DNA from: Planctomycetota bacterium
GTDB taxonomy: Bacteria; Planctomycetota; UBA8742; UBA2392
Reading direction: 5' to 3'
Assembly: GCA_019636195.1 (NCBI GenBank)
Contig: JAHBYA010000001.1
Span: 372,172 to 436,171 of the forward strand
DNA length: 64,000 nucleotides
Under the pieces are notes generated by a model that was not told the origin of the DNA, ran no database searches, and was given only the letters and a program-made list of their open reading frames with translations. Position 1 is the first letter of the stretch; every line of letters starts with the position of its first letter. Made by a program: the position numbers and the translations under genes. Positions 1-64,000 of this stretch are shown piece after piece.

Positions 1-761
1 TCGCCGCCCAGATAAGCTTCGATCACCTTCGGGTTGTTCTGGATTTCGCGCGGCGTGCCCATCGCGATGGTCTTGCCGTAATCGAGCACCTGGATGCGCT
101 CGCAGATGCCCATCACCAGCTTCATGTCATGCTCGATCAGAAGCACCGTCACGCCCAGCTCGTCACGGATGCGCCTGATCAGGATACTCAACTCGCCCTT
201 CTCCAGCGTATTCATGCCCGCCGCGGGCTCGTCAAGGCAGATCAGTTTCGGCTCCGTCGCCAGCGCGCGCGCGATTTCAAGTTTGCGCCGGTGGCCGTAG
301 GGCAATTGCCTGGCTGTGAGGCCCGCGCGGTCTTCCAGGCCCATGAACTCCAGCAGGCGATAGGCCTTGTCGCGCTGGCGCTGCTCTTCGCGGTAATGGC
401 GCGGCGTGCGTAGCAGGCTGTCGAACAGGTTGATCTTTGCGTGCCGGTGCGCGCCGGTCATCGCGTTTTCAAGCACGCTGAGCTCGTCAAACAAGCGAAT
501 GTTTTGAAACGTGCGCGAAACGCCCAACGCCGCCACCTGCGCGGGCGACTTGCCGTTGATGCGCGCACCGTCAAAGTGCACCGTGCCCGCGGTCGGCAGA
601 TACACACCCGTGAGCATGTTGAACACCGTGGTCTTGCCCGCGCCGTTTGGCCCGATCAAGCCGCACAGTTCGCCGGGGGTAATGACAAAGTTGAAGTCAT
701 CCACGGCGGTCAAGCCGCCAAAGCGGATTGTAAGCCCCTTGGTCTCCAGCAGGGCGGTCAT
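1..761 (-). CDS. livG: Branched-chain amino-acid ABC transporter ATP-binding protein LivG (partial, 3' end off window)
   Basis: This is the cytoplasmic ATPase that would power uptake through the LivH/LivM permease. About 253 residues are visible and no stop is reached before the window edge, so only the last few residues are missing (the family is about 255 residues). Walker A GPNGAGKTT lies at residues 37-45. The signature region reads LPYGHRRKLEIARAL, Walker B is LICLDEP followed by AAGMN, and the H-loop is LLIEHDM. The AAGMN and long C-terminal half are typical of LivG rather than LivF. The ATG at 759-761 overlaps the livM stop in an ATGA, which indicates translational coupling. A livF gene is expected just outside the left edge. 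Function is inferred from family and operon; the true substrate could be another amino acid, amide or urea. Confidence 0.93.
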   Translation of the reverse strand, partial: MTALLETKGLTIRFGGLTAVDDFNFVITPGELCGLIGPNGAGKTTVFNMLTGVYLPTAGTVHFDGARINGKSPAQVAALGVSRTFQNIRLFDELSVLENAMTGAHRHAKINLFDSLLRTPRHYREEQRQRDKAYRLLEFMGLEDRAGLTARQLPYGHRRKLEIARALATEPKLICLDEPAAGMNTLEKGELSILIRRIRDELGVTVLLIEHDMKLVMGICERIQVLDYGKTIAMGTPREIQNNPKVIEAYLGG

Positions 762-1825
762 TTGCGCCCCCCGGGGATCACCCGCCGCAGCAGCTTAAGT
801 GAAAGTTCACGCTGCCCGAAGATCCCCTGCGGCCGGAAGATCATCAGCAGTATCAGCACCAGCGCATACACCACCATTCGAATGCCGGGCAAGTTGACCT
901 CGCGCTCAACGTCGCGCAACGCCTCAGGCAGCACGGTCAGCACAATTGCGCCGACGACTGCGCCAGTCAGGCTGCCAAGCCCGCCCAGCACCAGCATGAC
1001 CACGACTTCAATGCTCTTCATGAAGTTGAAGGTGGCTGGGCTGATGGTTTGCAGCAAGTGCGCAAGCAGGCCGCCCGCCACGCCGGCAAAGAAGGCGCCG
1101 TAGATGAATGCCATGACTTTCATGCGGGCGATCCGCACGCCCATGATTTCGGCGGCGAGTTCATTCTCGCGTATCGCAATCAGCGCGCGGCCGAAGGTGC
1201 TGCGCTGCAGGTTTACGCTGAACACGATGCAGACCACGCACACGGCGAAAATCCAGCTCGTGTTCGCGAGCGGCGGCAGGCCCGGCAGCCCCGTGGCGCC
1301 GCCGATCTGCGGAATGTTCGTGATCACGACGCGCACAATCTCGCCAAAGCCCAGCGTCGCGATCGCAAGATAGTCGCCGCGCAGTCGCAGCGCCGGTATG
1401 CCGACCACCAGCCCCGCCAGCGCCGAGACGACGCCGCCCGCGATCAAGCCGGGCAGAAATCCCCATGCGGCGATTGACTGCAATTGCTCGCTGCCGGCGG
1501 CGGCAAGATCGGCCCCGAACATCTCAGCCATTCGCGCCGCCAGCGAAGGTTCACTTACATACTGCGCCGACGCCGCGTCGTAGTACCGCTGTGTGGTCGT
1601 GAAAAGTGAGCACACATACGCGCCGATGGCCATGAACCCGGCATGGCCAAGGCTGAACTGCCCGCACAGGCCGTTGATCACGTTCAGGCTGACTGCGAGC
1701 ACAATTGCAACGCCACACAGGTTGATCACGCGCACGACGTAATCGTCAATGAACTCCGCCAGCACCGCGTTCAGCACGACCGCGCCGATGATGCCCGCGA
1801 CAAGTACTGCTCCGGTGCGAAGCAT
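758..1825 (-). CDS. livM: Branched-chain amino-acid ABC transporter permease LivM
   Basis: Inner-membrane permease of 355 residues with about eight to ten hydrophobic segments, the usual length and pattern for LivM. The family motif around NGLCGQFSLGHAGFMAIGAY is at residues 51-70, and the EAA-like cytoplasmic loop reads ALIAIRENELAAEIMGV. An insert of about 45 hydrophilic residues after the third membrane segment (YYDAASAQYVSEPSL) is periplasmic and common in LivM. The start ATG shares one base with the livH stop (TGATG) and the stop overlaps the livG start, so H, M and G are translationally coupled. Confidence 0.94.
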   Translation of the reverse strand: MLRTGAVLVAGIIGAVVLNAVLAEFIDDYVVRVINLCGVAIVLAVSLNVINGLCGQFSLGHAGFMAIGAYVCSLFTTTQRYYDAASAQYVSEPSLAARMAEMFGADLAAAGSEQLQSIAAWGFLPGLIAGGVVSALAGLVVGIPALRLRGDYLAIATLGFGEIVRVVITNIPQIGGATGLPGLPPLANTSWIFAVCVVCIVFSVNLQRSTFGRALIAIRENELAAEIMGVRIARMKVMAFIYGAFFAGVAGGLLAHLLQTISPATFNFMKSIEVVVMLVLGGLGSLTGAVVGAIVLTVLPEALRDVEREVNLPGIRMVVYALVLILLMIFRPQGIFGQRELSLKLLRRVIPGGRK

Positions 1826-2769
1826 CAGACCTTCTCCCGGCCTGTTTTGCCCAGCAACCCGGTCGGCTTGACCAGCAGCACCACAATCAGCACCGCAAAT
1901 GCCACGGCCTCGGTGTATTCCGGCTTCTGCCAGCCGACCAGCGCCTCCAGCACGCCCAGCAGCAGGCCGCCCAGCGCCGCGCCGGGAATGCTGCCGATGC
2001 CGCCCAGCACCGCGGCGACAAACGCCTTCAGCCCCGCCATCAGGCCCATCATCGGCGTCAGGCGCGGCTGGTCCATGGCGACCAGCATGCCGGCGACAGC
2101 GGCCATAATGCTGCCGATGGCAAACGTCATGGCGATGGTGCGGTTGACGTTGACGCCCATCAGTCGCGCCGTGCGCATGTCGAAACTGACGGCGCGCATC
2201 GCCGAGCCGGGCCGCGTGTGCTGCACAAACAGGTGCAGGCCGGTCATCATGATCGCGGCGACGGCAATGATGATCAGCTTGGTGTTGGCCAGCGCGATCG
2301 GACCCAGCTGCACCGACGTCTGCTGCACCAGTTGCGGGTAGCCGCGCGGGTCAGCCGAAAACGCCATCTGGGCAAGGTTCTGAAGCAGCAGACTCACGCC
2401 GATTGCGGTGATCAACGCCGCCAGCCGGCTTGCCTTGCGCAACGGACGATAGGCCAGCCGCTCGATCAGCATGCCGGTCAGCGCGCATGCGCTCATGGCG
2501 GCGACAAACAGCAGGCCCACGATGTACAGCGGCACGCTGGGCTTTTCGCCCGCGTCGGGCACGTAGCCAAGCCAGCGGGCGGGCCAGTAGCTGTAGTACG
2601 CGCCCAGCATATAGACTTCGCCGTGGGCAAAGTTGATCAACTGCAGCACGCCATAGACCATGGTGTAGCCCACGGCAATCAGCGCGTACACGCTGCCCAT
2701 GGCGATGCCGTTGCCAAGCTGCTGCAGCAGCGTGTCGAAGCTACCGGGCGTGGCTTGGGCAAGCAGCAA
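1825..2769 (-). CDS. livH: Branched-chain amino-acid ABC transporter permease LivH
   Basis: Second inner-membrane permease of the transporter, 314 residues. The diagnostic LivH stretch GVLQLINFAHGEVYMLGAY is at residues 40-58, preceded by GSVYALIAVGYTMVYG. The C-terminal half has LGGIGSIPGAALGGLLLG, typical of the family. The chosen start is a TTG at 2767-2769 because a GGAGAG lies four bases upstream and the next ATG would delete the first conserved segment. It lies 67 bases downstream of livK, with a stable stem-loop between them. Confidence 0.92.
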   Translation of the reverse strand: MLLAQATPGSFDTLLQQLGNGIAMGSVYALIAVGYTMVYGVLQLINFAHGEVYMLGAYYSYWPARWLGYVPDAGEKPSVPLYIVGLLFVAAMSACALTGMLIERLAYRPLRKASRLAALITAIGVSLLLQNLAQMAFSADPRGYPQLVQQTSVQLGPIALANTKLIIIAVAAIMMTGLHLFVQHTRPGSAMRAVSFDMRTARLMGVNVNRTIAMTFAIGSIMAAVAGMLVAMDQPRLTPMMGLMAGLKAFVAAVLGGIGSIPGAALGGLLLGVLEALVGWQKPEYTEAVAFAVLIVVLLVKPTGLLGKTGREKV

Positions 2770-2795
2770 GGCGCTCTCCGGGCAATGGCGGGACG

Positions 2796-2822
2796 GCCCC
2801 TGTTCTCAAGGAAAACAGGGGC
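2796..2822 (-). promoter_or_regulatory. Intercistronic stem-loop between livK and livH
   Basis: A perfect 9-bp stem (gcccctgtt / aacaggggc, 2796-2804 with 2814-2822) with a 9-base loop lies between the livK stop and the livH start. No T-run follows, so it is not a classical terminator. In binding-protein-dependent ABC operons such hairpins often protect the upstream mRNA or partly attenuate the downstream genes, so that the binding protein outnumbers the permease. That role is inferred here. Confidence 0.5.
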
Positions 2823-2836
2823 GTTGCCAGTTGCGC

Positions 2837-4009
2837 TTACTCCACTTCTTCGGGCTTGATCTGGCGCACGGGCAGGAAGCGCGCGCCCTTGATCTGCAGC
2901 ATGCTGATCGGCTTGCGCGCGTTGCGCTTGCTGTCGATGCTGAAGGTGCCGGTGACGCCCTTGAAGTCCTTGATGCCGGCCATCGCGTCGCGGACTTTGG
3001 CGCGGTCGAACTCGCCCGCCTGCTCGATCGCCTGCTTCACGAAGTACACCACGTCATAGCCCAGCGCCGCCAGACTGGTCGGGGCCTTGCCGTGCTTATC
3101 TGTGTACTTCTTTACGAAGTTCTGGACGTTCTCGGCCTTGTCTTCCTGGCTGTAGTGGTTGCCGAAGTAGCTGCCCTCAAGGGCATCGCCGGCTTCCGGC
3201 ACCAGTTTGTCGCTTTCCCAGCCATCGCCGCCGAGCATCGGCACGTTGATACCTTGCGCCTTGACCTGCTTGGCGATCAGCGACATGTCGGTGTAATAGA
3301 CCGGCGCGAAAATGATGTCGGCGCCGCTGCCCTTGATGTTGCTGACCTGCGTGTTGAAGTCGCTGGTGTTGGCGGCGTAGGTCTGCTCGGTCACGATCTG
3401 ACCGCCCAGCGCCGTGAACTTGCTTTTGAAAAAGTTGGCCAGGCCGGTGCTGTAGGCGTCGTCGCGGTTGGCCAGTATGGCGGCTTTGCGCTTGCCGAGG
3501 TCCTTGTACGCGAACACGGCGCACGCGCCGCCCTGGAAGTCATCCAGATAGCAGATGCGGAAGATGTAGTCGCCCTGCTCGGTCACTGTCGGGTTGGTGC
3601 TGCTGGGGCTGACCATCGGGATCTTGTTGGCCTGGAACACCGGCGCCGCCGCAAGGCTCAGACCTGAAGCCACCGCGCCCATCGCGACCAGCACCTTGTC
3701 CTGCGTGGCAAGCTTGGTGGCTGCGTTGCCCGCAGACTCGGCTTTGCTTTCGGTGTCGTAGAACACCATGTTGATCTTCTTGCCCTTGATGCCGCCCGCT
3801 TCGTTGATTTCGGCAACCGCGATCTCCGCGCCGTTCTTTGTGTCGAGGCCGAATGTCGCAATCGCACCCGTCGTGCTGACAAACAGCCCCAGGTTCACGT
3901 TCTCGCCGGTAGTGCCCCCGCCTGCTTCATTGCCCCTGTCTTTGCACCCGGCTGTGAACGCAACCAGCAACCCAGCCGCGACAAACAGCGAAATCAATGC
4001 CTTGCGCAT
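2837..4009 (-). CDS. livK: Branched-chain amino-acid ABC transporter substrate-binding lipoprotein
   Basis: Periplasmic ligand-binding component (type I periplasmic binding fold, Peripla_BP_6), 390 residues. The N-terminus is a lipoprotein signal ending FTAGC with the lipid-attachment Cys at residue 22, so it should be membrane-anchored. The mature domain begins NLGLFVSTTGAIATFGLDTKNGAEIAVAEINEAGGIKGK (shown here only to mark the motif; the family signature is NGAEIAVAEINEAGG). The ATG at 4009 is chosen over an in-frame TTG at 4024 because AAGGAG ends five bases upstream of it. It is first in the livKHMG operon. A short 'aaaacagggg..ttgcc' sequence occurs both just upstream (4023) and just downstream (2812) of the gene. 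Confidence 0.9.
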   Translation of the reverse strand: MRKALISLFVAAGLLVAFTAGCKDRGNEAGGGTTGENVNLGLFVSTTGAIATFGLDTKNGAEIAVAEINEAGGIKGKKINMVFYDTESKAESAGNAATKLATQDKVLVAMGAVASGLSLAAAPVFQANKIPMVSPSSTNPTVTEQGDYIFRICYLDDFQGGACAVFAYKDLGKRKAAILANRDDAYSTGLANFFKSKFTALGGQIVTEQTYAANTSDFNTQVSNIKGSGADIIFAPVYYTDMSLIAKQVKAQGINVPMLGGDGWESDKLVPEAGDALEGSYFGNHYSQEDKAENVQNFVKKYTDKHGKAPTSLAALGYDVVYFVKQAIEQAGEFDRAKVRDAMAGIKDFKGVTGTFSIDSKRNARKPISMLQIKGARFLPVRQIKPEEVE

Positions 4010-4135
4010 TGGAAGCTCCTTCAAAACAGGGGTTGCCCCCTACCTGTAGAATCGGCGTGAGAATAGCCATAACCCTGTGGCTCTCAAGCACAAACGTGCT
4101 CTCGCGCGCGCTTGCGCGGCATGTAACCTTGCGGC

Positions 4136-4567
4136 ATGACCATGGACGAAGCCCTGAAGCTGTCGATTGACGGCGACTACGTTACCTGCGGCCTGAAGAA
4201 GCCTTTTTATGTGATCGCCCGCGACGGCGACATCCAGTGCTTTGTTGGCTTCCGTAACAAGGTGCGGGACTTCGACAACGAAGCCAGTGTCGTGATCTGG
4301 GAAAAGGACCGCGTGATCAAAGAAGCCGTTGAATTCATCGCGCGCATGGGCGAAGTTCGCCTTGGGCCCTGCCGCGAAGAAACGATCCCCGAGCCCGACA
4401 CGCTGGAAGAATTCCTGCGCAGCTTTTCGATTCACGGCAACCTCGCCAGCTACTTTCCGCCGATTCTGGAAAAGCTGGGCCTGTGCGAAGTGTTCAAGAA
4501 GGGGCGCGCGCTTTACGTGAAGGTCAAGGGTGACTCGTCTGCGGGTGCAACGGCCAACGACGGGTAA
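4136..4567 (+). CDS. Hypothetical protein, about 143 aa
   Basis: I do not recognise the family. The protein is soluble, acidic and has no signal peptide or membrane segment. The sequence looks like a real globular protein, with regular alternation in the first half (YVTCGLKKPFYVIARDGD, VRDFDNEASVVIWEKD) that suggests a beta-rich fold, then an amphipathic helical half (DTLEEFLRSFSIHGNLASYF, PPILEKLGLCEVFKKG). The start at 4136 is preceded by a GC-rich region without a strong ribosome binding site; a second in-frame ATG lies two codons later. It is divergent from livK and may be transcribed with the LON-domain gene 60 bases downstream. Confidence 0.75.
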   Translation: MTMDEALKLSIDGDYVTCGLKKPFYVIARDGDIQCFVGFRNKVRDFDNEASVVIWEKDRVIKEAVEFIARMGEVRLGPCREETIPEPDTLEEFLRSFSIHGNLASYFPPILEKLGLCEVFKKGRALYVKVKGDSSAGATANDG

Positions 4568-4590
4568 CCGCTGCACTTTGGGCGCGCCGC

Positions 4591-4608
4591 AAGGGGGTCA
4601 GACCCCTT
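4591..4608. repeat. Short palindrome AAGGGGGTCAGACCCCTT
   Basis: A near-perfect palindrome (ggggtc-a-gacccc with flanking aa/tt) lies between the hypothetical gene and the LON-domain gene. A related sequence, aaaaaggggtctggcccc, is present at 63137-63154 beside the REP elements. It may be a dispersed intergenic palindrome or a weak bidirectional terminator; no T-run follows. Confidence 0.5.
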
Positions 4609-4627
4609 CAGCCGCGGGGCATAAACG

Positions 4628-5305
4628 ATGAGCGATGAACTACCTGATCTGTCCCATGGCATACCGGTGTTTCCCTTGCCGGGCATGACGCTGTTTCCGC
4701 ACACGCACCTGCCGCTGCACATCTTTGAAGAGCGCTACCGCAACCTGATGCAAGACACGTTGCGCAAACCCGAACGCGAACACTGCTTTGCGATGGGCAC
4801 GCTGATTGACCTGCCCGGCGAATCGCTGGGCGACCCACCGGTGTACCTGTATGCGGGCGTCGGCCGCGTGGTCGAGTACTCACGCATGCCCGACGGCCGC
4901 TTCATGCTGGTGCTGCAAGGCATCGGCCGCGCCCGCCTGACCGGCGAGTTGCCGCTTTTGAACGGCTACCGCGTGTTCAACGCTGAATGGGTGGCAGACC
5001 TGCACACCACCACTGAGCCCGCATGGGGAGACAACCTGGGCCATGAACTCAAGGCGCTGGCTGTGGCCCTGCTGCGCGAGCAGGCCGAGAAGTTCCGCCG
5101 CGTGCTGAGCGACGAAATCGAGCTTGGCCCGCTGACCGACATGCTGTGCGGCTATCTGCCGTTTCCGCCCGAGTTCAAGCTTGAGCAGCTCAGCACACCC
5201 AACATAATCGAGCGTGCAGCCGCCACCATCAGCCTGCTTGAACGCATGCTCGGCGACGTGCCGCAACGCCCCCTTAAGCCCGACGACCCGCCAGCCGCCA
5301 ACTAG
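4628..5305 (+). CDS. LON substrate-binding-domain protein
   Basis: A 225-residue stand-alone protein related to the N-terminal substrate-binding (PUA-like) domain of Lon protease. It starts with the typical IPVFPLPGMTLFPHTHLPLHIFEERY pattern at about residues 12-37 (key elements PLPGMTLFP and LHIFEERYR). It continues with GVGRVVEYSRMPDGRFMLVLQGIGRARL and ends in the usual helical segment. It has no AAA or protease domain, so it is not Lon itself. Proteins of this type are widespread and poorly characterised. The stop TAG overlaps head-on with the dxr stop by three bases. Confidence 0.88.
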   Translation: MSDELPDLSHGIPVFPLPGMTLFPHTHLPLHIFEERYRNLMQDTLRKPEREHCFAMGTLIDLPGESLGDPPVYLYAGVGRVVEYSRMPDGRFMLVLQGIGRARLTGELPLLNGYRVFNAEWVADLHTTTEPAWGDNLGHELKALAVALLREQAEKFRRVLSDEIELGPLTDMLCGYLPFPPEFKLEQLSTPNIIERAAATISLLERMLGDVPQRPLKPDDPPAAN

Positions 5306-6462
5306 CTGCGCGCCTGTTCGCGGGCCCACTTGTCGGCGGCCAGCACTTGGTCAAGGTCCGGCTGGGCGATGTTGCTGTGGGCTTCGCAGGCCTTTGCGAC
5401 CGTGCGGTAGATATCGAGATACCCGATGTCGCCAGCCAGAAAACGCTCGACGGCGATTTCGTTGGCGGCGTTGAAAACCGCGCCCAGCGTGCCGCCGGCC
5501 TCCGCAACTTCAAAGCCGAGCTCAAGGGCCGGGAAGCGCTTGTAGTCCACGGGTTCAAACGTGAGCGTCGCCATCTTTTCCCAGGGCCACGTCGGGACGG
5601 GCTGTGCGATGCGTGCCGGGTAGCTGAGCGCAAACTGGATCGGGATTTTCATGTCCGTCGGCCCAAGGTGCGCGATGATGCTGGCATCGACAAACTCGAC
5701 CATGCTGTGCACCACGCTTTGCGGGTGTATCACAGCGTCAAGGCGTGAGCGCGGCACGTCAAACAGCCAGCGTGCTTCGATCACTTCCAGCGCCTTGTTG
5801 AACAGCGTGCTGCTGTCGATGGTGATCTTGGGCCCCATCTGCCACGTCGGATGTTTTAAGGCCTGCTGGACGGTGACGTTTTCGAGCTCGGCGATCGGCG
5901 TGGTGCGGAAAGGCCCGCCGCTTGCTGTCAGGATAATGCGCTTGACCTCGGCGCGGTTTTCGCCGCGCAGGCATTGAAAAATCGCGCTGTGTTCGCTGTC
6001 CACGGGCAGCAGCTCGGCGCCGGTCTGCTTGCAGATGGCGGTCAAAATCGGCCCGGTCATCACCAGCGACTCTTTGTTCGCCAGCGCAATGCGCTTGCCG
6101 CGCTTGGCGGCCTCCAGCACCGCGGGCAAGCCGGCGGCGCCCGTCACGCTGGCCAGCAGCACGTCGTAGTCAAGCTCGCGGGCAAGCTCAGCCATGGCGT
6201 GCGCGCCGTCAAAGCGCCACTCGGTTTTAACTTTGGACTTGAGCTCTTCGACCGCGCCGCGGGCCTCAATGGCGGCTTGCGGGTCGCAGATGCAGGCCAC
6301 AGCGGGGCGAAACTCGCGCACGGCATCCAGCAGTTGCAGATAGCGCCGCCCGGCCGACATGCCCGTGATTTCAAATTTGTCGGCATGCTGCCGGACCACG
6401 TCGAGGGTGCTGGCCCCAATGCTGCCACTGGCGCCAAGCAAAAGTATGCGCGTGCGTGCCAT
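5302..6462 (-). CDS. dxr: 1-deoxy-D-xylulose 5-phosphate reductoisomerase
   Basis: Catalyses the NADPH-dependent second step of the MEP isoprenoid pathway, converting DXP to MEP. About 386 residues, the normal length. The N-terminal NADPH site LLGASGSIG is within the first 20 residues. ALANKESLVMTG and the metal and substrate site LLPVDSEHSAIFQCL are present, as are IDSSTLFNKALEVIEA and VIHPQSVVHSMVEF. The ATG at 6462 is chosen because AGGAAG lies just upstream; the in-frame GTG at 6468 would sit inside that site. It follows gltA with a 120-base gap containing a stem-loop. It supplies precursors for the carotenoid and terpenoid-type functions suggested elsewhere in the window. Confidence 0.96.
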   Translation of the reverse strand: MARTRILLLGASGSIGASTLDVVRQHADKFEITGMSAGRRYLQLLDAVREFRPAVACICDPQAAIEARGAVEELKSKVKTEWRFDGAHAMAELARELDYDVLLASVTGAAGLPAVLEAAKRGKRIALANKESLVMTGPILTAICKQTGAELLPVDSEHSAIFQCLRGENRAEVKRIILTASGGPFRTTPIAELENVTVQQALKHPTWQMGPKITIDSSTLFNKALEVIEARWLFDVPRSRLDAVIHPQSVVHSMVEFVDASIIAHLGPTDMKIPIQFALSYPARIAQPVPTWPWEKMATLTFEPVDYKRFPALELGFEVAEAGGTLGAVFNAANEIAVERFLAGDIGYLDIYRTVAKACEAHSNIAQPDLDQVLAADKWAREQARS

Positions 6463-6546
6463 GCCCACTTCCTACCACTCCGCTGTGCAGTTGGCGAGTG
6501 AGCACTTGCCCGTCGCGTTTGCCTGCAATCTCCCGCCCCGGAGTGT

Positions 6547-6561
6547 CGCCCCTTCGGGGCG
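6547..6561 (-). promoter_or_regulatory. GC-rich stem-loop between gltA and dxr
   Basis: The sequence cgcccc-ttc-ggggcg forms a 6-bp GC stem in the gap between the gltA stop and the dxr start. It lacks a U-tract. It could be an mRNA processing or stabilising element or a weak terminator. Nothing else regulatory is visible in this gap. Confidence 0.35.
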
Positions 6562-6582
6562 AAAGGCCGATGTCTTGCGACG

Positions 6583-7725
6583 CTAGCGCTGGTCCATCGG
6601 GACAAACGGCTTATCGACTTCGCCGATGTAGTTGGCGGCTGGGCGGATCAGCTTGTTGTGCGCCTGCTGCTCAATCACGTGGGCGCACCAGCCGACGACG
6701 CGGCTTACCGCGAAAATGGGCGTGTAGATTTCCGGCGGCAGGCCCATCATGTAGTAGGTGCTGGCGCTGTAGAAATCGACGTTGGGGTACAGCGGCTTTT
6801 CGCGGCCCTTCATGATGCCTTCAATCTGGTCCGACATTTCGTACCACTTGGTGGTGCCGCGTTCTTCGCCCGTCTTCTTGCTGTACTTCTTCAGCACAAT
6901 CGCGCGCGGGTCCAGCGTTTTGTACACCGCGTGGCCAAAGCCCATCAGGCGAAAGCCCTTGTCCTGGAACTTCTTTTCCAGCCACGGCTTGATGTTGGCG
7001 GGCTCGCGGATTTCAAGCAGCGTCATAATCACGCCCTCGTTCGCGCCGCCGTGCAGCGGGCCCTTCAGCGCGCCGATGGCGCCGGTGATGGCGCTGTACA
7101 TGTCGCTGAGGGTGGCCGCGATCACGCGCGCGGTAAACGTGCTGGCGTTGAAGCTGTGCTCGGCGTGCAGCACCAGCGCCACGTCCATGGTGCGCGCGGC
7201 GTCTTTGCCCGGCGCCTTGCCGTGCAGCATGTACAGGAAGTTGGCGGCGTGATCGAGCTCGGGGTTGGGCGCCACCGGCTCTTCGCCGCGGCGCAGGCGA
7301 TAGTCCATCGCCACAATCTCCGGAAACTGCGCGATCAGCCGGATCGCCTTGCGCACAATGCCTTCCGGCGAGTTGTCGTTGGGCGCGGGGTCCGTCAATG
7401 CAAGCGCGCTGGCCGCTGTGCGCAGCACATCCATGGGGATGCTGGTCTTGGGCGCGCTCTTGATCACGTCGCGCACGCCGAACGGCAGGCCGCGGGCGTC
7501 TTTCAGGTCTTTGGTGATCTGCGCAAGCTCAGTCTTGTTGGGCAGCTTGCCGTGAAGCAGCAACCAGACAACTTCTTCGTAGGTGCAGCGCTCCGCCAGC
7601 TCAAGAATGTTGTAGCCGTAATAGTACAGCCTGCCTTCTTCGCCGATAATCTTGCAGATGCGCGTGTCGTCAACGGTGACGCCGCGGAGGCCATACGCTA
7701 CGCCCGGTGTGCCGGCTTCAGTCAT
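6583..7725 (-). CDS. gltA: Citrate synthase (short, type II-like)
   Basis: Condenses oxaloacetate and acetyl-CoA at the entry of the TCA cycle. About 380 residues from the ATG at 7725, which has AGGGA six bases upstream; longer in-frame starts exist up to 7803. Active-site motifs are intact: LVLHAEHSFNASTF, GPLHGGANEGV, MGFGHAVYKTLDPRA with the catalytic His, and the Asp in YPNVDFYSAS. The Arg in RPAANYIG at the C-terminus also matches. The short length and lack of the NADH-binding N-terminal extension fit the group that includes 2-methylcitrate synthases, so that activity cannot be excluded. No prp genes are adjacent, which favours citrate synthase. Confidence 0.92.
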   Translation of the reverse strand: MTEAGTPGVAYGLRGVTVDDTRICKIIGEEGRLYYYGYNILELAERCTYEEVVWLLLHGKLPNKTELAQITKDLKDARGLPFGVRDVIKSAPKTSIPMDVLRTAASALALTDPAPNDNSPEGIVRKAIRLIAQFPEIVAMDYRLRRGEEPVAPNPELDHAANFLYMLHGKAPGKDAARTMDVALVLHAEHSFNASTFTARVIAATLSDMYSAITGAIGALKGPLHGGANEGVIMTLLEIREPANIKPWLEKKFQDKGFRLMGFGHAVYKTLDPRAIVLKKYSKKTGEERGTTKWYEMSDQIEGIMKGREKPLYPNVDFYSASTYYMMGLPPEIYTPIFAVSRVVGWCAHVIEQQAHNKLIRPAANYIGEVDKPFVPMDQR

Positions 7726-7923
7726 GACAAATCCCTGGTTCGTCGTCTGCGGAATCATAACCCCAAGGGCAAGCGCCGCAAGCGGGGCCGGACGGCGTTT
7801 CAAACCTCAAGTACCGCGCCCGGCCTGCCCGTTAAATGCAGCGCGCCAACGTGCCCCGACCACGGAACTCCGGACGTCTTCCACACCTTGACCTGCCACC
7901 GCTGCAACCGCTACAAGCACGTC

Positions 7924-8634
7924 ATGCCCACCTACAAGCGACCGCTGCTCAAACTCTCCGGTGAAGCCTTCGGGCCCGAAGGCGGCATGGGCATCGACGG
8001 CAAGCGCATGCTGGCGATTGCCCACACCATCAAGGCGGTGCTGGCAATCCCGGTGCAGCTGGCAGTAGTCGTGGGCGGCGGAAACTTCGTGCGCGGCAGC
8101 CAGCTTGACATCACCGGCATCAACAAGGCCACCGCCGACTACATGGGCATGCTGGGCACGGTCATGAACGCGATTGCCCTGCAGGACGTGTGCGAAAGCG
8201 TCGGCGTCGAAACCCGCGTACTCAGCAGCCTGGACGTGCCCCGCGTGGCCGAAAAATGGGTGCGCCGGCGCGCGATCCGCCACATGGAAAAAGGCCGCGT
8301 TTCGATCATCGCAGCCGGCACCGGCAACCCGCATTTCACGACCGACACAGCCGCGGCCCAGCGCGCCATTGAAATCGGCTGTGACGTAATCATCAAGGCC
8401 ACCAAGGTTGACGGCGTTTACGACAGCGACCCCAAAATGAACAAGGGCGCCAAGCGCATTGCCAAGCTGACCTATCAAGAGGCGCTGGAAAAGAACTTGC
8501 GCTTCATGGACCAGACGGCGATTGCCCTTTGCAAAGAACACAACATGCCGGTGCTGGTAACGGACATGAACGAGCCCGGCAACATCGAAGCTGCCATCAA
8601 GGGCAAGCCAGTCGGCACGTTGATCGAAAACTGA
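7924..8634 (+). CDS. pyrH: UMP kinase (uridylate kinase)
   Basis: Phosphorylates UMP to UDP in the cytoplasm. 236 residues, the normal length. It starts with the amino-acid-kinase motif LLKLSGEAFG. VVVGGGNFVRG, the central ADYMGMLGTVMNAIALQD and IAAGTGNPHFTTDTAAA (the family GTGNPFFTTDTAA) all match PyrH. The ATG at 7924 sits one codon before the conserved core; no strong ribosome site is visible. In most bacteria frr follows directly, but here frr lies 2.9 kb downstream behind two lower-GC genes. Confidence 0.96.
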   Translation: MPTYKRPLLKLSGEAFGPEGGMGIDGKRMLAIAHTIKAVLAIPVQLAVVVGGGNFVRGSQLDITGINKATADYMGMLGTVMNAIALQDVCESVGVETRVLSSLDVPRVAEKWVRRRAIRHMEKGRVSIIAAGTGNPHFTTDTAAAQRAIEIGCDVIIKATKVDGVYDSDPKMNKGAKRIAKLTYQEALEKNLRFMDQTAIALCKEHNMPVLVTDMNEPGNIEAAIKGKPVGTLIEN

Positions 8635-8776
8635 CAGTAGAACATCAGCTGGTGCAATGGAGACTCTTTTTGCGCCAGCGACTGAGATCACGCTTGCCGT
8701 GCGATCCATCCAAGGCATAGAATGACTCGAGCAGAAATGTGACTCGCGGTGGAGAAACCTATGCGCTTGCCTGCTT

Positions 8777-8788
8777 TCTCTCTCTCTC
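8777..8788 (+). repeat. (TC)6 dinucleotide tract at a signal-peptide start
   Basis: Six TC units lie between an ATG at 8761 (with gtggag just upstream) and the frame of the following gene. As written, the ATG frame reads MRLPAFSLSLDCAALSG and stops at 8812. One TC unit more (or two fewer) would join it to the downstream frame, giving a classical signal peptide. This could be a phase-variable tract, a frameshift mutation or a sequencing error. Confidence 0.7.
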
Positions 8789-10204
8789 TTGATTGCGCTG
8801 CTCTTTCTGGCTAGCAATCCACTACAGGATTCGTCCGCGGTGGTAGCCCAAGGTGCGCCTCAGCAGGGCGATCACACATTTCGAATCACACACATTAAGT
8901 TCGATCACAAGGGCCCGGATGCGAATGACGCAATGCTTCCGACGGACGGGCTAAACATCCGACGCGACGCCGCCAGCGATTTGCAGCATCTTGGGAATGG
9001 CCAGGGCGAAGGGGAGTGGATTCGCAGCTCACGGAACGAAGAGGCGTGCTACATCTCAAGCAAGGCGGTAACCATCAAAGTGCGCATCGAATGTGACGAT
9101 TACGTGCGAACAGCGCGCTCTCATGCAACTCAATTGGGTTTCGATCCGACGCTGCCGCCAAGTTTGAAGCCGTGGACAGAGGTCACGGATACACTTGTCA
9201 ACTTCAAGGAATCCGCGCCCGGTAGCGGCTTGTGGGTCAGTTTCAACAATTCACCCGGGGTAACGGACGTAGAGTACGTTGAGTTCCCTTTGGATGGTTT
9301 GACCAAGTCCAAGATCGGGAAGTGGCGCTGCACCTGGCAGTGGAAGGTAAAGGATGTCGATAGCACCACGCCAGCCGAGCCACCCGACCCGAATCCGCAG
9401 CAATACGACGTTGAGGACACGGGGCCGCATACCTTCTATACTGTTCTAGATACGCCCTTCGAGCCTTGGTATTCGGGTGGCGATGTTACCGACCCGTGGA
9501 TCAAAGCTCTGGACTTCTGCATCGTTGAGCTTTTCCCCGCTGGCATTCGCTATCTTGACGTGGCGGCCGCCCAGATCACCGACGCAATTTGGCTCAGAGC
9601 GATTCCGCGCTACGACCATGATCAAAGCCAGCTTCAGTCCCGCTATGTGCCAGACGTTTCCCGGCTTAACCCTCCACTGACCGTGATACCAGGTGAAGCC
9701 GAATCTACGCTTCAATTGAAGTTCATGCTGACCGACTTCATCCATGGAGACCATAGACTTGGTGACTGCTTCGATCTTGCTGCGGCGGTTCAAACTTGCG
9801 CAAATCTCATGGGTGTTCGGGGTCGTTTTGCAAGATTGGGAGCATTTGGATACATCAATCCGGTAGAGTTCATAGCGCCACTGAGTTGGTTGGACGGCAA
9901 GAAGAACAATCCATTTCATGACAGACCCGGCAACAGTCCAATCCCGCTGACAGGTCTGGATTACCTTTACGAAGATGTGAACCCCGTGGATGGTCTATTC
10001 GACCGGAGCTACTTCATCATTCACACATATGTGGTGTACGGGGGAAAGGCGTTGGACGCGACAGTCGGTCCCTTCTTGGGGAGGCAGGGAGAAGCTGACT
10101 ACATCGCCGCTGTGCGCGACACCTCAACCCGTGCGGAGACACGAGTCGCCTCTACATTGAACGACAGGAACCGCCGGTTCGCGTCCATTTTGCATATCGA
10201 GTAG
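8789..10204 (+). CDS. Secreted transglutaminase-like (papain-fold) protein, 5' end frame-disrupted
   Basis: About 471 residues can be read from a TTG at 8789. The natural start is probably the ATG at 8761, which is out of frame because of the (TC)6 tract. IALLFLASNP after it would form the core of a signal peptide. The C-terminal third carries a candidate transglutaminase-like catalytic triad: Cys327 in RLGDCFDLAAAV followed by MGVRGRF, His412 in FIIHTYVV, and Asp423 in KALDATVG. The rest has no recognised domain. Codon use and GC are clearly lower than in the surrounding genes. It is two bases upstream of the next gene, which suggests an operon. A cell-envelope peptidase or cross-linking role is possible but unproven. 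The family call rests on motif spacing only. Confidence 0.7.
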   Translation: MIALLFLASNPLQDSSAVVAQGAPQQGDHTFRITHIKFDHKGPDANDAMLPTDGLNIRRDAASDLQHLGNGQGEGEWIRSSRNEEACYISSKAVTIKVRIECDDYVRTARSHATQLGFDPTLPPSLKPWTEVTDTLVNFKESAPGSGLWVSFNNSPGVTDVEYVEFPLDGLTKSKIGKWRCTWQWKVKDVDSTTPAEPPDPNPQQYDVEDTGPHTFYTVLDTPFEPWYSGGDVTDPWIKALDFCIVELFPAGIRYLDVAAAQITDAIWLRAIPRYDHDQSQLQSRYVPDVSRLNPPLTVIPGEAESTLQLKFMLTDFIHGDHRLGDCFDLAAAVQTCANLMGVRGRFARLGAFGYINPVEFIAPLSWLDGKKNNPFHDRPGNSPIPLTGLDYLYEDVNPVDGLFDRSYFIIHTYVVYGGKALDATVGPFLGRQGEADYIAAVRDTSTRAETRVASTLNDRNRRFASILHIE

Positions 10205-10206
10205 CC

Positions 10207-11439
10207 ATGGGCATTGCGGATAAAACCAGCCGTCCGAGACCGCTTGTTGTCGCGATTCTGGCGATATCGCTGGCCGTTGCCATTGGCACGTCGGTAGTCA
10301 TCTGGCGAGTCAACTCCAGCAGGTCTGGTACTGGTGTCGAGATTCTGCCGAGCAGACTTGCTGCGAGTAAAGCCGACGTGGATGGCACAGACGTCAGGAT
10401 TGGCGACCTTCCAAGTGAAGCGGCGAATCAATGCCACCCAACTGACTCTTCCGCCAATCGATACGTTGAAGTCTATGCAGCCAAGGGTGAAACAGCCGCG
10501 CACGGCGCGCAGGAACCAAATCCCGCATGGCTGACCGGCGCGGTGCAAGATGGCTTTTACCATTCCCCGCCCGGCGGGCCACTGGTCCGCGACACCGAAG
10601 AAGAAAACGAGGAGTATCTGCCCTCGCGGCAGGTCAAGGAAGTGATCCGATTTGACGATTGGCCACTCACCGAAGGCCTGCTGCCGGGTTTTCGTTTTCA
10701 GTTGTCTGACTGGCCGGAGTTCGCGGAGTTCACAGTCCACTCGGATCGACGTTCAGCCAGTTTTGAGCAGGAGATGGCACATCACGGCGTGAAACGCGTG
10801 ATTCAATTGAGACGGCGACCGGATCGGGCGTGGGTTTCCATTGTCCTTGTAGTTGGCATGTCTGCTGCGACCGCGCGAGAACAACTGGTGCCCCGGTTGT
10901 ACGAATGGAATGAGGCAGCATTGGCTGCTCTCGGCACTCTCGTGCACTTGGGCGACATTGGCAATGTCGCTCTGATCTCCTCCCATCATGACGGTAGTTC
11001 CAAGGTCGTGAGATTTACGCGTCGAAACATATATGTATCGCTTGAGGCCGGTACTCTGGAAGGGCAGTCCATTCCCGGCATTGACCTGCTCAAGATTGCT
11101 CGGACGTTGGATGCCCAGTTACAGCAAGAGAAACCCGTGGACATTGAGCAACTTCAAGCCCTGCGGCCGCGCATTACGCGCTTCGACCTCTCCAAGGAAT
11201 TGCTGAAGCGGTCGTCCGAGGCTACCAACCAATGCGAGGTCGCGTGGACTGTGGAATCTCCGCGTGGTGCGGGCTTTGTGGTCTTTGCGGACGGCACCGG
11301 CGACCTTCAGTACGATGACCGGGCCAACCCCTCCCGCATCCACGGCCGGGCGCCCGGGCGGGAAACTGCCCGGCTGGTGGCGATTGACGACTACCTTCTG
11401 TTCGACTGGCGGGATGTGCCTGTTGAGGTCGTCCAATAG
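10207..11439 (+). CDS. Membrane-anchored hypothetical protein (partner of the transglutaminase-like gene)
   Basis: 410 residues, unrecognised. Residues about 11-33 (RPLVVAILAISLAVAIGTSVV) form a single N-terminal membrane anchor, and the remainder should be periplasmic. It contains two related SEA-TNQC/SEAANQC segments (near residues 73 and 340), which may mark an internal duplication. The C-terminal region reads GFVVFADGTGDLQYDD and ends YLLFDWRDVPVEVV. It starts two bases after the upstream gene, shares its lower GC and is absent from the usual pyrH-frr arrangement, so the two were probably acquired together. Confidence 0.7.
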   Translation: MGIADKTSRPRPLVVAILAISLAVAIGTSVVIWRVNSSRSGTGVEILPSRLAASKADVDGTDVRIGDLPSEAANQCHPTDSSANRYVEVYAAKGETAAHGAQEPNPAWLTGAVQDGFYHSPPGGPLVRDTEEENEEYLPSRQVKEVIRFDDWPLTEGLLPGFRFQLSDWPEFAEFTVHSDRRSASFEQEMAHHGVKRVIQLRRRPDRAWVSIVLVVGMSAATAREQLVPRLYEWNEAALAALGTLVHLGDIGNVALISSHHDGSSKVVRFTRRNIYVSLEAGTLEGQSIPGIDLLKIARTLDAQLQQEKPVDIEQLQALRPRITRFDLSKELLKRSSEATNQCEVAWTVESPRGAGFVVFADGTGDLQYDDRANPSRIHGRAPGRETARLVAIDDYLLFDWRDVPVEVVQ

Positions 11440-11533
11440 ACCGGGGCTGGACCAACCCGGTGTCCAGAATCTAAACACCAAAATTGGCCCGCTTGGCTTT
11501 GACGTTGGCGTTGGCGCGGGTAGATTCCGGCCC

Positions 11534-11538
11534 GGAGG
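11534..11538 (+). promoter_or_regulatory. Ribosome binding site of frr
   Basis: GGAGG five bases upstream of the ATG at 11544. It decides the start in favour of MSKDYD over an in-frame upstream ATG at 11484. Confidence 0.75.
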
Positions 11539-11543
11539 CTGCC

Positions 11544-12110
11544 ATGTCAAAAGACTACGACACGATTCTGCTTGAGTGCGAAGAAGCCATGGACAAGGTG
11601 GTTGAGCACCTGCGCGCCGAGTTCATCGGCATCAGCGCCGGCAAAGCCAGCACCGCCATGGTCGAGAACATCAAGTTCGACTACTACGGCGCGCAAACGC
11701 CACTGAAGCAGGCCGCGGCAATCAACACGCCCGACGCCAGCACCATCACGATCAAGCCCTTCGACGTAAGCCAGATCAAGAACATCAGCAAGGCGATTCT
11801 GGAGGCCAACATCGGCCTGAACCCCAGCGACGACGGCAAGGTCATCATCTGCCGCGTGCCCGCCATGACCCAGGAAAACCGCCAGCGCATCGCCAAGCAG
11901 CTCAAGGACATGGCGGAGAAGTCCAAGGTCGGCATCCGCAACGCCCGCCACGAAGCCATCAAGCAGGCTGACGCCAGCCTGAAAGAAAGCATCCTGACCG
12001 AAGACGACCACCGCGGCCTCAAAGAAGAGGTCCAGAAGCTCACGGACAAGGGCAACAAGTCGCTCGAAGAGCTGCTGGAAAAGAAAACCGCCGACGTCAT
12101 GAAAGTCTGA
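11544..12110 (+). CDS. frr: Ribosome recycling factor
   Basis: Splits post-termination ribosomes together with EF-G. 188 residues, the normal length. Conserved segments include EHLRAEFIGISAGKAS (the family R-T/I-GRAS region with G-K in place of G-R), YYGAQTPLKQAAAI, TITIKPFD, IGLNPSDDGKVI and RQRIAKQLKDMAEKSKVGIRN. The GK-AS variant at the conserved GRAS position is a mild oddity. It is normally next to pyrH; here the two are separated by an inserted two-gene cassette. Confidence 0.96.
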   Translation: MSKDYDTILLECEEAMDKVVEHLRAEFIGISAGKASTAMVENIKFDYYGAQTPLKQAAAINTPDASTITIKPFDVSQIKNISKAILEANIGLNPSDDGKVIICRVPAMTQENRQRIAKQLKDMAEKSKVGIRNARHEAIKQADASLKESILTEDDHRGLKEEVQKLTDKGNKSLEELLEKKTADVMKV

Positions 12111-12202
12111 ACGCGCTTCGGATTCCGTTTTCGCCGGGCCGGTTTCCGGAATACCGGCGCATGCCTTCCCGTTTTCATGGCGACTGGAATGTGAGGTGCG
12201 CC

Positions 12203-12625
12203 ATGGAAAACGTGACTGTGTTCCGTCCGCGCAGCCGTGCGTTGGCTGCCCTTGTTGCCGCAAGTTCACTGGCGGTCCTGCTTGTACCGGTGGCCTATCT
12301 GTTGGGCCTTGGCCTGCTGGTGGCAGGCGTTGTGGGCGTTTCAGCGGCCGGTTTGGCCGGCTTGGGGCTGTGGACGCGCCGCATTGAGTGGCTGGTCGGC
12401 CCCGGCGGCCTGACCCGGCGCACGTTTGACGGGCCCGACCTGAGCATCCCGTGGCGCGCCCTGGAAAGCTGGCACGACGACGGGCGGCGGCTGGTGCTGC
12501 ACCTGCGCGATGGCCGCCAGTTCGAGGTCGCCGACTGGGAAGTGGCGGAGCCCGGCTTCACGCGCTTTGTCGCGCTGATTGAAGCGCACAACACGCCCGA
12601 CCTGCCGCTGCGCCGCGCCGCGTGA
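12203..12625 (+). CDS. Small membrane protein with PH-like domain
   Basis: 140 residues from an ATG preceded by GAGGTG. Two adjacent hydrophobic helices (about residues 12-55, from ALAALVAASSLAVLLVPVAY onward) are followed by a soluble C-terminal domain: WLVGPGGLTRRTF, SIPWRALESWHDDGRRLVLHL and DWEVAEPGFTRFVALI. This layout matches small bacterial PH-like membrane proteins. No specific role is known. An in-frame upstream ATG at 12161 would add 14 residues. Confidence 0.7.
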   Translation: MENVTVFRPRSRALAALVAASSLAVLLVPVAYLLGLGLLVAGVVGVSAAGLAGLGLWTRRIEWLVGPGGLTRRTFDGPDLSIPWRALESWHDDGRRLVLHLRDGRQFEVADWEVAEPGFTRFVALIEAHNTPDLPLRRAA

Positions 12626-12675
12626 CCGTTGCCACTTGATTGCCCCCCGCATAGACTCCCCGCCAAGGAGAGCCT

Positions 12676-14121
12676 ATGCGATTTTTCCTACTGCTGGCCC
12701 TGGCGATCGGGTCAGCCGCGTGCCTTGCCCAGGCCGATACCGCGCTTGGCAAGGGCGGCCTGAAACTGTCCACCGAAGGCTTTGAGCTGCGCATGCGCAA
12801 CGCCGTGCAGTTCCGGTTTACGCACCACGGCATCACAGCCGAAAGCGGCGGCGGGGGCCAGAACGGCGCGAACTTCAACAACTTTCGTGTCACCGGCGCG
12901 CGCACCTTTCTGGAGGGCCACTTCGTCTCCCGCGAGTTCCAGTACAACCTGTGGCTCTCATGGGAGGGCGCGGGCAACGGCTTTCGCATTGAGGACTGCT
13001 ACTTTCGCTGGGCGCCGCTTGAGCTGTTCAACCTGACCGTCGGGCAAGAGCGCGTGCCCGCAAGCTGGGAGTACCTCGTTGACCACGAACACACCGGCCT
13101 GCCTGAACGCGCCATCGCCGACGAAGCCTTCAGCCAGGGCTGGGGCAAGGGCGTGGCCGTCAGCGGACGCCTGGAGTTGTGGCAGGCAGCGTTTGACGCC
13201 GCCCTGCTGACCTGGCACGTCGGGCTGTACAACGGCGTGATTGCCAGCCCCGACGGCGCGCAGGGCCGCGGCACAATCACCAGCCAGGGCGTCACGGTCA
13301 CCGACCAGGCCAAGACCGAGCGCTTCCAGGGCGGCTTCCGCAACAGCGACGTCGCGCTGAACGGCGACAGCTTCAGCCAACTGGTGGACGGCCAGATGAT
13401 GGTGGCGGCCCGGGTCGAGTTTCACCCGATGGGCGAAGTCGGCCGCCATATGGTTGACCTTGGCGCGCTGGAAGACACGGCTGCGTGGTTCTTCATGGTC
13501 GGGCTGGCCGCCAACTGGTTCAGCGCGCGCGTGGAAGGCACGGGCACGTTTTTGGGCAACACGTACTACGGGCCGCGGGCGGGCACGGCGCCGCCGCCGC
13601 CGGCCAGCGGGCGCCACCGCATTGACGCAAGCGTCGTGCATCTGACCGCCGACGGGCACTTTCGCTGGATCGGCCTTTCGCTGAACTGGGCGCTGCACTA
13701 TCGGCGCATCAACTTCTCCCCCACCGGCCGCCTGAGCAGCCTGAATTTCGCCGCCGACAAGGCGCTGGTCCACGGCGCCGAAGACGTGGGCCTGACCGTC
13801 GATGTCGCATACTTCATACTGCGCGACGAACTGATGCTCGGCACGCGCTTTTCGGCCGTCGAGTTCGATGACTTCAAAAGCCGCACAGCCGGCGGCCAGC
13901 AGGTTGACGGCGACAGCTTTGGCGCCGACAGCTACGAGTACGGCGGCGGCGTGACCTGGTTTATCAGGGGCGACAACCTGAAGCTCAGCGCGGATTTTCG
14001 CGTGGTGGCCCAGCAACTGCCCCACGGCCGCAGCAAAAGCGGGGCGTTGAGCCACACCGTGCGCATCAGCGACTGGCGCAACTTTCACGAGGCGCGCCTG
14101 CAACTGCAGTGGATGTTCTGA
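12676..14121 (+). CDS. Outer-membrane porin (phosphate-selective porin O/P-like)
   Basis: 481 residues with a clear signal peptide (MRFFLLLALAIGSAACLAQA). The N-terminal region GLKLSTEGFELRMRNAVQFR followed by FRVTGARTFLEGHF and EFQYNLWLSW matches the OprO/OprP porin family. FNLTVGQERVPASWEYL is the typical strand and turn that follows. The chain ends in WMF, the C-terminal aromatic signature for outer-membrane barrel insertion. Substrate is uncertain: several such porins are general or polyphosphate channels. Its presence, with waaA, indicates an outer membrane. Confidence 0.85.
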   Translation: MRFFLLLALAIGSAACLAQADTALGKGGLKLSTEGFELRMRNAVQFRFTHHGITAESGGGGQNGANFNNFRVTGARTFLEGHFVSREFQYNLWLSWEGAGNGFRIEDCYFRWAPLELFNLTVGQERVPASWEYLVDHEHTGLPERAIADEAFSQGWGKGVAVSGRLELWQAAFDAALLTWHVGLYNGVIASPDGAQGRGTITSQGVTVTDQAKTERFQGGFRNSDVALNGDSFSQLVDGQMMVAARVEFHPMGEVGRHMVDLGALEDTAAWFFMVGLAANWFSARVEGTGTFLGNTYYGPRAGTAPPPPASGRHRIDASVVHLTADGHFRWIGLSLNWALHYRRINFSPTGRLSSLNFAADKALVHGAEDVGLTVDVAYFILRDELMLGTRFSAVEFDDFKSRTAGGQQVDGDSFGADSYEYGGGVTWFIRGDNLKLSADFRVVAQQLPHGRSKSGALSHTVRISDWRNFHEARLQLQWMF

Positions 14122-14164
14122 CGGACTAACTCCGCCGCCTGCGGCGTTGCAGCTCAGGGCGACC

Positions 14165-15064
14165 ATGACCGAAGGGGCGGAACACCCAGTGCTGCTGACC
14201 GGCGCCACCGGCTACATCGGGCGCCGGCTGCTGCCGCTGCTGCTGCGCACAAGCCCGGTGCGCTGCCTGGTGCGCGACGCCGCCAGGCCGCTTGACCCGC
14301 GCGCGCAAGCTGTAATCGGCGACGTGCTGCAGCCGGCCACACTTGCCGCCGCCATGGCCGGCGTGCGCACAGCGTACTACATGGTTCACATGATGGCGGC
14401 GGCGCGGCACTTTGAACAAGCCGACCGCGAGGCCGCGCGCAATTTCGCCGCCGCCGCGAGCCACGCCGGGGTCAAGCGCATCATCTATCTCGGCGCGCTG
14501 GGCGATGACAACGACCCGAAGCTTTCGCCGCACATCCGCAGTCGCCACGAGGTCGGGCGAATCCTGCGCGAGTCAGGCGCCGAGGTCATTGAGCTGCGCG
14601 CCAGCATCGTCATCGGCAAGGGCAGCACATCGTTCGAACTGATCCGCACGCTGACCCACCGCCTGCCGGTCATGATCTGCCCGCGCTGGCTTGACACCCC
14701 CACGCAGCCGATCGCGATTGACGACGCGCTGGCCTGCCTTGCGGCGGCGCTTGAACTGCCTGCGTCGGGAAGCCGGGTGATCGAGATCGGCACGCCCGAC
14801 GTCACCAGCTATGGGGGTTTGATCAAAGAGTACGCGCGCCAGATGGGCCTGCGCCGGCTGCTGATCCCGGTGCCGGTGCTCACGCCGTGGCTTTCGTCGT
14901 TGTGGCTGGCTCTGGTGACGCCCGCCAAGGCCGCGGTGGGTCGTCACCTGATTGAGGGGCTTCGCAACGCCATGGTCGTGCGCGATCCCGCCCCGGCACG
15001 GGCGTTGCCCGTCCAGCCGATGACCGTGCAGCAGGCCATCGCTGAAGCCATCGCGGCTGAGTAG
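14165..15064 (+). CDS. NAD(P)-binding NmrA-like/epimerase family protein
   Basis: 299 residues from the ATG at 14165. Rossmann motif VLLTGATGYIGRRLL is at about residues 9-23. A second stretch, AYYMVHMM, occupies the position where this atypical SDR group has a Y-x-x-x-M/H in place of the classical Tyr-Lys pair. IIYLGALGDD and VIELRASIVIGKGS are characteristic of the YwnB/DUF2867-associated group (nucleoside-diphosphate-sugar epimerase-like). The substrate is unknown. The gene sits 43 bases after the porin gene. Confidence 0.82.
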   Translation: MTEGAEHPVLLTGATGYIGRRLLPLLLRTSPVRCLVRDAARPLDPRAQAVIGDVLQPATLAAAMAGVRTAYYMVHMMAAARHFEQADREAARNFAAAASHAGVKRIIYLGALGDDNDPKLSPHIRSRHEVGRILRESGAEVIELRASIVIGKGSTSFELIRTLTHRLPVMICPRWLDTPTQPIAIDDALACLAAALELPASGSRVIEIGTPDVTSYGGLIKEYARQMGLRRLLIPVPVLTPWLSSLWLALVTPAKAAVGRHLIEGLRNAMVVRDPAPARALPVQPMTVQQAIAEAIAAE

Positions 15065-15068
15065 CGAC

Positions 15069-16997
15069 TCAGGCTTCGGGCGTGTCTTCAGCGTCTGCGG
15101 CGTCTTTTGCGGCGTCCTCTGCGGCGTGCTCTGGGGCCGGCGGGTCTTCCGCCACAACCGGCTGCGGCGCGGTCGGGGGCGCTTTCATTTCGCGGGTGTC
15201 GCTGGCCTTGAGCGCGTCTTTTTCTTCTTCCAGGGTCATGCCGAACTTGCGCTTGAGCTGGTGCAGGCCTTCCTTGATCTGCTTGACCTGCGCAATCGCG
15301 TCTTCGACCGTGCCGGTGGTGCGGGCAACGTAATCAAAGAACGGGCCGAAGCTCTCGCGGATTTTCTCGACCGCTTCGCGCGCTTCTTTCTTGATTTGCG
15401 CGTCCAGCACCTCGGTCAATGCCGCGCGCAGCGCCGTGCAGCGGTCGCTGAACTCGGCCTTGATCTTGCGGCGCTGCAACGGCAGCACCACCATCGACCC
15501 GCCCAGGATCGTCAAGCCGCCGAGGATACCCGTCACGTCAATCCACGTGAAACCGGCCGCCGTGGTCAGCGCGACAACAGCCACGCCCGCACCCACACCG
15601 ATCAGTGACCCGCCGATCGCCGCGTTGATGCCCGTGCCCGCGCGGCCGATGAACTTGCGCACCTGGTCTTCATAGTCGAAGCCCTTGATGCGGTCCTTGC
15701 TGTCGGCGCGCACGAGGTCGTAGATCTTTTCGCGGTTGTACTCGAACTTGTTGCCGACCTTGCCGACCATGCCTTCGTGGGGCCGCCGGCTGGCCTGCTC
15801 GGCAAAGTACTCGGTGGTGTCCTGCCAGACTTTTAAATACTTCTTCATGAACCAGTCGACGGCCTTGTTCAGGGTTTCGTCGATCTTGATTTCATAGTCC
15901 TTGATCACTTCTTCCTTGAAGCGCGCGCGAAAGCGCTCGGCGCTGCGCAGCATGCCCATGTTGGTCAGCTTGACGTTGTCATCGACCCAGTTGCGGCCGC
16001 GTTTTTCCATCTCGTAAACGATGTTGTCCACTTCAAGGATGAAGCGCCCGAAGTTCTCGGACATGTCTGTTTCAGACTGCTCAAGCTGGCCGCGGATGTT
16101 TTCAAGGACCTTCTTGTCGTCCTTGAGGTGCGCCATGCGCTCGCCAAAGGCATCGGTCGCGCGCTCGGCGATGGCGATGGCGCTGTTGATCGGGCTTTCC
16201 AGCTTCAGTTGCAGCTTTTCACCCTGGCTCAGCTGCGTGAACAGGTAATCTTCCAGCGCCTTGAAGCCGCTCTTTTCATACAGCGCGTCGTCCTTGTCGT
16301 GCTTGGCCTTGCGCGCCTCTTTGGCGCTGACCATGAAGATCTTGGGCTCAAAGTCGAAGAACTTGCGGGCGCTGTCCTGCACGAACTTGTGGATTTCGTC
16401 GAGCTCGTGGGGCTCTTTGATGTCCTTCTTGGTGATGATGAAGATGATCTTCTTGGCCCAGCTCTGGATGATGTAGCTGAGAAACTCGCGCTCGGTTTCG
16501 CTGAAAGGCCGGTCCACGCTGGTCGTGAACAGAATCAGGTCGCAGCGCGGGATAAAGCTTTCCGTGATTTCGCCGTGGCGCTTGACAATGCTGTTGGTGC
16601 CCGGCGTATCGACAATGTTGATGTTGCGCAGCGCCTCAAAGGGCAGCTGCTTTTCAATCAGGAACTCTTCCAGTATTCGCTCGCGCTCAATGTCGCCGTA
16701 CTTGAGCACGTGAATCTTGTCGGTAGTCGGAATCGCGCCGACCTTGCAGACTTCGGCGTTCAGCAGGCTGTTGATAAAGCTGCTCTTGCCGGCCTTGACT
16801 TCGCCCACGATCACAAGCAGGAACAGCTCTTCCAGGTGCAGCACCAGGCCGCTGACCTGGTCGATCTGGCTGTCCTCAAACTGCTGGCGGATCAGCAGGT
16901 CGCGCAGCTTTTTCAAAAGCTCGCGTTCTTCGCCCAGGCCCTCGGCGATTTTTGCCTGCAGGCGCTGGTTCAGGTCTTGCTGTTCACCCGCGTTCAC
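15069..16997 (-). CDS. Dynamin-family GTPase
   Basis: About 642 residues. The P-loop is VIVGEVKAGKSSFINSLL, G2 threonines lie in IPTTDKIHV, G3 is NIVDTPGTNSI and G4 is FIITKKDIKE. After the GTPase domain come long helical segments and a hydrophobic hairpin (AAIGGSLIGVGAGVAVVALT ... ILGGLTILGGSMVVLPL) expected to insert in membrane. A charged coiled-coil and an Ala/Pro/Glu-rich tail (ending DAADAEDTPEA) follow. This is the bacterial dynamin-like layout; membrane remodelling or repair is the inferred role. The GTG at 16997 is chosen because the longer GTG at 17030 falls inside an inverted repeat. It converges with the epimerase gene. Confidence 0.9.
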   Translation of the reverse strand: MNAGEQQDLNQRLQAKIAEGLGEERELLKKLRDLLIRQQFEDSQIDQVSGLVLHLEELFLLVIVGEVKAGKSSFINSLLNAEVCKVGAIPTTDKIHVLKYGDIERERILEEFLIEKQLPFEALRNINIVDTPGTNSIVKRHGEITESFIPRCDLILFTTSVDRPFSETEREFLSYIIQSWAKKIIFIITKKDIKEPHELDEIHKFVQDSARKFFDFEPKIFMVSAKEARKAKHDKDDALYEKSGFKALEDYLFTQLSQGEKLQLKLESPINSAIAIAERATDAFGERMAHLKDDKKVLENIRGQLEQSETDMSENFGRFILEVDNIVYEMEKRGRNWVDDNVKLTNMGMLRSAERFRARFKEEVIKDYEIKIDETLNKAVDWFMKKYLKVWQDTTEYFAEQASRRPHEGMVGKVGNKFEYNREKIYDLVRADSKDRIKGFDYEDQVRKFIGRAGTGINAAIGGSLIGVGAGVAVVALTTAAGFTWIDVTGILGGLTILGGSMVVLPLQRRKIKAEFSDRCTALRAALTEVLDAQIKKEAREAVEKIRESFGPFFDYVARTTGTVEDAIAQVKQIKEGLHQLKRKFGMTLEEEKDALKASDTREMKAPPTAPQPVVAEDPPAPEHAAEDAAKDAADAEDTPEA

Positions 16998-17026
16998 GAA
17001 GCCCCCGTCTGCTTTGCACTGCCGCC

Positions 17027-17094
17027 TCACGCCAAGGCGCGGAGACGCAAAGTACTGCTACCGGCTTGGCGTCTTTGCGCCTTTGCGTGCGATT
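17027..17094. repeat. Inverted pair of GCAAAGGCGCAAAGACGC-type repeats
   Basis: Two arms of about 27 bases face each other: tcacgccaaggcgcggag... at 17027 and, inverted, cgcaaaggcgcaaagacg... ending at 17094. They match at about 22 of 27 positions and could form a long hairpin. It lies between the divergently transcribed dynamin and PA14 genes. Related single arms occur at 32558, 38801, 43944 and 44095. Confidence 0.7.
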
Positions 17095-17167
17095 GTAGTC
17101 CAAAGAACAATCCCATGTTCGTACTAGTTTGGTATCCTGCCACACTGCTTTGCTGTCAAGGTCACGC

Positions 17168-19918
17168 ATGGGGCGACGCCAACTGCTGATCGTGCTGCCG
17201 GTGATGGCTGTGCTGATGCTGGCCGGCGCCCTGATGATACTTGCGCCTGACGCCTCGCCCCTTGCATGGTTCGGCGACAAACGCAAGGACACATCTTCGC
17301 AAAACCCGACAATTGCGAAAGACACTACCCCCGGCGCCGCCGAAGAATCCGCGCCCGGCCCCGCACAACCCGCACAAGGCGACCCCGACAAGCCCGGCGC
17401 CTTTGAAGAAGCCATCCGCGCCGAGGCCGAGCGCATCAAAGCGGAACGCGCCCGCAGCCCCGACCCCGGCATCGAGGTCGGCAAAGACCCAGCCGCCGGA
17501 CCCCGCGCCCGCGACCCCAACCCGCCGCCGCAACCCGGCGAGGCGCCGCCCGCGACCCCCACCGACCCGAAGCAGGCCGAGCGCGAACGACGCATCAATC
17601 AACTGCGCCAGATCCGTCGCCCGCCCAACCAGACACTGGGCAACGCCCGCCCGCAGACCCGCAAGCTCAGCAACCCCGTCGGCAGCAAACCGCTCGATGG
17701 CGTCAGCAAGCAGATCCTGCAGGACCGGCGCGGCCTGTACGCGCGCTACTACGCGTTTACGCGCTCGCCCATTGAAGACCTGCTGGACCCCGACCAGCCG
17801 ACCCTGGACCAGCGCACGCCCGACCTGACGCGCATTGACCAGCGCGTGTACTTCGAAAGCAAGGCAGACTGGGCCGACCTGCCCTTTGACCTGACCAACT
17901 TCATGGGCGTGTGGGAGGGCTTTCTGGTCATTGAAAAGACGGGCGATTACTGGCTGTACGCGGGCGCGGACTGGACCATGCGCGTGGTGATCGCGGGCGA
18001 TACAGTGCTGTTGAACGACATTCGCGATTACACCGAAGTCAGCACCGTGATCACGCTGGAAGCCGGCCTGCACCCCCTGCGCATCGAGTACATGGAAGGC
18101 AAAAACGGCAGCGTGATTGACCCGATGGGCGCCTGCAACTTCATGTATGTACCCGAGGGCGCGGCCAAGCCGGTGCCGGTGCCGCCGGAGATGCTGCTGC
18201 TGCCGGAATCGCTCTGGAGCAACGCCGCGCCGATCATCACGCGTCTCAGCAAGACCGAGGGCGACGTCGGTGACGAACTCACGATCATCGGCCAGCACCT
18301 GTACGACGAGCCGGTAAAGGGCCCGGATGGCACGGCGCAGGTCGCGAATTCACTGACCACGGTGTTCTTCAGCGGGCAACTGGCCAGCGTGCTGGACTAC
18401 TCGCCGTCGTCGCTGAAGGTGAAGGTGCCCGTGGGCGCGATCACGGGCAAGGTGATCGTCCAGAAGCTGCAAAACGCGCTGACCGGCGGCAAGGTGCCCA
18501 TCCCTTCCAACTCCGTAGATTTCAAGGTGACCACACAGTTCGGGTTGTTTGCGGGCTGGCACGACCTTCAGGGCTGGTCGAACTATGACTTTCTTGAGCC
18601 CGGCTCACGCGAGCCTGACGTTCTGCGCCTTGAGCGCGAGTTCATGTTCGACCAGCGCAGCAACCTGGACCTGCCCTTCAAAAACCAGCCGCTGGCCTGC
18701 CGCTGGGAAGGCAAGTTCGGCGTGCCCGCTGACTGGGCCGTTGACGGCGCGCGGCTGGTGCGCTTTCAGGCCAACGGGCGCCTGCGCGTGACTCTTGGCG
18801 AGCAGACCCGCGGCACCGAGGGCGGCATGGGCGACGGCAACGCCCAGACGATTCTGGATTTCGAAGTGCCCAAGGGTGCTGAGCGTTACTTGCCGCTGAC
18901 GATCGACTTCACAGCCGAAGGCGCGGGCGCGGCTTTGCGCGTCGTGGAAATGAAGCCCGGCAAACAGCCCAACCCCGACGGCTCGCCGATGTGGGAAGAA
19001 GTGCGCGTGCTGCCGTACCAGTACTTCTTTCCGCCGGTGGTGCCGCCCAGGGCGCCGCGCATCCTCAGCGTGCGGGCCTATGTACCGGAAGGCGAGACAC
19101 CCGCGCCGCTGCCGTATGTGCCCCACACCAGCCTGCCCAGCGTGCGCGAAGGCCAGGACTTCGACTTTGAACTTGAGGTCACCGGCGACGCCGAAGTGCA
19201 AGCCGCCGACGTGCTGCTGCTGGTGGACGGCAAGCCCGTCACCTACAGCGTGGAATCTGTCGTGCAGGCCAACGCCACCACCCAGCGCCGCAAATGCCGC
19301 GGCGTGCTGCCCAACGGTCTTGGTGAAGGGCGCATGGTGGCGCGCCTGACGATCGTGACCAGCGAGCCTTTCTATATTGATGTGACCAACAAGGGCCTGA
19401 TCACCTACCTGTACGACCTGCCCAACCCCGGCGGCTACAGCAAGATGCCCGAGCTTGAACCGCTGATCTGCTTTGAAGTGCGCAAAGAGCGCTGGGTGAA
19501 CTTCGAAAACGCCAACGACTTCAACTTGCCCTTTCCGGCCGAGACCTTTGCCGTCGCGTGGTACGGCGCGCTGATCGTTGAAGAAGAAGGCGACTACGTG
19601 TTCACGGGCCGCAGCGATGACGGGATACTTGTGTGGCTTGACAGCAACCTCGTGCTCGAGGACGACAACCTGCACTACCAGCGTGAGAAAAGCAGCGCGC
19701 CGATCCGCTTGACGCCCGGTGTCTATCCCTTCCGCATGGAGTTCTTCGAAAACAACGTGCACGAAGTGTGCGTGCTGTACTGGGAAATGAAGCGCGACGA
19801 CCAGACGCTGATCCCCAAGCAGGTCATCCCCAAGAAACACTGGACGTGGGACGTAACGCCGCCGCTGCCCCAGAAAACCGGCACCGGCAAGCGCACTGAC
19901 GGTAGCGACCCGCAGTAA
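17168..19918 (+). CDS. Secreted or membrane-anchored PA14-IPT/TIG-PA14 protein
   Basis: 916 residues. An N-terminal hydrophobic segment (LLIVLPVMAVLMLAGALMIL) is followed by about 150 residues of Pro/Ala/charged linker. A first PA14-like domain comes next (around GLYARYYAFTRSP to LEAGLHPLRIEYMEG, with DYWLYAGADWTMRVVIAGD). An IPT/TIG domain follows (APIITRLSKTEGDVGDELTI). After a middle region of unknown fold there is a second PA14-like domain at the C-terminus (GLITYLYDLPNPGGYSKMPE, YVFTGRSDDGILVWLDSN, GVYPFRMEFFENN). PA14 domains usually bind carbohydrate, so a cell-surface glycan-binding role is inferred. No catalytic domain is visible. It ends base-to-base with the convergent CocE-type hydrolase gene. 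Confidence 0.83.
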   Translation: MGRRQLLIVLPVMAVLMLAGALMILAPDASPLAWFGDKRKDTSSQNPTIAKDTTPGAAEESAPGPAQPAQGDPDKPGAFEEAIRAEAERIKAERARSPDPGIEVGKDPAAGPRARDPNPPPQPGEAPPATPTDPKQAERERRINQLRQIRRPPNQTLGNARPQTRKLSNPVGSKPLDGVSKQILQDRRGLYARYYAFTRSPIEDLLDPDQPTLDQRTPDLTRIDQRVYFESKADWADLPFDLTNFMGVWEGFLVIEKTGDYWLYAGADWTMRVVIAGDTVLLNDIRDYTEVSTVITLEAGLHPLRIEYMEGKNGSVIDPMGACNFMYVPEGAAKPVPVPPEMLLLPESLWSNAAPIITRLSKTEGDVGDELTIIGQHLYDEPVKGPDGTAQVANSLTTVFFSGQLASVLDYSPSSLKVKVPVGAITGKVIVQKLQNALTGGKVPIPSNSVDFKVTTQFGLFAGWHDLQGWSNYDFLEPGSREPDVLRLEREFMFDQRSNLDLPFKNQPLACRWEGKFGVPADWAVDGARLVRFQANGRLRVTLGEQTRGTEGGMGDGNAQTILDFEVPKGAERYLPLTIDFTAEGAGAALRVVEMKPGKQPNPDGSPMWEEVRVLPYQYFFPPVVPPRAPRILSVRAYVPEGETPAPLPYVPHTSLPSVREGQDFDFELEVTGDAEVQAADVLLLVDGKPVTYSVESVVQANATTQRRKCRGVLPNGLGEGRMVARLTIVTSEPFYIDVTNKGLITYLYDLPNPGGYSKMPELEPLICFEVRKERWVNFENANDFNLPFPAETFAVAWYGALIVEEEGDYVFTGRSDDGILVWLDSNLVLEDDNLHYQREKSSAPIRLTPGVYPFRMEFFENNVHEVCVLYWEMKRDDQTLIPKQVIPKKHWTWDVTPPLPQKTGTGKRTDGSDPQ

Positions 19919-21565
19919 TCATTCAACGACCGGCAGCACCAGCCGCGCGCCGGTCTTGGCGTTGTGGTGGATGGTGACTGTCGCGTCACGGGCCGACTTT
20001 TCGTCCCACTCGTCGGCGCCGGTGTGCGGGTTACGCTCGTACCTTGGCGTGTTGCCGCCGGTGACGATCAGCGTGAGCTTGTGGCCCTTGCGCCAGGTGT
20101 AGGCGTGCGGCGGCAACTTCAGCGCAAGCTCAGTGACCTCGCCGGGCTTGAGCGGCTGTGCGGTTTTGCCGTCGCGCCACTTGGCGCGCAGGATGGTCTC
20201 GCCGACCAGGTAGCTCTTGCCGTCAGAGTGCGTGTCGCACACGCGGACATGAATGTCGGTATCGACGCGGTTGCACGCGAACGGCACATGCAGCTCGATT
20301 TCGCCGCGGGTGCGCAGCGGGCTTTCCAGCGCGGGCGTGGCGTACACCAGTACATCGCCGCGTTTGGCAATCGCGCTTACGTCTTTCGGGCCGTGGGTCA
20401 GCGGCGGCAAATTCTGGCCCCCCACCGTCGGCGACGCCGTGCGCGGGTCATAGGTGTACTCGCGCGTCAGCGGGTTCTCGGTCGTGGCCTCACCGGGCAG
20501 TTGGGTGGCAATCGCGCCGTCGGCGTGCAGGCGCCACGTTTGCGCCTTGCCGCGCAGCCTGGCCCAGCTCTCGCCTGTCACCCAGCCCTCGCCGCACTGG
20601 TAGGCGTGAAAGCGCGGCTGCTTTTCCCAGCCGCTGTCCTTGATGCCGCGCAGGTAGTAATCAAGAAACTGCATGGTCACTTTGGTCGAGTAATCCTCGG
20701 CGTCCTTGAACTTCAGGTCGCCCTGCTCGGGAACATCGATCGCCGTGTGCGACCAGGGGCCCATGATCAGCTTGCAGTCCCTGGATGGCAGGTCTTCCAG
20801 CTGCTGCACAACGTCGCGCGGGTAGTTGTCCCACCAGCCGCTGATCAGCAGACAGGGGACTTTGACCTTGTCGGGCGCATAGCTGTTGTTGCGCGCAAGC
20901 CGCCACACCGGCTTGTCGGGCGTGCGCGCGGACTTGACGGCCTGGCCTACGCCGAAGCCAAGCGTGTCCAGCGACTTGACGTGCGACTCAAGCAGCACGC
21001 CGCCTTCAAAGTAGGCCTCATAGCGCTGCCCCTGGTAGGCGATCAGCGGCACGCAACACACCAGTGACGGCGGGCCTTCCGCGGCGGTATCGAACTGCTG
21101 CTTGCCCAGCGCGCTGCCGCCCCAGGTGCCGACCTTGCCGTTGCACCACTCCTGCTTGGCGCACCATTCGACGCAATCGTAGCCGTCCTGGCCGCGCTTC
21201 CAGTTGCGGCGGTCCACACCCTGCTGCGCCTCTTTGCTGCCATAGAAGCCGCGCCAGTCCACAAACACCCACGCGTAGTTCTGCCGGTCAAGCTGTGCCC
21301 ACGCCTTGCTGCTGCCGCGGCCTGCTTCGCCGGCGTTGTCGCCGTATTCGCGGCCCATACGGTCCTTGTTGTAGGGCGTCTGAACCAGCACGCACGGGTA
21401 CTTGCCCGCCTTGGCGGGCAGCAGCACGTTGGCCGCCAGCGACTTGCCGTCGCGCATCGGGATCTGCACGTTGCGGTGCTCGGTTTTCCAGGCCGGCGCG
21501 TCATCCTGCGCGACGATCGCGCCGGCAAACAGAAACAGCAGCGGCATCGCGAGCAATCGGTGCAT
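19919..21565 (-). CDS. Secreted CocE/NonD-type serine hydrolase (X-Pro dipeptidyl-peptidase S15 family)
   Basis: 548 residues from an ATG preceded by GGAGA; a signal peptide (MHRLLAMPLLFLFAGAIVAQ) sends it out of the cytoplasm. The alpha/beta-hydrolase core starts IPMRDGKSLAANVLLPAKAG. The nucleophile Ser is in VGTWGGSALGKQQF, the acid in LLISGWWDNYPRD and the His in GPWSHTAID. The C-terminal jelly-roll domain (ALKLPPHAYTWRKGHKLTLI) is typical of X-Pro dipeptidyl-peptidase and cocaine-esterase-type enzymes. Substrate is unknown; peptide or ester hydrolysis in the periplasm is likely. Confidence 0.92.
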   Translation of the reverse strand: MHRLLAMPLLFLFAGAIVAQDDAPAWKTEHRNVQIPMRDGKSLAANVLLPAKAGKYPCVLVQTPYNKDRMGREYGDNAGEAGRGSSKAWAQLDRQNYAWVFVDWRGFYGSKEAQQGVDRRNWKRGQDGYDCVEWCAKQEWCNGKVGTWGGSALGKQQFDTAAEGPPSLVCCVPLIAYQGQRYEAYFEGGVLLESHVKSLDTLGFGVGQAVKSARTPDKPVWRLARNNSYAPDKVKVPCLLISGWWDNYPRDVVQQLEDLPSRDCKLIMGPWSHTAIDVPEQGDLKFKDAEDYSTKVTMQFLDYYLRGIKDSGWEKQPRFHAYQCGEGWVTGESWARLRGKAQTWRLHADGAIATQLPGEATTENPLTREYTYDPRTASPTVGGQNLPPLTHGPKDVSAIAKRGDVLVYATPALESPLRTRGEIELHVPFACNRVDTDIHVRVCDTHSDGKSYLVGETILRAKWRDGKTAQPLKPGEVTELALKLPPHAYTWRKGHKLTLIVTGGNTPRYERNPHTGADEWDEKSARDATVTIHHNAKTGARLVLPVVE

Positions 21566-21657
21566 GGGCTTCTCCGGCTTGTTCAACCCCTGTCAACATT
21601 CCTGGTTGCGGACGGCTTTATCCTGATTTCAGCGCCAGAATGGGCGCCGGGGCAACC

Positions 21658-22218
21658 ATGAACAAGATCAAAGCCGCGTGCCTGAACTGCCGCAAGGCGT
21701 ACTCCGGCACTGTCGAGAAACTGCAATCCACGCCCGCGTGCCCGGCCTGCGGCGCGCAGGGCAACTGGTGGGGCCAGGTTGAAACGCGCATTATCCGCAA
21801 AGAGCGCTTGCAGGCAGAGCAGGCACAGGCCCAAGGCGCGCCGGTACAGTGGCAGCCGCCCAAGCCGCAGTTCAGCCCGGCGTGGGCGCCGCTGGTTTAC
21901 CCCGCCAACCGGACAGCCGTTCTGGTGCTGGGCGTATGCAGCATTTTGCTGTCACCGGCGGGGCTGCTGCTGGGGCCGATCGGCTTTCTGCTGTCGCGCA
22001 AAGGCGTCGAAGAAGTCAAGGCCGGCGAGGTGCCCTCAGACATGGGGTTCACCATCGGCTGGGTCCTGTGCATCGTGGGCTTCTTCCTGAGCATTGTCGG
22101 GGCGTTCCAGTTGTACGCGGTCATTCAAGACCTGAACAAACCCCGGTACTCGCGCTATGAGTCGCCGCGTTCACCATACGGCTGGCGCACGCAGGAGCCG
22201 ATCGTCCCGCGCTGGTAG
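21658..22218 (+). CDS. Zinc-ribbon membrane protein (DUF4190-like)
   Basis: 186 residues. The N-terminus has a zinc ribbon with paired cysteines (CLNC at residues 8-11, CPAC at about 28-31), then a Gln/Pro linker. Two hydrophobic helices follow: VLVLGVCSILLSPAGLLLGP then GFLLSRKGVEEVKAGE, then WVLCIVGFFLSIVGAF. The helix-GxIGFLLSRKG-helix pattern matches DUF4190. Role is unknown. An in-frame ATG at 21640 would add six residues. Confidence 0.75.
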   Translation: MNKIKAACLNCRKAYSGTVEKLQSTPACPACGAQGNWWGQVETRIIRKERLQAEQAQAQGAPVQWQPPKPQFSPAWAPLVYPANRTAVLVLGVCSILLSPAGLLLGPIGFLLSRKGVEEVKAGEVPSDMGFTIGWVLCIVGFFLSIVGAFQLYAVIQDLNKPRYSRYESPRSPYGWRTQEPIVPRW

Positions 22219-22224
22219 TGCGCT

Positions 22225-23670
22225 TCAACTCTTGCCGTCCATCCACCATGACAGGCGATAGGCCGCGGCCTTGGGCCAGTCGCTTGTGCCCTGGTCCTCG
22301 GCGTGGCGCGCAGCCAGCCTTTCGTACAGCGCCTTGGCCTCGTTGCGCTTGCCCTCAGCGCTTTCCAGCGCCCATGCTTCGCGCATCCATTGTTCGCGCT
22401 GCTTCTCGCGCACGCTGGGCGGAAAGTCGCCCGCGATATGCTCCAGCACCTCATGCAAGCCCTTGCCCTTGACCCAGTTCGCCTCCGCCCAGCACTCAAG
22501 GATCGCGGCCAGCCGCTGTTGCAGCGGCTTGCTCGGCATCTTTTCGGCCTTGACGGCGGCTGTGATCTCGTCGTGCACGCGCTTGAGCTCTTTCTTTGCG
22601 GCCTTTTCAATTTCCTTCTCGAAGGCCTTGAGCGGGCGCTTGTCCTTGCTGCTGATTGCCTTGTCGGCCTCAAGCTCTTTGTAGCGCGCCAGCGCCTCAG
22701 TCCAGCGGTCGGCGTTGCACAGCTCGATCACCTGCTGCACATAGGGATCGGATTGCGGCTCAAACGCAGACGGCTCGGGCGCCTCGGGCGTGCTTATCGG
22801 CCCCGGCCCGCCCAGCAGGTTGATCACGTCGCGCGTGATCTGGTGGCAGCGACCGTTGACGGTGTGGCCCATGCCGGGAATCTCGTGGTACTGCACCGGC
22901 ATGCCCCAGCTTGCCAGCACGTTGCAGAAGTTGCGCACCGCGGCAACCACGTTGATGCTTCCCAGCACCGCCGTTTCCTGCTCGCCGACCGTGCATATGA
23001 ACGGGATCGGCGGGCACGTCTCCTTGGTGACGCTGCCGCCGCTGCTGTACAAAAACACGGCCCGAAACGGCATGGCGTCAGGGTTGCTCACCCACTCGCG
23101 GCGCGCCCAGCCGCTGGCGTAGCCGGTGCCCATCGAAAACCCGCTGACAAACACGCGCTCAGGGTCAACCGGGAAGTCGCGCATCGTCTTGTTCAAAAGC
23201 CAGCGGCAGCCCTCAAGAATCGTGTCACCCTTGGCCACCAGCGGGTTGTTCATCTTGCCTTTGCCGTCTGTTTCAAGGTGCTGGTACTGCACGCCGATCG
23301 TGATCACGGGGTCGCGGGCGCTGCTGCACGCGCTGACGTTCTTGACACGTCCCGCGCCGACGTCGCCGTTGCCGTGAAACGTGAACATCAGGGCGACTTT
23401 GCGGTCTTTGGGCAGCTCGTCGGGCAGCATCATGTAGCCCGTCATGTCTTCGCAGCCTTCCACGTCGATCTTGATCTCGCTGAACGTGCGCTTATCCGGC
23501 GCCACCTTGCCCGCGGCGTCGCCGCCCACGCCGCGCTGCGGCAGCAGTCTGCCCGTGTCTGCCTTGGCGCGCGCGGCCACCTTGGCGCCGGGCGCGGGCG
23601 CGTCTTGCTGCGCGAACTGGACAACTGAAAGCAGCGGCAACAGCACCGCAATGCAGATGAGCTTTTTCAT
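22225..23670 (-). CDS. Secreted alpha/beta-hydrolase-like protein with intact Ser motif
   Basis: 481 residues with a signal peptide (MKKLICIAVLLPLLSVVQFA). An N-terminal LLPQRGVGG motif is shared with its neighbour. The hydrolase-like core has MFTFHGNGDVGAG, a nucleophile elbow VFVSGFSMGTGYASG (G-F-S-M-G) and a candidate catalytic His in IPGMGHTVNGRCH. This resembles poly(hydroxyalkanoate)-depolymerase/feruloyl-esterase-like secreted enzymes. The C-terminal third is helical and charged, ending in a WMDGKS tail. It is a tandem paralogue of the gene at 23788-25233, with the same length and the same C-terminal domain. Confidence 0.8.
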   Translation of the reverse strand: MKKLICIAVLLPLLSVVQFAQQDAPAPGAKVAARAKADTGRLLPQRGVGGDAAGKVAPDKRTFSEIKIDVEGCEDMTGYMMLPDELPKDRKVALMFTFHGNGDVGAGRVKNVSACSSARDPVITIGVQYQHLETDGKGKMNNPLVAKGDTILEGCRWLLNKTMRDFPVDPERVFVSGFSMGTGYASGWARREWVSNPDAMPFRAVFLYSSGGSVTKETCPPIPFICTVGEQETAVLGSINVVAAVRNFCNVLASWGMPVQYHEIPGMGHTVNGRCHQITRDVINLLGGPGPISTPEAPEPSAFEPQSDPYVQQVIELCNADRWTEALARYKELEADKAISSKDKRPLKAFEKEIEKAAKKELKRVHDEITAAVKAEKMPSKPLQQRLAAILECWAEANWVKGKGLHEVLEHIAGDFPPSVREKQREQWMREAWALESAEGKRNEAKALYERLAARHAEDQGTSDWPKAAAYRLSWWMDGKS

Positions 23671-23787
23671 GCCGGTTTCCGGGCCGGCGGCTGGGCGTGT
23701 GCCGGCGGCAAGTGCGATTCTCGCGAAAGCAGCCGGGGCCGCAAGCGCGACCCCGGATTCAACACCGATGTGACAATGCGGTGGCGC

Positions 23788-25233
23788 TCAATCGACCCAC
23801 CAGGCCAGGCGGTGCTCGGCGGCGTAGGGCCAGTCGCTCTGGCCGCCGTCGTCGTTCTTCTGCTTGGCCATTTCCTGATAGACCTTCCTGGCCTCGGCGC
23901 GTTTTCCCTGCATTTCAAGCTTCAACGCGTCCAGCAGCTTTACCCGCCGCTCTTTGTCGCGCTGGGCCGGGCCGTAGCTGTTCAGTTTTTCGAGGTTCGC
24001 GCCGTAGGGTTTGCCCGCCGCCCACTTCTCGTCCTTGAAGGCCTCGTACAGCGCGGTCAGACGCTGGCGGTGCAGCCAGTGGGGCCACATTTCGGCCTTG
24101 ATGCTGGTTTCGATCGACTTGTTGCAGCGCTCCATCTCGGATTTCACGTACTTGTCGAAGTCCTTCTGGAAGTCCTTGATCGCCTTCTTGTCCTTGGCCT
24201 GGATGTCCTTGTTGTTGATCACGCGCAGCATGTAATCAAACGCCTTTTTCCACTCCTCCTGCCGCGCCAGCTCAATCACCTGCTGCACGTAACGGTCGGG
24301 GCTGTCCTTGAACGGCACTTTGTCGGCGTCGGTGACGACGCCCGGCTGGCTGCGCTCAAGGGGATAGGTCGCGGGACCGGGGCCGCCCAGTGTGGCAATC
24401 GCATCGCGCATGATCATGGCCATGCGCGGCGGCAGGCCAAACGCGTTGGACTTGTACTCGTGGTACTGCACGGGAATGCCCTTGGCCATCAGGTCATTGG
24501 CGAAGTGCCTGGTCAGGCGCGTGTTACCGATCTGGGCGTTCATGTCCATCAACTCGCTGTCGGCGCTGAGCACAAACGGCACGTGCGGAAGCTCGTCCAG
24601 CTCCTTCGTGTTGACCAGCCCGTCCATCAGCACCGCCCGGTACGCGAACTTGTCGGGGTCTTCCGTCCAGCGCATCGCGGCGTACTGCAGCAGGTCGTCG
24701 TCGCCGCCGCCCAGCGCCATCAAAAACTTGCGCCCGGGGTCAGTGCCGTGCTCCTTTTCGACCTTCGCGACCAGCCAGTCGTAGGCCTTCATCACCGCCG
24801 GCGTTTCCGCCAGGTCTTCATACGTGTACGTGTTCTCGCCAAGCTGTTTGTACTGCCGGAACACCAGCGTGCAGATCACCAGCGGGTCGCCGCCGCTGCT
24901 GATTTTGGCGACTTCCTTCATGGTGTCGGCGTCGGCCATGCCGCTGAAACCGAACAGCACGACCAGCGCGGGCTTGCGCGACTTGTCGGCGCTTGAGGCC
25001 ACCGCGACGCGCGCGGTGCACTTTTCGGCGCCCTCGCTTTCGACCTTGAACTCTTTGTGCGTGCTCTCGGCGGACTCAAGCCCCACCTTGTCCGAACCGC
25101 CGTTGCCGCGCTGCGGCAGCAGCAACTCGGCGTCTTTGGCTGTACGGGCGCGCACCGCATCGCCGCTTTCCTGTGCGCTGAGTGCGCAACTGAACATGGC
25201 CGCGCCCAGCGCAGCGAGCAACATCGTTTTCAT
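23788..25233 (-). CDS. Secreted alpha/beta-hydrolase-like paralogue lacking the catalytic Ser and His
   Basis: 481 residues with a signal peptide (MKTMLLAALGAAMFSCALSAQ) and LLPQRGNGG, aligned with the neighbour from end to end. Matching blocks include RYVQQVIELARQEEWKKAF and QSDWPYAAEHRLAWWVD. The nucleophile elbow reads FLMALGGGDDDLL where the neighbour has VSGFSMGTG, so no Ser is present. The region equivalent to PGMGHTVNG reads KSNAFGLPP, so the His is missing too. It is probably a non-catalytic binding or chaperone-like duplicate. It lies 117 bases upstream of its paralogue and is probably co-transcribed. Confidence 0.8.
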   Translation of the reverse strand: MKTMLLAALGAAMFSCALSAQESGDAVRARTAKDAELLLPQRGNGGSDKVGLESAESTHKEFKVESEGAEKCTARVAVASSADKSRKPALVVLFGFSGMADADTMKEVAKISSGGDPLVICTLVFRQYKQLGENTYTYEDLAETPAVMKAYDWLVAKVEKEHGTDPGRKFLMALGGGDDDLLQYAAMRWTEDPDKFAYRAVLMDGLVNTKELDELPHVPFVLSADSELMDMNAQIGNTRLTRHFANDLMAKGIPVQYHEYKSNAFGLPPRMAMIMRDAIATLGGPGPATYPLERSQPGVVTDADKVPFKDSPDRYVQQVIELARQEEWKKAFDYMLRVINNKDIQAKDKKAIKDFQKDFDKYVKSEMERCNKSIETSIKAEMWPHWLHRQRLTALYEAFKDEKWAAGKPYGANLEKLNSYGPAQRDKERRVKLLDALKLEMQGKRAEARKVYQEMAKQKNDDGGQSDWPYAAEHRLAWWVD

Positions 25234-25373
25234 CGTGGTCTCCCGCCCTGAATGAAATCCGTGCCCCGGTGCTCAGTAGTGAGCCGACATTATCCACTGA
25301 TTAACGGCCAACACAAAACCAGAGACGGCAAAACCGCCCTGCGGGTTCCGGGATTTGTGCAGACCGGCAAAGC

Positions 25374-26282
25374 CTAGGCCGTGATGCGCGGGTTGGGGTA
25401 GTCGCTGAGCCAGGCGGCAACTTGCTCGCGGCTTGGCGGCGCGCGGCGGATCACGTTGACCCATGCCAGCACAGCAATCGGGGCAATGATAAAGCAGCCC
25501 GCGAGGAACAGTTTGCGCGTTTCCGCCACAAACGACTCGTGCTCGGCGGCCGGCACCTGCGACAGGTCATACGCCCAGCCGATCCATGCCGTTACACCCA
25601 GCGTAAACGCCGCAATCCCGAACCAGAACAGCGGCGCAAACAGCCCCTTGGCCGGCACGTGGCGCAGGGCAAGCGACTTGCCGGTTGCCAGCTCGCGCCT
25701 TGCAAGCAGCGCGTCCACGCGCTGGTTGATGAAGATGATCGCCCAGCCCACGACAAACCAGCCCGCGTAGTTGGCCAGCGTGACGTCAAAGTGCCAGCCG
25801 GGTTCGGGGTAGTGGTAGATGTCGCCCAGAAACCAGTGTTTGCCGAGGTGCGCCACGGGGTCGGTGACGAGATCAAGCACGGTCATGAAAAACGCGCCCG
25901 TGAACAGCACGGCGCCGCTGTTGCGGACGCTGCGCGGCGTGACGCGCTGGATATCAAGCCCGCGCCGGTAGATCGGCGACAGGAAGAACTGGGCAAACGA
26001 AAAGCTGACGTAGCTGAGAAAGGCAAACGACAGCGAGTCAAAAAACGGCACGCCGAAGACCAGCAGGTCGTGCTGCAACACGTCGTAGTGGTAGGTGTAG
26101 AAGCCGAACGGGATGCCGTGGTTGATACTGCCCCACTCGGCGGCCAGCGCGACAAGGTAGCCCGTGACCAGCCAGATGCCGGTGCGCAGCTTGCCCTGCT
26201 CAAGCCACGACAGCGCCAGAAAGCCCAGCAGAAACGCCGTGACGTAGGGACGGTGGGTAAAGCTGTAAAGCAGCTCAGTCAT
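25374..26282 (-). CDS. Carotenoid biosynthesis protein, CruF/DUF422-like
   Basis: 302 residues, with about seven to eight membrane helices. The family hallmark is the acidic and Gly/Tyr-rich segment AAEWGSINHGIPFGFYTYHY near residues 45-65. FGVPFFDSLSFAFLSYVSF and MTVLDLVTDPVAHLG follow, with a catalytic-type Asp. This matches the CruF (carotenoid 1',2'-hydratase)/DUF422 family. No other carotenoid gene is in the window, though dxr provides precursors. The ATG at 26282 is chosen since the in-frame upstream extension has low complexity with no helix; no strong ribosome site is visible. Confidence 0.82.
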   Translation of the reverse strand: MTELLYSFTHRPYVTAFLLGFLALSWLEQGKLRTGIWLVTGYLVALAAEWGSINHGIPFGFYTYHYDVLQHDLLVFGVPFFDSLSFAFLSYVSFSFAQFFLSPIYRRGLDIQRVTPRSVRNSGAVLFTGAFFMTVLDLVTDPVAHLGKHWFLGDIYHYPEPGWHFDVTLANYAGWFVVGWAIIFINQRVDALLARRELATGKSLALRHVPAKGLFAPLFWFGIAAFTLGVTAWIGWAYDLSQVPAAEHESFVAETRKLFLAGCFIIAPIAVLAWVNVIRRAPPSREQVAAWLSDYPNPRITA

Positions 26283-26370
26283 GCGCTGGTTGTACGGTCG
26301 GCCCGGCCCAACCAATAACCAATTCAGCGGCAAAAAGGCAACTGGGTTCGCCGGCAACCCCACCGATCTC

Positions 26371-26485
26371 AACAAAATCCCCGGCAGAAATGCCGGGGGT
26401 GCCGCGCCGCGGCACGCTGTGAGAAGGCGATGGTCGCGGCGCTACGTACCGCGACCCCCTGGTATTTTCAGCCGGGGCTTCTGTT
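26371..26485. repeat. Degenerate REP/BIME-like multi-hairpin element
   Basis: Four hairpins in a row between the carotenoid gene and aspS. They are ccccggca-gaaa-tgccgggg (26379-26398), gtgccgc-gcc-gcggcac (26399-26415), ggtcgcgg...ccgcgacc (26432-26456), and a decayed inverted ccccctgg...gccgggg followed by cttctgtt. Order, loop sequence and flanks (aacaaaa before, cttctgtt after) match the elements at 63192 and 63860. It could also serve as a terminator for aspS-directed or opposing transcripts. Confidence 0.8.
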
Positions 26486-26498
26486 CATTGCCCTGCGA

Positions 26499-28388
26499 TT
26501 ACTTGACCGGCGGGCGGGTCTCGATGGCCAGCTCTTTCAGCAGGGCAGGTTCGACTTCGTTGGGAGTGTCGATCATCAGGTCGCGGCCGGTGGCGGACTT
26601 GGGGAACGCGATCACGTCGGCGATGTTGTCCAGGCCCAGCAGCAGCATCAGCAGGCGGTCAACGCCGGATGCTATGCCGCCGTGGGGCGGTGCGCCGTGG
26701 GCCAAAGCGCTCATCAGGAAGCCGAACTTCTTTTCGGCTTCTTCTTTGGTGATGCCGATCAGTTCAAACACGTCGGCCTGCCAGTCGGTGCGGTGCATAC
26801 GAATGCTGCCGCCCGCGATCTCGACGCCGTTGCAAACAAGATCGTACTGGTTGTTGCGCAGGGCCAGAATGTCATCCAGCTTGACGCCGCCATCCAGCAT
26901 GCGTGCCATCGGGCTGCCCGCGTTGCCGGCGCGGCTGGCGCGGGCCATGTTGGCAACGCCCGCAACGTCCTGCGGCAGGGTAAACGGGTGGTGGCTGGCA
27001 AACAGCTTCTGGTCTTCTTCGCGGTACTCAAACAACGGAAAGTTGATCACCCACGCAATCGCCATTGTGTTCGGGTCATTCAGGCCCAGCTTGTCGGCGA
27101 CCATGATGCGCATGTTGTGCATCACGGCGTGGACGATCTTTTCCTTTTCGTGGGCGCAGATCAGCAGCAGGTCGCCGGGCTGCGCGTTGAAGGCCGCGAT
27201 CATCGCCTTCTGTTCAGCTTCCGGGATAAACTTGGCGATGCCGCCTTCCAGACCGGCGGCGGTCACCTTCAAGTTGGCAAGGCCGGTGGCGCCCATGCCT
27301 TTGGCGTCGCGCTCAAGGTTCTTGAGCTGGCCTGTGCTGAACGCTTCCGCCATGCCGGGGCAGCGCAGTCCCTTCACCAGCCCGCCCTTTTCGGCCGCGC
27401 CCTTGAATGCGTTGAACGAGCAGCCTTTGGCCCAGCCGCTAAGGTCGGTCAGGCGCAGCTCTCTTGAACGCAAGTCAGGTCGGTCGATGCTGTAGTCACG
27501 CATCGCCGTCTCGTAGTCCATGCGTTCAAAGGGCGTTTGCAGCTTGCCGGCCTTGAGCACGGGCCAATCCTGGTCGCGCAGGCGCGGGTCGCTTTGCAGG
27601 CCCTCAAAGATGCCGACGACGACCTTTTCAAACAGCTCCATCACGTCGTCGCGCGTTGGAAAGCTCATTTCAATGTCAATCTGCGTGAACTCGGGCTGGC
27701 GGTCGGCGCGCTTGTCCTCATCGCGGAAGCAGCGCGCAATCTGGTAGTAGCGGTCCAACCCCGCAATCATGCACAGTTGCTTGAACAACTGCGGGCTTTG
27801 CGGCAGGGCATAGAACTGCCCCTGGTGCGCGCGGCTGGGCACAATGAAGTCGCGGGCGCCTTCCGGCGTGCGCTTGTAAAGGATCGGCGTTTCGATCTCG
27901 ATGAAGCTTTCGGCGTCAAGCACGCGGCGGGCGGCGGCAATCAGCGCCGCGCGCGCCTGCAGCATGGCCTGCATCGGCCTGCGGCGCAGGTCGATGAAGC
28001 GATGTTTGAGCCGCAGCTCCGGGTCGCACTTCAGGTCGTCGCGGACTTCAATGGCCGGTGTGACAGCGGTGTTGAGCACCTCAAAGTGCTCGACGATGAT
28101 CTCGACTTCGCCGGTGGTCAGCTTGTCGGTGCGGTTGGCGTCGTCGCGCAACGCGACTTTGCCGGTAGCTGAAACAACGTACTCGTGGCGGGCGTCGCGG
28201 GTTTGCTCCACCAGCGCCCTGTCGCGCTCGTCGCTGAACGTGAGCTGCACCTTGCCGCTGACGTCGCGCAGCAGGATGAACACCACGCCGCCGCGGTCGC
28301 GCTTGACGTCAACCCAGCCGCAAACGGTGACGCTTTGGCCGACGTGTTGTTTGCGCAATTCGCCGCATCGGTGTGTTCTTGTCCGCAT
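26499..28388 (-). CDS. aspS: Aspartyl-tRNA synthetase (bacterial type, class IIb)
   Basis: 629 residues from an ATG with GAGGA just upstream, the length of bacterial AspRS with the GAD insertion domain. The OB-fold anticodon domain begins VTVCGWVDVKRDRGGVVFI. Motif 2 lies in YQIARCFRDEDKRADRQPEF and the signature TQIDIEMSF follows. Motif 3 is GIASGVDRLLMLLLGL with DVIAFPK. FIDLRRRPMQ and KRTPEGARDFIVPSR match the active site of bacterial AspRS. Whether it is discriminating or also charges tRNA-Asn cannot be told here. It follows the FHA gene by 62 bases. Confidence 0.97.
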   Translation of the reverse strand: MRTRTHRCGELRKQHVGQSVTVCGWVDVKRDRGGVVFILLRDVSGKVQLTFSDERDRALVEQTRDARHEYVVSATGKVALRDDANRTDKLTTGEVEIIVEHFEVLNTAVTPAIEVRDDLKCDPELRLKHRFIDLRRRPMQAMLQARAALIAAARRVLDAESFIEIETPILYKRTPEGARDFIVPSRAHQGQFYALPQSPQLFKQLCMIAGLDRYYQIARCFRDEDKRADRQPEFTQIDIEMSFPTRDDVMELFEKVVVGIFEGLQSDPRLRDQDWPVLKAGKLQTPFERMDYETAMRDYSIDRPDLRSRELRLTDLSGWAKGCSFNAFKGAAEKGGLVKGLRCPGMAEAFSTGQLKNLERDAKGMGATGLANLKVTAAGLEGGIAKFIPEAEQKAMIAAFNAQPGDLLLICAHEKEKIVHAVMHNMRIMVADKLGLNDPNTMAIAWVINFPLFEYREEDQKLFASHHPFTLPQDVAGVANMARASRAGNAGSPMARMLDGGVKLDDILALRNNQYDLVCNGVEIAGGSIRMHRTDWQADVFELIGITKEEAEKKFGFLMSALAHGAPPHGGIASGVDRLLMLLLGLDNIADVIAFPKSATGRDLMIDTPNEVEPALLKELAIETRPPVK

Positions 28389-28450
28389 GAGTTCCTCATC
28401 AAGCAAACGGCCCGGGGTTGCCGGGCCGCAACATCGAAATGCCCGTTGCC

Positions 28451-30769
28451 CTATTCTGCCAGCGTGTCGGGATCACCCTTGGCCTTGGCGCGCTTTTCGG
28501 GCGGCAGATTGTCAGTTTCGCTGTGAAAGTCGTTGGCGTTGATTACGTCCGATTCAACCGGCCGCTTGGCGCCCTTGCGCGTGGGCGGCGGCGGCGTGAA
28601 GAACGCATAGTTGTCATCCAGGATAAACTCTTCTTCGTCGTCGTCCGAGGTTGTCTTCACGGTCGGGTTGTCGCCGATCGTGGTCAGCTCGTTCTTTTTT
28701 TTGTCCTTCTGCTCTTTTTCAAGGCGTGCCATCTCGGCGCGCAACTGGTTGGCCATGCCGCCGGGCAGCGCCACGGTGTCGCCGCCCGGACCTTCGCCCA
28801 GGTCCTGCAACGACTTCTTTTCGATGTTCTCAGCCAGGCGCTTGGGCACGCCGGTTTCTTCTTCATCGACGATTTCCGGCGCGCCGCGGCTGAGCTTGGT
28901 GTTATCCGGCTTGGGCACGAACATGGTCTTGGCGCCCGGCGCAACCGGCAGGTCGCCGGCCTGGGAAATGAACTCGGTCTTGGCGGTCTCGGCGCGGTCT
29001 TCTTCAAGCGTTTTGTCGGTCTTCTTGTCCAGCGTCTCGGTGCGGCGCTTCATCAGCTTGCGGGTCTTGCGCGGCTTGAACTCGCGGCTTGAACTTGCGC
29101 CCTCACGCACGATCGGCGGCGGCGTTACATGGTCGGGCGTGGGCGCGCCCGACGGCGTCACGTCCGCGATCGGTTCATCCGCGACAAACTCCTCGCGTAT
29201 GGCTGTGGTCGTGCCCAGCATCGAGGTCGTGGGCTCGACGTGCATGTCCTCGGGTACTTCTGCGGATTCTTCTGCCGGCTCCTCTGCGGGCGAATCGACT
29301 GCCGCCGCCCCCACCGCTAAGTCAACGGGCGCTTCCTGCCCCGTCACCTCGGAATTGTCCGGCACGAACTCGTCAGTTTCGGGCGCGCTTTCAGCGGCAT
29401 CCTCAGCCGGTGGGTGGATGGCGCCGGTCTCGATGTCGATGTCGTCGCTGCCTTCCAGCGACACGCGGGCCGACCCGAACACCGCTTCGCCTTCCTCATT
29501 TTCTTCTTCCTGCTGGCCGCCCTCACCGTCGCCGAAATCGACTTCATTGAAGTGGCCCGAGACACTGGCGCCCAGATAGTCGGCAATCTGTTCGTCGGTC
29601 AGTTCTTCGTCGTCCGCCCCTTCGGCCTCGGCGGGGCGGTTCGGCGGATGTACGCCGATCTGCGGCGCGGGTTCAGGCTCGTCGGCGATCGGCGCCGATT
29701 TGTCCACCCTGGCGGTAGGGATCTTCGGCGCTTCTTCAGCCGACTCATCCGCCGACTCATCAGCCTCGCGCGACTGCTGGCGGTCCTGCAACGCGGGCCG
29801 CTCTAGGCGAACGGTCGGCATGCCAAGCCTTGGCCGCGGCTCTTCCTCATCGACCGGCATTTCGCCATGGAACGCCACCGGCTTGCTGAACGCCTCGGTG
29901 GCCGGCGGCGGCGCGGAAGGCTGGGCCACGTTGCGCGGCGGCAACGGGCTTACCGGGCGCTGCGCAGCCGGTGCGGGCTGGCGCGGCGGCAATGGGCTGA
30001 CCGGGCGTTGCGGCGCGGGCGCAGCAGGCGCGGGCGCAGCAGGCGCGTGAAAGTTTCCTTCTTCGTCGATTTCGGCGGTTTCCATCGCCGGCATCGGTTG
30101 CGGCGGTGGCTGTGCGCCCCGGCGTGTCGGCGGCGGCACAGTGACGCGCTTGTTGGCGGCCGGGGTAGCCGCCTGTTGCTTGTCCCATGGCGCTTCAACA
30201 ATGCCGGTGTCGCGGCGCTTGGAAGTGGATGACGGCGGCGCCTTTCGCGCGGTGCTTGACGACGCCGGGGCTGCCGGCGCCGCTTCATCGGCGAAGTCGT
30301 TAGGGTTGATTTCAGGTGCGGGCTCGGCGGGGCCGCTGGCTGTGTCGGCTGAAACCTTGTCCACGGCCAGTACGGTGACGTCGGCTTCAAAGTGGCGTTC
30401 ACGGTGGTTGGTACGGATCAGCCCGCGCGGGCCGCTGCGACATGGCGGGTCAAGCGCGTTGACCGGAGGCTCGGCGTCGTAGTAGGTGATGCGCGCGTCG
30501 CCGATGCGCAACTTGGTGCCATCCAGCAGTTGCGCAATCACGCTTTTGCGCATGCGCTGGTTGTTGAAAACCGTGCCGCCGCTGCTGCCAAGGTCGCGCA
30601 CGAATGCGACGCCACGGCTGTCGATAAACAACTGGGTGTGAAGGCGCGAGACTTTCATGTCGCGCAATTGCACGTCCGCCTTCGGTAAACGCCCGAACAC
30701 GAAGTCAATCCGCCCGACGAATCGAAGCAAAAGAGTGTCAGGGCCCAGTTTGATCTCGAGGTATGGCAT
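28451..30769 (-). CDS. FHA-domain protein with long acidic disordered tail
   Basis: 772 residues. Only the first 100 form a recognisable domain: an FHA phosphothreonine-binding fold with FGRLPKADVQL, the core KVSRLHTQLFID, and LGSSGGTVFNNQRMRKS (S-R, H, S-G-G-T and N all present). The rest is low-complexity: Pro/Ala-rich blocks (APAAPAPQRPVSPLPPR repeated), then acidic stretches and many Thr residues that could be phosphorylated. No signal peptide or membrane segment is present. FHA proteins read out Ser/Thr kinase signalling, and two large kinases are encoded in this window, so a link is plausible but inferred. Confidence 0.88.
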   Translation of the reverse strand: MPYLEIKLGPDTLLLRFVGRIDFVFGRLPKADVQLRDMKVSRLHTQLFIDSRGVAFVRDLGSSGGTVFNNQRMRKSVIAQLLDGTKLRIGDARITYYDAEPPVNALDPPCRSGPRGLIRTNHRERHFEADVTVLAVDKVSADTASGPAEPAPEINPNDFADEAAPAAPASSSTARKAPPSSTSKRRDTGIVEAPWDKQQAATPAANKRVTVPPPTRRGAQPPPQPMPAMETAEIDEEGNFHAPAAPAPAAPAPQRPVSPLPPRQPAPAAQRPVSPLPPRNVAQPSAPPPATEAFSKPVAFHGEMPVDEEEPRPRLGMPTVRLERPALQDRQQSREADESADESAEEAPKIPTARVDKSAPIADEPEPAPQIGVHPPNRPAEAEGADDEELTDEQIADYLGASVSGHFNEVDFGDGEGGQQEEENEEGEAVFGSARVSLEGSDDIDIETGAIHPPAEDAAESAPETDEFVPDNSEVTGQEAPVDLAVGAAAVDSPAEEPAEESAEVPEDMHVEPTTSMLGTTTAIREEFVADEPIADVTPSGAPTPDHVTPPPIVREGASSSREFKPRKTRKLMKRRTETLDKKTDKTLEEDRAETAKTEFISQAGDLPVAPGAKTMFVPKPDNTKLSRGAPEIVDEEETGVPKRLAENIEKKSLQDLGEGPGGDTVALPGGMANQLRAEMARLEKEQKDKKKNELTTIGDNPTVKTTSDDDEEEFILDDNYAFFTPPPPTRKGAKRPVESDVINANDFHSETDNLPPEKRAKAKGDPDTLAE

Positions 30770-30848
30770 ACACTTGGGGCAACACCCCGCGTCCGTGCAA
30801 TGGCTGCAAGCCTATCGTTTAACCGCTTTGCAGCCAATTACAAGGCGG

Positions 30849-32489
30849 CTAACTCGCGGCCAGCGTGAAGCTGCTTGACGCTGATTGCGCCTGCGAAGCC
30901 GGCACATGCTGCACACGCACAATGTACGTGCCAGCCGCGAGATTCAGGTTCAGGTTCTTGCTGGCGGCTGTGCCGTCACTGATGCCCAGCACATTGCGAT
31001 CCAGGTCATGCACCGACAGCACCAGCTTGTGCGCGCTTGCGTTGTAGCCCGCCGTGGTGTTGGTCAGCACAAGCTGCACAGCCTGCGCCGATGTCAGTTC
31101 AATGCGATACACCGCGTTGGCTTGCGGGCCGAGCACCGGGTTGGGCAAAGTGCCGCTGTACGCGTCCAGGCTGCCGGTTGCGTTCGCGCCGCCTACGGCC
31201 AACACTTCCGGAAAGCTGTCGCCGCCCGCCGGCGGAAACGCCGCACCCTGCGACTGCATCAGCGTGTCGGCGTCGGCGATGCTCAAGTGCCCGTCGTCGA
31301 TCAGTTGCTGCAACAGGCTTGCCAGCCACGCGACTTCGTAGGGGGCTGCGCGGGTTTTCAGGGCGGCAAACGACGCAAAAAAGTCCGCGGCATCGATTGC
31401 CACGGGGTCGCTGTCGGTGTCGCCGGGCCAGCCGGCGCCGCCATCCAGCAGGTCCCAGACCACGCGGCTTACACGAAACTCGCTGCCGTAGCCCAGGCCG
31501 GTGCCGGGCAGCAGGCCGCTTTCAAGGTCAAACTCAAAACGCACGCTGGTTGCGCCGCCGGAAAAGCCCGTGGTGTCGCGGTACGTGGCAGTGCCCAGCA
31601 GCGCGCAGCCGATTGCCGTGACCACGCCTTCGCTGTACGCCGCCGAGTAGATCAATTCTTCGCCCGCGTGGGGCCCCCCGAAGTTGTTGTCGCGGCTTTG
31701 GGTCAGTTGCAGAAAGCTGGCCCACTCGTGGGCAATCACGGTTTCATCAAACTCGTCGTGGTCGGTGTTCAGCGGGTCGGCTTTGCTGCCGCCCGCCAGC
31801 GTGATTGTGGGGTTGCCGTTGAAGCCGCTTGCGTAAGTCTCGCTGGTCAGGTTGCCGCCGTTTGACCACAGCACATCCAGCGGCCCCAGGTTCGCGAAGC
31901 TGCCAGCCACGGCGTCACGCAGGCGCGTGATCGTGTCCAGAATCGCAAACGCCCCAGCGCGGTTGTGCGGCTGGGCGGTGTCGGCGTGCAGGTTGGCGGT
32001 CTGGCTGCCTGCTGCGCGGTTGAGTATCGGCCCGACGGCCGCGTGGGCAATCGGCGGCGACGTCCGGTTGTGAAACACGGTGTCCACGTTGCCGCCGATG
32101 CCGCTGGTTGCACGGGCGCGCATGTAAAAGTCGTGCGTGAGGTTCAGGTTCAGCGTGTAGTTGCCGGATGCATCTGTGGTTGTGCTACCGACGACCGCAA
32201 AAATGTCGTTGTGCCGCACAGCCTCAATCAGCACGTTGGCGGCTGGATTGGACAACGGCGTGCCGCCCAGCCCGCTTGCGGTGACGGGCAAGCGATCGAA
32301 CGTCACTTGCCCGCTTACCGTAAGCATGACAGGCGCGCCGCCGTCGGCGTCGGCTGTGCCGCCGAAGGGGCCGATGACATGGATCGGGTCAAGCGGCTTG
32401 GGCTTGGGCTTTGGCTTGCCATTGTCGGGTTGCGGGCAGCCGGCCAGCAACAAGGGCAACAACAGCAGAATAAGCCCGATTCGGTTCAT
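30849..32489 (-). CDS. Lipoprotein with degenerate zinc-metallopeptidase motif and pre-peptidase C-like tail
   Basis: 546 residues. The ATG at 32489 starts a lipoprotein signal (MNRIGLILLLLPLLLAGC), then a PKPKPKP linker. A carboxypeptidase-regulatory-like stretch (TTDASGNYTLNLNLTHDFY) follows. A conserved block reads VIAHEWASFLQLTQSRDNNFGGPH then YSEGVVTAIGCA. It matches a metallopeptidase-like family in which HEWGHY and GEGW-type motifs are usual; here the second zinc His is replaced (HEWAS). The C-terminal region (TYIVRVQHVP, LSVHDLDRN) resembles a PPC beta-sandwich. It is probably a cell-surface protein whose enzymatic activity may be lost. Confidence 0.72.
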   Translation of the reverse strand: MNRIGLILLLLPLLLAGCPQPDNGKPKPKPKPLDPIHVIGPFGGTADADGGAPVMLTVSGQVTFDRLPVTASGLGGTPLSNPAANVLIEAVRHNDIFAVVGSTTTDASGNYTLNLNLTHDFYMRARATSGIGGNVDTVFHNRTSPPIAHAAVGPILNRAAGSQTANLHADTAQPHNRAGAFAILDTITRLRDAVAGSFANLGPLDVLWSNGGNLTSETYASGFNGNPTITLAGGSKADPLNTDHDEFDETVIAHEWASFLQLTQSRDNNFGGPHAGEELIYSAAYSEGVVTAIGCALLGTATYRDTTGFSGGATSVRFEFDLESGLLPGTGLGYGSEFRVSRVVWDLLDGGAGWPGDTDSDPVAIDAADFFASFAALKTRAAPYEVAWLASLLQQLIDDGHLSIADADTLMQSQGAAFPPAGGDSFPEVLAVGGANATGSLDAYSGTLPNPVLGPQANAVYRIELTSAQAVQLVLTNTTAGYNASAHKLVLSVHDLDRNVLGISDGTAASKNLNLNLAAGTYIVRVQHVPASQAQSASSSFTLAAS

Positions 32490-32557
32490 GGCACAGACAG
32501 TTGGGCAGGGGAGCCACAAGGATAACAGGCCGAACAAGGAATGCAGCAGGGCTTTGA

Positions 32558-32593
32558 ACCGCAAACTCACGCAGAGGCGCAAAGCACAGAAAG
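32558..32593. repeat. Single arm of the GCAAAGGCGCAAAG-type repeat
   Basis: The sequence accgcaaactcacgcagagg followed by cgcaaagcacagaaag lies in the divergent promoter region between the lipoprotein gene and waaA. It belongs to the same dispersed family as the arms at 17027-17094. Confidence 0.5.
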
Positions 32594-32647
32594 CCGCCGG
32601 GCCTGAGTTCAGGCGTTGCGCATCGCTTGACTTGATTGCGGGCGCGT

Positions 32648-33988
32648 ATGCCCTACAACGCTGGCATGCGGCGTTGGCTGTTCAACCTTGGTTACCTGTG
32701 GCTTGCCGGTTTCATCTGGCCGTGGTTTGTTTTTAAATATCTCACGACGGGCAAGTATCGCGCGGGCATTGCCCAGCGCCTTGGCGGGTTGCCGCCGCGC
32801 GCAGGCAAGCGCAGCATCTGGGTGCACGCAGTCAGCGTGGGCGAGCTGCTGCAGATCAAGCCGCTGTTGAAGGCCTTGCGCGAGCGGCACGCCGAGCTCG
32901 ACGTCGTCGTCACGTACACGACAAAAACCGCCGCCGAAATCGCAGCGCGCGAGTTGCCCGACTACTACCACTGCTATTCGCCGCTGGACCTGTCATGGGT
33001 TGTCGCGAAGTTCTTTCGCGTGCTGAACCCGGCCCTGCTTGTGCTGATCGAGCTTGAACTCTGGCCCAACTGGCTGATGCACGCGTGCCGCAAAGGCGTG
33101 CCGGTGCTGCTGGCCAACGGGCGCATCAGCGAAAAGAGTTTTCGCAACTACCGCCGCTTCGCATGGCTGTTACAGCCAGCCTACAACGCCATCAACGTAT
33201 GGGCCATGCAGGACGAAGCCTACGCCCAGCGTGCACAGGCATTGGCAGGAACAGGGTCCCGGAGCGCAAGCGACGGGAATGCAGGCCGGCCAACGCCGAA
33301 CACCGAACACCGAACACCGAACGTGCAGGTCGTCGCCAACCTGAAGTACGATGCCCTGCGCGCCGAGCCCGACGCCGAAAAGGTTGTGGCATTCAAGGCC
33401 ATGTTCAGCATTGCCGACGGGCAGCGCGTGCTGGTCTGCGGCAGCACCCACCCCGGCGAGCACGAGATCATCGTGGAAATGCTGCCGCGCCTTGGCTGTC
33501 GCGCGATCATCGTGCCGCGCCACCCCGAGCGCTACGCAAGCGTCCGCGAAATGCTGACCAGGGCCGGCATACCCTGGCGCAACCGCAGCGAATTGTCGGC
33601 CGATTCGCCTGCCGGCGCCAACGACGTGATCCTGCTCGATACAGTCGGTGAGCTTGCCGCTGTCTATGGCGTGGCGGACGTGGTGTTCATCGGCGGGTCG
33701 CTGATCCCGCATGGCGGCCAGAACATGGCTGAGCCGATTGCGCTGGGCAAAGCAACGCTGTACGGCCCGCACACGCACAATTTCAAAGCCACCGTGCGCG
33801 AGTTGCGCGAGTGCAGCGGCGCCATTGAAGTGCAAAACGCCGCCGAACTTGAGCGCGAACTGAAACGTTTACTACAGGATGATGCCGCCCGTACCAAACT
33901 GGGCCAGGCCGGCCGCGAAAAGCTGCTGGCTGGCCGCGGCGCCTTGGAGCGCCACTTGAAGCTGATCGCCGAGCTGCTGCGTGAGTGA
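32648..33988 (+). CDS. waaA: 3-deoxy-D-manno-octulosonic acid (Kdo) transferase
   Basis: Adds Kdo to lipid A precursor at the inner membrane (GT30 family). About 446 residues. An N-terminal anchor helix (LFNLGYLWLAGFIWPWFVF) is followed by IWVHAVSVGELLQIKPL (the conserved H-A-x-S-V-G-E). VLIELELWPNWL and NGRISEKSFRNYRR match the family. The second domain has LVCGSTHPGEHEII, IIVPRHPER and GGSLIPHGGQNMAEPI. Just before the linker VVANLKYDAL there is an insert of about 25 residues made of two DNA repeats (see the feature at 33248). The start is ambiguous: ATG at 32648 or 32666, neither with a strong ribosome site. It indicates an LPS-type outer membrane. Confidence 0.93.
   Translation: MPYNAGMRRWLFNLGYLWLAGFIWPWFVFKYLTTGKYRAGIAQRLGGLPPRAGKRSIWVHAVSVGELLQIKPLLKALRERHAELDVVVTYTTKTAAEIAARELPDYYHCYSPLDLSWVVAKFFRVLNPALLVLIELELWPNWLMHACRKGVPVLLANGRISEKSFRNYRRFAWLLQPAYNAINVWAMQDEAYAQRAQALAGTGSRSASDGNAGRPTPNTEHRTPNVQVVANLKYDALRAEPDAEKVVAFKAMFSIADGQRVLVCGSTHPGEHEIIVEMLPRLGCRAIIVPRHPERYASVREMLTRAGIPWRNRSELSADSPAGANDVILLDTVGELAAVYGVADVVFIGGSLIPHGGQNMAEPIALGKATLYGPHTHNFKATVRELRECSGAIEVQNAAELERELKRLLQDDAARTKLGQAGREKLLAGRGALERHLKLIAELLRE
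33248..33322 (+). repeat. Two repeat elements inserted in frame inside waaA
   Basis: 33248-33277 is a copy of the dispersed ggagcccggagcgcaagcga family (here ggaacagggtcccggagcgc...). It is followed at 33297-33322 by about 3.5 tandem copies of the 7-mer cgaacac. The pair encodes SRSASDGNAG and PNTEHRTPN between the two domains of the glycosyltransferase and keeps the reading frame. Confidence 0.75.
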
Positions 33989-34361
33989 ACTGACACTGCA
34001 ACGCTGGGAAGAACTCAAGGCCAAGCTGGACACCGAGCTTGCCGCCGCCGACTTTGAACTGCACGCGGCGCGCAAGCGTTTCAACGGCGCGCTTGTGATC
34101 TGCGCCGTGATTTTTGCCGTGTTCATGGCGGCTGTGGTAGTCGGCGTGATCATGCTGCCCGAACACCGGCACTTTGTGGCGGCGCCGTTGGGCATGGTGG
34201 TCGCATGCCTCGGTTTCGCGCTGGTGCGCGCCAACCGCGGCGTCAAAGTCGCCGACGCCGAAAAGCAGCGCATCGACCACGACATCCGCGCCTGGAAAAA
34301 GCGCAAGCCGGGCGGTGTGCACGCCAGAAAGCAGGAGCCCGGGGCGCAAACGACGGGGTAG
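33981..34361 (+). CDS. Small two-helix membrane protein
   Basis: 126 residues from a GTG that overlaps the waaA stop by eight bases, suggesting coupled translation. A charged coiled-coil-like N-terminus (QRWEELKAKLDTELAAADFE) precedes two membrane helices (ALVICAVIFAVFMAAVVVGV and FVAAPLGMVVACLGFALV). A basic tail ends the protein. The last 11 codons (KQEPGAQTTG) are encoded by a copy of the ggagcccgggg repeat at 34331-34358, so the original C-terminus may have been altered. Function is unknown. Confidence 0.7.
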   Translation: MSELTLQRWEELKAKLDTELAAADFELHAARKRFNGALVICAVIFAVFMAAVVVGVIMLPEHRHFVAAPLGMVVACLGFALVRANRGVKVADAEKQRIDHDIRAWKKRKPGGVHARKQEPGAQTTG

Positions 34362-34374
34362 CTCGAGGGGCAAC

Positions 34375-35973
34375 TCAAATCGTTGCGCGACCGTCCTTCA
34401 CCTGCGTGTGCTTCTGTGCCAGCGCGGGGTCGGGGTCGGGATAGTCGGTGCGGTAGTGCACGCCGCGCGACTCTTTGCGCAGCAGCGCGCTTTCCGCCAT
34501 TGCCGTCGCGACCTCCAGCATGTCTTCCAGCTGCCACTCGCTGGGGAAACGCCGCTCCTGCTCGCGGATCATGCGTTGCCAGCCTCTCAGCTGGCGCAGC
34601 AACTCAAGCATGCCGCGCTCTTCGCGCTCAACGCCCATCCAGCGCCACATGGCGCCCTTGACCGAGTTGATCAGGTCCCACACGTCTATCCGCCGCGTGT
34701 CGCGCATCGGCCGCTCACTGACAATCTGCGGGTGGCTGCCCGCGCCCCCGCGGCGGCTGGCCGCCAGCTTGCCCGCGCGTTCGCCGCACACCAGCCCCTC
34801 AAGCAGGCTGTTGCTGGCGAGGCGGTTTGCGCCGTGCAGGCCGGTGCTGGTGACCTCGCCGACCGCCAGCAGGCCGTTGATGCTGGTCTGGCCATCGAGA
34901 TCCGCGTGCACGCCGCCGATCATGTAGTGCGGGCCGGGGCGCACCGGGACCCATGACCTTGACGTGTCAATACCGGCGTCGTCGCACGCCTGCATGAAGG
35001 TCGGAAACTTGACGCGCAACTCGGCCTGGTCCAGGTGCGTCACGTCAAGAAAGGCCGCCGCGTCGCCCGTGCGCCGCAGCTCGCGGCCGATCTCCCGGCT
35101 TACCACGTCGCGCGGCGCAAGCTCGGCCAGTTCATGCTTGCCGACCATGAAGCGCTCGCCCATTGAGTTGCGCAAGAACGCGCCGTGGCCGCGCAGCGCC
35201 TCGGTGATCAGTTTGCGCTCAAGCCCCGCGACGTACAGCAGCGTCGGGTGAAACTGCACCATTTCCATGTCGCGCAAGACGGCGCCGGCGCGCAATGCCA
35301 TCGCGTGGCCATCGGCAGTGGCAACCGCGGGGTTGCTGCTCTCGCGGTACAGTTGCCCCGCGCCGCCGCTGGCCAGCACTGTGGTGGTGGCCCACACCAC
35401 GTGCGGCTCGTTGTGGCGCATCATGATCGCGCCGACGCACGCGCCTTCGTGCGTCAGCAGGTCCAGGACAAACGTGTTTTTGTACGCGCGCAGGCCCGGC
35501 GTTTCGCGGCACGCCGACAGCAACGCGCGCGTGACCTCCGCGCCTGTGGCATCGCCGCCCGCGTGCAGGATGCGCCGCCCCGAGTGCCCGCCCTCGCGCC
35601 CGAGGTCGATTTCACCGACCTCGTTGCTGTCGAACTTCGCGCCGCAGGATTTCAAAAAGTCCACGGCATGCGGCGCGGCCTCAACAATCGCGCGCACGAC
35701 CGCCTCGTCGCACAAGCCGTCGCCCGCCGTCAACGTGTCTTTCACATGGGCGTCAAAGGTGTCGTCGCCGGCCACCACCGCGGCGATGCCGCCCTTGGCG
35801 GCGCTGGTGTTGCTGTCTTCCAGCGCGGCCTTGTTGACCATCAGCGTCGCACAGCCCCCGCGCGCGGCGTGCAAGGCCGCCGTCAAGCCCGCCACGCCGG
35901 TGCCGATCACCAGCACATCCACCGTTTCCTGGGACAGGCGCTTGGTATCAAAGGAAGTGAGGTAGCGATCCAT
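34375..35973 (-). CDS. nadB: L-aspartate oxidase
   Basis: FAD enzyme converting L-aspartate to iminoaspartate for NAD synthesis. 532 residues from the ATG at 35973. The FAD site VLVIGTGVAGLTAALHAAR is at about residues 20-38. SNTSAAKGGIAAV and the catalytic-site block GREGGHSGRRILHAGGDATG identify NadB over the related succinate dehydrogenase subunit. RPGPHYMIGGVHADLDG and GLHGANRLASNSLLEGLVCG are also present. No nadA or nadC is in the window. It follows serS with a 60-base gap that holds degenerate short repeats. Confidence 0.96.
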   Translation of the reverse strand: MDRYLTSFDTKRLSQETVDVLVIGTGVAGLTAALHAARGGCATLMVNKAALEDSNTSAAKGGIAAVVAGDDTFDAHVKDTLTAGDGLCDEAVVRAIVEAAPHAVDFLKSCGAKFDSNEVGEIDLGREGGHSGRRILHAGGDATGAEVTRALLSACRETPGLRAYKNTFVLDLLTHEGACVGAIMMRHNEPHVVWATTTVLASGGAGQLYRESSNPAVATADGHAMALRAGAVLRDMEMVQFHPTLLYVAGLERKLITEALRGHGAFLRNSMGERFMVGKHELAELAPRDVVSREIGRELRRTGDAAAFLDVTHLDQAELRVKFPTFMQACDDAGIDTSRSWVPVRPGPHYMIGGVHADLDGQTSINGLLAVGEVTSTGLHGANRLASNSLLEGLVCGERAGKLAASRRGGAGSHPQIVSERPMRDTRRIDVWDLINSVKGAMWRWMGVEREERGMLELLRQLRGWQRMIREQERRFPSEWQLEDMLEVATAMAESALLRKESRGVHYRTDYPDPDPALAQKHTQVKDGRATI

Positions 35974-36032
35974 GACAGTTCCGGGTTCCGAGTCACCTGT
36001 CTTCTGACACGGGACTCGGCACCTGAGACTCC

Positions 36033-37358
36033 CTACAGCCACTCATTGCCATAGTATGGCTTCAGCGCGTCGGGGATGCGCACTTTGCCGTCCGCATTCT
36101 GGTTGTTTTCGATGATCGCGATCATGGTGCGCGGGCACGCCAGCCCGCTGCCATTGAGCGTATGCGCCAACCGTGTGCCGCTATCCTTGCCCTTTACGCG
36201 GATCTTTGCGCGGCGCGCTTGAAAGTCCGAAAAGTGGCTGCAACTGCTGGCTTCAAGCCATTTGCCCACGCCCGCCGCCCATACCTCAAGGTCGTAGCAG
36301 CGCGCGGCGCCAAAGCCGATGTCGGCTGTGCAGAGTTCCAGCCGCCGGTACGGCAACTCAAGTCTTTCAAGCACAGTTTCGGCGCAACGCGTAAGCGCCT
36401 CATGCTCGGCCTCGGCCTGCTCGGGCGTGGTGACGACCATCAGTTCAACCTTGCTGAACTGGTGGACGCGCAAGATGCCGCGCGTGTCTTTACCCGCTGC
36501 GCCCGCCTCACGCCTGAAGCACGGGGTAAACGCGCAGTAACGTATGGGCGTGCTTTCGTCGGGCAGGATTTCGCCCGCGTGCACGCTGGTCAGCGGGACT
36601 TCCGCCGTCGGAATCATGAACAGGTCGTCGCGCGCATCGGTGCGGTACATTTCGTCGATGAACTTGGGCAACTGGCCGCTGTTGCGCAACGTTTCTTCGC
36701 GCACCATGAAGGGCGTCCAGCACTCGGTGTAGCCGTGTTCGCGCGTGTGCAGGTCAAGAAAGAAGTTGATCAGCGCGCGCTCAAGCCGCGCCAGTTTGCC
36801 GCGAAAGAACGGAAAGCCGCTGCCGCTGATCCGCCCGCCGACTTCCATGTCAAAGCCCTGCCCAGCCAGCAAGTCCCAGTGGGCCTTGGGCGTGAAGGTA
36901 AACTGCGGCTTTGTCCCCCACTCCTTGCGCGTGATGTTGTCGGCTTCGCTGGCGCCGACGGGCGTCTTGCTGCTCGGCAAGTTGGGCACGTACAGCAGGC
37001 TGCCCTCGATCTGCTGCATCAGCTCGTCGGCCTGCCTTTGCGTTGCCGCCTGCTTGTCGCCGAGCGCGGCGAGCGCGACCTTGGCGGCATCGGGGGTTGC
37101 GGGCGTTTCGCCCAGCGCGTCGATCAAGTCTTTCGGGGCAGGGGCTTGCGGGTTCTTCTTGCTGGCGCCCATCCATGGGCCGAAGGCCTTGCTGGCCTTA
37201 TTCAGCGCGGCTTGCAGGTTGTCGGCGGCGAACTTGATTTCTCGCCACTTGGCGTCCAGTACCAGCGCTTCGTCAATCACGCCGCCGTCAACGCCGCGCG
37301 TGGCTAGTCGCCGCTTGGCCTCGTCGGGGTTGTCGCGGATGTACTTGATGTCCAGCAT
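36033..37358 (-). CDS. serS: Seryl-tRNA synthetase
   Basis: 441 residues. The N-terminal coiled-coil tRNA-binding arm starts MLDIKYIRDNPDEAKRRLAT. The class II core contains motif 2 (FTPCFRREAGAAGKDTRGILRVHQFSKVEL) and motif 3 (NGSGLACPRTMIAIIENNQ). TAEVPLTSVHAGEIL binds serine and ATP. The arm carries an Ala/Pro-rich stretch of about 40 residues (SKKNPQAPAPKDLIDALGET ...) where the family usually has a shorter helical turn. It is upstream of nadB on the same strand. Confidence 0.96.
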   Translation of the reverse strand: MLDIKYIRDNPDEAKRRLATRGVDGGVIDEALVLDAKWREIKFAADNLQAALNKASKAFGPWMGASKKNPQAPAPKDLIDALGETPATPDAAKVALAALGDKQAATQRQADELMQQIEGSLLYVPNLPSSKTPVGASEADNITRKEWGTKPQFTFTPKAHWDLLAGQGFDMEVGGRISGSGFPFFRGKLARLERALINFFLDLHTREHGYTECWTPFMVREETLRNSGQLPKFIDEMYRTDARDDLFMIPTAEVPLTSVHAGEILPDESTPIRYCAFTPCFRREAGAAGKDTRGILRVHQFSKVELMVVTTPEQAEAEHEALTRCAETVLERLELPYRRLELCTADIGFGAARCYDLEVWAAGVGKWLEASSCSHFSDFQARRAKIRVKGKDSGTRLAHTLNGSGLACPRTMIAIIENNQNADGKVRIPDALKPYYGNEWL

Positions 37359-37402
37359 CAGGGCCTCAGTTTCAAACGAGCCTGTGTTGCGCCGGTATAT
37401 GG

Positions 37403-37492
37403 CAACAGGAGCCCGGAGCGCAAGCGACGGGTTTCGGCCCAGTTCGCCGACAGCTCATACCGGTCGCTTGCACTCCCGGCTCGTGTTTCCTG
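37403..37492. repeat. Inverted pair of the GGAGCCCGGAGCGCAAGCGACGGG repeat
   Basis: A direct copy (caacaggagcccggagcgca...) at 37403-37431 faces an inverted copy at 37461-37492, which in reverse complement reads gcaggaaacacgagccggga.... The arms could pair. It fills the gap between the amidohydrolase stop and the serS start. Further copies are at 33248 and 34331. Confidence 0.75.
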
Positions 37493-38785
37493 CTAGATTG
37501 CCCGCGCCACCAGCTGCCCCTGGCTGAAGCTTGCCAGCAGCCTTGGCGGCTTGCCCAGCCACAAGTTCAGCATCTGCTCCAGCCCCGTGTCAGCCGGCAG
37601 CTCCCAGATTGCAAGGTCCGCCACGTTGTCCGCCGCGTCAAAGATCGCGCGGCCGTTGATTGTGGCCATGCGCAGCAGCTCGGTGCGCGGCGCGTCGGGC
37701 TGGGCCTGCACAGCCGCCTGCATCTCGCCCCACATGTCCAGGCCGTCGTTGCTGGCAAGGCTGTCGGTCCCGAGCACAAGGTTGGCGCCGGTTTCAAAGT
37801 ACTCGTGCAGCGGCCAGGGCTCGTGGCCGAAGTACGCGTGGCTGCGCGGGCACCAGCAGATCGTGGGCTTGATCGCGGCCACAAGGTCCAGGTCGTTGCC
37901 GGCTGGGTAGTTGCAGTGCACCAGCACAAGCCGCGGCCCGGACTCGCCCAGCCACGGCGCCAGCCAGTCGCCCAGCAACAGCTCAATCGGTGTGGTGCCG
38001 TGCCCGGCAAAGCCCGGCCACGCGCCGAACTGGCGCATCAGGTCGGCAATCGGGCCGGTGGCGGTGCGCACGAAATCAAGCTCGGCGGGCGTCTCCGAGA
38101 CGTGGGTCGTCATCACGCGGCCTTCGCCGTAGGCGCGGCCGTACGCAAGCTGGTACAGCTCGCGGCCGGTGGTGTAGGGCGCGTGCGGCGAGTAGCCGAA
38201 GTCAACGCCTGCAAGCGCCGCGGGCGCGGTTGCGCCGCCGGCGTCGGCGCCCAGCCGGTCAGTTTCAAGCCGGAACTTGCGGCGCACCACTTCATCGGCG
38301 GCGCGCATTTGCGCCTCGGCCTGCGCGGCGTCCCATTGCAGCACTTCCAGCGCGACCACGCCGCGCAGGCCGTGGCGGGCAATGGCTTCAGCGGACAGGC
38401 CGCCCACGCTGATGTCGATGATCGCGGTGGTGCCCGTGGCAGCCGCCATGCGGCAGGCGTCGTCGATGCCGGCGTCGATAATCGGGGCCGGCACCTGCCG
38501 CCCGGCAATGATCGCGCGCGCCCAGTCGGTAAACGCCAGCCCGCGCGGCACCTGGCGATGAAGGTGCGAAAGATCAAGGTGCGCGTGGGCGTTGACGAAA
38601 CCGGGCAGGCACACGGCGTCGCCCAGATCAAGCGTTTGCGCGGCAAGGCCGCTCAAGCCGCCGCTGACCTCGCCGCCGACAATGACTTCGGCGACGTGGC
38701 CCTGCGACAACAGCAGGATCACGTCGCGCGAAAGCTCAAACGTGACGGGATCAAGGTAGTGGCTGACGCGAACGGCATAGTCCAT
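37493..38785 (-). CDS. Amidohydrolase-superfamily deaminase/chlorohydrolase-like protein
   Basis: 430 residues. Metal and active-site motifs are present in order: PGFVNAHAHLDLSHL (HxH), YSPHAPYT, MTTHVSETPAEL, LVLVHCNY and LVLGTDSLASN with the conserved Asp. The pattern matches the subfamily with S-adenosylhomocysteine/methylthioadenosine deaminases, aminofutalosine deaminase and triazine hydrolases. Aminofutalosine deaminase (menaquinone) is an attractive candidate, but no mqn gene is near, so the substrate is left open. It is downstream of ribBA by 45 bases on the same strand. Confidence 0.85.
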   Translation of the reverse strand: MDYAVRVSHYLDPVTFELSRDVILLLSQGHVAEVIVGGEVSGGLSGLAAQTLDLGDAVCLPGFVNAHAHLDLSHLHRQVPRGLAFTDWARAIIAGRQVPAPIIDAGIDDACRMAAATGTTAIIDISVGGLSAEAIARHGLRGVVALEVLQWDAAQAEAQMRAADEVVRRKFRLETDRLGADAGGATAPAALAGVDFGYSPHAPYTTGRELYQLAYGRAYGEGRVMTTHVSETPAELDFVRTATGPIADLMRQFGAWPGFAGHGTTPIELLLGDWLAPWLGESGPRLVLVHCNYPAGNDLDLVAAIKPTICWCPRSHAYFGHEPWPLHEYFETGANLVLGTDSLASNDGLDMWGEMQAAVQAQPDAPRTELLRMATINGRAIFDAADNVADLAIWELPADTGLEQMLNLWLGKPPRLLASFSQGQLVARAI

Positions 38786-38829
38786 GACGGCGGTTTACCG
38801 CCAAAGCACAGAAGCGCCAATGGGCCGGG

Positions 38830-40104
38830 TTACTCTATCCCGCGGTCTTTGCGGGTCTTTTTGTGTCGGCCTGAGTCTTTGGGCAGTTGCAGGATGTGCC
38901 CGAGCTTGTCGCGCTTGGTGGCCATGTAGTAGTTGTTCTCTTCGTTGGGCGGCATTTCCAGCGGCACGCGCTCGACAATCTCCATGCCGTAGGCGCTGAT
39001 CGCGCTGCGCTTGCTTGGGTTGTTCGTGAGCAACTTGAGTTTGCGCACGCCCAGATCCATCAGTATCTGGCAGCCCGTGCCGTACTCGCGCTTGTCGGCT
39101 TTGTGGCCCAGCCGCTCGTTGGCTTCCACCGTGTCATAGCCTTCATCCTGCAGCGCGTAGGCTTTGATCTTTTCGGCCAAGCCGATGCCGCGGCCTTCCT
39201 GCCTTAGATACACAATCACGCCCTGGCCGGCCGCCTGCACAGCCTGCATCGCCGCATGCAGCTGATTGCCGCAATCGCAACGCTGTGAACCAAAGACGTC
39301 GCCGGTCAAACACTCACTGTGTACGCGCACCAGCACCGGCTGGTCGTAGGTCACGTCGGCTGGGCGCAGGTCGCTGGGCAGCACGTTGTGGCAAAGGGCC
39401 ACGTGTTCTTTGCCGTCGGCCAGCGAGTGATACAGGTAGATGTCAAAATAGCCGGCAAACGTGGGCATGCGCGCCGCGGAAACGCGCTTGATGATGCGCT
39501 CGTGTTGCAGGCGATACCGCACAAGATCGGCGACGCTGCAAATCTTGATACCGTGCCTGGCCGCGAACTTTTCAAGGTCCGGCATGCGCGCCATGGTGCC
39601 GTCGTCGTTCATGATCTCGCAGATCACAGCCGCCGGCTTCAAGCCTGCCAGCCGGCACAGGTCAACGCTGCCTTCTGTCTGGCCGTTGCGCACCAGCACG
39701 CCGCCGTCACGGGCGCGCAGGGGAAACACATGGCCCGGCCGCACCAGATCGCGCGGTTTGGCGTCGTCGGCAATGGCGGTAAGGATGGTGCGTGCGCGGT
39801 CAGCGGCGCTGATGCCGGTGGTGACGCCCTCACGCGCTTCAATGCTGACGGTGAACGCCGTGCCCAAAGGCGCCTCGTTGCGTGTGGCCATGGGCGGCAG
39901 GTCAACCTTGTCGGCCAGCTCGTTGGTCAGGCTGAGGCAGATGAGTCCGCGGGCCTCCTTGGCCATGAAATTGACGCCCGCAGGCGTGATTTTTTCCGCG
40001 GCGACAACGATGTCGCCCTCGTTTTCGCGGTTTTCGTCGTCAACAAGGATGATCGGCTTGCCGGCACGCAGGTCGTCAAGCACGTCTGTGATCGGGGTCA
40101 GCAT
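38830..40104 (-). CDS. ribBA: Bifunctional DHBP synthase / GTP cyclohydrolase II
   Basis: Makes both riboflavin precursors, 3,4-dihydroxy-2-butanone 4-phosphate and the GTP-derived pyrimidine. 424 residues. The N-terminal RibB half has ILVDDENRENEGDIVVAAE, RPGHVFPLRA and GQTEGSVDL. The C-terminal RibA half has LVRVHSECLTGDVFGSQRCDCG with the zinc cysteines, YLRQEGRGIGL and LLTNNPSK. The ATG at 40104 is the start just ahead of the conserved region. No FMN riboswitch motif was seen in the 220-base region upstream. The tail is Lys/Arg-rich (RHKKTRKDRGIE). Confidence 0.97.
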   Translation of the reverse strand: MLTPITDVLDDLRAGKPIILVDDENRENEGDIVVAAEKITPAGVNFMAKEARGLICLSLTNELADKVDLPPMATRNEAPLGTAFTVSIEAREGVTTGISAADRARTILTAIADDAKPRDLVRPGHVFPLRARDGGVLVRNGQTEGSVDLCRLAGLKPAAVICEIMNDDGTMARMPDLEKFAARHGIKICSVADLVRYRLQHERIIKRVSAARMPTFAGYFDIYLYHSLADGKEHVALCHNVLPSDLRPADVTYDQPVLVRVHSECLTGDVFGSQRCDCGNQLHAAMQAVQAAGQGVIVYLRQEGRGIGLAEKIKAYALQDEGYDTVEANERLGHKADKREYGTGCQILMDLGVRKLKLLTNNPSKRSAISAYGMEIVERVPLEMPPNEENNYYMATKRDKLGHILQLPKDSGRHKKTRKDRGIE

Positions 40105-40328
40105 GGCGCGACTATAGCAATCGCAGGCTTGCGGGCAGCAGGCGGGCGGCGTGGGCACGCGCCTTAAACCTGCCGATTGACAGCACGCCCTAATGTAACG
40201 AAAGTGCCGCCTTCACCCTGCGCAGCGGCAGTACCGACCGGGGAGTCAGCGGTCGGCGCGACGCGTGAAGGGTCAAAGCGCGGGCGCACACCGGGGGGGT
40301 GTACGCCGGGCGCGCGTCGGGAAACGCA

Positions 40329-41537
40329 ATGCCCGCAGCAAAGATTGTCATGTTCACGGACGGCGTGTCGGAATCCAACCGGCTTGCCAAGGAAGTGCTG
40401 GAAGCGCACCACCTTTCGTGGACCGAGCGCAACATCAACAAGGACGCTGAGGCCAACGCGTTCATCCGCAAGCTGTGCGGCGCGGCGGTATCGCCTGTGC
40501 TGTACGTCAACGACGAATGGTACCCCGACCCCACCCAGGAAGAGATCGTTGAAGCCTGCGGCGTGCGCTTTGACCTTGAACGCCTTGAATCACGCGGCCA
40601 GACCATCTTTGACGTGATTGTCGTCGGCCTTGGCCCCGCGGGGCTTGCCGCCTGCCACGGCTGCCGGCTGGGCGGCCTGAGCGTGCTGGGCCTGGATGAA
40701 AACGAACCCGGCGGCCACCTGCTGAACCTGACCGACGTCGATGAGTACCTGGGCGTCGGCTTTGACGAGGCCGTGCCCGGCAGCGACATCGCCGCAAACT
40801 TTTCCGAGCACGCCCGCCATGTGGGCGCGGTGCTGATGCGCGGCAAGGTCAACAGCATCCGCATCCAGGGCGCCTTCAAGCGCGTGCACAGCAGCAGCGG
40901 CAACTACTGGGGCCGCGCGGTGATCATCGCTACCGGCGCCGCGCAGCGCGAGCTCAAGATCGACGGCGTTGAGCGCTTCCTGAACCGGGGCATCCGCTAC
41001 GGCGCGCAGGTGGACGCGCAGATTTACGCGGGCCGCCGCGTGTGCGTGATCGGCGGCGGCGACGAAGCCATGCACGCCGCCATCTTTCTTTCGCACCACG
41101 CGAAGTTCGTCACCGTGCTGTGCCCCGATGATGAACCCACCGGCGAGCCGCTGCTGGTGGAGCGCGCGAAGACCAACAAGGTGCGCATCATCCCCGGCGC
41201 CAAGGTCGTGGCCGTCAAGGGCGACGACGCGCTGGACAACGTCTTTTTTGTCGAAAAGGGCATCCCCGAAGAGCAGGGCCTGCCCACCGACGCCATGGTC
41301 GTCGCGTTGGGCCCGGCGCCCAAACAGCCGATCCCCGGCCTTGAGCGCATGCCGCAGGACAACGGCTACTTCGCGCACGGCGAAGGCGGCAAGACCATGT
41401 TCGGCGGCATTTACGTCGCCGGCGACTGCACGAACATTGAAACCCGCACGCTGATGAGCGTCGTCGCCAGCGGCAGCCTGTGCGCCAAGCGCCTGTGGCA
41501 ATGGCTTGCCAGCCACCCGCTGCCCAAGCTCAAGTAG
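40329..41537 (+). CDS. Thioredoxin-reductase-like flavoprotein with N-terminal glutaredoxin-like domain, redox Cys missing
   Basis: 402 residues. Residues 1-80 resemble glutaredoxin (KIVMFTDGVSESNRLAKEVL, cis-Pro region VSPVLYVND), but the CPYC active-site position reads Ser14-Glu-Ser-Asn17. Residues 90-400 are a thioredoxin-reductase fold with FAD motif VIVVGLGPAGLAA, NADPH motif VCVIGGGDEAM and C-terminal GIYVAGDCTN. At the position of the redox-active CATC the sequence is Tyr-Gly225-Ala-Gln-Val228-Asp, so the Cys pair is gone. It may be a ferredoxin/flavodoxin-NADP reductase-like or other oxidoreductase or a sensor. It converges with mnmA with a 3-base gap. Confidence 0.85.
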   Translation: MPAAKIVMFTDGVSESNRLAKEVLEAHHLSWTERNINKDAEANAFIRKLCGAAVSPVLYVNDEWYPDPTQEEIVEACGVRFDLERLESRGQTIFDVIVVGLGPAGLAACHGCRLGGLSVLGLDENEPGGHLLNLTDVDEYLGVGFDEAVPGSDIAANFSEHARHVGAVLMRGKVNSIRIQGAFKRVHSSSGNYWGRAVIIATGAAQRELKIDGVERFLNRGIRYGAQVDAQIYAGRRVCVIGGGDEAMHAAIFLSHHAKFVTVLCPDDEPTGEPLLVERAKTNKVRIIPGAKVVAVKGDDALDNVFFVEKGIPEEQGLPTDAMVVALGPAPKQPIPGLERMPQDNGYFAHGEGGKTMFGGIYVAGDCTNIETRTLMSVVASGSLCAKRLWQWLASHPLPKLK

Positions 41538-41540
41538 TCT

Positions 41541-42602
41541 TCAGTCAATCCAGCCGCCGCCCAGCACTTCGTCGCCGCTGTAAAACACCGCGCACTGGCC
41601 GGGCGACGCGCCCTTGATCGGCTCGTCAAAGTCAATGCGCACCCCGCCCTCTTGACCGGTCAAGGTTGCGGGCGCGCCGTCGTGCCGATAGCGCACCTTG
41701 ACTGTCGCGCGCAACGTTTGCCCGGTCGCAAGGCCTTCAACGCCGATCCAGTTGACGTTGCTTGCGGTGATCGTGCTGATCGCGAGCTCGCTTTCGTCCC
41801 CCACCACCACGGTGTTCGTTTCCGGCTCAAGGCGCACCACGTACCAGGGCTTGGGCGCGGCAATGCCCAGCCCGCGGCGCTGGCCGACGGTAAAGCCGGC
41901 CACGCCGCCGTGCTCGCCCAGCGTTTCGCCGCTGGTGGAAACTACCGGGCCCGGCTTCAGCGCATCAGGATCATGCTTTGCGACCACCGCGCGATAGTCG
42001 CCCTCGGGGACAAAGCAGATTTCCATGCTTTCGGGCTTGTCGCGGGTTTTGAGCCCGAACTCGCCGGCCAGCCCGCGCACTTGCGGCTTGGTCAACTCCC
42101 CCAGCGGGAACAGCGCATGCGCAAGCTGTTCCTGCTTAAGCCCGAACAGGTAGTAGCTCTGGTCCTTGGCGGCATCCACGCCGCGCAGCAGGCGCCAGCG
42201 GCCGTCGCGCTGCTGAACGCGCGCGTAATGGCCGGTGGCGACTTTTTCGGCGCCCACCATGCGCGCGTACTCAAGCAGCTTGCCGAACTTCAGGTCGGTG
42301 TTGCACACGGCGCAGGGGTTGGGCGTGCGCCCGCGCTTGTACTCGCTCACGAAGTACTCAATCACGCGCTCAAAGTCCTGCGCGAAGTTCAGCACATAAA
42401 AGCGCGCGCCAAGCTGCGCCGCCACGAAGCGCGCGTCGTTGCTGTCTTCAAGGCTGCAACAACCCTGCTTGTTGGCTTTGGCGGCTGTGCCCGCGGTAGC
42501 GCCGTTGCGCATGAACAGGCCGACAATCTCGTGGCCATCGCGCTTGAGCAGCGCGCCGGTCACGCTTGAGTCAACACCGCCGGACATGGCAACAAGAATC
42601 AT
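41541..42602 (-). CDS. mnmA: tRNA-specific 2-thiouridylase
   Basis: Thiolates U34 of tRNAs for Lys, Glu and Gln. 353 residues. The N-terminal PP-loop is LVAMSGGVDSSVTGALL. The catalytic cysteines lie in RTPNPCAVCNTDLKFG and MEICFVPEGDYR. KDQSYYLFGLKQEQL and the C-terminal GQRRGLGI block are typical. The LFMRNGATAGTAAKANKQGCCSLEDSNDAR loop (key residues GCCSLEDSNDAR) is longer than usual by a few residues, as in several Gram-negative groups. Its ATG overlaps the stop of the upstream membrane peptidase gene (ATGA). Confidence 0.96.
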   Translation of the reverse strand: MILVAMSGGVDSSVTGALLKRDGHEIVGLFMRNGATAGTAAKANKQGCCSLEDSNDARFVAAQLGARFYVLNFAQDFERVIEYFVSEYKRGRTPNPCAVCNTDLKFGKLLEYARMVGAEKVATGHYARVQQRDGRWRLLRGVDAAKDQSYYLFGLKQEQLAHALFPLGELTKPQVRGLAGEFGLKTRDKPESMEICFVPEGDYRAVVAKHDPDALKPGPVVSTSGETLGEHGGVAGFTVGQRRGLGIAAPKPWYVVRLEPETNTVVVGDESELAISTITASNVNWIGVEGLATGQTLRATVKVRYRHDGAPATLTGQEGGVRIDFDEPIKGASPGQCAVFYSGDEVLGGGWID

Positions 42603-43873
42603 GAATCGGCACCGCCGCGCACGATGCCCCCCTGCCTACGGGCGTAAACGATCAGCAGCTTCGCCGACATCCGGTAGCTGAGTACCCCGCCTTCAACGTT
42701 GTTCGCGGTCAGGTATGCGTGGTTCACGGCTGTGCTGGCGTCGCCGATCACGCCCGCCGCGCCCTTTTCAAACCTTGCCCAGTACTCGTTCACCGCGTTC
42801 ACGTCACGCTGCACGCCCGGCAGGCGCTGCTTCAACAGCGCGCGGCCCTTCCCGGCGTCAAGTTTGATCAACTCGTGCAGCAACTGCCGCTGCGCGAACA
42901 GATAGCCCGAGTAGCGCGTGTACGGGTCGCTGGCCCGCACGCACGCCGCAAAGCCGATGAAGTTGGCTTCATCCTCGCTGGTCACGCAGCGCTGGTGCGC
43001 CTTTTCGTGCGCGATCACGAACGGGATGCTGCTGACCGGCTGGGTGTGGTGGTAGTTCGCCTCGCCGGTCCACGGAAAGTAAAACCCGCCGATCTGCAGG
43101 TAGTCCATGAGAAAGCTGGCCGCCACCGGCTTGGCGGGCGCGCGCGTGGCGCCGAAGCCCGGCTCAAGCCCCAGGTCCTTTTCGACCAGCGCAAACGCCT
43201 GCTCAAGGTCGGCATCGATCGCGTCAAAGTCAATCATCGGGTAGCTGGGCGCGCCCACGTCTTCACTGCCCATGGCTGTGAAATAGTAGTGGTTCGTGGC
43301 TTCCACCAGGTCACGGCAGATCGGCTCAAGCTCGGCGGCCTGCGCGGCGCGGTCGGCGGGCGCGCGGTCGTGGGCCTGCCAGCCCTGGCGCTCAATGATG
43401 CCCGGCCGCGAGTAGTTGATGCCCCACACCACGTAAAACAGCGCGATCGCCACCGACACAAACGCCAGCACCTTCAACCCGCCGCACGCCACGGCGTTCA
43501 GCGCGCGCCGCTTGCGCCGGATCACATGCCAGCTTGCCAGCCCCCACCGGAAAAGCGCCCAGCCGGCCACAAACACGATCACCAGCTCGGCCACGCTGGT
43601 CGGCAGTACGCCGGTCACGGCGGCTTGCCCGCGCGCGACGTACTGGCCGAAGCCGCGCGCGTACGCGTGCTCGGCAAAGTCGGCGCTTTGGCCAAGGCCC
43701 CAGCAGATGACCGTGACGACCACGCCCGCCAGCACAATCAAGCCGCGGCGTTTGACGTACAAGCCGCGGTCTTTGGGCATGGCTTCGTCGGGCGTGAACA
43801 GCGCAAACCACCCGATCGGCAGCGGGTTGCCCTTGCCTTCAAGCATGGCGTTGGTTTCGTCGCCCTTTGACAT
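42599..43873 (-). CDS. DUF3810-family membrane metallopeptidase-like protein
   Basis: 424 residues from the ATG at 43873. Three hydrophobic segments lie in the first 170 residues (LIVLAGVVVTVICWGLG, VAELVIVFVAGWALF, VLAFVSVAIALFYVVW), followed by a soluble C-terminal domain. That domain has the family motifs GGFYFPWTGEANYHH, FVIAHEKAHQRC (HExxH) and EDEANFIGFAACV (third ligand type). Together they indicate a zinc peptidase-like fold. No substrate is known. The stop overlaps the mnmA start, so translation is coupled. Confidence 0.82.
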   Translation of the reverse strand: MSKGDETNAMLEGKGNPLPIGWFALFTPDEAMPKDRGLYVKRRGLIVLAGVVVTVICWGLGQSADFAEHAYARGFGQYVARGQAAVTGVLPTSVAELVIVFVAGWALFRWGLASWHVIRRKRRALNAVACGGLKVLAFVSVAIALFYVVWGINYSRPGIIERQGWQAHDRAPADRAAQAAELEPICRDLVEATNHYYFTAMGSEDVGAPSYPMIDFDAIDADLEQAFALVEKDLGLEPGFGATRAPAKPVAASFLMDYLQIGGFYFPWTGEANYHHTQPVSSIPFVIAHEKAHQRCVTSEDEANFIGFAACVRASDPYTRYSGYLFAQRQLLHELIKLDAGKGRALLKQRLPGVQRDVNAVNEYWARFEKGAAGVIGDASTAVNHAYLTANNVEGGVLSYRMSAKLLIVYARRQGGIVRGGADS

Positions 43874-43943
43874 GCCGCCAGTGTAGCGCGATCGCAAAGG
43901 CTTGCACGGCCCGGTACAGCCGGTCCATTCTGCGCCCGACGGC

Positions 43944-44127
43944 CCACCACCAAAACACGAAGGCACCAAAGACAGCGCGTGCTTGCATCGCAGCGCGTCT
44001 TCCGGGGGCCGTCTGGTTAGATAGTGGCGTTAACTCGTCATTTGATGTACTGAGCCGTTTTCAGTAGCGTTTTCCGTGCAGGCGGCTGTGGAAGCCACTT
44101 TGCGCTTTTGTGCTTTCGTGGTTCATG
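43944..44127. repeat. Facing arms of the CACGAAGGCACCAAAG-type repeat
   Basis: The arm ccaccaccaaaacacgaagg at 43944 and, inverted, ccactttgcgcttttgtgctttcgtgg at 44095-44121 face each other across the divergent promoter region of the DUF3810 and protease genes. They belong to the same 11-base-periodic family (CACRAAGGCRC) as those at 17027. The region between them has no gene. Confidence 0.55.
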
Positions 44128-44144
44128 ACCGCCGGGAGATTCTG

Positions 44145-45281
44145 ATGCGTGTACTGCCCCGCGCCGCGCTGGCGCTTTTGCTGCTGCTGTGGATCGGCCT
44201 GCCGGCTGTGTCGCAGGAATCGGAGTGGGATGTCCCGATCGCCGAGAAGATCCTTGATGCCAAGCCCGGCGTCGCCCTTGAGATTGAGCTGCCCGCCGAC
44301 GGCGCCCGCGTACAGCCGGTGCGCATCACCGTGCCCGACGGCACGAGCAAGCTGTTCGTGCACGTGCAGGAAGCCACAGCCGACGTTGACCTGTGGCTGG
44401 TGCGCGAAAAGGCCAAGACGATGGACGCGGTGATCGAGAGTGCCGCCTACGAAAGCGCCACCGGCCTGATGAACGAGCGTCTGCATGTCACAGAGGGGCT
44501 GCGCAAGGGCGTGTGGTACCTGTACGCCGCGTGCCTGAGCGCCGCCGAGGACGAGGAAGTCAGTTTTAAACTGCTGGTCACGTTCAATGAAGCGCCGGCC
44601 CTGCCTGCTTTGCCGGCGCTGCCCTTCAAGCCGATCGAGCAACTCAAGCCCCTTGAGCGCGCCGTCATGGCCTGCGTCATGCTCAACACCGATGAAGGCG
44701 GCGGCACCGGCACGGTCGTCACCCCCACCGGCTTGATCCTGACCAACCGCCACGTGCTTGAGCTGGAAGAAGGCCACGCCAGCCGCGTGTACGTCAGCTT
44801 CAGTCGTGACGCGCGCAGCCAGCCGGTGCAGTCGCACATCGCGGTAGTAGTTGAGCAGAACGAAAAGCTCGACCTTGCGCTGCTGCGGATCACGGAGGAC
44901 ATCAACGGCAACGTGGTGGAAAAGCCGCAGTTCACGTGGCTGCCGATTGCCAACGAAGTGCCGGAACTTGGCGACCGGCTGCGCTGTTTGGGGTACCCCG
45001 CGATCGGCAACTCGCCCAGCATCGGCAGCATCACGCTGACCAGCGGCGTGGTAAGCGGCTTTTCAACGCGCAAGGGCAACCTGGAATGGATCAAGACCGA
45101 CTGCCTGATCAGCGCCGGCAACAGCGGCGGCATGGCGATCAACGACCGGCACGAGCTGGCGGGCGTGCCCACCGAAAGTATGCACGACCCCGATACGCAT
45201 GAGGCCATGGGCTACGTAAGGCCGGTAGGGTCGATCCCCAAACCCTGGCAGGAACGTGTCACCAAAGACCTGCCCAAGTAG
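44145..45281 (+). CDS. Secreted trypsin-like serine protease
   Basis: 378 residues from an ATG with GGGAG upstream. A signal peptide (MRVLPRAALALLLLLWIGLPAVS) is followed by about 140 residues of beta-rich N-terminal domain (VDLWLVREKAKTMDAVIESA), resembling a PPC-type domain. The protease domain has the catalytic His in GLILTNRHVLEL, Asp in KLDLALLRITED and Ser in ISAGNSGGMAIN, an HtrA-like S1C order. No PDZ domain follows, so it is not a full HtrA. It probably acts in the periplasm in envelope quality control or processing. Confidence 0.88.
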   Translation: MRVLPRAALALLLLLWIGLPAVSQESEWDVPIAEKILDAKPGVALEIELPADGARVQPVRITVPDGTSKLFVHVQEATADVDLWLVREKAKTMDAVIESAAYESATGLMNERLHVTEGLRKGVWYLYAACLSAAEDEEVSFKLLVTFNEAPALPALPALPFKPIEQLKPLERAVMACVMLNTDEGGGTGTVVTPTGLILTNRHVLELEEGHASRVYVSFSRDARSQPVQSHIAVVVEQNEKLDLALLRITEDINGNVVEKPQFTWLPIANEVPELGDRLRCLGYPAIGNSPSIGSITLTSGVVSGFSTRKGNLEWIKTDCLISAGNSGGMAINDRHELAGVPTESMHDPDTHEAMGYVRPVGSIPKPWQERVTKDLPK

Positions 45282-45332
45282 CGCACACCCGAGTTCAGGC
45301 AAGTACAGTCCGTTCCACGCAATGAGGGTAAA

Positions 45333-46772
45333 ATGTTGCGCATGGAATCGGAGACCAGCGCGGAAGATGCATATCTCTTCCGGCACGTGCTGTTGCGCGA
45401 TGCCGCGTACCAGTTGCATCGACCTAGCGACCGCGCAAAGCTTCATGGATTGGCCTTTGAGTTAGTGGAGGGCTTGTTTGGCGGTCAAGCGCCAGATCCG
45501 CCGCCTCTCACGGAAGAAGACAGCAAACCGCTCAGGCCCCATCCGACAGACCCAGTTGCACAGGATCTTGTGTATCACGCAACTCGCGCGGACGATTCTG
45601 ATACCGGAGTGCACGAGCATTGGGCGGCGCGACGCGTGCTGTATCTGCGCAGGATGGCAGAGCAGGCGGATCGCGTGTATCGCGCCGCGGAAGCAATCGC
45701 CGCTTGGGAAGAGCTGGCAGGTGCGCTCAATGATGACACTGAACGGGCGCTTGCACTCCGGCGTGCAGCCATTGCGCTTTATCAGAACGGTCAGATCGCC
45801 CGCGCTGAGTTTAACTGCCGGTCGGCGCTCTCCGTTTTGCGCGCTAATAGCAACCATCGTGCAGCAGGGATGATCCTCACGACCGCGGCTTCACTTTACA
45901 TCTCGATCGGCCGGCTGTCAGAGGCAATTGCTGCTTGCAGAGAGGCCATTGAGTATGCGCGTTCAACCGGCAACAGACGAACAGAGGGCACGGCTTCGGG
46001 CAACATGGGAATCGCGCTCTTGCAGCTCGGCCGCGTTGAGCAGGCCCAGGCAGCGCTTAGCGAGGCGACTAGCATACTTGACGAAGCCGGGGATCAGCGC
46101 GCAAGTGCTGCGTTTGCTGGTTCACTTGCCGGACTGTACGTCTCGATTGGTAAGCTCGAGTTGGCCGAGCGATTGTTCAGTCGTGCCAAAGAAGTTCACC
46201 AGGTCTGTGGCGACATGCGGAACGAAGCCGCGACGCTGGTGAACATCGGGATCCTGTTGCGCCAGCTCGGGAAGGATGAGCAAGGCGAACAGTCCGTCCG
46301 GCAAGCCATCGCGATCAGCCGCGCAATCGGCGATCGCCGAGGTGAGGCTGCCGGTCTGTCGAACTTGGCGAACTTCGTCTTTGCGTCATCCAGCATGAAC
46401 GAGGCTATCCGAACCTATGCCCGGGCGTTGACCCTTCACCGAGAGGTAAACGACCGCCGCTTTGAAGGCGTAACCTTGGGTAACCTCGCAGTCGCCTACC
46501 TGAAGATCGGCAACTTTCCGCTGGCAAAGGAGGCGTTCGAACACAGTATCGCGATTCATCAGGAAGTCGGCCATGCCAGATTTGAGGGCGTTCATCGCTG
46601 TTACTTCGCCCTCTACTTCCTCGCGATCAAAGACTTTGATAGTGCCCGGTCCCAGTGGCGTGCCGGTTCTCAGTTACTGGGAGAAGTCAAAGATCATGTC
46701 GAACTGGAAAGGCGGGCTGCGGAGATGCGCAGGGCCTGCGCGAAGGCCGGCGTGGCGCCCCTGGATGAGTGA
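45333..46772 (+). CDS. TPR-repeat protein, probably the C-terminal part of a kinase/STAND protein
   Basis: 479 residues from an ATG with GAGGGT upstream. The chain opens directly with YLFRHVLLRDAAYQLHRPSDRAKLHGLAF. In large bacterial proteins that segment marks the end of an AAA/STAND NTPase domain fused to TPRs. Seven or more tetratricopeptide-like units follow (for example IGRLSEAIAACREAIEYARS, LGRVEQAQAALSEATSIL, IGNFPLAKEAFEHSIAIHQ). No NTPase or kinase domain precedes it, so it looks like a 5'-truncated remnant or a domain that became independent. Base composition is lower in GC than its neighbours. Confidence 0.75.
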   Translation: MLRMESETSAEDAYLFRHVLLRDAAYQLHRPSDRAKLHGLAFELVEGLFGGQAPDPPPLTEEDSKPLRPHPTDPVAQDLVYHATRADDSDTGVHEHWAARRVLYLRRMAEQADRVYRAAEAIAAWEELAGALNDDTERALALRRAAIALYQNGQIARAEFNCRSALSVLRANSNHRAAGMILTTAASLYISIGRLSEAIAACREAIEYARSTGNRRTEGTASGNMGIALLQLGRVEQAQAALSEATSILDEAGDQRASAAFAGSLAGLYVSIGKLELAERLFSRAKEVHQVCGDMRNEAATLVNIGILLRQLGKDEQGEQSVRQAIAISRAIGDRRGEAAGLSNLANFVFASSSMNEAIRTYARALTLHREVNDRRFEGVTLGNLAVAYLKIGNFPLAKEAFEHSIAIHQEVGHARFEGVHRCYFALYFLAIKDFDSARSQWRAGSQLLGEVKDHVELERRAAEMRRACAKAGVAPLDE

Positions 46773-46887
46773 GTTTCAATGACTTCAACAAGTCGGCCTG
46801 CACACCATCTCATGCATCACGCGCCACTTCCTTGCGCCATTGCCCTGCCCTGTCTGGTTTGGACGTACGCTCCGACTTGAACCTCGC

Positions 46888-49800
46888 CTACTCCCCTTCC
46901 AGCCGGGCAATTGCGGCATTTACATCCTCGGCGTCTTGGGCGTTTGGGGCGCGTTTGAGGTACTCCTTGTAGTCTTCGAGCGCGGCAGGTTTGTCGCCCA
47001 GGGCTTCGTGGCACTCGGCGCGCATGCGCAGGGCTTGCGGCAGCCATGAGAGCGCACGCGCTATGGTCTGGTTCAGGTCGTACAGCGCGCCCTTGTACTG
47101 CTTCAAACGCATGCGGTTTGCGGCGCGGTTGATGTGCGCCCAGGCGTGTCCCGGTGAAACCTCCAGCATCCGCGTCAGGTCTTCAATTGCGCCGTTGATG
47201 TCGCCCAGCTGGCTGCGCGCGGCTGCGCGGTTGTTCCAGGCCTCGGGGTGGTACGGGTTGAGTTCAAGGGCGCGGGTGGCGTCGCCGATTGCAAGCTCCG
47301 GCTTGCCCAGTTCAAAGTACGCGCTGGCGCGGTTGGCGTACGCAACAGCCGAATGCGGCGCAAGCTCAAGCATGCGCGTGTAGTCCTCGGCGCCGCTTTC
47401 GGGGTCGCGCAGCCACACATTGTTCAGGTAGCCGCGCGATTGCCACAATCCGTCGTCGCGAGGGTCCAGTGCAAGCGCAATTGTCATGTCGGAGTACGCT
47501 TCTTCAAACCGCCGCATATTCATTTTGGCGTGCCCGCGGTTTGACCACGCCCGCGCGTACGTCGGCTCAAGCGAAATCGCGAGGTCGTACAACTCCAGTG
47601 CGGCCGCGGTGTTGCCCAAAGTAGTCGCCTTTGCCGCAATGGCGCGCGGGTTGCGCGGCTCAAGCTCATAAGCCTTCTCGCGGTCCGCGCGCGCGGGAAG
47701 GGTCAGCCCCTGGTCAACGCGGATGCTGGCGCGTTCAAGGTACTGGGCGGCTGTGGCGGGCTCGGCTGCACCCTGCGGTTCAGGCACGCGGTTGAAGTTG
47801 CGCATCACCTGCGACCAAACATAGCTGCGCACGCCAAAGCGCGCCCGCGCTGCCACCAGCGGCTGGTATGCCGCCTCGTGGGCGGTCTGGCACAGGGCGG
47901 TGCCGGCTTCGATGGCAAGGCGCGTATCGCTGATTTCGGACAGGAACTCCGCCAGCGGCGGCACCGCGCGTTCGGGCAGTTCCAAATAGCCCAGCACGCG
48001 GCACAGCAGCGTGACCTCGTCGCGCTCGGGTTGTGTCCACAGCAGGTCAGGGTCTTTGTCGCGGGCCTTTTCAATGAACGGCGCCAGCGCGGCCACCAGC
48101 AGTTCGATCGTCTGCAACTCACGGTAGGCGCTCAGTTGCAGCACATAATCGTCAAGCCGCACAAAGCCGCGGGGCCGGCCCGGCCGCGCAAGGCCCTGTC
48201 GCACGTCGTCAAGCGCGGCTTCAATCGCCAGTTTGTGGCGCACCAGCACGGCGCTGCGGGCGGATTCAACGGCTTGCGTGCGGCGGGCCTTCTCGTCCGT
48301 CGCATCGAGGGTGCCTTCCACTATGAAGGCGGCCAGTGCGAAGTCTTCATTCAAAGTCGCCAGCTCGGCGGCCAGGTAGCGCGACTCGCGCAGGCTGTTG
48401 CGGCGCTGCACCAGATCAGCATCCGGCACGAACTCGTGACTTACTCCCGCCACGGGCTCGGTCATCAGGCGCAACAGCTCCTCGGTTGCGCCCGCGGACG
48501 CCAGCAGGCCCGAAACGATGCGCGCATTCTCTGCCCTGTCGGCGGGCGACATGCCCCCCTGGGCGACGCCGCGCTGCTGCAACTCGCGGATGCGCCGCCG
48601 GGCTTCATCCGTGAGATTGCCGCCGCGCGAGTCCTGCACAGCCCCCTGCTGCGCGCCGATTTCGGCTTGGCGCTGCTCAATCAGCCGTTCGCGGTCGCGC
48701 TGCTGGCGCTGCTCGACGGCTTGCCGGGCTTGCCGCTCAGCGTCTGCCGCCGCCAGCGCGCCCTGGGCCGTGTCGCGCTCAGACATGATATTCGTGAACG
48801 CATATGCCGCGCCGCCCAGCATCAGCAGCAGCGCGATCGCGGCCACCGCTACCGGCGCGCGGTTGCGACGCACGAAACGCCGAAGCAGCTCGCCGCGGCT
48901 GTAACGGTACACGCTGAGCGTGCGGCCATCGCGAAACGCGATGACTTCGCGGGCCAGCGCCTGCGCGCTTTCGAGGCGCTGCGCGCGATCGCGGGCCATG
49001 GCTTTGTCGGCCAACGAGACAAGGTCGGGCGGTGCGTTCGGCGCGATCTGCTTCAGCGGCTCCGGCTCGGTGACCAGCACGCGCGCGAGCACAGTTTGGG
49101 CGTTGGTGCCCTCAAAGGGCGGGTGGCCAGACAGTATCTCGTACAGGATCGCGCCCAGAGCGTACACGTCGCTTTTTTCGTCAACCTTGTCGAGCTCGCC
49201 CTTGGCTTGCTCGGGCGGCATGTAGGCGGGCGTGCCCAGCACCGCGCCGTCCAGCGTGCGGGCGCTGCTGTCATCCTGCAGCAGGCTTGGGCTGAACTCG
49301 GCGAGCCCCTTGCGTTGCGGGGCCTTTTCTTCCTGGCCTTGCACGCGGGCCAGCCCCCAGTCCAGCACCAGCGTTTCGCCGAAGTCGCCAAGCATGATGT
49401 TGGCCGGCTTCAGGTCGCGGTGGATCACACCGCGCGAGTGCGCGTAGGCTATCGCGTTGCAGACGTCCGTAAACGCATCCAGCAGCTTCAGCCGTTGCGC
49501 CAGTTTTTCCTGGTCGCTTAGCGCATCGCGCTGGATCGCTTGCAGGCGGTGCGCCATCGTTTTCCCGCGCACCAGCTTCATGGTGTAGAAGACGCTGCCG
49601 TCGTCGCGGGCCGCGATTTCATAGACCGGCACGATGTTCGGGTGCTCAAGCTGGCCGGTAACTTTGGCCTCGCGCAAAAAGCGCTCAACCAACCCCGCCG
49701 ATGACGTGCCGGAACTTCCGGCGCCGGGCTGCGGCAGCAGCTCTTTCAGCGCGACCTCGCGCCCGACCGCGTTATCCAACGCGATCAGTATCCGCCCCAT

Positions 49801-50241
49801 GCCGCCGCGCGCGTACTCGCGCTTGACGGTGTAGCGCCCGCTGCCGCCGACCTTGGGCAGCCGCGCCGACACAGCCTTGACCTGGTCAGGCAGGCCGGTG
49901 GTGCGCGCGGTTTCAAGCATCGTGCGCAGCACGCGGGTGGCGGCATCGGATTCAGACTCAGGGTTGAACGTGAACAGCGTTGATTGCGATTCAGGCGCCA
50001 GGCCCATTTCCGCCAGCACGCTGCCCGCGGCCTCAGGATCGGCGGCCAGCTTTTCGGCTTCGTCGGCGATTTCGGCGGCGACATTCCCCGGCGCGATCGA
50101 CAGCAGGCTTTGCTGCGCACCGCCGCCAAGCTGCGCGATCACCGAAACGGCTTCATCAGGCGACACCAGCCCGCGCTGCACAGCCAGAACGGCGGCCAGC
50201 ACGGCTTTACGCCGCGAGTCATCAGAAGGAAGGTCGTTCAC
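46888..50241 (-). CDS. Transmembrane Ser/Thr protein kinase with C-terminal TPR domain
   Basis: 1117 residues. An N-terminal regulatory module (AVLAVQRGLVSPDEAVSVIAQ) is shared with the giant kinase at 55752. The kinase domain spans about 137-440: glycine loop ARGGMGRIL (144-152), Lys166 in VALKELL, HRDLKPAN (274-281), DWG at 294-296 in place of DFG, and GTPAYMPPEQAK. One membrane helix is at about 462-482. A coiled-coil region rich in Gln/Arg follows, then an uncharacterised helical region. About five TPR units occupy 880-1100 (FEEAYSDMTIALALDPRDDG, LAIGDATRALELNPYHPEAWN). It is a PknB-type sensor kinase typical of planctomycetes. The signal it senses is unknown. Confidence 0.93.
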   Translation of the reverse strand: MNDLPSDDSRRKAVLAAVLAVQRGLVSPDEAVSVIAQLGGGAQQSLLSIAPGNVAAEIADEAEKLAADPEAAGSVLAEMGLAPESQSTLFTFNPESESDAATRVLRTMLETARTTGLPDQVKAVSARLPKVGGSGRYTVKREYARGGMGRILIALDNAVGREVALKELLPQPGAGSSGTSSAGLVERFLREAKVTGQLEHPNIVPVYEIAARDDGSVFYTMKLVRGKTMAHRLQAIQRDALSDQEKLAQRLKLLDAFTDVCNAIAYAHSRGVIHRDLKPANIMLGDFGETLVLDWGLARVQGQEEKAPQRKGLAEFSPSLLQDDSSARTLDGAVLGTPAYMPPEQAKGELDKVDEKSDVYALGAILYEILSGHPPFEGTNAQTVLARVLVTEPEPLKQIAPNAPPDLVSLADKAMARDRAQRLESAQALAREVIAFRDGRTLSVYRYSRGELLRRFVRRNRAPVAVAAIALLLMLGGAAYAFTNIMSERDTAQGALAAADAERQARQAVEQRQQRDRERLIEQRQAEIGAQQGAVQDSRGGNLTDEARRRIRELQQRGVAQGGMSPADRAENARIVSGLLASAGATEELLRLMTEPVAGVSHEFVPDADLVQRRNSLRESRYLAAELATLNEDFALAAFIVEGTLDATDEKARRTQAVESARSAVLVRHKLAIEAALDDVRQGLARPGRPRGFVRLDDYVLQLSAYRELQTIELLVAALAPFIEKARDKDPDLLWTQPERDEVTLLCRVLGYLELPERAVPPLAEFLSEISDTRLAIEAGTALCQTAHEAAYQPLVAARARFGVRSYVWSQVMRNFNRVPEPQGAAEPATAAQYLERASIRVDQGLTLPARADREKAYELEPRNPRAIAAKATTLGNTAAALELYDLAISLEPTYARAWSNRGHAKMNMRRFEEAYSDMTIALALDPRDDGLWQSRGYLNNVWLRDPESGAEDYTRMLELAPHSAVAYANRASAYFELGKPELAIGDATRALELNPYHPEAWNNRAAARSQLGDINGAIEDLTRMLEVSPGHAWAHINRAANRMRLKQYKGALYDLNQTIARALSWLPQALRMRAECHEALGDKPAALEDYKEYLKRAPNAQDAEDVNAAIARLEGE

Positions 50242-50310
50242 AGCCGGTGATTATAGCCACGGCGCGGGATAAAACGCACACATTGCCTGAGTGTACACAC
50301 GGCAACACGG

Positions 50311-51306
50311 TTACTTACCGTACTTGAACTCAACGAGTTCCCAGACGGTCTTGTTGGACTTGTCGGGCGTCTTCGTTTCGCTGACCTGGCGGACCATCAG
50401 GCCGGAGTGTTTCTTGCTGAACCAGACCTGGCGCGTACGCTTGCTTTCGCCGATGGCAGTTTCGACAGCGACGCACAGGCACTCGAGCTTGTCGTTGCCG
50501 ACGGTAATCTCGGCCTCTGTGACCTTGGCGCTGGACTTTAGAAACAGGAAGTTCTGCCAGTGCTGGACCCAGGTGACTTCGCCGGTGGCCGGCTGGCCGA
50601 TTGCGTCGCCTTCAAGCTCAAAGCGTGAATGCTTGGCAAAGTAGCCTTCGTCAGTGACCAGCGAGTATTGCATTTCAAGGTAGTAGGCCCCGCTGTTGGT
50701 ATGCAGCTTGTACTTGAACGTGGCGCCGTCTTTCATGGCATTCGGCACTTCGTTCAGCTTCCAGGGCAGCGCGACCCAGTAGGTGTCTTTGGACGCCAGC
50801 GTGTAGCGGGTTACAACCTTTTCGCCGTCCAGCATGTCGTAACGCAGCCAGGCGCCCGGCACGTCCTTGCTGAACCAGGCCTTGACCGTGTGGCCCGAGG
50901 CGCGCGTGGCCGTGAACAGCTTGCAGGCATACTTCGTGTCACCGATGGTCAATTCGTCTTTGCTGACCGTGGGGCTTTTGAAGTTGTCGAGCAGGTCATC
51001 GAGGTGACGCTCCCACTTGCGGGTGCGGGCCTTCTCGCGCTTTTCCGTGCCGTCGGCTGCGACATCGACCCGTGTGGTGGTGACTTCCCAGTCGTCCACG
51101 GGCACGACTTCAAGGCGGTGGGTGCGCTTGGGCTTGCCGTCTTCCTGCACGTCGTAGGTGAACACCATGCCCCACGGCATGGCGGCATAGACTTCGGCCT
51201 TGTCCCACGGCAGCGAAGCCGATTCGTCGCCGCCCCCTTCCTGCGCGGCGGGCGACGTAAGGGCAACCAGCATCAACAACGGAAGCAGTCCATAGGCGAG
51301 CTTCAT
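50311..51306 (-). CDS. Secreted hypothetical protein
   Basis: 331 residues with a signal peptide (MKLAYGLLPLLMLVALTSPAAQ). No family is recognised. The mature protein is beta-rich with two internal parallels: SPTVSKDELTIGDTKYACKLF near residue 125 and AKVTEAEITVGNDKLECLC near residue 275, each followed by a KAWFSKDVPG / RQVWFSKKHSG segment. That suggests two copies of one beta domain of about 150 residues. A longer in-frame extension upstream runs antisense to the aminotransferase gene and is not believed. It is a periplasmic or surface protein of unknown role. Confidence 0.75.
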   Translation of the reverse strand: MKLAYGLLPLLMLVALTSPAAQEGGGDESASLPWDKAEVYAAMPWGMVFTYDVQEDGKPKRTHRLEVVPVDDWEVTTTRVDVAADGTEKREKARTRKWERHLDDLLDNFKSPTVSKDELTIGDTKYACKLFTATRASGHTVKAWFSKDVPGAWLRYDMLDGEKVVTRYTLASKDTYWVALPWKLNEVPNAMKDGATFKYKLHTNSGAYYLEMQYSLVTDEGYFAKHSRFELEGDAIGQPATGEVTWVQHWQNFLFLKSSAKVTEAEITVGNDKLECLCVAVETAIGESKRTRQVWFSKKHSGLMVRQVSETKTPDKSNKTVWELVEFKYGK

Positions 51307-51461
51307 GAGTCCCCCGGCAGGGCTACACGGTGCTGAGCGATTGCGCCAATTTACAAACAACCGGCCCGCCGGTTCCACGGTGTGTCCAGAATTGTTCCCC
51401 ATTGCTGCACATGCCCGGGGTTTGTCGCCACCCTCGCTATGCTTTTTCGGCGGAGGCTGAG

Positions 51462-51602
51462 ATGCATCGCGAAATCCACATTGAGCAAACCGCCGACGGA
51501 CGCTGGACGCTGGTGGCGGAAACACCGCAGGGCCAGCGCGAGCTGGTCGGCACCTTCGACACCTACGAAGCAGCAGCCGGCGCCGCCGACGGCGCCTCGT
51601 AG
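51462..51602 (+). CDS. Small hypothetical protein, 46 aa
   Basis: ATG at 51462 has a strong CGGAGG six bases upstream, the best ribosome site in this region. The protein MHREIHIEQTADGRWTLVAE... continues with a three-strand pattern (WTLVAETPQGQRELVGTFD) and an Ala-rich end (YEAAAGAADGAS). It resembles small proteins of the DUF2188 or 'TADGRW' type with one beta-sheet and one helix. No function is known. It lies 83 bases upstream of the aminotransferase gene on the same strand. Confidence 0.6.
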   Translation: MHREIHIEQTADGRWTLVAETPQGQRELVGTFDTYEAAAGAADGAS

Positions 51603-51684
51603 CGCAGGCACGGGGGTTGCAGTTTTCGGCTGGGGAACGGCCCGCGCACTGGCCTTGCGGGCCGGGTTGCGGCATAGTGCGGGC

Positions 51685-52977
51685 ATGAGCGACTCGATCC
51701 GCACACCCGACGTACACATCAACCTGAACATCCGCGGCATGAAGCCCTCGGCCACGGTCGCGATCAATGAACGCTGCAACGAGCTGATCAAGCAGGGCCG
51801 AGAGGTCTTCAAGCTGGGGCTGGGGCAATCGCCCTTTCCGGTGCCGGGTGTGATCGTTGACGAATTGAAGTCCAACGCGTGGCAGAAGGACTACCTGCCG
51901 GTCAAAGGCCTGCGCCAGTTGCGTGAAGCGGTGGCCGACTACCACCGCCGCGGCGAAGGCTGTGCATCCACCCATGAAGACGTGCTGATCGGGCCGGGCA
52001 GCAAAGAGCTGATGTTTCTGCTGCAACTGGTCTATTACGGCGACATCGTGATCCCGACGCCCGCGTGGGTCAGCTACGCGCCGCAGGCGCGCATCATAGG
52101 GCGCAACGTGCAGTTCCTGCCGACGGAGCCCGCGCACGACTGGCTGATGACCGCGCAACAGCTTGCCGACCATTGCGCCGACGACCCCGACCGCCCGCGC
52201 CTGGTGGTGCTGAACTATCCCAGCAACCCCACCGGCCGCACCTACAGCCCCGAGCAGCTTGAAGAAATCGCAGCCGTGGCCAAGCGCCACAAGCTGCTGA
52301 TCTTGAGCGACGAGATTTACGGCGAGCTGCACCACGAGGGCAAGCACGTCAGCATTTCGCGCTATTACCCGCAGGGCACGATCATCAGCAGCGGATTGTC
52401 CAAGTGGTGCGGCGCAGGCGGCTGGCGGCTTGGCACGTTCACGTTTCCGCGACAGTTGCGCTGGCTGCAGGACGCGATGGCGAGCGTGGCCAGCGAAACC
52501 TACACCAGCACCAGTGCGCCGATCCAGCATGCGGCTGTGCGGGCCTTCAAGGGCGGCACGGAGATTGAGAGATACTTGTGGCGGGCGCGGCGAGTGCTGA
52601 AGCAGCTGGGCGGGTGGATTGCGGGCAACCTTGAGCAGGCGGGCATCAAGACGCTGGCGCCGCAGGGCGCGTTTTACCTGTTTCCGGACTTCGGGCCGCT
52701 GCGTGAGCGGCTGCGCGCGCGCGGCATCACGCGCAGCAACGTGCTTTGCGACCGGCTGCTGGAAGAAACAGGCGTGGCTATTCTGCCGGGCGATGATTTC
52801 GGGCGCCCGCGCGACGAGCTGACGGCGCGGCTGGCGTATGTGGACTTTGACGGCGCGCGCGCCATGAGCGCGCTGGAAAGCGACGAAAACGCGAACGTCG
52901 ATGACGACTTCCTGTTCACGCATTGCCCGAACGTGCTGAACGCGACAAAGCGAATCTGCGCCTGGGCGGCGGCCTGA
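51685..52977 (+). CDS. Class I/II pyridoxal-phosphate aminotransferase
   Basis: 430 residues. PLP-fold motifs are in order: GLGQSPFPVPG, KDYLPVKGLRQLREAVADY, NYPSNPTGRTY, SDEIYGELHH and the Schiff-base Lys in SSGLSKWCGAGGWRLG. A conserved Arg lies near the C-terminus (TARLAYVDFD). The pattern fits the aspartate/aromatic-type AAT-I group; the exact amino donor is not clear. The ATG at 51685 has no strong ribosome site; a long upstream extension is not credible. The C-terminal 25 residues (ENANVDDDFLFTHCPNVLNA) look like an added tail. Confidence 0.88.
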   Translation: MSDSIRTPDVHINLNIRGMKPSATVAINERCNELIKQGREVFKLGLGQSPFPVPGVIVDELKSNAWQKDYLPVKGLRQLREAVADYHRRGEGCASTHEDVLIGPGSKELMFLLQLVYYGDIVIPTPAWVSYAPQARIIGRNVQFLPTEPAHDWLMTAQQLADHCADDPDRPRLVVLNYPSNPTGRTYSPEQLEEIAAVAKRHKLLILSDEIYGELHHEGKHVSISRYYPQGTIISSGLSKWCGAGGWRLGTFTFPRQLRWLQDAMASVASETYTSTSAPIQHAAVRAFKGGTEIERYLWRARRVLKQLGGWIAGNLEQAGIKTLAPQGAFYLFPDFGPLRERLRARGITRSNVLCDRLLEETGVAILPGDDFGRPRDELTARLAYVDFDGARAMSALESDENANVDDDFLFTHCPNVLNATKRICAWAAA

Positions 52978-53101
52978 GCTGTCAGTTTGCGAGAACGCGC
53001 GCCACCCGCTGCGCTTTCTGATCCGCGAAAGCGTCCCGCAATCCAGTCCCTGCCATGCACCGCGCAAGGGTATCCTTGCCTCGGGCATCTTGGGGCTGAC
53101 C

Positions 53102-55708
53102 ATGCGATTGCGCCTGAGCATTGCTGTATGGCTGACCTTGGCCGTCCTGATTTCCAGCCACGGGCAGGACCGACCGAACAAGGACTCCGCCGGGGTGGTC
53201 GAGGGCTGGCAGGAGTTGAAAGAGGGCCCTGCACCCGCAGCCAGTGACCTTGAGGATGCCCAGCGGCGTGTGGCGGCGTTGTCGGCTGACGACATCGCTG
53301 CGATTGATTGCCTGCGCTTTCTGCTGCGGCCGGAATGGACTCGCGAGCTGTTCCCGCACATTGAACTGCCCCGCCGCGTGCAGCTCCTTTCACTGCACGG
53401 CCAAGGCCCGCTTTCTACAGAAGAAGTTCACCGCCTTTGGGCACTGTTGCAGGCAGGCTACCCGGCTGACGAGCACCTGCTTGCGGCGCTGGACCGCCTC
53501 GCCAAAACCCCGGCCGATCCTGTTGACGGTTGGCTTGACCAGCCGCTGGCACTGATGCTGGCCTGCCGCGCGGCGCTGCATCGCCAAGCGGGAAAGCGCA
53601 AAGAGCTGGAGGATGCGATCCGCGACACTTGGAAAGCGCTGGAGCCACTGCTGAAGCAAGTGGGCGAAAAGCAGTTTCAGTACCGCCCGCGGACCACCTG
53701 CACCCTGTCAACCGTTCTGATCTGGCGCATTGCAACGGAGTACAAGCTGAAGGTCCCGCGCGACTTCATCGACTATGACATTGAACAGGCCTTCAAGGCC
53801 CTCAAGAGTCGCACCGGCAACGAGGCGACCGAGCCGCGCGAAGCGGGCCCGCTGGGGCTGATCGCGGCGATCAGCCTGGCCGCTGACGCCCAGCCCAGGT
53901 GTGAAGCAGCGCGCACCATACTGCGCGACGAAAAGGAGCTGCTGCGAGACAAGCTGCGGTACACAGCGCGCCTGTGCGAACGGAACGGCTTACGGTCAAG
54001 TCTGCTGTCGCTGATCCAGTCCGTATCGCCGGACCTGACCCCCACCGGCATGACGGCTGAGCAATGGAGCACATGGAAGTCCAGGCACGTTCGGTATCTG
54101 CCGGCATCAAACGGGGCGGTGCTGGCGTTACGCTCGCATGACCTGCGGCCGCGCTCTAACCGGTGGCGGTACACCGAGTTCAACACCACGGTTCACGACT
54201 CGGGCGACATGGATTTTCGACTCAAGACACGTGACCAGGAGCGGGTCAGCAGCACAGCGCTGACTCTGATCGGCCTGAGCGGCGGGTTGCTGCCGCCGCC
54301 GCCCGGGCGCCGCCACAAGCCGCTGATCCGCTGGACGCCGGAGGAACTGGACGGGCTGATGCGTGCGCGCACCACAATCGCAGCCGCAGAACACAACCGG
54401 CTCACGCGCGAACTGAAGCAATGGGTGCCGGAGGCGATCGGCACCGGGTGCGAGCAGCTTGTGAGTTCGCAGCGCGCGGATGGCGGCGTGTATCCCGACC
54501 CCATGAAGTTCCGCAACGAGATGCTGACGGGCGGAAAACCCAGGGACTTTCAACTGTCCTACTCGGCGCTTGCGGGACTGGCCCTTCTGCACGGGGGCTA
54601 TGATCGGGACGGGCCGGTAATCCGGGGCATCGTCAAGTACATCGAGGCCGGCGCCACGGAACTGGGCGAGCGACAGGTTTACCAGGCAGCCTGCGTGCTG
54701 TTGTTCCTTCAGCGGTACTACCTGCCTGAGCAGAAGCAGGCGCTGGCTGCAACGGCGCCGCAGGCGGTGCGTGAGGCACGCGCCAATGTGTGGCAGAGCA
54801 TCCCGGCGCGGCACCAGACGCTGATCAATGACCTCGCCCGCACGATCGAGGACTCGCGGATCGCGCATGGAATGGCTTGGGCGTACTCGCCCCAAACGGC
54901 AGCCGAGTGGCGCAAACACCACACCGCGCGAAAAGAGCCGGTGCCGTGGTCGCAGGGCGACAACTCAAACGCACAGTATGCGATGCTGGGGCTGTGGTGT
55001 TCGTCGCTGCTCGGCAGAACTACAAAGGCCGAGTACTTCGAAAGTGAAGTGCAACGCCTTGCACAGGAATGTCTGCCGTTGAAGGGAGCCAGCCCCGTGC
55101 CATTGAAGCCGCCAACTCCGCAGTCTGAATCGAGTATGCGGCCGGGTGTTACGCTGGCAGCCGAAGACACGGCGCCAGTGGTCGGCTGGGCGTACCAGGC
55201 CGGCACATTTGCCCACCGCGACAAGTCCGCAACGCCTGCCATGACGGCCGGCATGCTCGGCACATTGAAGATCGCAATCAGCGAGTTGCGCGTGCAGGCA
55301 GCGCTGACGCCGCAGCTTGAGCGCACGGGAGAGCGCCTGGCGGCGGGCGCGTTGGGATTTCTGTCTGAGTGCATCGCCGACGATGTGGAAGGTGATGAGC
55401 ATTCCTTTTCGGGCTGGGACCGCTACCTGTACTTCTGGGGCCCGACATACTCGCTGTACTCAGTTGAGCGCGCCTGCATGCTGGCGGGCGTCAGAGTGCT
55501 GTATGGCAACGAAGACTGGTACCGCTCCGGGGCGCTGTACCTCAAGCGCAACTTGACGAGTCAAGGCGGGTGGGACGTGTCCGTGCTGGCAACGGCCTGG
55601 GTGGTGCTGTTTCTGAAACGCGCAATCCCGGCACAACCCCTGCCGCCGCCTGAAAGCGCCGACCCCGTGACCGGGCCAAAAGACGGCGCAGCCAGGCCGG
55701 GCGACTGA
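53102..55708 (+). CDS. Secreted toroid (squalene-cyclase/prenyltransferase-like) protein
   Basis: 868 residues with a signal peptide (MRLRLSIAVWLTLAVLISSHGQ). The second half has repeated alpha-alpha toroid motifs of the terpenoid-cyclase/prenyltransferase fold: QLVSSQRADGGVYPDPM, LSYSALAGLALLHGGYDRDG, NAQYAMLGLWCSSLLG, TPAMTAGMLGTLKI, and NLTSQGGWDVSVLATAW followed by VVLFLKRAI. No DxDD or DCTAE-type catalytic motif is visible, so it is unlikely to be a cyclase. Secreted toroid proteins of this kind are common in planctomycetes and have no assigned role. Confidence 0.78.
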   Translation: MRLRLSIAVWLTLAVLISSHGQDRPNKDSAGVVEGWQELKEGPAPAASDLEDAQRRVAALSADDIAAIDCLRFLLRPEWTRELFPHIELPRRVQLLSLHGQGPLSTEEVHRLWALLQAGYPADEHLLAALDRLAKTPADPVDGWLDQPLALMLACRAALHRQAGKRKELEDAIRDTWKALEPLLKQVGEKQFQYRPRTTCTLSTVLIWRIATEYKLKVPRDFIDYDIEQAFKALKSRTGNEATEPREAGPLGLIAAISLAADAQPRCEAARTILRDEKELLRDKLRYTARLCERNGLRSSLLSLIQSVSPDLTPTGMTAEQWSTWKSRHVRYLPASNGAVLALRSHDLRPRSNRWRYTEFNTTVHDSGDMDFRLKTRDQERVSSTALTLIGLSGGLLPPPPGRRHKPLIRWTPEELDGLMRARTTIAAAEHNRLTRELKQWVPEAIGTGCEQLVSSQRADGGVYPDPMKFRNEMLTGGKPRDFQLSYSALAGLALLHGGYDRDGPVIRGIVKYIEAGATELGERQVYQAACVLLFLQRYYLPEQKQALAATAPQAVREARANVWQSIPARHQTLINDLARTIEDSRIAHGMAWAYSPQTAAEWRKHHTARKEPVPWSQGDNSNAQYAMLGLWCSSLLGRTTKAEYFESEVQRLAQECLPLKGASPVPLKPPTPQSESSMRPGVTLAAEDTAPVVGWAYQAGTFAHRDKSATPAMTAGMLGTLKIAISELRVQAALTPQLERTGERLAAGALGFLSECIADDVEGDEHSFSGWDRYLYFWGPTYSLYSVERACMLAGVRVLYGNEDWYRSGALYLKRNLTSQGGWDVSVLATAWVVLFLKRAIPAQPLPPPESADPVTGPKDGAARPGD

Positions 55709-55751
55709 CCCTGCCAAGCCGAGCCGGGCACCTTGGCGGTGTCGCATGTTC

Positions 55752-58700
55752 CTAGCGGTAGGGGCGGGCGGGCATCTCTTCGTCGGCGGCGCGGATGCCA
55801 AGGCTTGACGTGTCAAGAGTCAGCGCAAGTTCTTCGTAGTCCCAGCTTGTCTTGCCGTCATTGAGCAGCAGCACGCCCGGCGCGACCTGCATGGGCTGCG
55901 GGTTGCCCGCTTCATCGCGCCGGTAGCGGCGCAGCTTCACCTCAAACCGGCCCTCCACGCCCGACAGCGCCGCCCGCAGCTCGTCGCGGTTGCCTACCGG
56001 CTTGCCCGCCACGCTTAGCAGCACGTCCCCCACCGCCAGGCCGGCGGAGTGCGCCGCCCCGCCCTCCGCTACTTCTGTGATGCGCAGCACCGGCCGGCGC
56101 AGATGCCCCGACCATTGCGGGTGCCGCTGCGCCCACCAGCCCGCGAAGTTCACCTCGCCGGGGTGTGGCGTCTTGACCTCGGCGCGCGGCCGCGCCGGGA
56201 AGTAGCGGCGCACCGCATGCCCGTCCTGCTGCGTGTCTGCATAGCGCCAGCCCTCAAACGCCAGCTCGCGCTCAAGGCCGTGGCGGGTGATCTCGGCGCT
56301 GCGCCGTGCCCGCGCCGCGCCCAGCACCGGCGGCACGCCCCCGCCCGGCCAGCCCGGCGCCGTGCGCGCGCGGAACTCTTTCTCCGGCACGACCAGCCCG
56401 GTCGCGCCCTCCACGCGCCTGATCAGGTTGGCCCGGTCTTCTTCAAGGCTGGCCAACGACCACACCCGCACGCTGTCGTCCTGGCTGCCCGAGATCATGG
56501 TCGCGCCGTCCGGGCTGACCGCCGCCCGCGTCACCGTCTCGGTGTGGCCCTTCAGCACAGCCAGCGGCGCGCCGTCCACCGTCCGCCAGATGCGCAGCGT
56601 GCGGTCTTGGCTGGCACTGACGACGTAGCGGCCGTCGGGCGAAAAGCGCGCGGCAAACACCGCCCCGTCGTGGCCGGCCAGCGCCCGCACAGGCGTGGCG
56701 GTGGCGGTTTCAAACAGCTCGACCAGCCGGTTGGTGGCAGCGGTGGCGAACAGCGCGCCGTTGGGCGAAAAGCGCACGCCGAAGGCATACCCGCCCTGAA
56801 GCGAAAACTCATGCGTCACCGCGCCATCCGAGACGCGACTGACGCGCACGCTGCCGTCGTTGGCGCAAGTCACGCACAGGCTGCCGTCGGGCGAAAGGTC
56901 GGTGCCCATTACGTACTGGGAGTGTCTTCCGACTTGCCTGACTTCCTTGTAGGTGGCGGCGTCAATGATGTGCGCCTGCCGGTAATGCGCGTACGCAAAA
57001 GTGCCGGCTGCACGGCAGACCGCGACATCCAGGCAGATGTCGCCGTTGTTCAGGTGCGCAAGCTGCTCGCCGGTGGTTGCGTTCCAGACATACACGCCCG
57101 AGGTGCCGGCGGCGACCACGCGGTCTTCGTCAAGAAAGTCCGCCGAGAAAAACCGCGCCATCAGCACCGAAAAGCGCCGCAATTGCCTGCGCGTGGCGGC
57201 TTCCCACAAGATCACGCTGCCGTCCCAGCTTGCGGTCAGGACGCGGTTGCCGCCCGGCGAATAGCGCACGTCCATCACGTCCATCGTGTGCGTCGTGATC
57301 GCCGACTCGTCGGCGGCCGGCAGCGCCCACACCCGCACGTCGCCGTCGGCGGTGCGGGCGCAGAACTCGCGGCCATCCGGGCTGAACGCGACCGACGTCG
57401 GCCAGCTGTCAAAGCCGCCCAGCACGGCGCGCTCATGCCCCAGCGTGAAGTCCCACAGCCGCAGAGTGCCGTCTGTCGACGACGTCAGCAGGTAACGCCC
57501 GTCGGGGCTGAAGGCAGCGTTGACGGCGAGGCTCGTGTGCAGCTTGAGCGTGTGCAGCACATTCAGCGTGCTGCCGTCGCGGATGCGCACCTCGCCCTGC
57601 ATGGTGCAGCACGCGACCTTGCTGCCGTCGGGCGACCAGGCGGTAAACGTCTCGTTGCTGGCGTCAAGGCTGACCAGCGTGCGCACCAGCTTGCGGGTGC
57701 GCAGGTCAAACACGCGCACGAACAGGTCATCGAGCATCGGGCTGGCGGCCAGCAAGGTAAGCCCGTCCGGGCTGAACGCGAGGTTTACGTACACGCTGCC
57801 CGCCTTTTCTTCGCAGACACCGACCTTGCGCAGGCCGCGCGTCGCAAACAGGTGGATGCGTTCTTCGCAGGCGGCCAGCGTTTCGCCGTCGGGGCTGTAG
57901 GCAAGCCCGCCGACGCCGCGGCCCAGCTCGGCATAGCGGAAGCCTTCCTCACGCGGCAGGCCTGTGGACGGGTCAAGGTCAAAGGTCATCACCTGGCCGC
58001 GCATGTTGCCGATCGCAAGCTCGGTGCCGGCCGGGTGCAGCGCTACGCTGAGCACGTTCGACGGCTGTACGCGGAAGCGCGCGGCCGTTTCGCCGCTGCG
58101 TATGTCGTAGAAAAGCACATGCCCGTCGGGCATGCCGGTCACAATGAAGCGCCCGTCGGGCGTGTAGCGCACGGGGTAAAACTCAAAGATCTCGGGGATG
58201 CGGCCGATGTTGCCGGGGAAGTGCCACAACTGCGGCAGCACGCCGTCCCAGGCCATGATCGCGCCGCGCGCCTCGGGTTGCTCAGAGGCGCGCAACGCGG
58301 CGGCGGCAAACGCCAGCGCGCCGTTGTGGTCGCGCTCGCGCGTGGCCAGCCGGATGCGCATGGCGTAGGCGTCGGCCAGCGTCTGGTCCCAGCCTTCCAG
58401 GGCGCGCTGCTTTGCGGCGGTTTCGTTGCGGGCGGCTTCTTCGGCTTGTTCGGCTTTGCGCTGCGCGGTGCGGGCCTCGGCGGCCTGGTCTTCGGCGCGG
58501 GTTTTCTGGTCGCGGGCGCTGCGTTCAGCGATGCGGGCTTCCTGGTACGCGAGCTCGGCGTCGCGGCGCGACATCTCGGCGCTGGCGCGCTGGCGGTCGC
58601 TTTCTTCGCGTTCGCTGCGCAGGCTCATGTAGTGCCACACCGCGCCGCTGATCAGCAGCCAGAACACCGCCATCGCGGCAATCACGCCCTTCTTGTTGCG

Positions 58701-60149
58701 GTGCACCCAGCGCGCCACCAGCTCGCGCGTGCTGTACGAATAGCTGCTGATCGTGCGCCCGTCGCGGAAGGCCTTGATTTCGCTGGCGAACTCGCGGGCG
58801 CTTTTCAGGCGCTCGGATTTTTCTTTCGCCATCGCGCGCTCGACCAGCGCGTTGAGCTCGGGCGGCACGTCGGGGGCAATGGCGCTCAACCGCAGCGGCT
58901 TGCTGTGCACCACCTGCTGGATGATCAGCGCGGCCACCGGCGCCTCAAAGGGCGGGCGGCCTGACAAGATCTGATACAGCACACAGCCCAGCGCGTACAC
59001 GTCGCTTTGTTCGTCGATTTCGTCAAGCTCGCCGCGCGCCTGCTCAGGCGCCATGTACGCGGGCGTGCCGACGATGCTGCCGTCAAGCGTAAGCTGCTCG
59101 CTGTCCTTGGCGACGATGCTCTGGCTGAGATAGCGCGTGCTTGCCGCAAGCTGGTCGCGCACTGTGTCTTCCTGGCCGCGCACGCGGGCAAGGCCCCAGT
59201 CCAGCACCACGGTTTCGCCGTATTCGCCGATCATGACGTTTTCCGGCTTGAGGTCGCGGTGCACGACGCCCTTGCTGTGCGCAAACGCGAGCGCGTTGCA
59301 CACGTCCACGAAGTTGTCCAGCAGCTTCAGGCGCGCGGCAAACTTCTCCTTTTTGTTCAGCGAGGGGTCGCGCTCAATCTCGGTCAGGCGCGTTGCCAGC
59401 GTAACGCCGCGCACAAAGCGCATCGTGTAGTACAGGCTGTCGTCTTCGTTCTTGCCGATTTCATAGACACTGACGATGTTCGGGTGCTCAAGCTGGCCGG
59501 TGACCTTGGCCTCACGCAGAAAGCGCTCGGTCAGCCCGCGGCTGATCTCGGTATTGCCGGGGGTGCTGGCGCCCGCCCGTCTTGACGGCAGCAGCTCTTT
59601 CAGCGCCACGTCGCGGCCGACTACGTTATCGCGCGCGATCAGAATGCGCCCCATGCCGCCGCGGGCGTGTTCCTTTTCAATCGTGTAGCGCTCGTCGCGC
59701 GCCACCGCGCGCAGGATCTGGCTGCTGGGTTTTTTTGTGGTGACGGCGTCCTTGGGGCGGTGCGTGGGCTGGTTGCTGTCGCGCTGCTGCGCGGCATCGA
59801 TCATTTCATACAGGTCATCGTCCGGTGCCACGTGGCGCGTCGGGCTGATGCTCAGCAGCGTATCGCGGATGCTGGCTGTGTCGCCGTTGGCGCCGCGCAG
59901 CACGGCAATCGCTGACGCCACGCCGCTGTCCACCTTCAGGTCGTCCAGCCCTTTGCCGTTCCGCAGGCGCTCGGCGATGGCATCCACCAGCCCTGGCGCA
60001 ATCGCCACCGTCCCGCCGTCAAACTCGTCGGCTTCGGGCAGGTACTCGGCTTGCCCGGCGGCGATCAGCTCGGCAGCCTGCTCGGGCGTGAGCCTGCCCT
60101 CGCGCACCGCAAGCACAGCCGCAATCACGCCTCTGGAAAGTTCGCGCAT
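55752..60149 (-). CDS. Giant Ser/Thr kinase with TM, WD40 repeats and C-terminal PDZ domain
   Basis: 1465 residues. The N-terminal module (AVLAVREGRLTPEQAAELI) is shared with the kinase at 46888. The kinase domain spans about 154-460: ARGGMGRIL at 162-170, Lys184, HRDLKPEN at 297-304, DWG at 317-319 in place of DFG, and GTPAYMAPEQAR. A membrane helix is at about 488-508, followed by a coiled coil rich in Glu/Ala/Arg (AEMSRRDAELAYQEARIAER). About 13 WD40 units follow (FSPDGRYLLTSSTDGTLRLW is typical), enough for two propellers. A PDZ domain (VAEGGAAHSAGLAVGDVLLS) lies near the C-terminus. The periplasmic propeller probably senses or binds partners; the ligand is unknown. Confidence 0.94.
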   Translation of the reverse strand: MRELSRGVIAAVLAVREGRLTPEQAAELIAAGQAEYLPEADEFDGGTVAIAPGLVDAIAERLRNGKGLDDLKVDSGVASAIAVLRGANGDTASIRDTLLSISPTRHVAPDDDLYEMIDAAQQRDSNQPTHRPKDAVTTKKPSSQILRAVARDERYTIEKEHARGGMGRILIARDNVVGRDVALKELLPSRRAGASTPGNTEISRGLTERFLREAKVTGQLEHPNIVSVYEIGKNEDDSLYYTMRFVRGVTLATRLTEIERDPSLNKKEKFAARLKLLDNFVDVCNALAFAHSKGVVHRDLKPENVMIGEYGETVVLDWGLARVRGQEDTVRDQLAASTRYLSQSIVAKDSEQLTLDGSIVGTPAYMAPEQARGELDEIDEQSDVYALGCVLYQILSGRPPFEAPVAALIIQQVVHSKPLRLSAIAPDVPPELNALVERAMAKEKSERLKSAREFASEIKAFRDGRTISSYSYSTRELVARWVHRNKKGVIAAMAVFWLLISGAVWHYMSLRSEREESDRQRASAEMSRRDAELAYQEARIAERSARDQKTRAEDQAAEARTAQRKAEQAEEAARNETAAKQRALEGWDQTLADAYAMRIRLATRERDHNGALAFAAAALRASEQPEARGAIMAWDGVLPQLWHFPGNIGRIPEIFEFYPVRYTPDGRFIVTGMPDGHVLFYDIRSGETAARFRVQPSNVLSVALHPAGTELAIGNMRGQVMTFDLDPSTGLPREEGFRYAELGRGVGGLAYSPDGETLAACEERIHLFATRGLRKVGVCEEKAGSVYVNLAFSPDGLTLLAASPMLDDLFVRVFDLRTRKLVRTLVSLDASNETFTAWSPDGSKVACCTMQGEVRIRDGSTLNVLHTLKLHTSLAVNAAFSPDGRYLLTSSTDGTLRLWDFTLGHERAVLGGFDSWPTSVAFSPDGREFCARTADGDVRVWALPAADESAITTHTMDVMDVRYSPGGNRVLTASWDGSVILWEAATRRQLRRFSVLMARFFSADFLDEDRVVAAGTSGVYVWNATTGEQLAHLNNGDICLDVAVCRAAGTFAYAHYRQAHIIDAATYKEVRQVGRHSQYVMGTDLSPDGSLCVTCANDGSVRVSRVSDGAVTHEFSLQGGYAFGVRFSPNGALFATAATNRLVELFETATATPVRALAGHDGAVFAARFSPDGRYVVSASQDRTLRIWRTVDGAPLAVLKGHTETVTRAAVSPDGATMISGSQDDSVRVWSLASLEEDRANLIRRVEGATGLVVPEKEFRARTAPGWPGGGVPPVLGAARARRSAEITRHGLERELAFEGWRYADTQQDGHAVRRYFPARPRAEVKTPHPGEVNFAGWWAQRHPQWSGHLRRPVLRITEVAEGGAAHSAGLAVGDVLLSVAGKPVGNRDELRAALSGVEGRFEVKLRRYRRDEAGNPQPMQVAPGVLLLNDGKTSWDYEELALTLDTSSLGIRAADEEMPARPYR

Positions 60150-60389
60150 GGGGGTGTTTTAAGGGGGTTTGCGCCAATTGCCAGCAATGGCCGCGCCTGA
60201 TGCCACAAAAGCGCTGCCGCGGCGCTGCAAAGCACCGGTAATCGCCAGGCGCGAAACTCCGCACAGGCCATTGGTCACTGACGGGTACGGTTTGCGGAGC
60301 CCGGCGCGCCTTAATCATTTCTTTGTACGCCCTTAACCTGCCCGTGCGCCTTGCTATGTTGCCGCGCTGAGAACCGGAGCCGCCGGCCA

Positions 60390-62183
60390 ATGAACGCAGA
60401 AGCGTGGTTCACACTCGCCTACACGGTGCTGGGCGGCTTGGCGGTATTCCTGTTCGGGATGAAAATCCTGAGCGAAAGCCTGCAGGCGCTGGCCAGCGAC
60501 TTCATCCGCAAGCTGATCAGCTGGCTGACCAACAACCGCCTGATCGCGATGACGGTCGGCGTGATCCTGACCACGATCGTGCAGTCCAGCACCGTCACCA
60601 CAGTAATGCTGGTCGGCTTCATCAATGCCGGCCTGATGAACCTTACGCAGGCGGTAGGCGTGATCCTGGGCGCCAACATCGGCACCACGCTTACCGGCTG
60701 GATCATCGCCGTTAAGATCGGCAAGTACGGCCTGCTGCTGGCGGGCGTGGGTTTTGTGCCCACGTTTTTTGCCAAAAGCACCAAGTGGAAGAGCATTGGC
60801 CGCATCCTGATCGCGCTGGGCCTGATCTTTCTCGGCCTTGAGTTCATGTCCGGCGGCTTCAAGCCCCTTTCCGCCACCAGCGACTTCCGCAACGCCATGG
60901 CGTTCTTCACAGCCGACAACCTGCCCTCAATCCTTGCGTGCGTGGTGATCGGCTGCCTGCTGACCTTTGTTGTGCAAAGCAGCAGCGCGATGCTGGCAAT
61001 CACCATGTCGCTGGCGGCCACGGGTCAGATTGAGTTCCAGACCGCGGCGGCGCTGGTGCTGGGCGAGAACATCGGCACAACAATCACCATGCACCTGGCC
61101 GCGATGGGCGGCACGCTGGACGCCAAGCGCGCAAGCTGGGCGCATATTATGTTCAACGTGATCGGCGTCAGTTACATGGTGCTGCTGTTCCCGTGGTACA
61201 CGCAGTTCGTGACGTGGCTGGTCGAAAGCACGCCGGGCTCGGTCTCGGCAATGTTTGCGGTAAGCACCGAGGGCATGGCTGAGCATGTGGACCCGCTGAT
61301 CATGATGAAGATCGCGGCGGGCCACAGCCTGTTCAACATCACGAACAACCTGCTGTTCCTGCCGCTGTTGCCGCTGCTGGTGAAGATCGTGACGTGGATG
61401 AAGCCGGACAAGGGCAAGACCAGCAAGAAGCGGCTCAAGCTGTCGGGCGACCTTGGCAAGATTTCACCCGAGCTGGCGCTGGAAGAAGCGGAGGGCGAGT
61501 TGCGCCTGATGAGCGAGGTGGTCGAGGAGATTCTTGATAAAGCCACCGGCTATGTGCGGGCGACGCAGGACGCGCCCGAGGTGTTTGCCCGCGTTGAGCA
61601 CCTTGAGCAGGTGACCGACAACATCCAGATGGAAATCACGCTGTTCATCACCGAGGTGCTGCAGCTGCCGATGACCGCCGAGCAGGCCAAGCGCGGCTAT
61701 GCGCTGATACGCATCAGCGACGAGATGGAGTCGGTGGCGGACTACTGCCAGGCCATCACGCGCTATCGCAGCCGCATGTTCCGGGAAAGCCTGAAGCTGT
61801 CCGAGCCCGCGATGGCCGACCTTGACCGGTTGATGAAGCAATCCCACGAGTTTGCTCTGGCGGCGATGAAGTTCGTGACTACGCGCAACGAAGCGCACGC
61901 GACCGACGAAGAAGTGCGGCAACTGATCAGGATGGCCGATGGCATCAACCTGCAAACTGACAAGGTGCGTGACAATCACCTTGCACGCATGAAAGACGGA
62001 AGCTGCGAGGCGCTGGCCGGGCTGGTGTACAGCGACCTGATTGTGGCGCTGCACCGCATCAAGAACCACAGCGTGAATGTCATCGACGCGCGCATCGGCC
62101 GCTGGGAAGAACGCCGCGAGTCGCTGCGCAACCTCGAGCGCGACACCGGCGAAGTCAGCGACCGCATGGCGGCCGTGACCTAG
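60390..62183 (+). CDS. Na+/phosphate cotransporter (NptA/PhoU-like fusion)
   Basis: 597 residues. The two inverted QSS repeats of the Na/Pi-cotransporter II family are present: TTIVQSSTVTTVMLVGF at about residues 61-77 and FVVQSSSAMLAITMSL in the second half. Each is followed by the conserved GANIGTTLTG / GENIGTTITM. About nine membrane helices precede a C-terminal cytoplasmic PhoU-like helical domain of 200 residues (RISDEMESVADYCQAITRY). It should import phosphate by Na+ symport. The start at 60390 has GGAG 11 bases upstream, a little far. The 240 bases before it hold no gene. Confidence 0.93.
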   Translation: MNAEAWFTLAYTVLGGLAVFLFGMKILSESLQALASDFIRKLISWLTNNRLIAMTVGVILTTIVQSSTVTTVMLVGFINAGLMNLTQAVGVILGANIGTTLTGWIIAVKIGKYGLLLAGVGFVPTFFAKSTKWKSIGRILIALGLIFLGLEFMSGGFKPLSATSDFRNAMAFFTADNLPSILACVVIGCLLTFVVQSSSAMLAITMSLAATGQIEFQTAAALVLGENIGTTITMHLAAMGGTLDAKRASWAHIMFNVIGVSYMVLLFPWYTQFVTWLVESTPGSVSAMFAVSTEGMAEHVDPLIMMKIAAGHSLFNITNNLLFLPLLPLLVKIVTWMKPDKGKTSKKRLKLSGDLGKISPELALEEAEGELRLMSEVVEEILDKATGYVRATQDAPEVFARVEHLEQVTDNIQMEITLFITEVLQLPMTAEQAKRGYALIRISDEMESVADYCQAITRYRSRMFRESLKLSEPAMADLDRLMKQSHEFALAAMKFVTTRNEAHATDEEVRQLIRMADGINLQTDKVRDNHLARMKDGSCEALAGLVYSDLIVALHRIKNHSVNVIDARIGRWEERRESLRNLERDTGEVSDRMAAVT

Positions 62184-62274
62184 AAGTCGCCGGGCCCCAC
62201 GGAACTGAACTCGCACGCGCCGGATTGCTTTTCATCACGGCGACGTTTAATGGCTGAGCCTGCAAGGAGCAGCC

Positions 62275-63114
62275 ATGCCCTTCACCATACCCTTAGACTT
62301 TGACGCCGTTGTGCTGACGCCGCCGGCGCGCGTGGACAGCAGCACCGTGCCCGCGATGCTGGAAGCCGCCGATCGCATCGGCGTGCCGCGCATGCGCGCG
62401 CACCGCATCATGCACATGCACCAGGTTGAGCATATCGACAGCGCCGCCGTCGCAAAGCTGATGGACATCATCGCCACCGCGCGCGACCACGGCAAAGAGT
62501 TCGTGGCCTGCGACCCCCCGCCGATCGTGCACAGCTACCTTGAAATTTACGGCGCGTCGCACCTGCTGGCGGGCCGCGTGCTCAGCAGCGACGAAGACGG
62601 CACCTACAGCAGCGACCTTCTGCCGTTTGTGCCGCCGTTCGTGCCCAACCCGCGCGGGCGGCTTGACATCTATAAGGGCGGCAGGGTGCGCAGCTATGAA
62701 TTTCGCGGCGATGAGCTTGAAGAGATCGGCGCCGTGGATCTTGCGCGCCACCCGCCCAAGGCGCCCACCCGCGCCCACCACATGCGCGTCGCGGACAGCG
62801 GCAGACCCGTTGAGCTTGAGGCCGGCGCGTATGTGATGCTGCGACGCCACCTGTGCGGCTGCGATGCAACCCACAGCACGTTTGCGCAACTGCACCAGCT
62901 TCACCAGTGGTACCGGCGCAAGGGCTTCGACTTCAAGGCCGTGGAGCTGTGGGCCAGCGACGTGCCCTCAGGCATCGTGACCGAGCGCCTGACCTTCCGC
63001 GACCGCATGCACCTGGACCAGTTTCGGACCCTGCTCAAGATCGACGAAAGCTGGAAGGGCATCAGCGAAGCGGCCCACGATCCCGAAGAAGAGTTCTACT
63101 ACGTGTACGCCTGA
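62275..63114 (+). CDS. STAS-domain protein with His/Cys-rich C-terminal region
   Basis: 279 residues; AAGGAG five bases upstream of the ATG supports the start. Residues about 15-110 form a STAS (anti-sigma-factor antagonist-like) fold: HMHQVEHIDSAAVAKLMDII with the conserved D-S and FVACDPPPIVHSYLEIYG. The rest has no known domain. One segment is rich in metal-binding type residues (RRHLCGCDATHSTFAQLHQLHQ, residues about 196-216), and the C-terminus ends EEFYYVYA. It may be a regulatory switch protein, but no partner kinase or sigma factor of that type is nearby. Confidence 0.75.
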   Translation: MPFTIPLDFDAVVLTPPARVDSSTVPAMLEAADRIGVPRMRAHRIMHMHQVEHIDSAAVAKLMDIIATARDHGKEFVACDPPPIVHSYLEIYGASHLLAGRVLSSDEDGTYSSDLLPFVPPFVPNPRGRLDIYKGGRVRSYEFRGDELEEIGAVDLARHPPKAPTRAHHMRVADSGRPVELEAGAYVMLRRHLCGCDATHSTFAQLHQLHQWYRRKGFDFKAVELWASDVPSGIVTERLTFRDRMHLDQFRTLLKIDESWKGISEAAHDPEEEFYYVYA

Positions 63115-63191
63115 CGCCGGCCAAAAGGCGCCGCACAAAAAGGGGTCTGGCCCCGCGCAGCGGCACACCTCATGCGCCTGCGCGTTACCCC

Positions 63192-63321
63192 CGAAACCCC
63201 AACAAAAGCCCCGGCTGAAAAGCCGGGGGGTGCCGCGCAGCGGCACAACGCATACGCGTGCGCACTGCCCGTCGCGGACTTCCGTCCGCGACCCCCGGCA
63301 TTCCTGCCGGGGCTTCTGTTT
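63192..63321. repeat. REP/BIME element 1, upstream of the RAYT gene
   Basis: Four hairpins in a row. They are ccccggct-gaaa-agccgggg (63209-63228), gtgccgc-gca-gcggcac (63230-63246), gtcgcggac-ttcc-gtccgcgac (63271-63292), and ccccggca-ttcc-tgccgggg (63293-63312). The outer two are in opposite orientation, with flanks cgaaaccccaacaaaag on the left and cttctgtttgg on the right (its inverse). This is the bacterial interspersed mosaic element layout: two REPs head to head around a spacer. It ends 38 bases before the transposase start. Confidence 0.88.
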
Positions 63322-63358
63322 GGCGATGGCTTGATGCAATGCCTACACTGTGCTTGCT

Positions 63359-63856
63359 ATGGCCTACAATCGCGTACTTGCGTACCACCTGACCTTCACC
63401 ACATACGGAACTCGCCTGCACGGCGATCCCCGGGGAACGATCATGCGTGGCCGCCAGGGGCGAGCTTCTGCAATTGTTCAGCCTGATCCAGTCCTGCACG
63501 ACGCGATGGCGGACAAGCTCAAGTTTTTGCCGATGATTCTGACCGCCCCGTTGCGGCAAGTCGTGCACCAGACGATTGAGTCGTACTGTCAGTTCAAGAG
63601 CTGGCCGCTGCTTGCGCTGCATGTCCGCACAAACCATGTGCATTGCGTGGTGGGCGCGGCTTGCTCTTCAAGCAAAGTTCTTCACGCGCTGAAGGCAAGG
63701 GCAACCCGCATGCTCAGGGAAGCCGGGCTGATCGCAGCCGGTCGCCCGGTTTGGACAGAGCGCGGTAGTCAGAAGCAACTCTTCACGCAGCAGGCAATCG
63801 ACAATGCGATCAAGTATGTCGACTTGAATCAGGGCAAAAGCCTGCCCGAGCCCTGA
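63359..63856 (+). CDS. REP-associated tyrosine transposase (RAYT, Y1 HUH family)
   Basis: 165 residues. Family motifs are present in order: YHLTFTTYGTRLHGDPRGTI at residues 9-28, SWPLLALHVRTNHVHCVV at 81-98 with the HUH pair His93-Val-His95, KVLHALKARATRMLRE and VWTERGSQKQLF. The catalytic Tyr153 is in AIKYVDLNQG. RAYTs are domesticated relatives of IS200/IS605 transposases that cut and move REP palindromes in single-stranded DNA. The gene is directly flanked by REP elements on both sides (63192-63321 and 63860-64000), as expected. The ATG at 63359 is chosen; a GTG three codons earlier is possible. Confidence 0.93.
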   Translation: MAYNRVLAYHLTFTTYGTRLHGDPRGTIMRGRQGRASAIVQPDPVLHDAMADKLKFLPMILTAPLRQVVHQTIESYCQFKSWPLLALHVRTNHVHCVVGAACSSSKVLHALKARATRMLREAGLIAAGRPVWTERGSQKQLFTQQAIDNAIKYVDLNQGKSLPEP

Positions 63857-63859
63857 GAC

Positions 63860-64000
63860 CGAAACCCCAACAAAAGCCCCGGCTGAAAAGCCGGGGAGTG
63901 CCGCGCAGCGGCACAACGCAAGCGCGTGTGCACTGCCCGTCGCGGACTTCCGTCCGCGACCCCCGAAACCCCAACAAGAGCCCCGGCTGAAAAGCCGGGG
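63860..64000. repeat. REP/BIME element 2, downstream of the RAYT gene (runs off window)
   Basis: It starts three bases after the transposase stop. It repeats element 1 nearly base for base: hairpin ccccggct-gaaa-agccgggg at 63877-63896, gtgccgc hairpin at 63898-63914 and gtcgcggac hairpin at 63939-63960. A second direct copy of the first unit then begins (cgaaaccccaacaagagcc) with its hairpin at 63981-64000. So units can also be tandem, not only head to head. The window ends inside it. Confidence 0.88.

Follow-up and report, generated by a model that had tools for sequence, protein, structure and literature searches.

Among the described systems closest to the locus reported here are those of the class 2 TnpA_REP/RAYT proteins and their GTAG REPs in E. 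coli, Pseudomonas and Stenotrophomonas. In these systems an HUH/Y1 enzyme with a Y...NP motif has its own REP, marked by a GT[AG]G foot, on both sides of its gene and in inverted pairs (REPIN/BIME). In the parts of two reports covered here, a GTAG RAYT binds the REP as folded single-stranded DNA, on one strand, via the foot and via stem mismatch or loop bases, and after binding it cuts and rejoins the REP (PMC8266576, PMC6006769). The GTAG- and CGTC-tagged REP super-families described in 2013 consist, as far as that paper was covered, of short palindromes that are paired and intergenic (PMC3733652). TnpA_Y1 class 3 is defined by the motifs NHVH, W[TA] and Y-4x-Q (Table 1 of Quentin et al. 2018, PMC6006769). 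It comprised 10 proteins in 2018 and 24 after enlargement, including 11 from Planctomycetes, 6 from Acidobacteria and 5 from Proteobacteria. In the covered parts of the same report, the class-3 profile has a length of 155 aa and class-3 genes, those of Planctomycetes already included, have on their flanks 'atypical' hairpins whose foot is CnGA.

The window analysed here is a stretch of 64,000 nucleotides from a Planctomycetota bacterium, and its last 900 bases hold an intact RAYT gene together with flanking copies of a multi-hairpin repeat (Table 1). The gene has an ATG start, with an alternative GTG start at 63350, and encodes an HUH/Y1 protein of 165 aa. This protein matches Pfam Y1_Tnp with 31.2 bits (2.7e-7), and its AlphaFold model (pLDDT 88.8) resembles the TnpA structures of ISDra2, IS200 and IS608 and, at lower Z, the E. 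coli RAYT-REP complex 4er8. H93, H95, W132, Y153 and Q158 are invariant in an alignment of 56 homologues, so that the RAYT-type HUH protein with H93, H95 and Tyr153 described in the initial annotation is borne out. Like the class-3 REPtrons in the covered parts of PMC6006769, the locus combines NHVH (RTNHVH, with H93 and H95), W[TA] (VWT, with W132) and Y-4x-Q (YVDLNQ, Y153 to Q158) with several multicopy atypical hairpins around the gene. By these sequence features the enzyme belongs to class 3. Because its motifs match those published for that class, the earlier suggestion of an undescribed RAYT subgroup is not supported, and the protein subgroup is not new.

Two other assignments fit the sequence poorly. 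For class 2, the Y...NP motif is absent from the window's enzyme, whereas the class-2 proteins of related genomes have NP; the feet read ACAAAAG and ACAGAAG rather than GT[AG]G; and the score against NCBIfam NF047646 (REP_Tyr) is 23.6 bits, below the cut-off of 80. For an IS200/IS605 transposase (class 1), the score against NCBIfam NF033573 is 26.1 bits, below the cut-off of 55. The window's genome also has a separate RAYT of class-2 type (C6:115681-116085), which scores 84.8 bits, above the NF047646 cut-off.

The gene was found once in the genome, an assembly of 26 contigs that is broken at the repeat, and the sole other match is a paralogue with 40% identity. Its named relatives, judged from the best 80 of 360, come mainly from MAGs of Planctomycetota and Acidobacteriota. 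In seven of seven close pairs tested among relatives, dN/dS was 0.07-0.17, with dS saturated in some pairs; these values indicate that purifying selection acts on the gene in the relatives. Homologues of the gene upstream of the RAYT (62275-63114) occur in 15 of 16 relatives. In an empty-site test, tblastn with the RAYT gave no match in 15 stretches around these homologues, each with at most about 1.5 kb of flank.

Table 1. Features of the class-3 RAYT locus and of its repeat copies; positions are those of the window.
Feature	Position	Strand	Characteristics
Dispersed A-B-D-A' doublet copy	26368..26486	+	A and A' carry changes
Decayed repeat-unit fragment (B/spacer part)	63124..63190	+	67-nt direct repeat, 70% and 67% identical to two intact units
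Upstream REP doublet (REPIN), A-B-spacer-D-A'	63191..63323	+	terminal inverted arms; ssDNA fold
REP hairpin A	63209..63228	+	8-bp stem, GAAA loop on + strand
Hairpin B	63230..63246	+	7-bp stem, GCA loop
Hairpin D	63271..63292	-	9-bp stem, GGAA loop on - strand
REP hairpin A' (inverted A)	63293..63312	-	GGAA loop on - strand
Class-3 TnpA_Y1 (RAYT-type) HUH gene, predicted single-strand nuclease	63359..63856	+	H93, H95, Y153, Q158
Downstream repeat unit A-B-spacer-D, 104-nt period	63859..63965	+	96% identical to 63191-63297
REP hairpin A, second copy	63877..63896	+	exact match
REP hairpin A, third copy, at end of contig C1	63981..64000	+	exact match

The element to the left of the gene contains four clear hairpins, A, B, D and A', and between B and D a spacer that forms a weak hairpin at best. 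Its terminal inverted arms (63198-63229 and 63292-63323) are 84% complementary over 32 nt. Folded as single-stranded DNA, the element reaches -50.4 kcal/mol, compared with a shuffled mean of -31.1 (z -6.4), and 0 of 200 shuffles equalled it. Hairpin A, CCCCGGCT-GAAA-AGCCGGGG, has the 8-bp stem and GAAA tetraloop already noticed and is exact at its three positions; a 21-base pattern of it, allowing up to three mismatches, matches five times in the window against a shuffled mean of 0.02. The 5' foot of A at 63202-63208, ACAAAAG, holds CAAA and not CnGA. That of A', on the minus strand at 63313-63320, reads AACAGAAG and holds CAGA, a form of CnGA. Neither A nor A' carries at its foot the GTAG or CGTC tag of the super-families in the covered parts of PMC3733652, with which the hairpins share their short, paired and intergenic character; the letters CGTC occur at the start of hairpin D, mostly as part of the stem.

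On the right of the gene, the flanking element is 96% identical to the left one over 107 nt, in keeping with the nearly identical elements of the initial annotation. The further unit seen to begin at the right edge belongs to a real array, in which A-B-D units, 96-97% identical to one another, repeat with a 104-nt period up to window base 64000, the end of contig C1. Contig C24 starts inside the same kind of array. The first two genes of C24, too, had no tblastn match in the 15 stretches from relatives, and the C1-C24 join is therefore no more than putative. The inverted A' that ends the left element, the decayed fragment before it and the dispersed copy near 26370 are additions to the earlier description. 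With A', two REPs in inverted orientation form one dispersed unit, as in a REPIN or BIME, both in the left element and at several of 12 dispersed places, and the paired arrangement proposed at the outset is thus found. An Rfam search of the region returned sub-threshold matches only; the minus strand of the repeat reached 23.7 bits (63201-63278) and 23.0 bits (63869-63946) against anti-hemB, for which the cut-off is 49.5.

BLAST with 142 bases of the repeat unit found 45 places in the genome at E up to 10 and 16 at E<1e-4. Four of the latter lie at the C1 and C24 ends and 12 are dispersed, about 7 of them clearly outside the longest-ORF set and 5 ambiguous. The dispersed copy in the window occupies 398541-398630 of contig C1, plus an A' foot at 398642-398655. 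An exact foot-plus-half-stem, ACARAAGCCCCGGC, has 17 genome matches, and with one mismatch 36 matches compared with 15 for the reversed control. The copy number of the window's REP is low to modest. Several dispersed copies (L015, L016, L017, L021, L022) have an extra small-hairpin module between D and A', and three dispersed copies have about 50 nt upstream of A in common. The extra module and the common stretch indicate mosaic growth of the element. The full unit had no match at E up to 0.001 in two genomes of the same genus. The palindrome is therefore multicopy and, at the level of the whole unit, lineage-specific as supposed, but it is not unique to this gene: CCCCGGC/GAAA hairpins also flank RAYTs 53-57% identical to the window's enzyme in another genus of the family.

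To compare hairpins across class 3, we assembled 116 distinct class-3-like loci. The window's bacterial family supplied 42 of them, from 14 genomes (42 of 47 matches, 5 partial ones being left out), and 74 lie outside it (18 of 23 matches, plus the best 80 of 360 named loci, 24 of them duplicates). Y-4x-Q is present in 97 of the 116; the matched stretch ends earlier in 18, and G057 alone is without the Q. An earlier scan had imposed the loop GNNA, so the scan was repeated without this condition, accepting any loop of 3-7 nt with two inner and four outer pairs and a hairpin on both sides of the gene. Two-sided hairpins were found in 30/42 family loci and 34/74 others, and none in the remaining 12/42 and 40/74. 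The class-3 loci are related by descent, and these counts are not independent. Random segments gave two-sided hairpins in 1/2000 and 3/2000 cases; they are mostly coding DNA and understate chance between genes, which makes class-2 loci the fairer control. GNNA was present on one strand in all 37 family tetraloops and in 40 of 53 outside the family (13 not). Counted by locus, a two-sided GNNA tetraloop hairpin occurs in 29/42 family loci and 28/74 others, with 32 and 30 distinct hairpin sequences, respectively. Six-nt loops were read 16 times in the family: 12 of these are tetraloop hairpins read one pair wider, and 4 are other, non-GNNA hairpins of the element. When only perfect 8-bp stems were admitted, 23/42 family loci were two-sided, 31/31 tetraloops were GNNA and 2 hairpins had six-nt loops. 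The commonest loops, with GNNA imposed, are GTAA, GCAA, GTGA, GAAA and GGTA.

The class-2 control consisted of 30 loci, the best NF047646 match in each of 30 related genomes, and was scanned in the same way. Here 12/30 loci were two-sided, GNNA was seen in 1 of 6 tetraloops, and several feet were GTAG or GTGG. The class-2 hairpin of G004 and G014, with GGTGG as its foot and ATCC as its loop, is unlike those at the class-3 loci of the same genomes, which mostly follow the GNNA plan. Thus, the GNNA loop appears to follow the RAYT class rather than the genome. Contig C1 (436 kb) contains 35 perfect 8-bp hairpins with 4-nt loops, 21 of them GNNA on one strand. Noncoding DNA holds 16 of the 21, even though 93% of the contig falls within the ORF set. 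The picture in G014 (400 kb) is weaker, with GNNA on one strand in 27 of 58 tetraloop 8-bp hairpins, 16 of the 27 being noncoding.

In the common plan, the last bases of the 5' foot are AG, or CnGA plus a final A or G. The stem then has four outer pairs, two inner positions that form either pairs or a double mismatch of G·A type, and two pairs next to the GNNA loop. Feet were counted on the GNNA-imposed two-sided set (28 family and 28 other loci), the strand being set by the loop. In the family, A at -2 (28/28) and G at -1 (26/28) are nearly fixed, and C at -5 (10/28) and G at -3 (13/28) are not; outside it CnGA is clear, with C at -5 in 19/28, G at -3 in 27/28 and A at -2 in 22/28. Most stems are either paired throughout or interrupted by a double mismatch that two pairs separate from the loop; 8/56 are intermediate. 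Of the 25 fully mismatched stems, 24 have G·A at position 4, while at position 3 there are 18 with A·G and 7 with C·A. Relative to class 3 in the covered parts of PMC6006769, the window's family thus differs in a foot relaxed to a nearly fixed AG and in stems that are mostly fully paired, and the main-text parts of that paper covered here do not hold the GNNA loop or the 4-2-2 stem rule. No loop rule for class-3 REPs was found in the literature searched (main texts of open-licence PMC articles, in part). The plan common to many class-3 REPs looks new, as does its variant with relaxed foot and mostly paired stem in the window's family.

We mapped the stem forms onto a protein tree of 69 rows. 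The paired or mismatched state changes 8 times on this tree, compared with a mean of 20.8 and a minimum of 12 in 300 shuffles, and the window's enzyme groups with enzymes of CCCCGGC- or CCCCGCC-type hairpins. Stem similarity tracks protein identity over 56 loci (Mantel r 0.345, 0/2000 permutations). Both results could also be expected from plain descent. The changes indicate that fully paired and mismatched stems replace each other within class 3. Several raw associations link enzyme residues to stem type, such as H at position 135 (p 1.6e-7). In 6 independent pairs on supported branches no clear residue-stem covariation appeared among the results listed, the best being position 72 with a median p of 0.25 (0.03-1), and residue-level covariation of enzyme and stem is not claimed. 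A near-identical mismatched hairpin, CCCGGAGC-GNAA-GCGACGGG, is found beside RAYTs from different regions of the tree (G006:C29/C30, G002:C29, G014:C1, G015:C370 and G081:C193). Its spread reflects either convergence or a REP family taken over by another enzyme.

A single genome can hold several such enzymes, with up to seven relatives of the window's gene in G014. Stems differ in 32 of 33 within-genome pairs with two-sided hairpins, and one pair in G006 has identical arms. A further class-3 gene lies on contig C20 of the window's genome; it is 40% identical to the first and flanked by hairpins GCCCATCGC-GTAA-GCGATGG. This hairpin has 17 matches in the genome at up to three mismatches, two of which overlap at one site, compared with 1 for the control. 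At a junction between NuoF- and NuoG-like genes, the window's genome carries a class-3 RAYT with CCCATCGC hairpins (C20:340573-341204, L010). The same junction in G014 and G001 (L066 and L075) has a RAYT of a different clade with CCCCGGCC hairpins, the flanks being 77-90% identical between genomes. By these sequences, one nuoF-nuoG site is used by two different putative REPtrons in related genomes. The nuoF-like frame of the window's genome enters the REP hairpin and has its stop TAA inside the GTAA loop (L010, 1380-1430); that of G014 ends just before the hairpin.

We consider it likely that the window's locus is a REPtron, a class-3 TnpA_Y1 gene among REP doublets which the enzyme is predicted to bind, cut, rejoin and spread. 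Sequence shows an intact gene with its catalytic residues, repeat copies both beside it and dispersed, and the plan at many class-3 loci; the activity is proposed by analogy. Since the loop, foot and mismatch of class 3 occupy the same places as in GTAG systems, we infer the same mechanism. The enzyme would bind single-stranded DNA folded into the GNNA-tipped hairpin, which it would then cut and rejoin, Tyr153 being the probable nicking residue. Strand-specific recognition may come from the loop-near half of the hairpin together with the foot, and the variable stem would give each enzyme its own REP family. Cutting and rejoining would spread doublets between genes. More speculatively, the 104-nt array may have grown by repeated copying or slippage at the common A hairpin.

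The alternative that survives best, and still an unlikely one, is that the enzyme has been domesticated for another single-strand DNA task, the REPs being either immobile remnants or elements that control the expression of the enzyme itself. The low REP copy number would suit such a role, as would the purifying selection at the dN/dS values given above, some of them from pairs with saturated dS. It is harder to reconcile with array units so nearly identical that they suggest recent multiplication, with a unit that has no match in the same-genus genomes, and with the two REPtrons at one nuoF-nuoG junction. Less probable again is that the hairpins serve to end transcription in the outward direction or to stabilise mRNA ends, their place beside the gene being incidental. 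The three A copies and A' do score as terminator-like on the outward strands and have outward T-tracts, with 5 sites in the region against 1.5 expected, and about 7 of the 12 dispersed copies are clearly between ORFs. However, among 149 class-3 hairpins a TTTT within 8 nt comes after only 2 when the GNNA strand is read and after 4 when the opposite strand is read, which leaves termination a secondary role at best. Nor would termination account for the strand-specific GNNA loops, the fixed foot, the RAYT-specific stems or the inverted hairpins on the two sides of the gene. Such a secondary role could coexist with the REP reading. The least probable account is an ordinary IS200/IS605-type IS, with hairpins as left and right ends of a gene that moves itself: the enzyme shares with class 1 (IS608, ISDra2) the HUH/Y1 fold, the catalytic residues and, by prediction, hairpin recognition, but it has Y-4x-Q and scores below the IS200 cut-off, one gene copy was found in the incomplete assembly besides the 40% paralogue, hairpins also lie far from the gene, and the flanking hairpins are mostly inverted pairs (upstream + or downstream -, 113/150), whereas IS200 elements have their ends read on a single strand.

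Taking the locus as a REPtron, we tentatively suggest that class-3 REPs form a third superfamily beside GTAG and CGTC, a reading that we regard as possible rather than probable. The GNNA loop, the two loop-near pairs and the AG foot would be its constant part, and the stem, paired or with the G·A double mismatch, would act as an exchangeable address, with up to seven enzyme-address pairs per planctomycete genome. RAYT-REP recognition and the origin of new REP families have been tested in few systems, all of them GTAG-footed as far as the literature was covered (PMC8266576), and class 3 was left as 'atypical' and requiring manual inspection in the covered parts of PMC6006769. The common plan makes many class-3 REPs findable by computer and offers dozens of natural enzyme-hairpin pairs, several per genome, for tests of specificity. 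If the third-superfamily reading is true, these pairs would represent a natural code for programmable single-strand DNA recognition.
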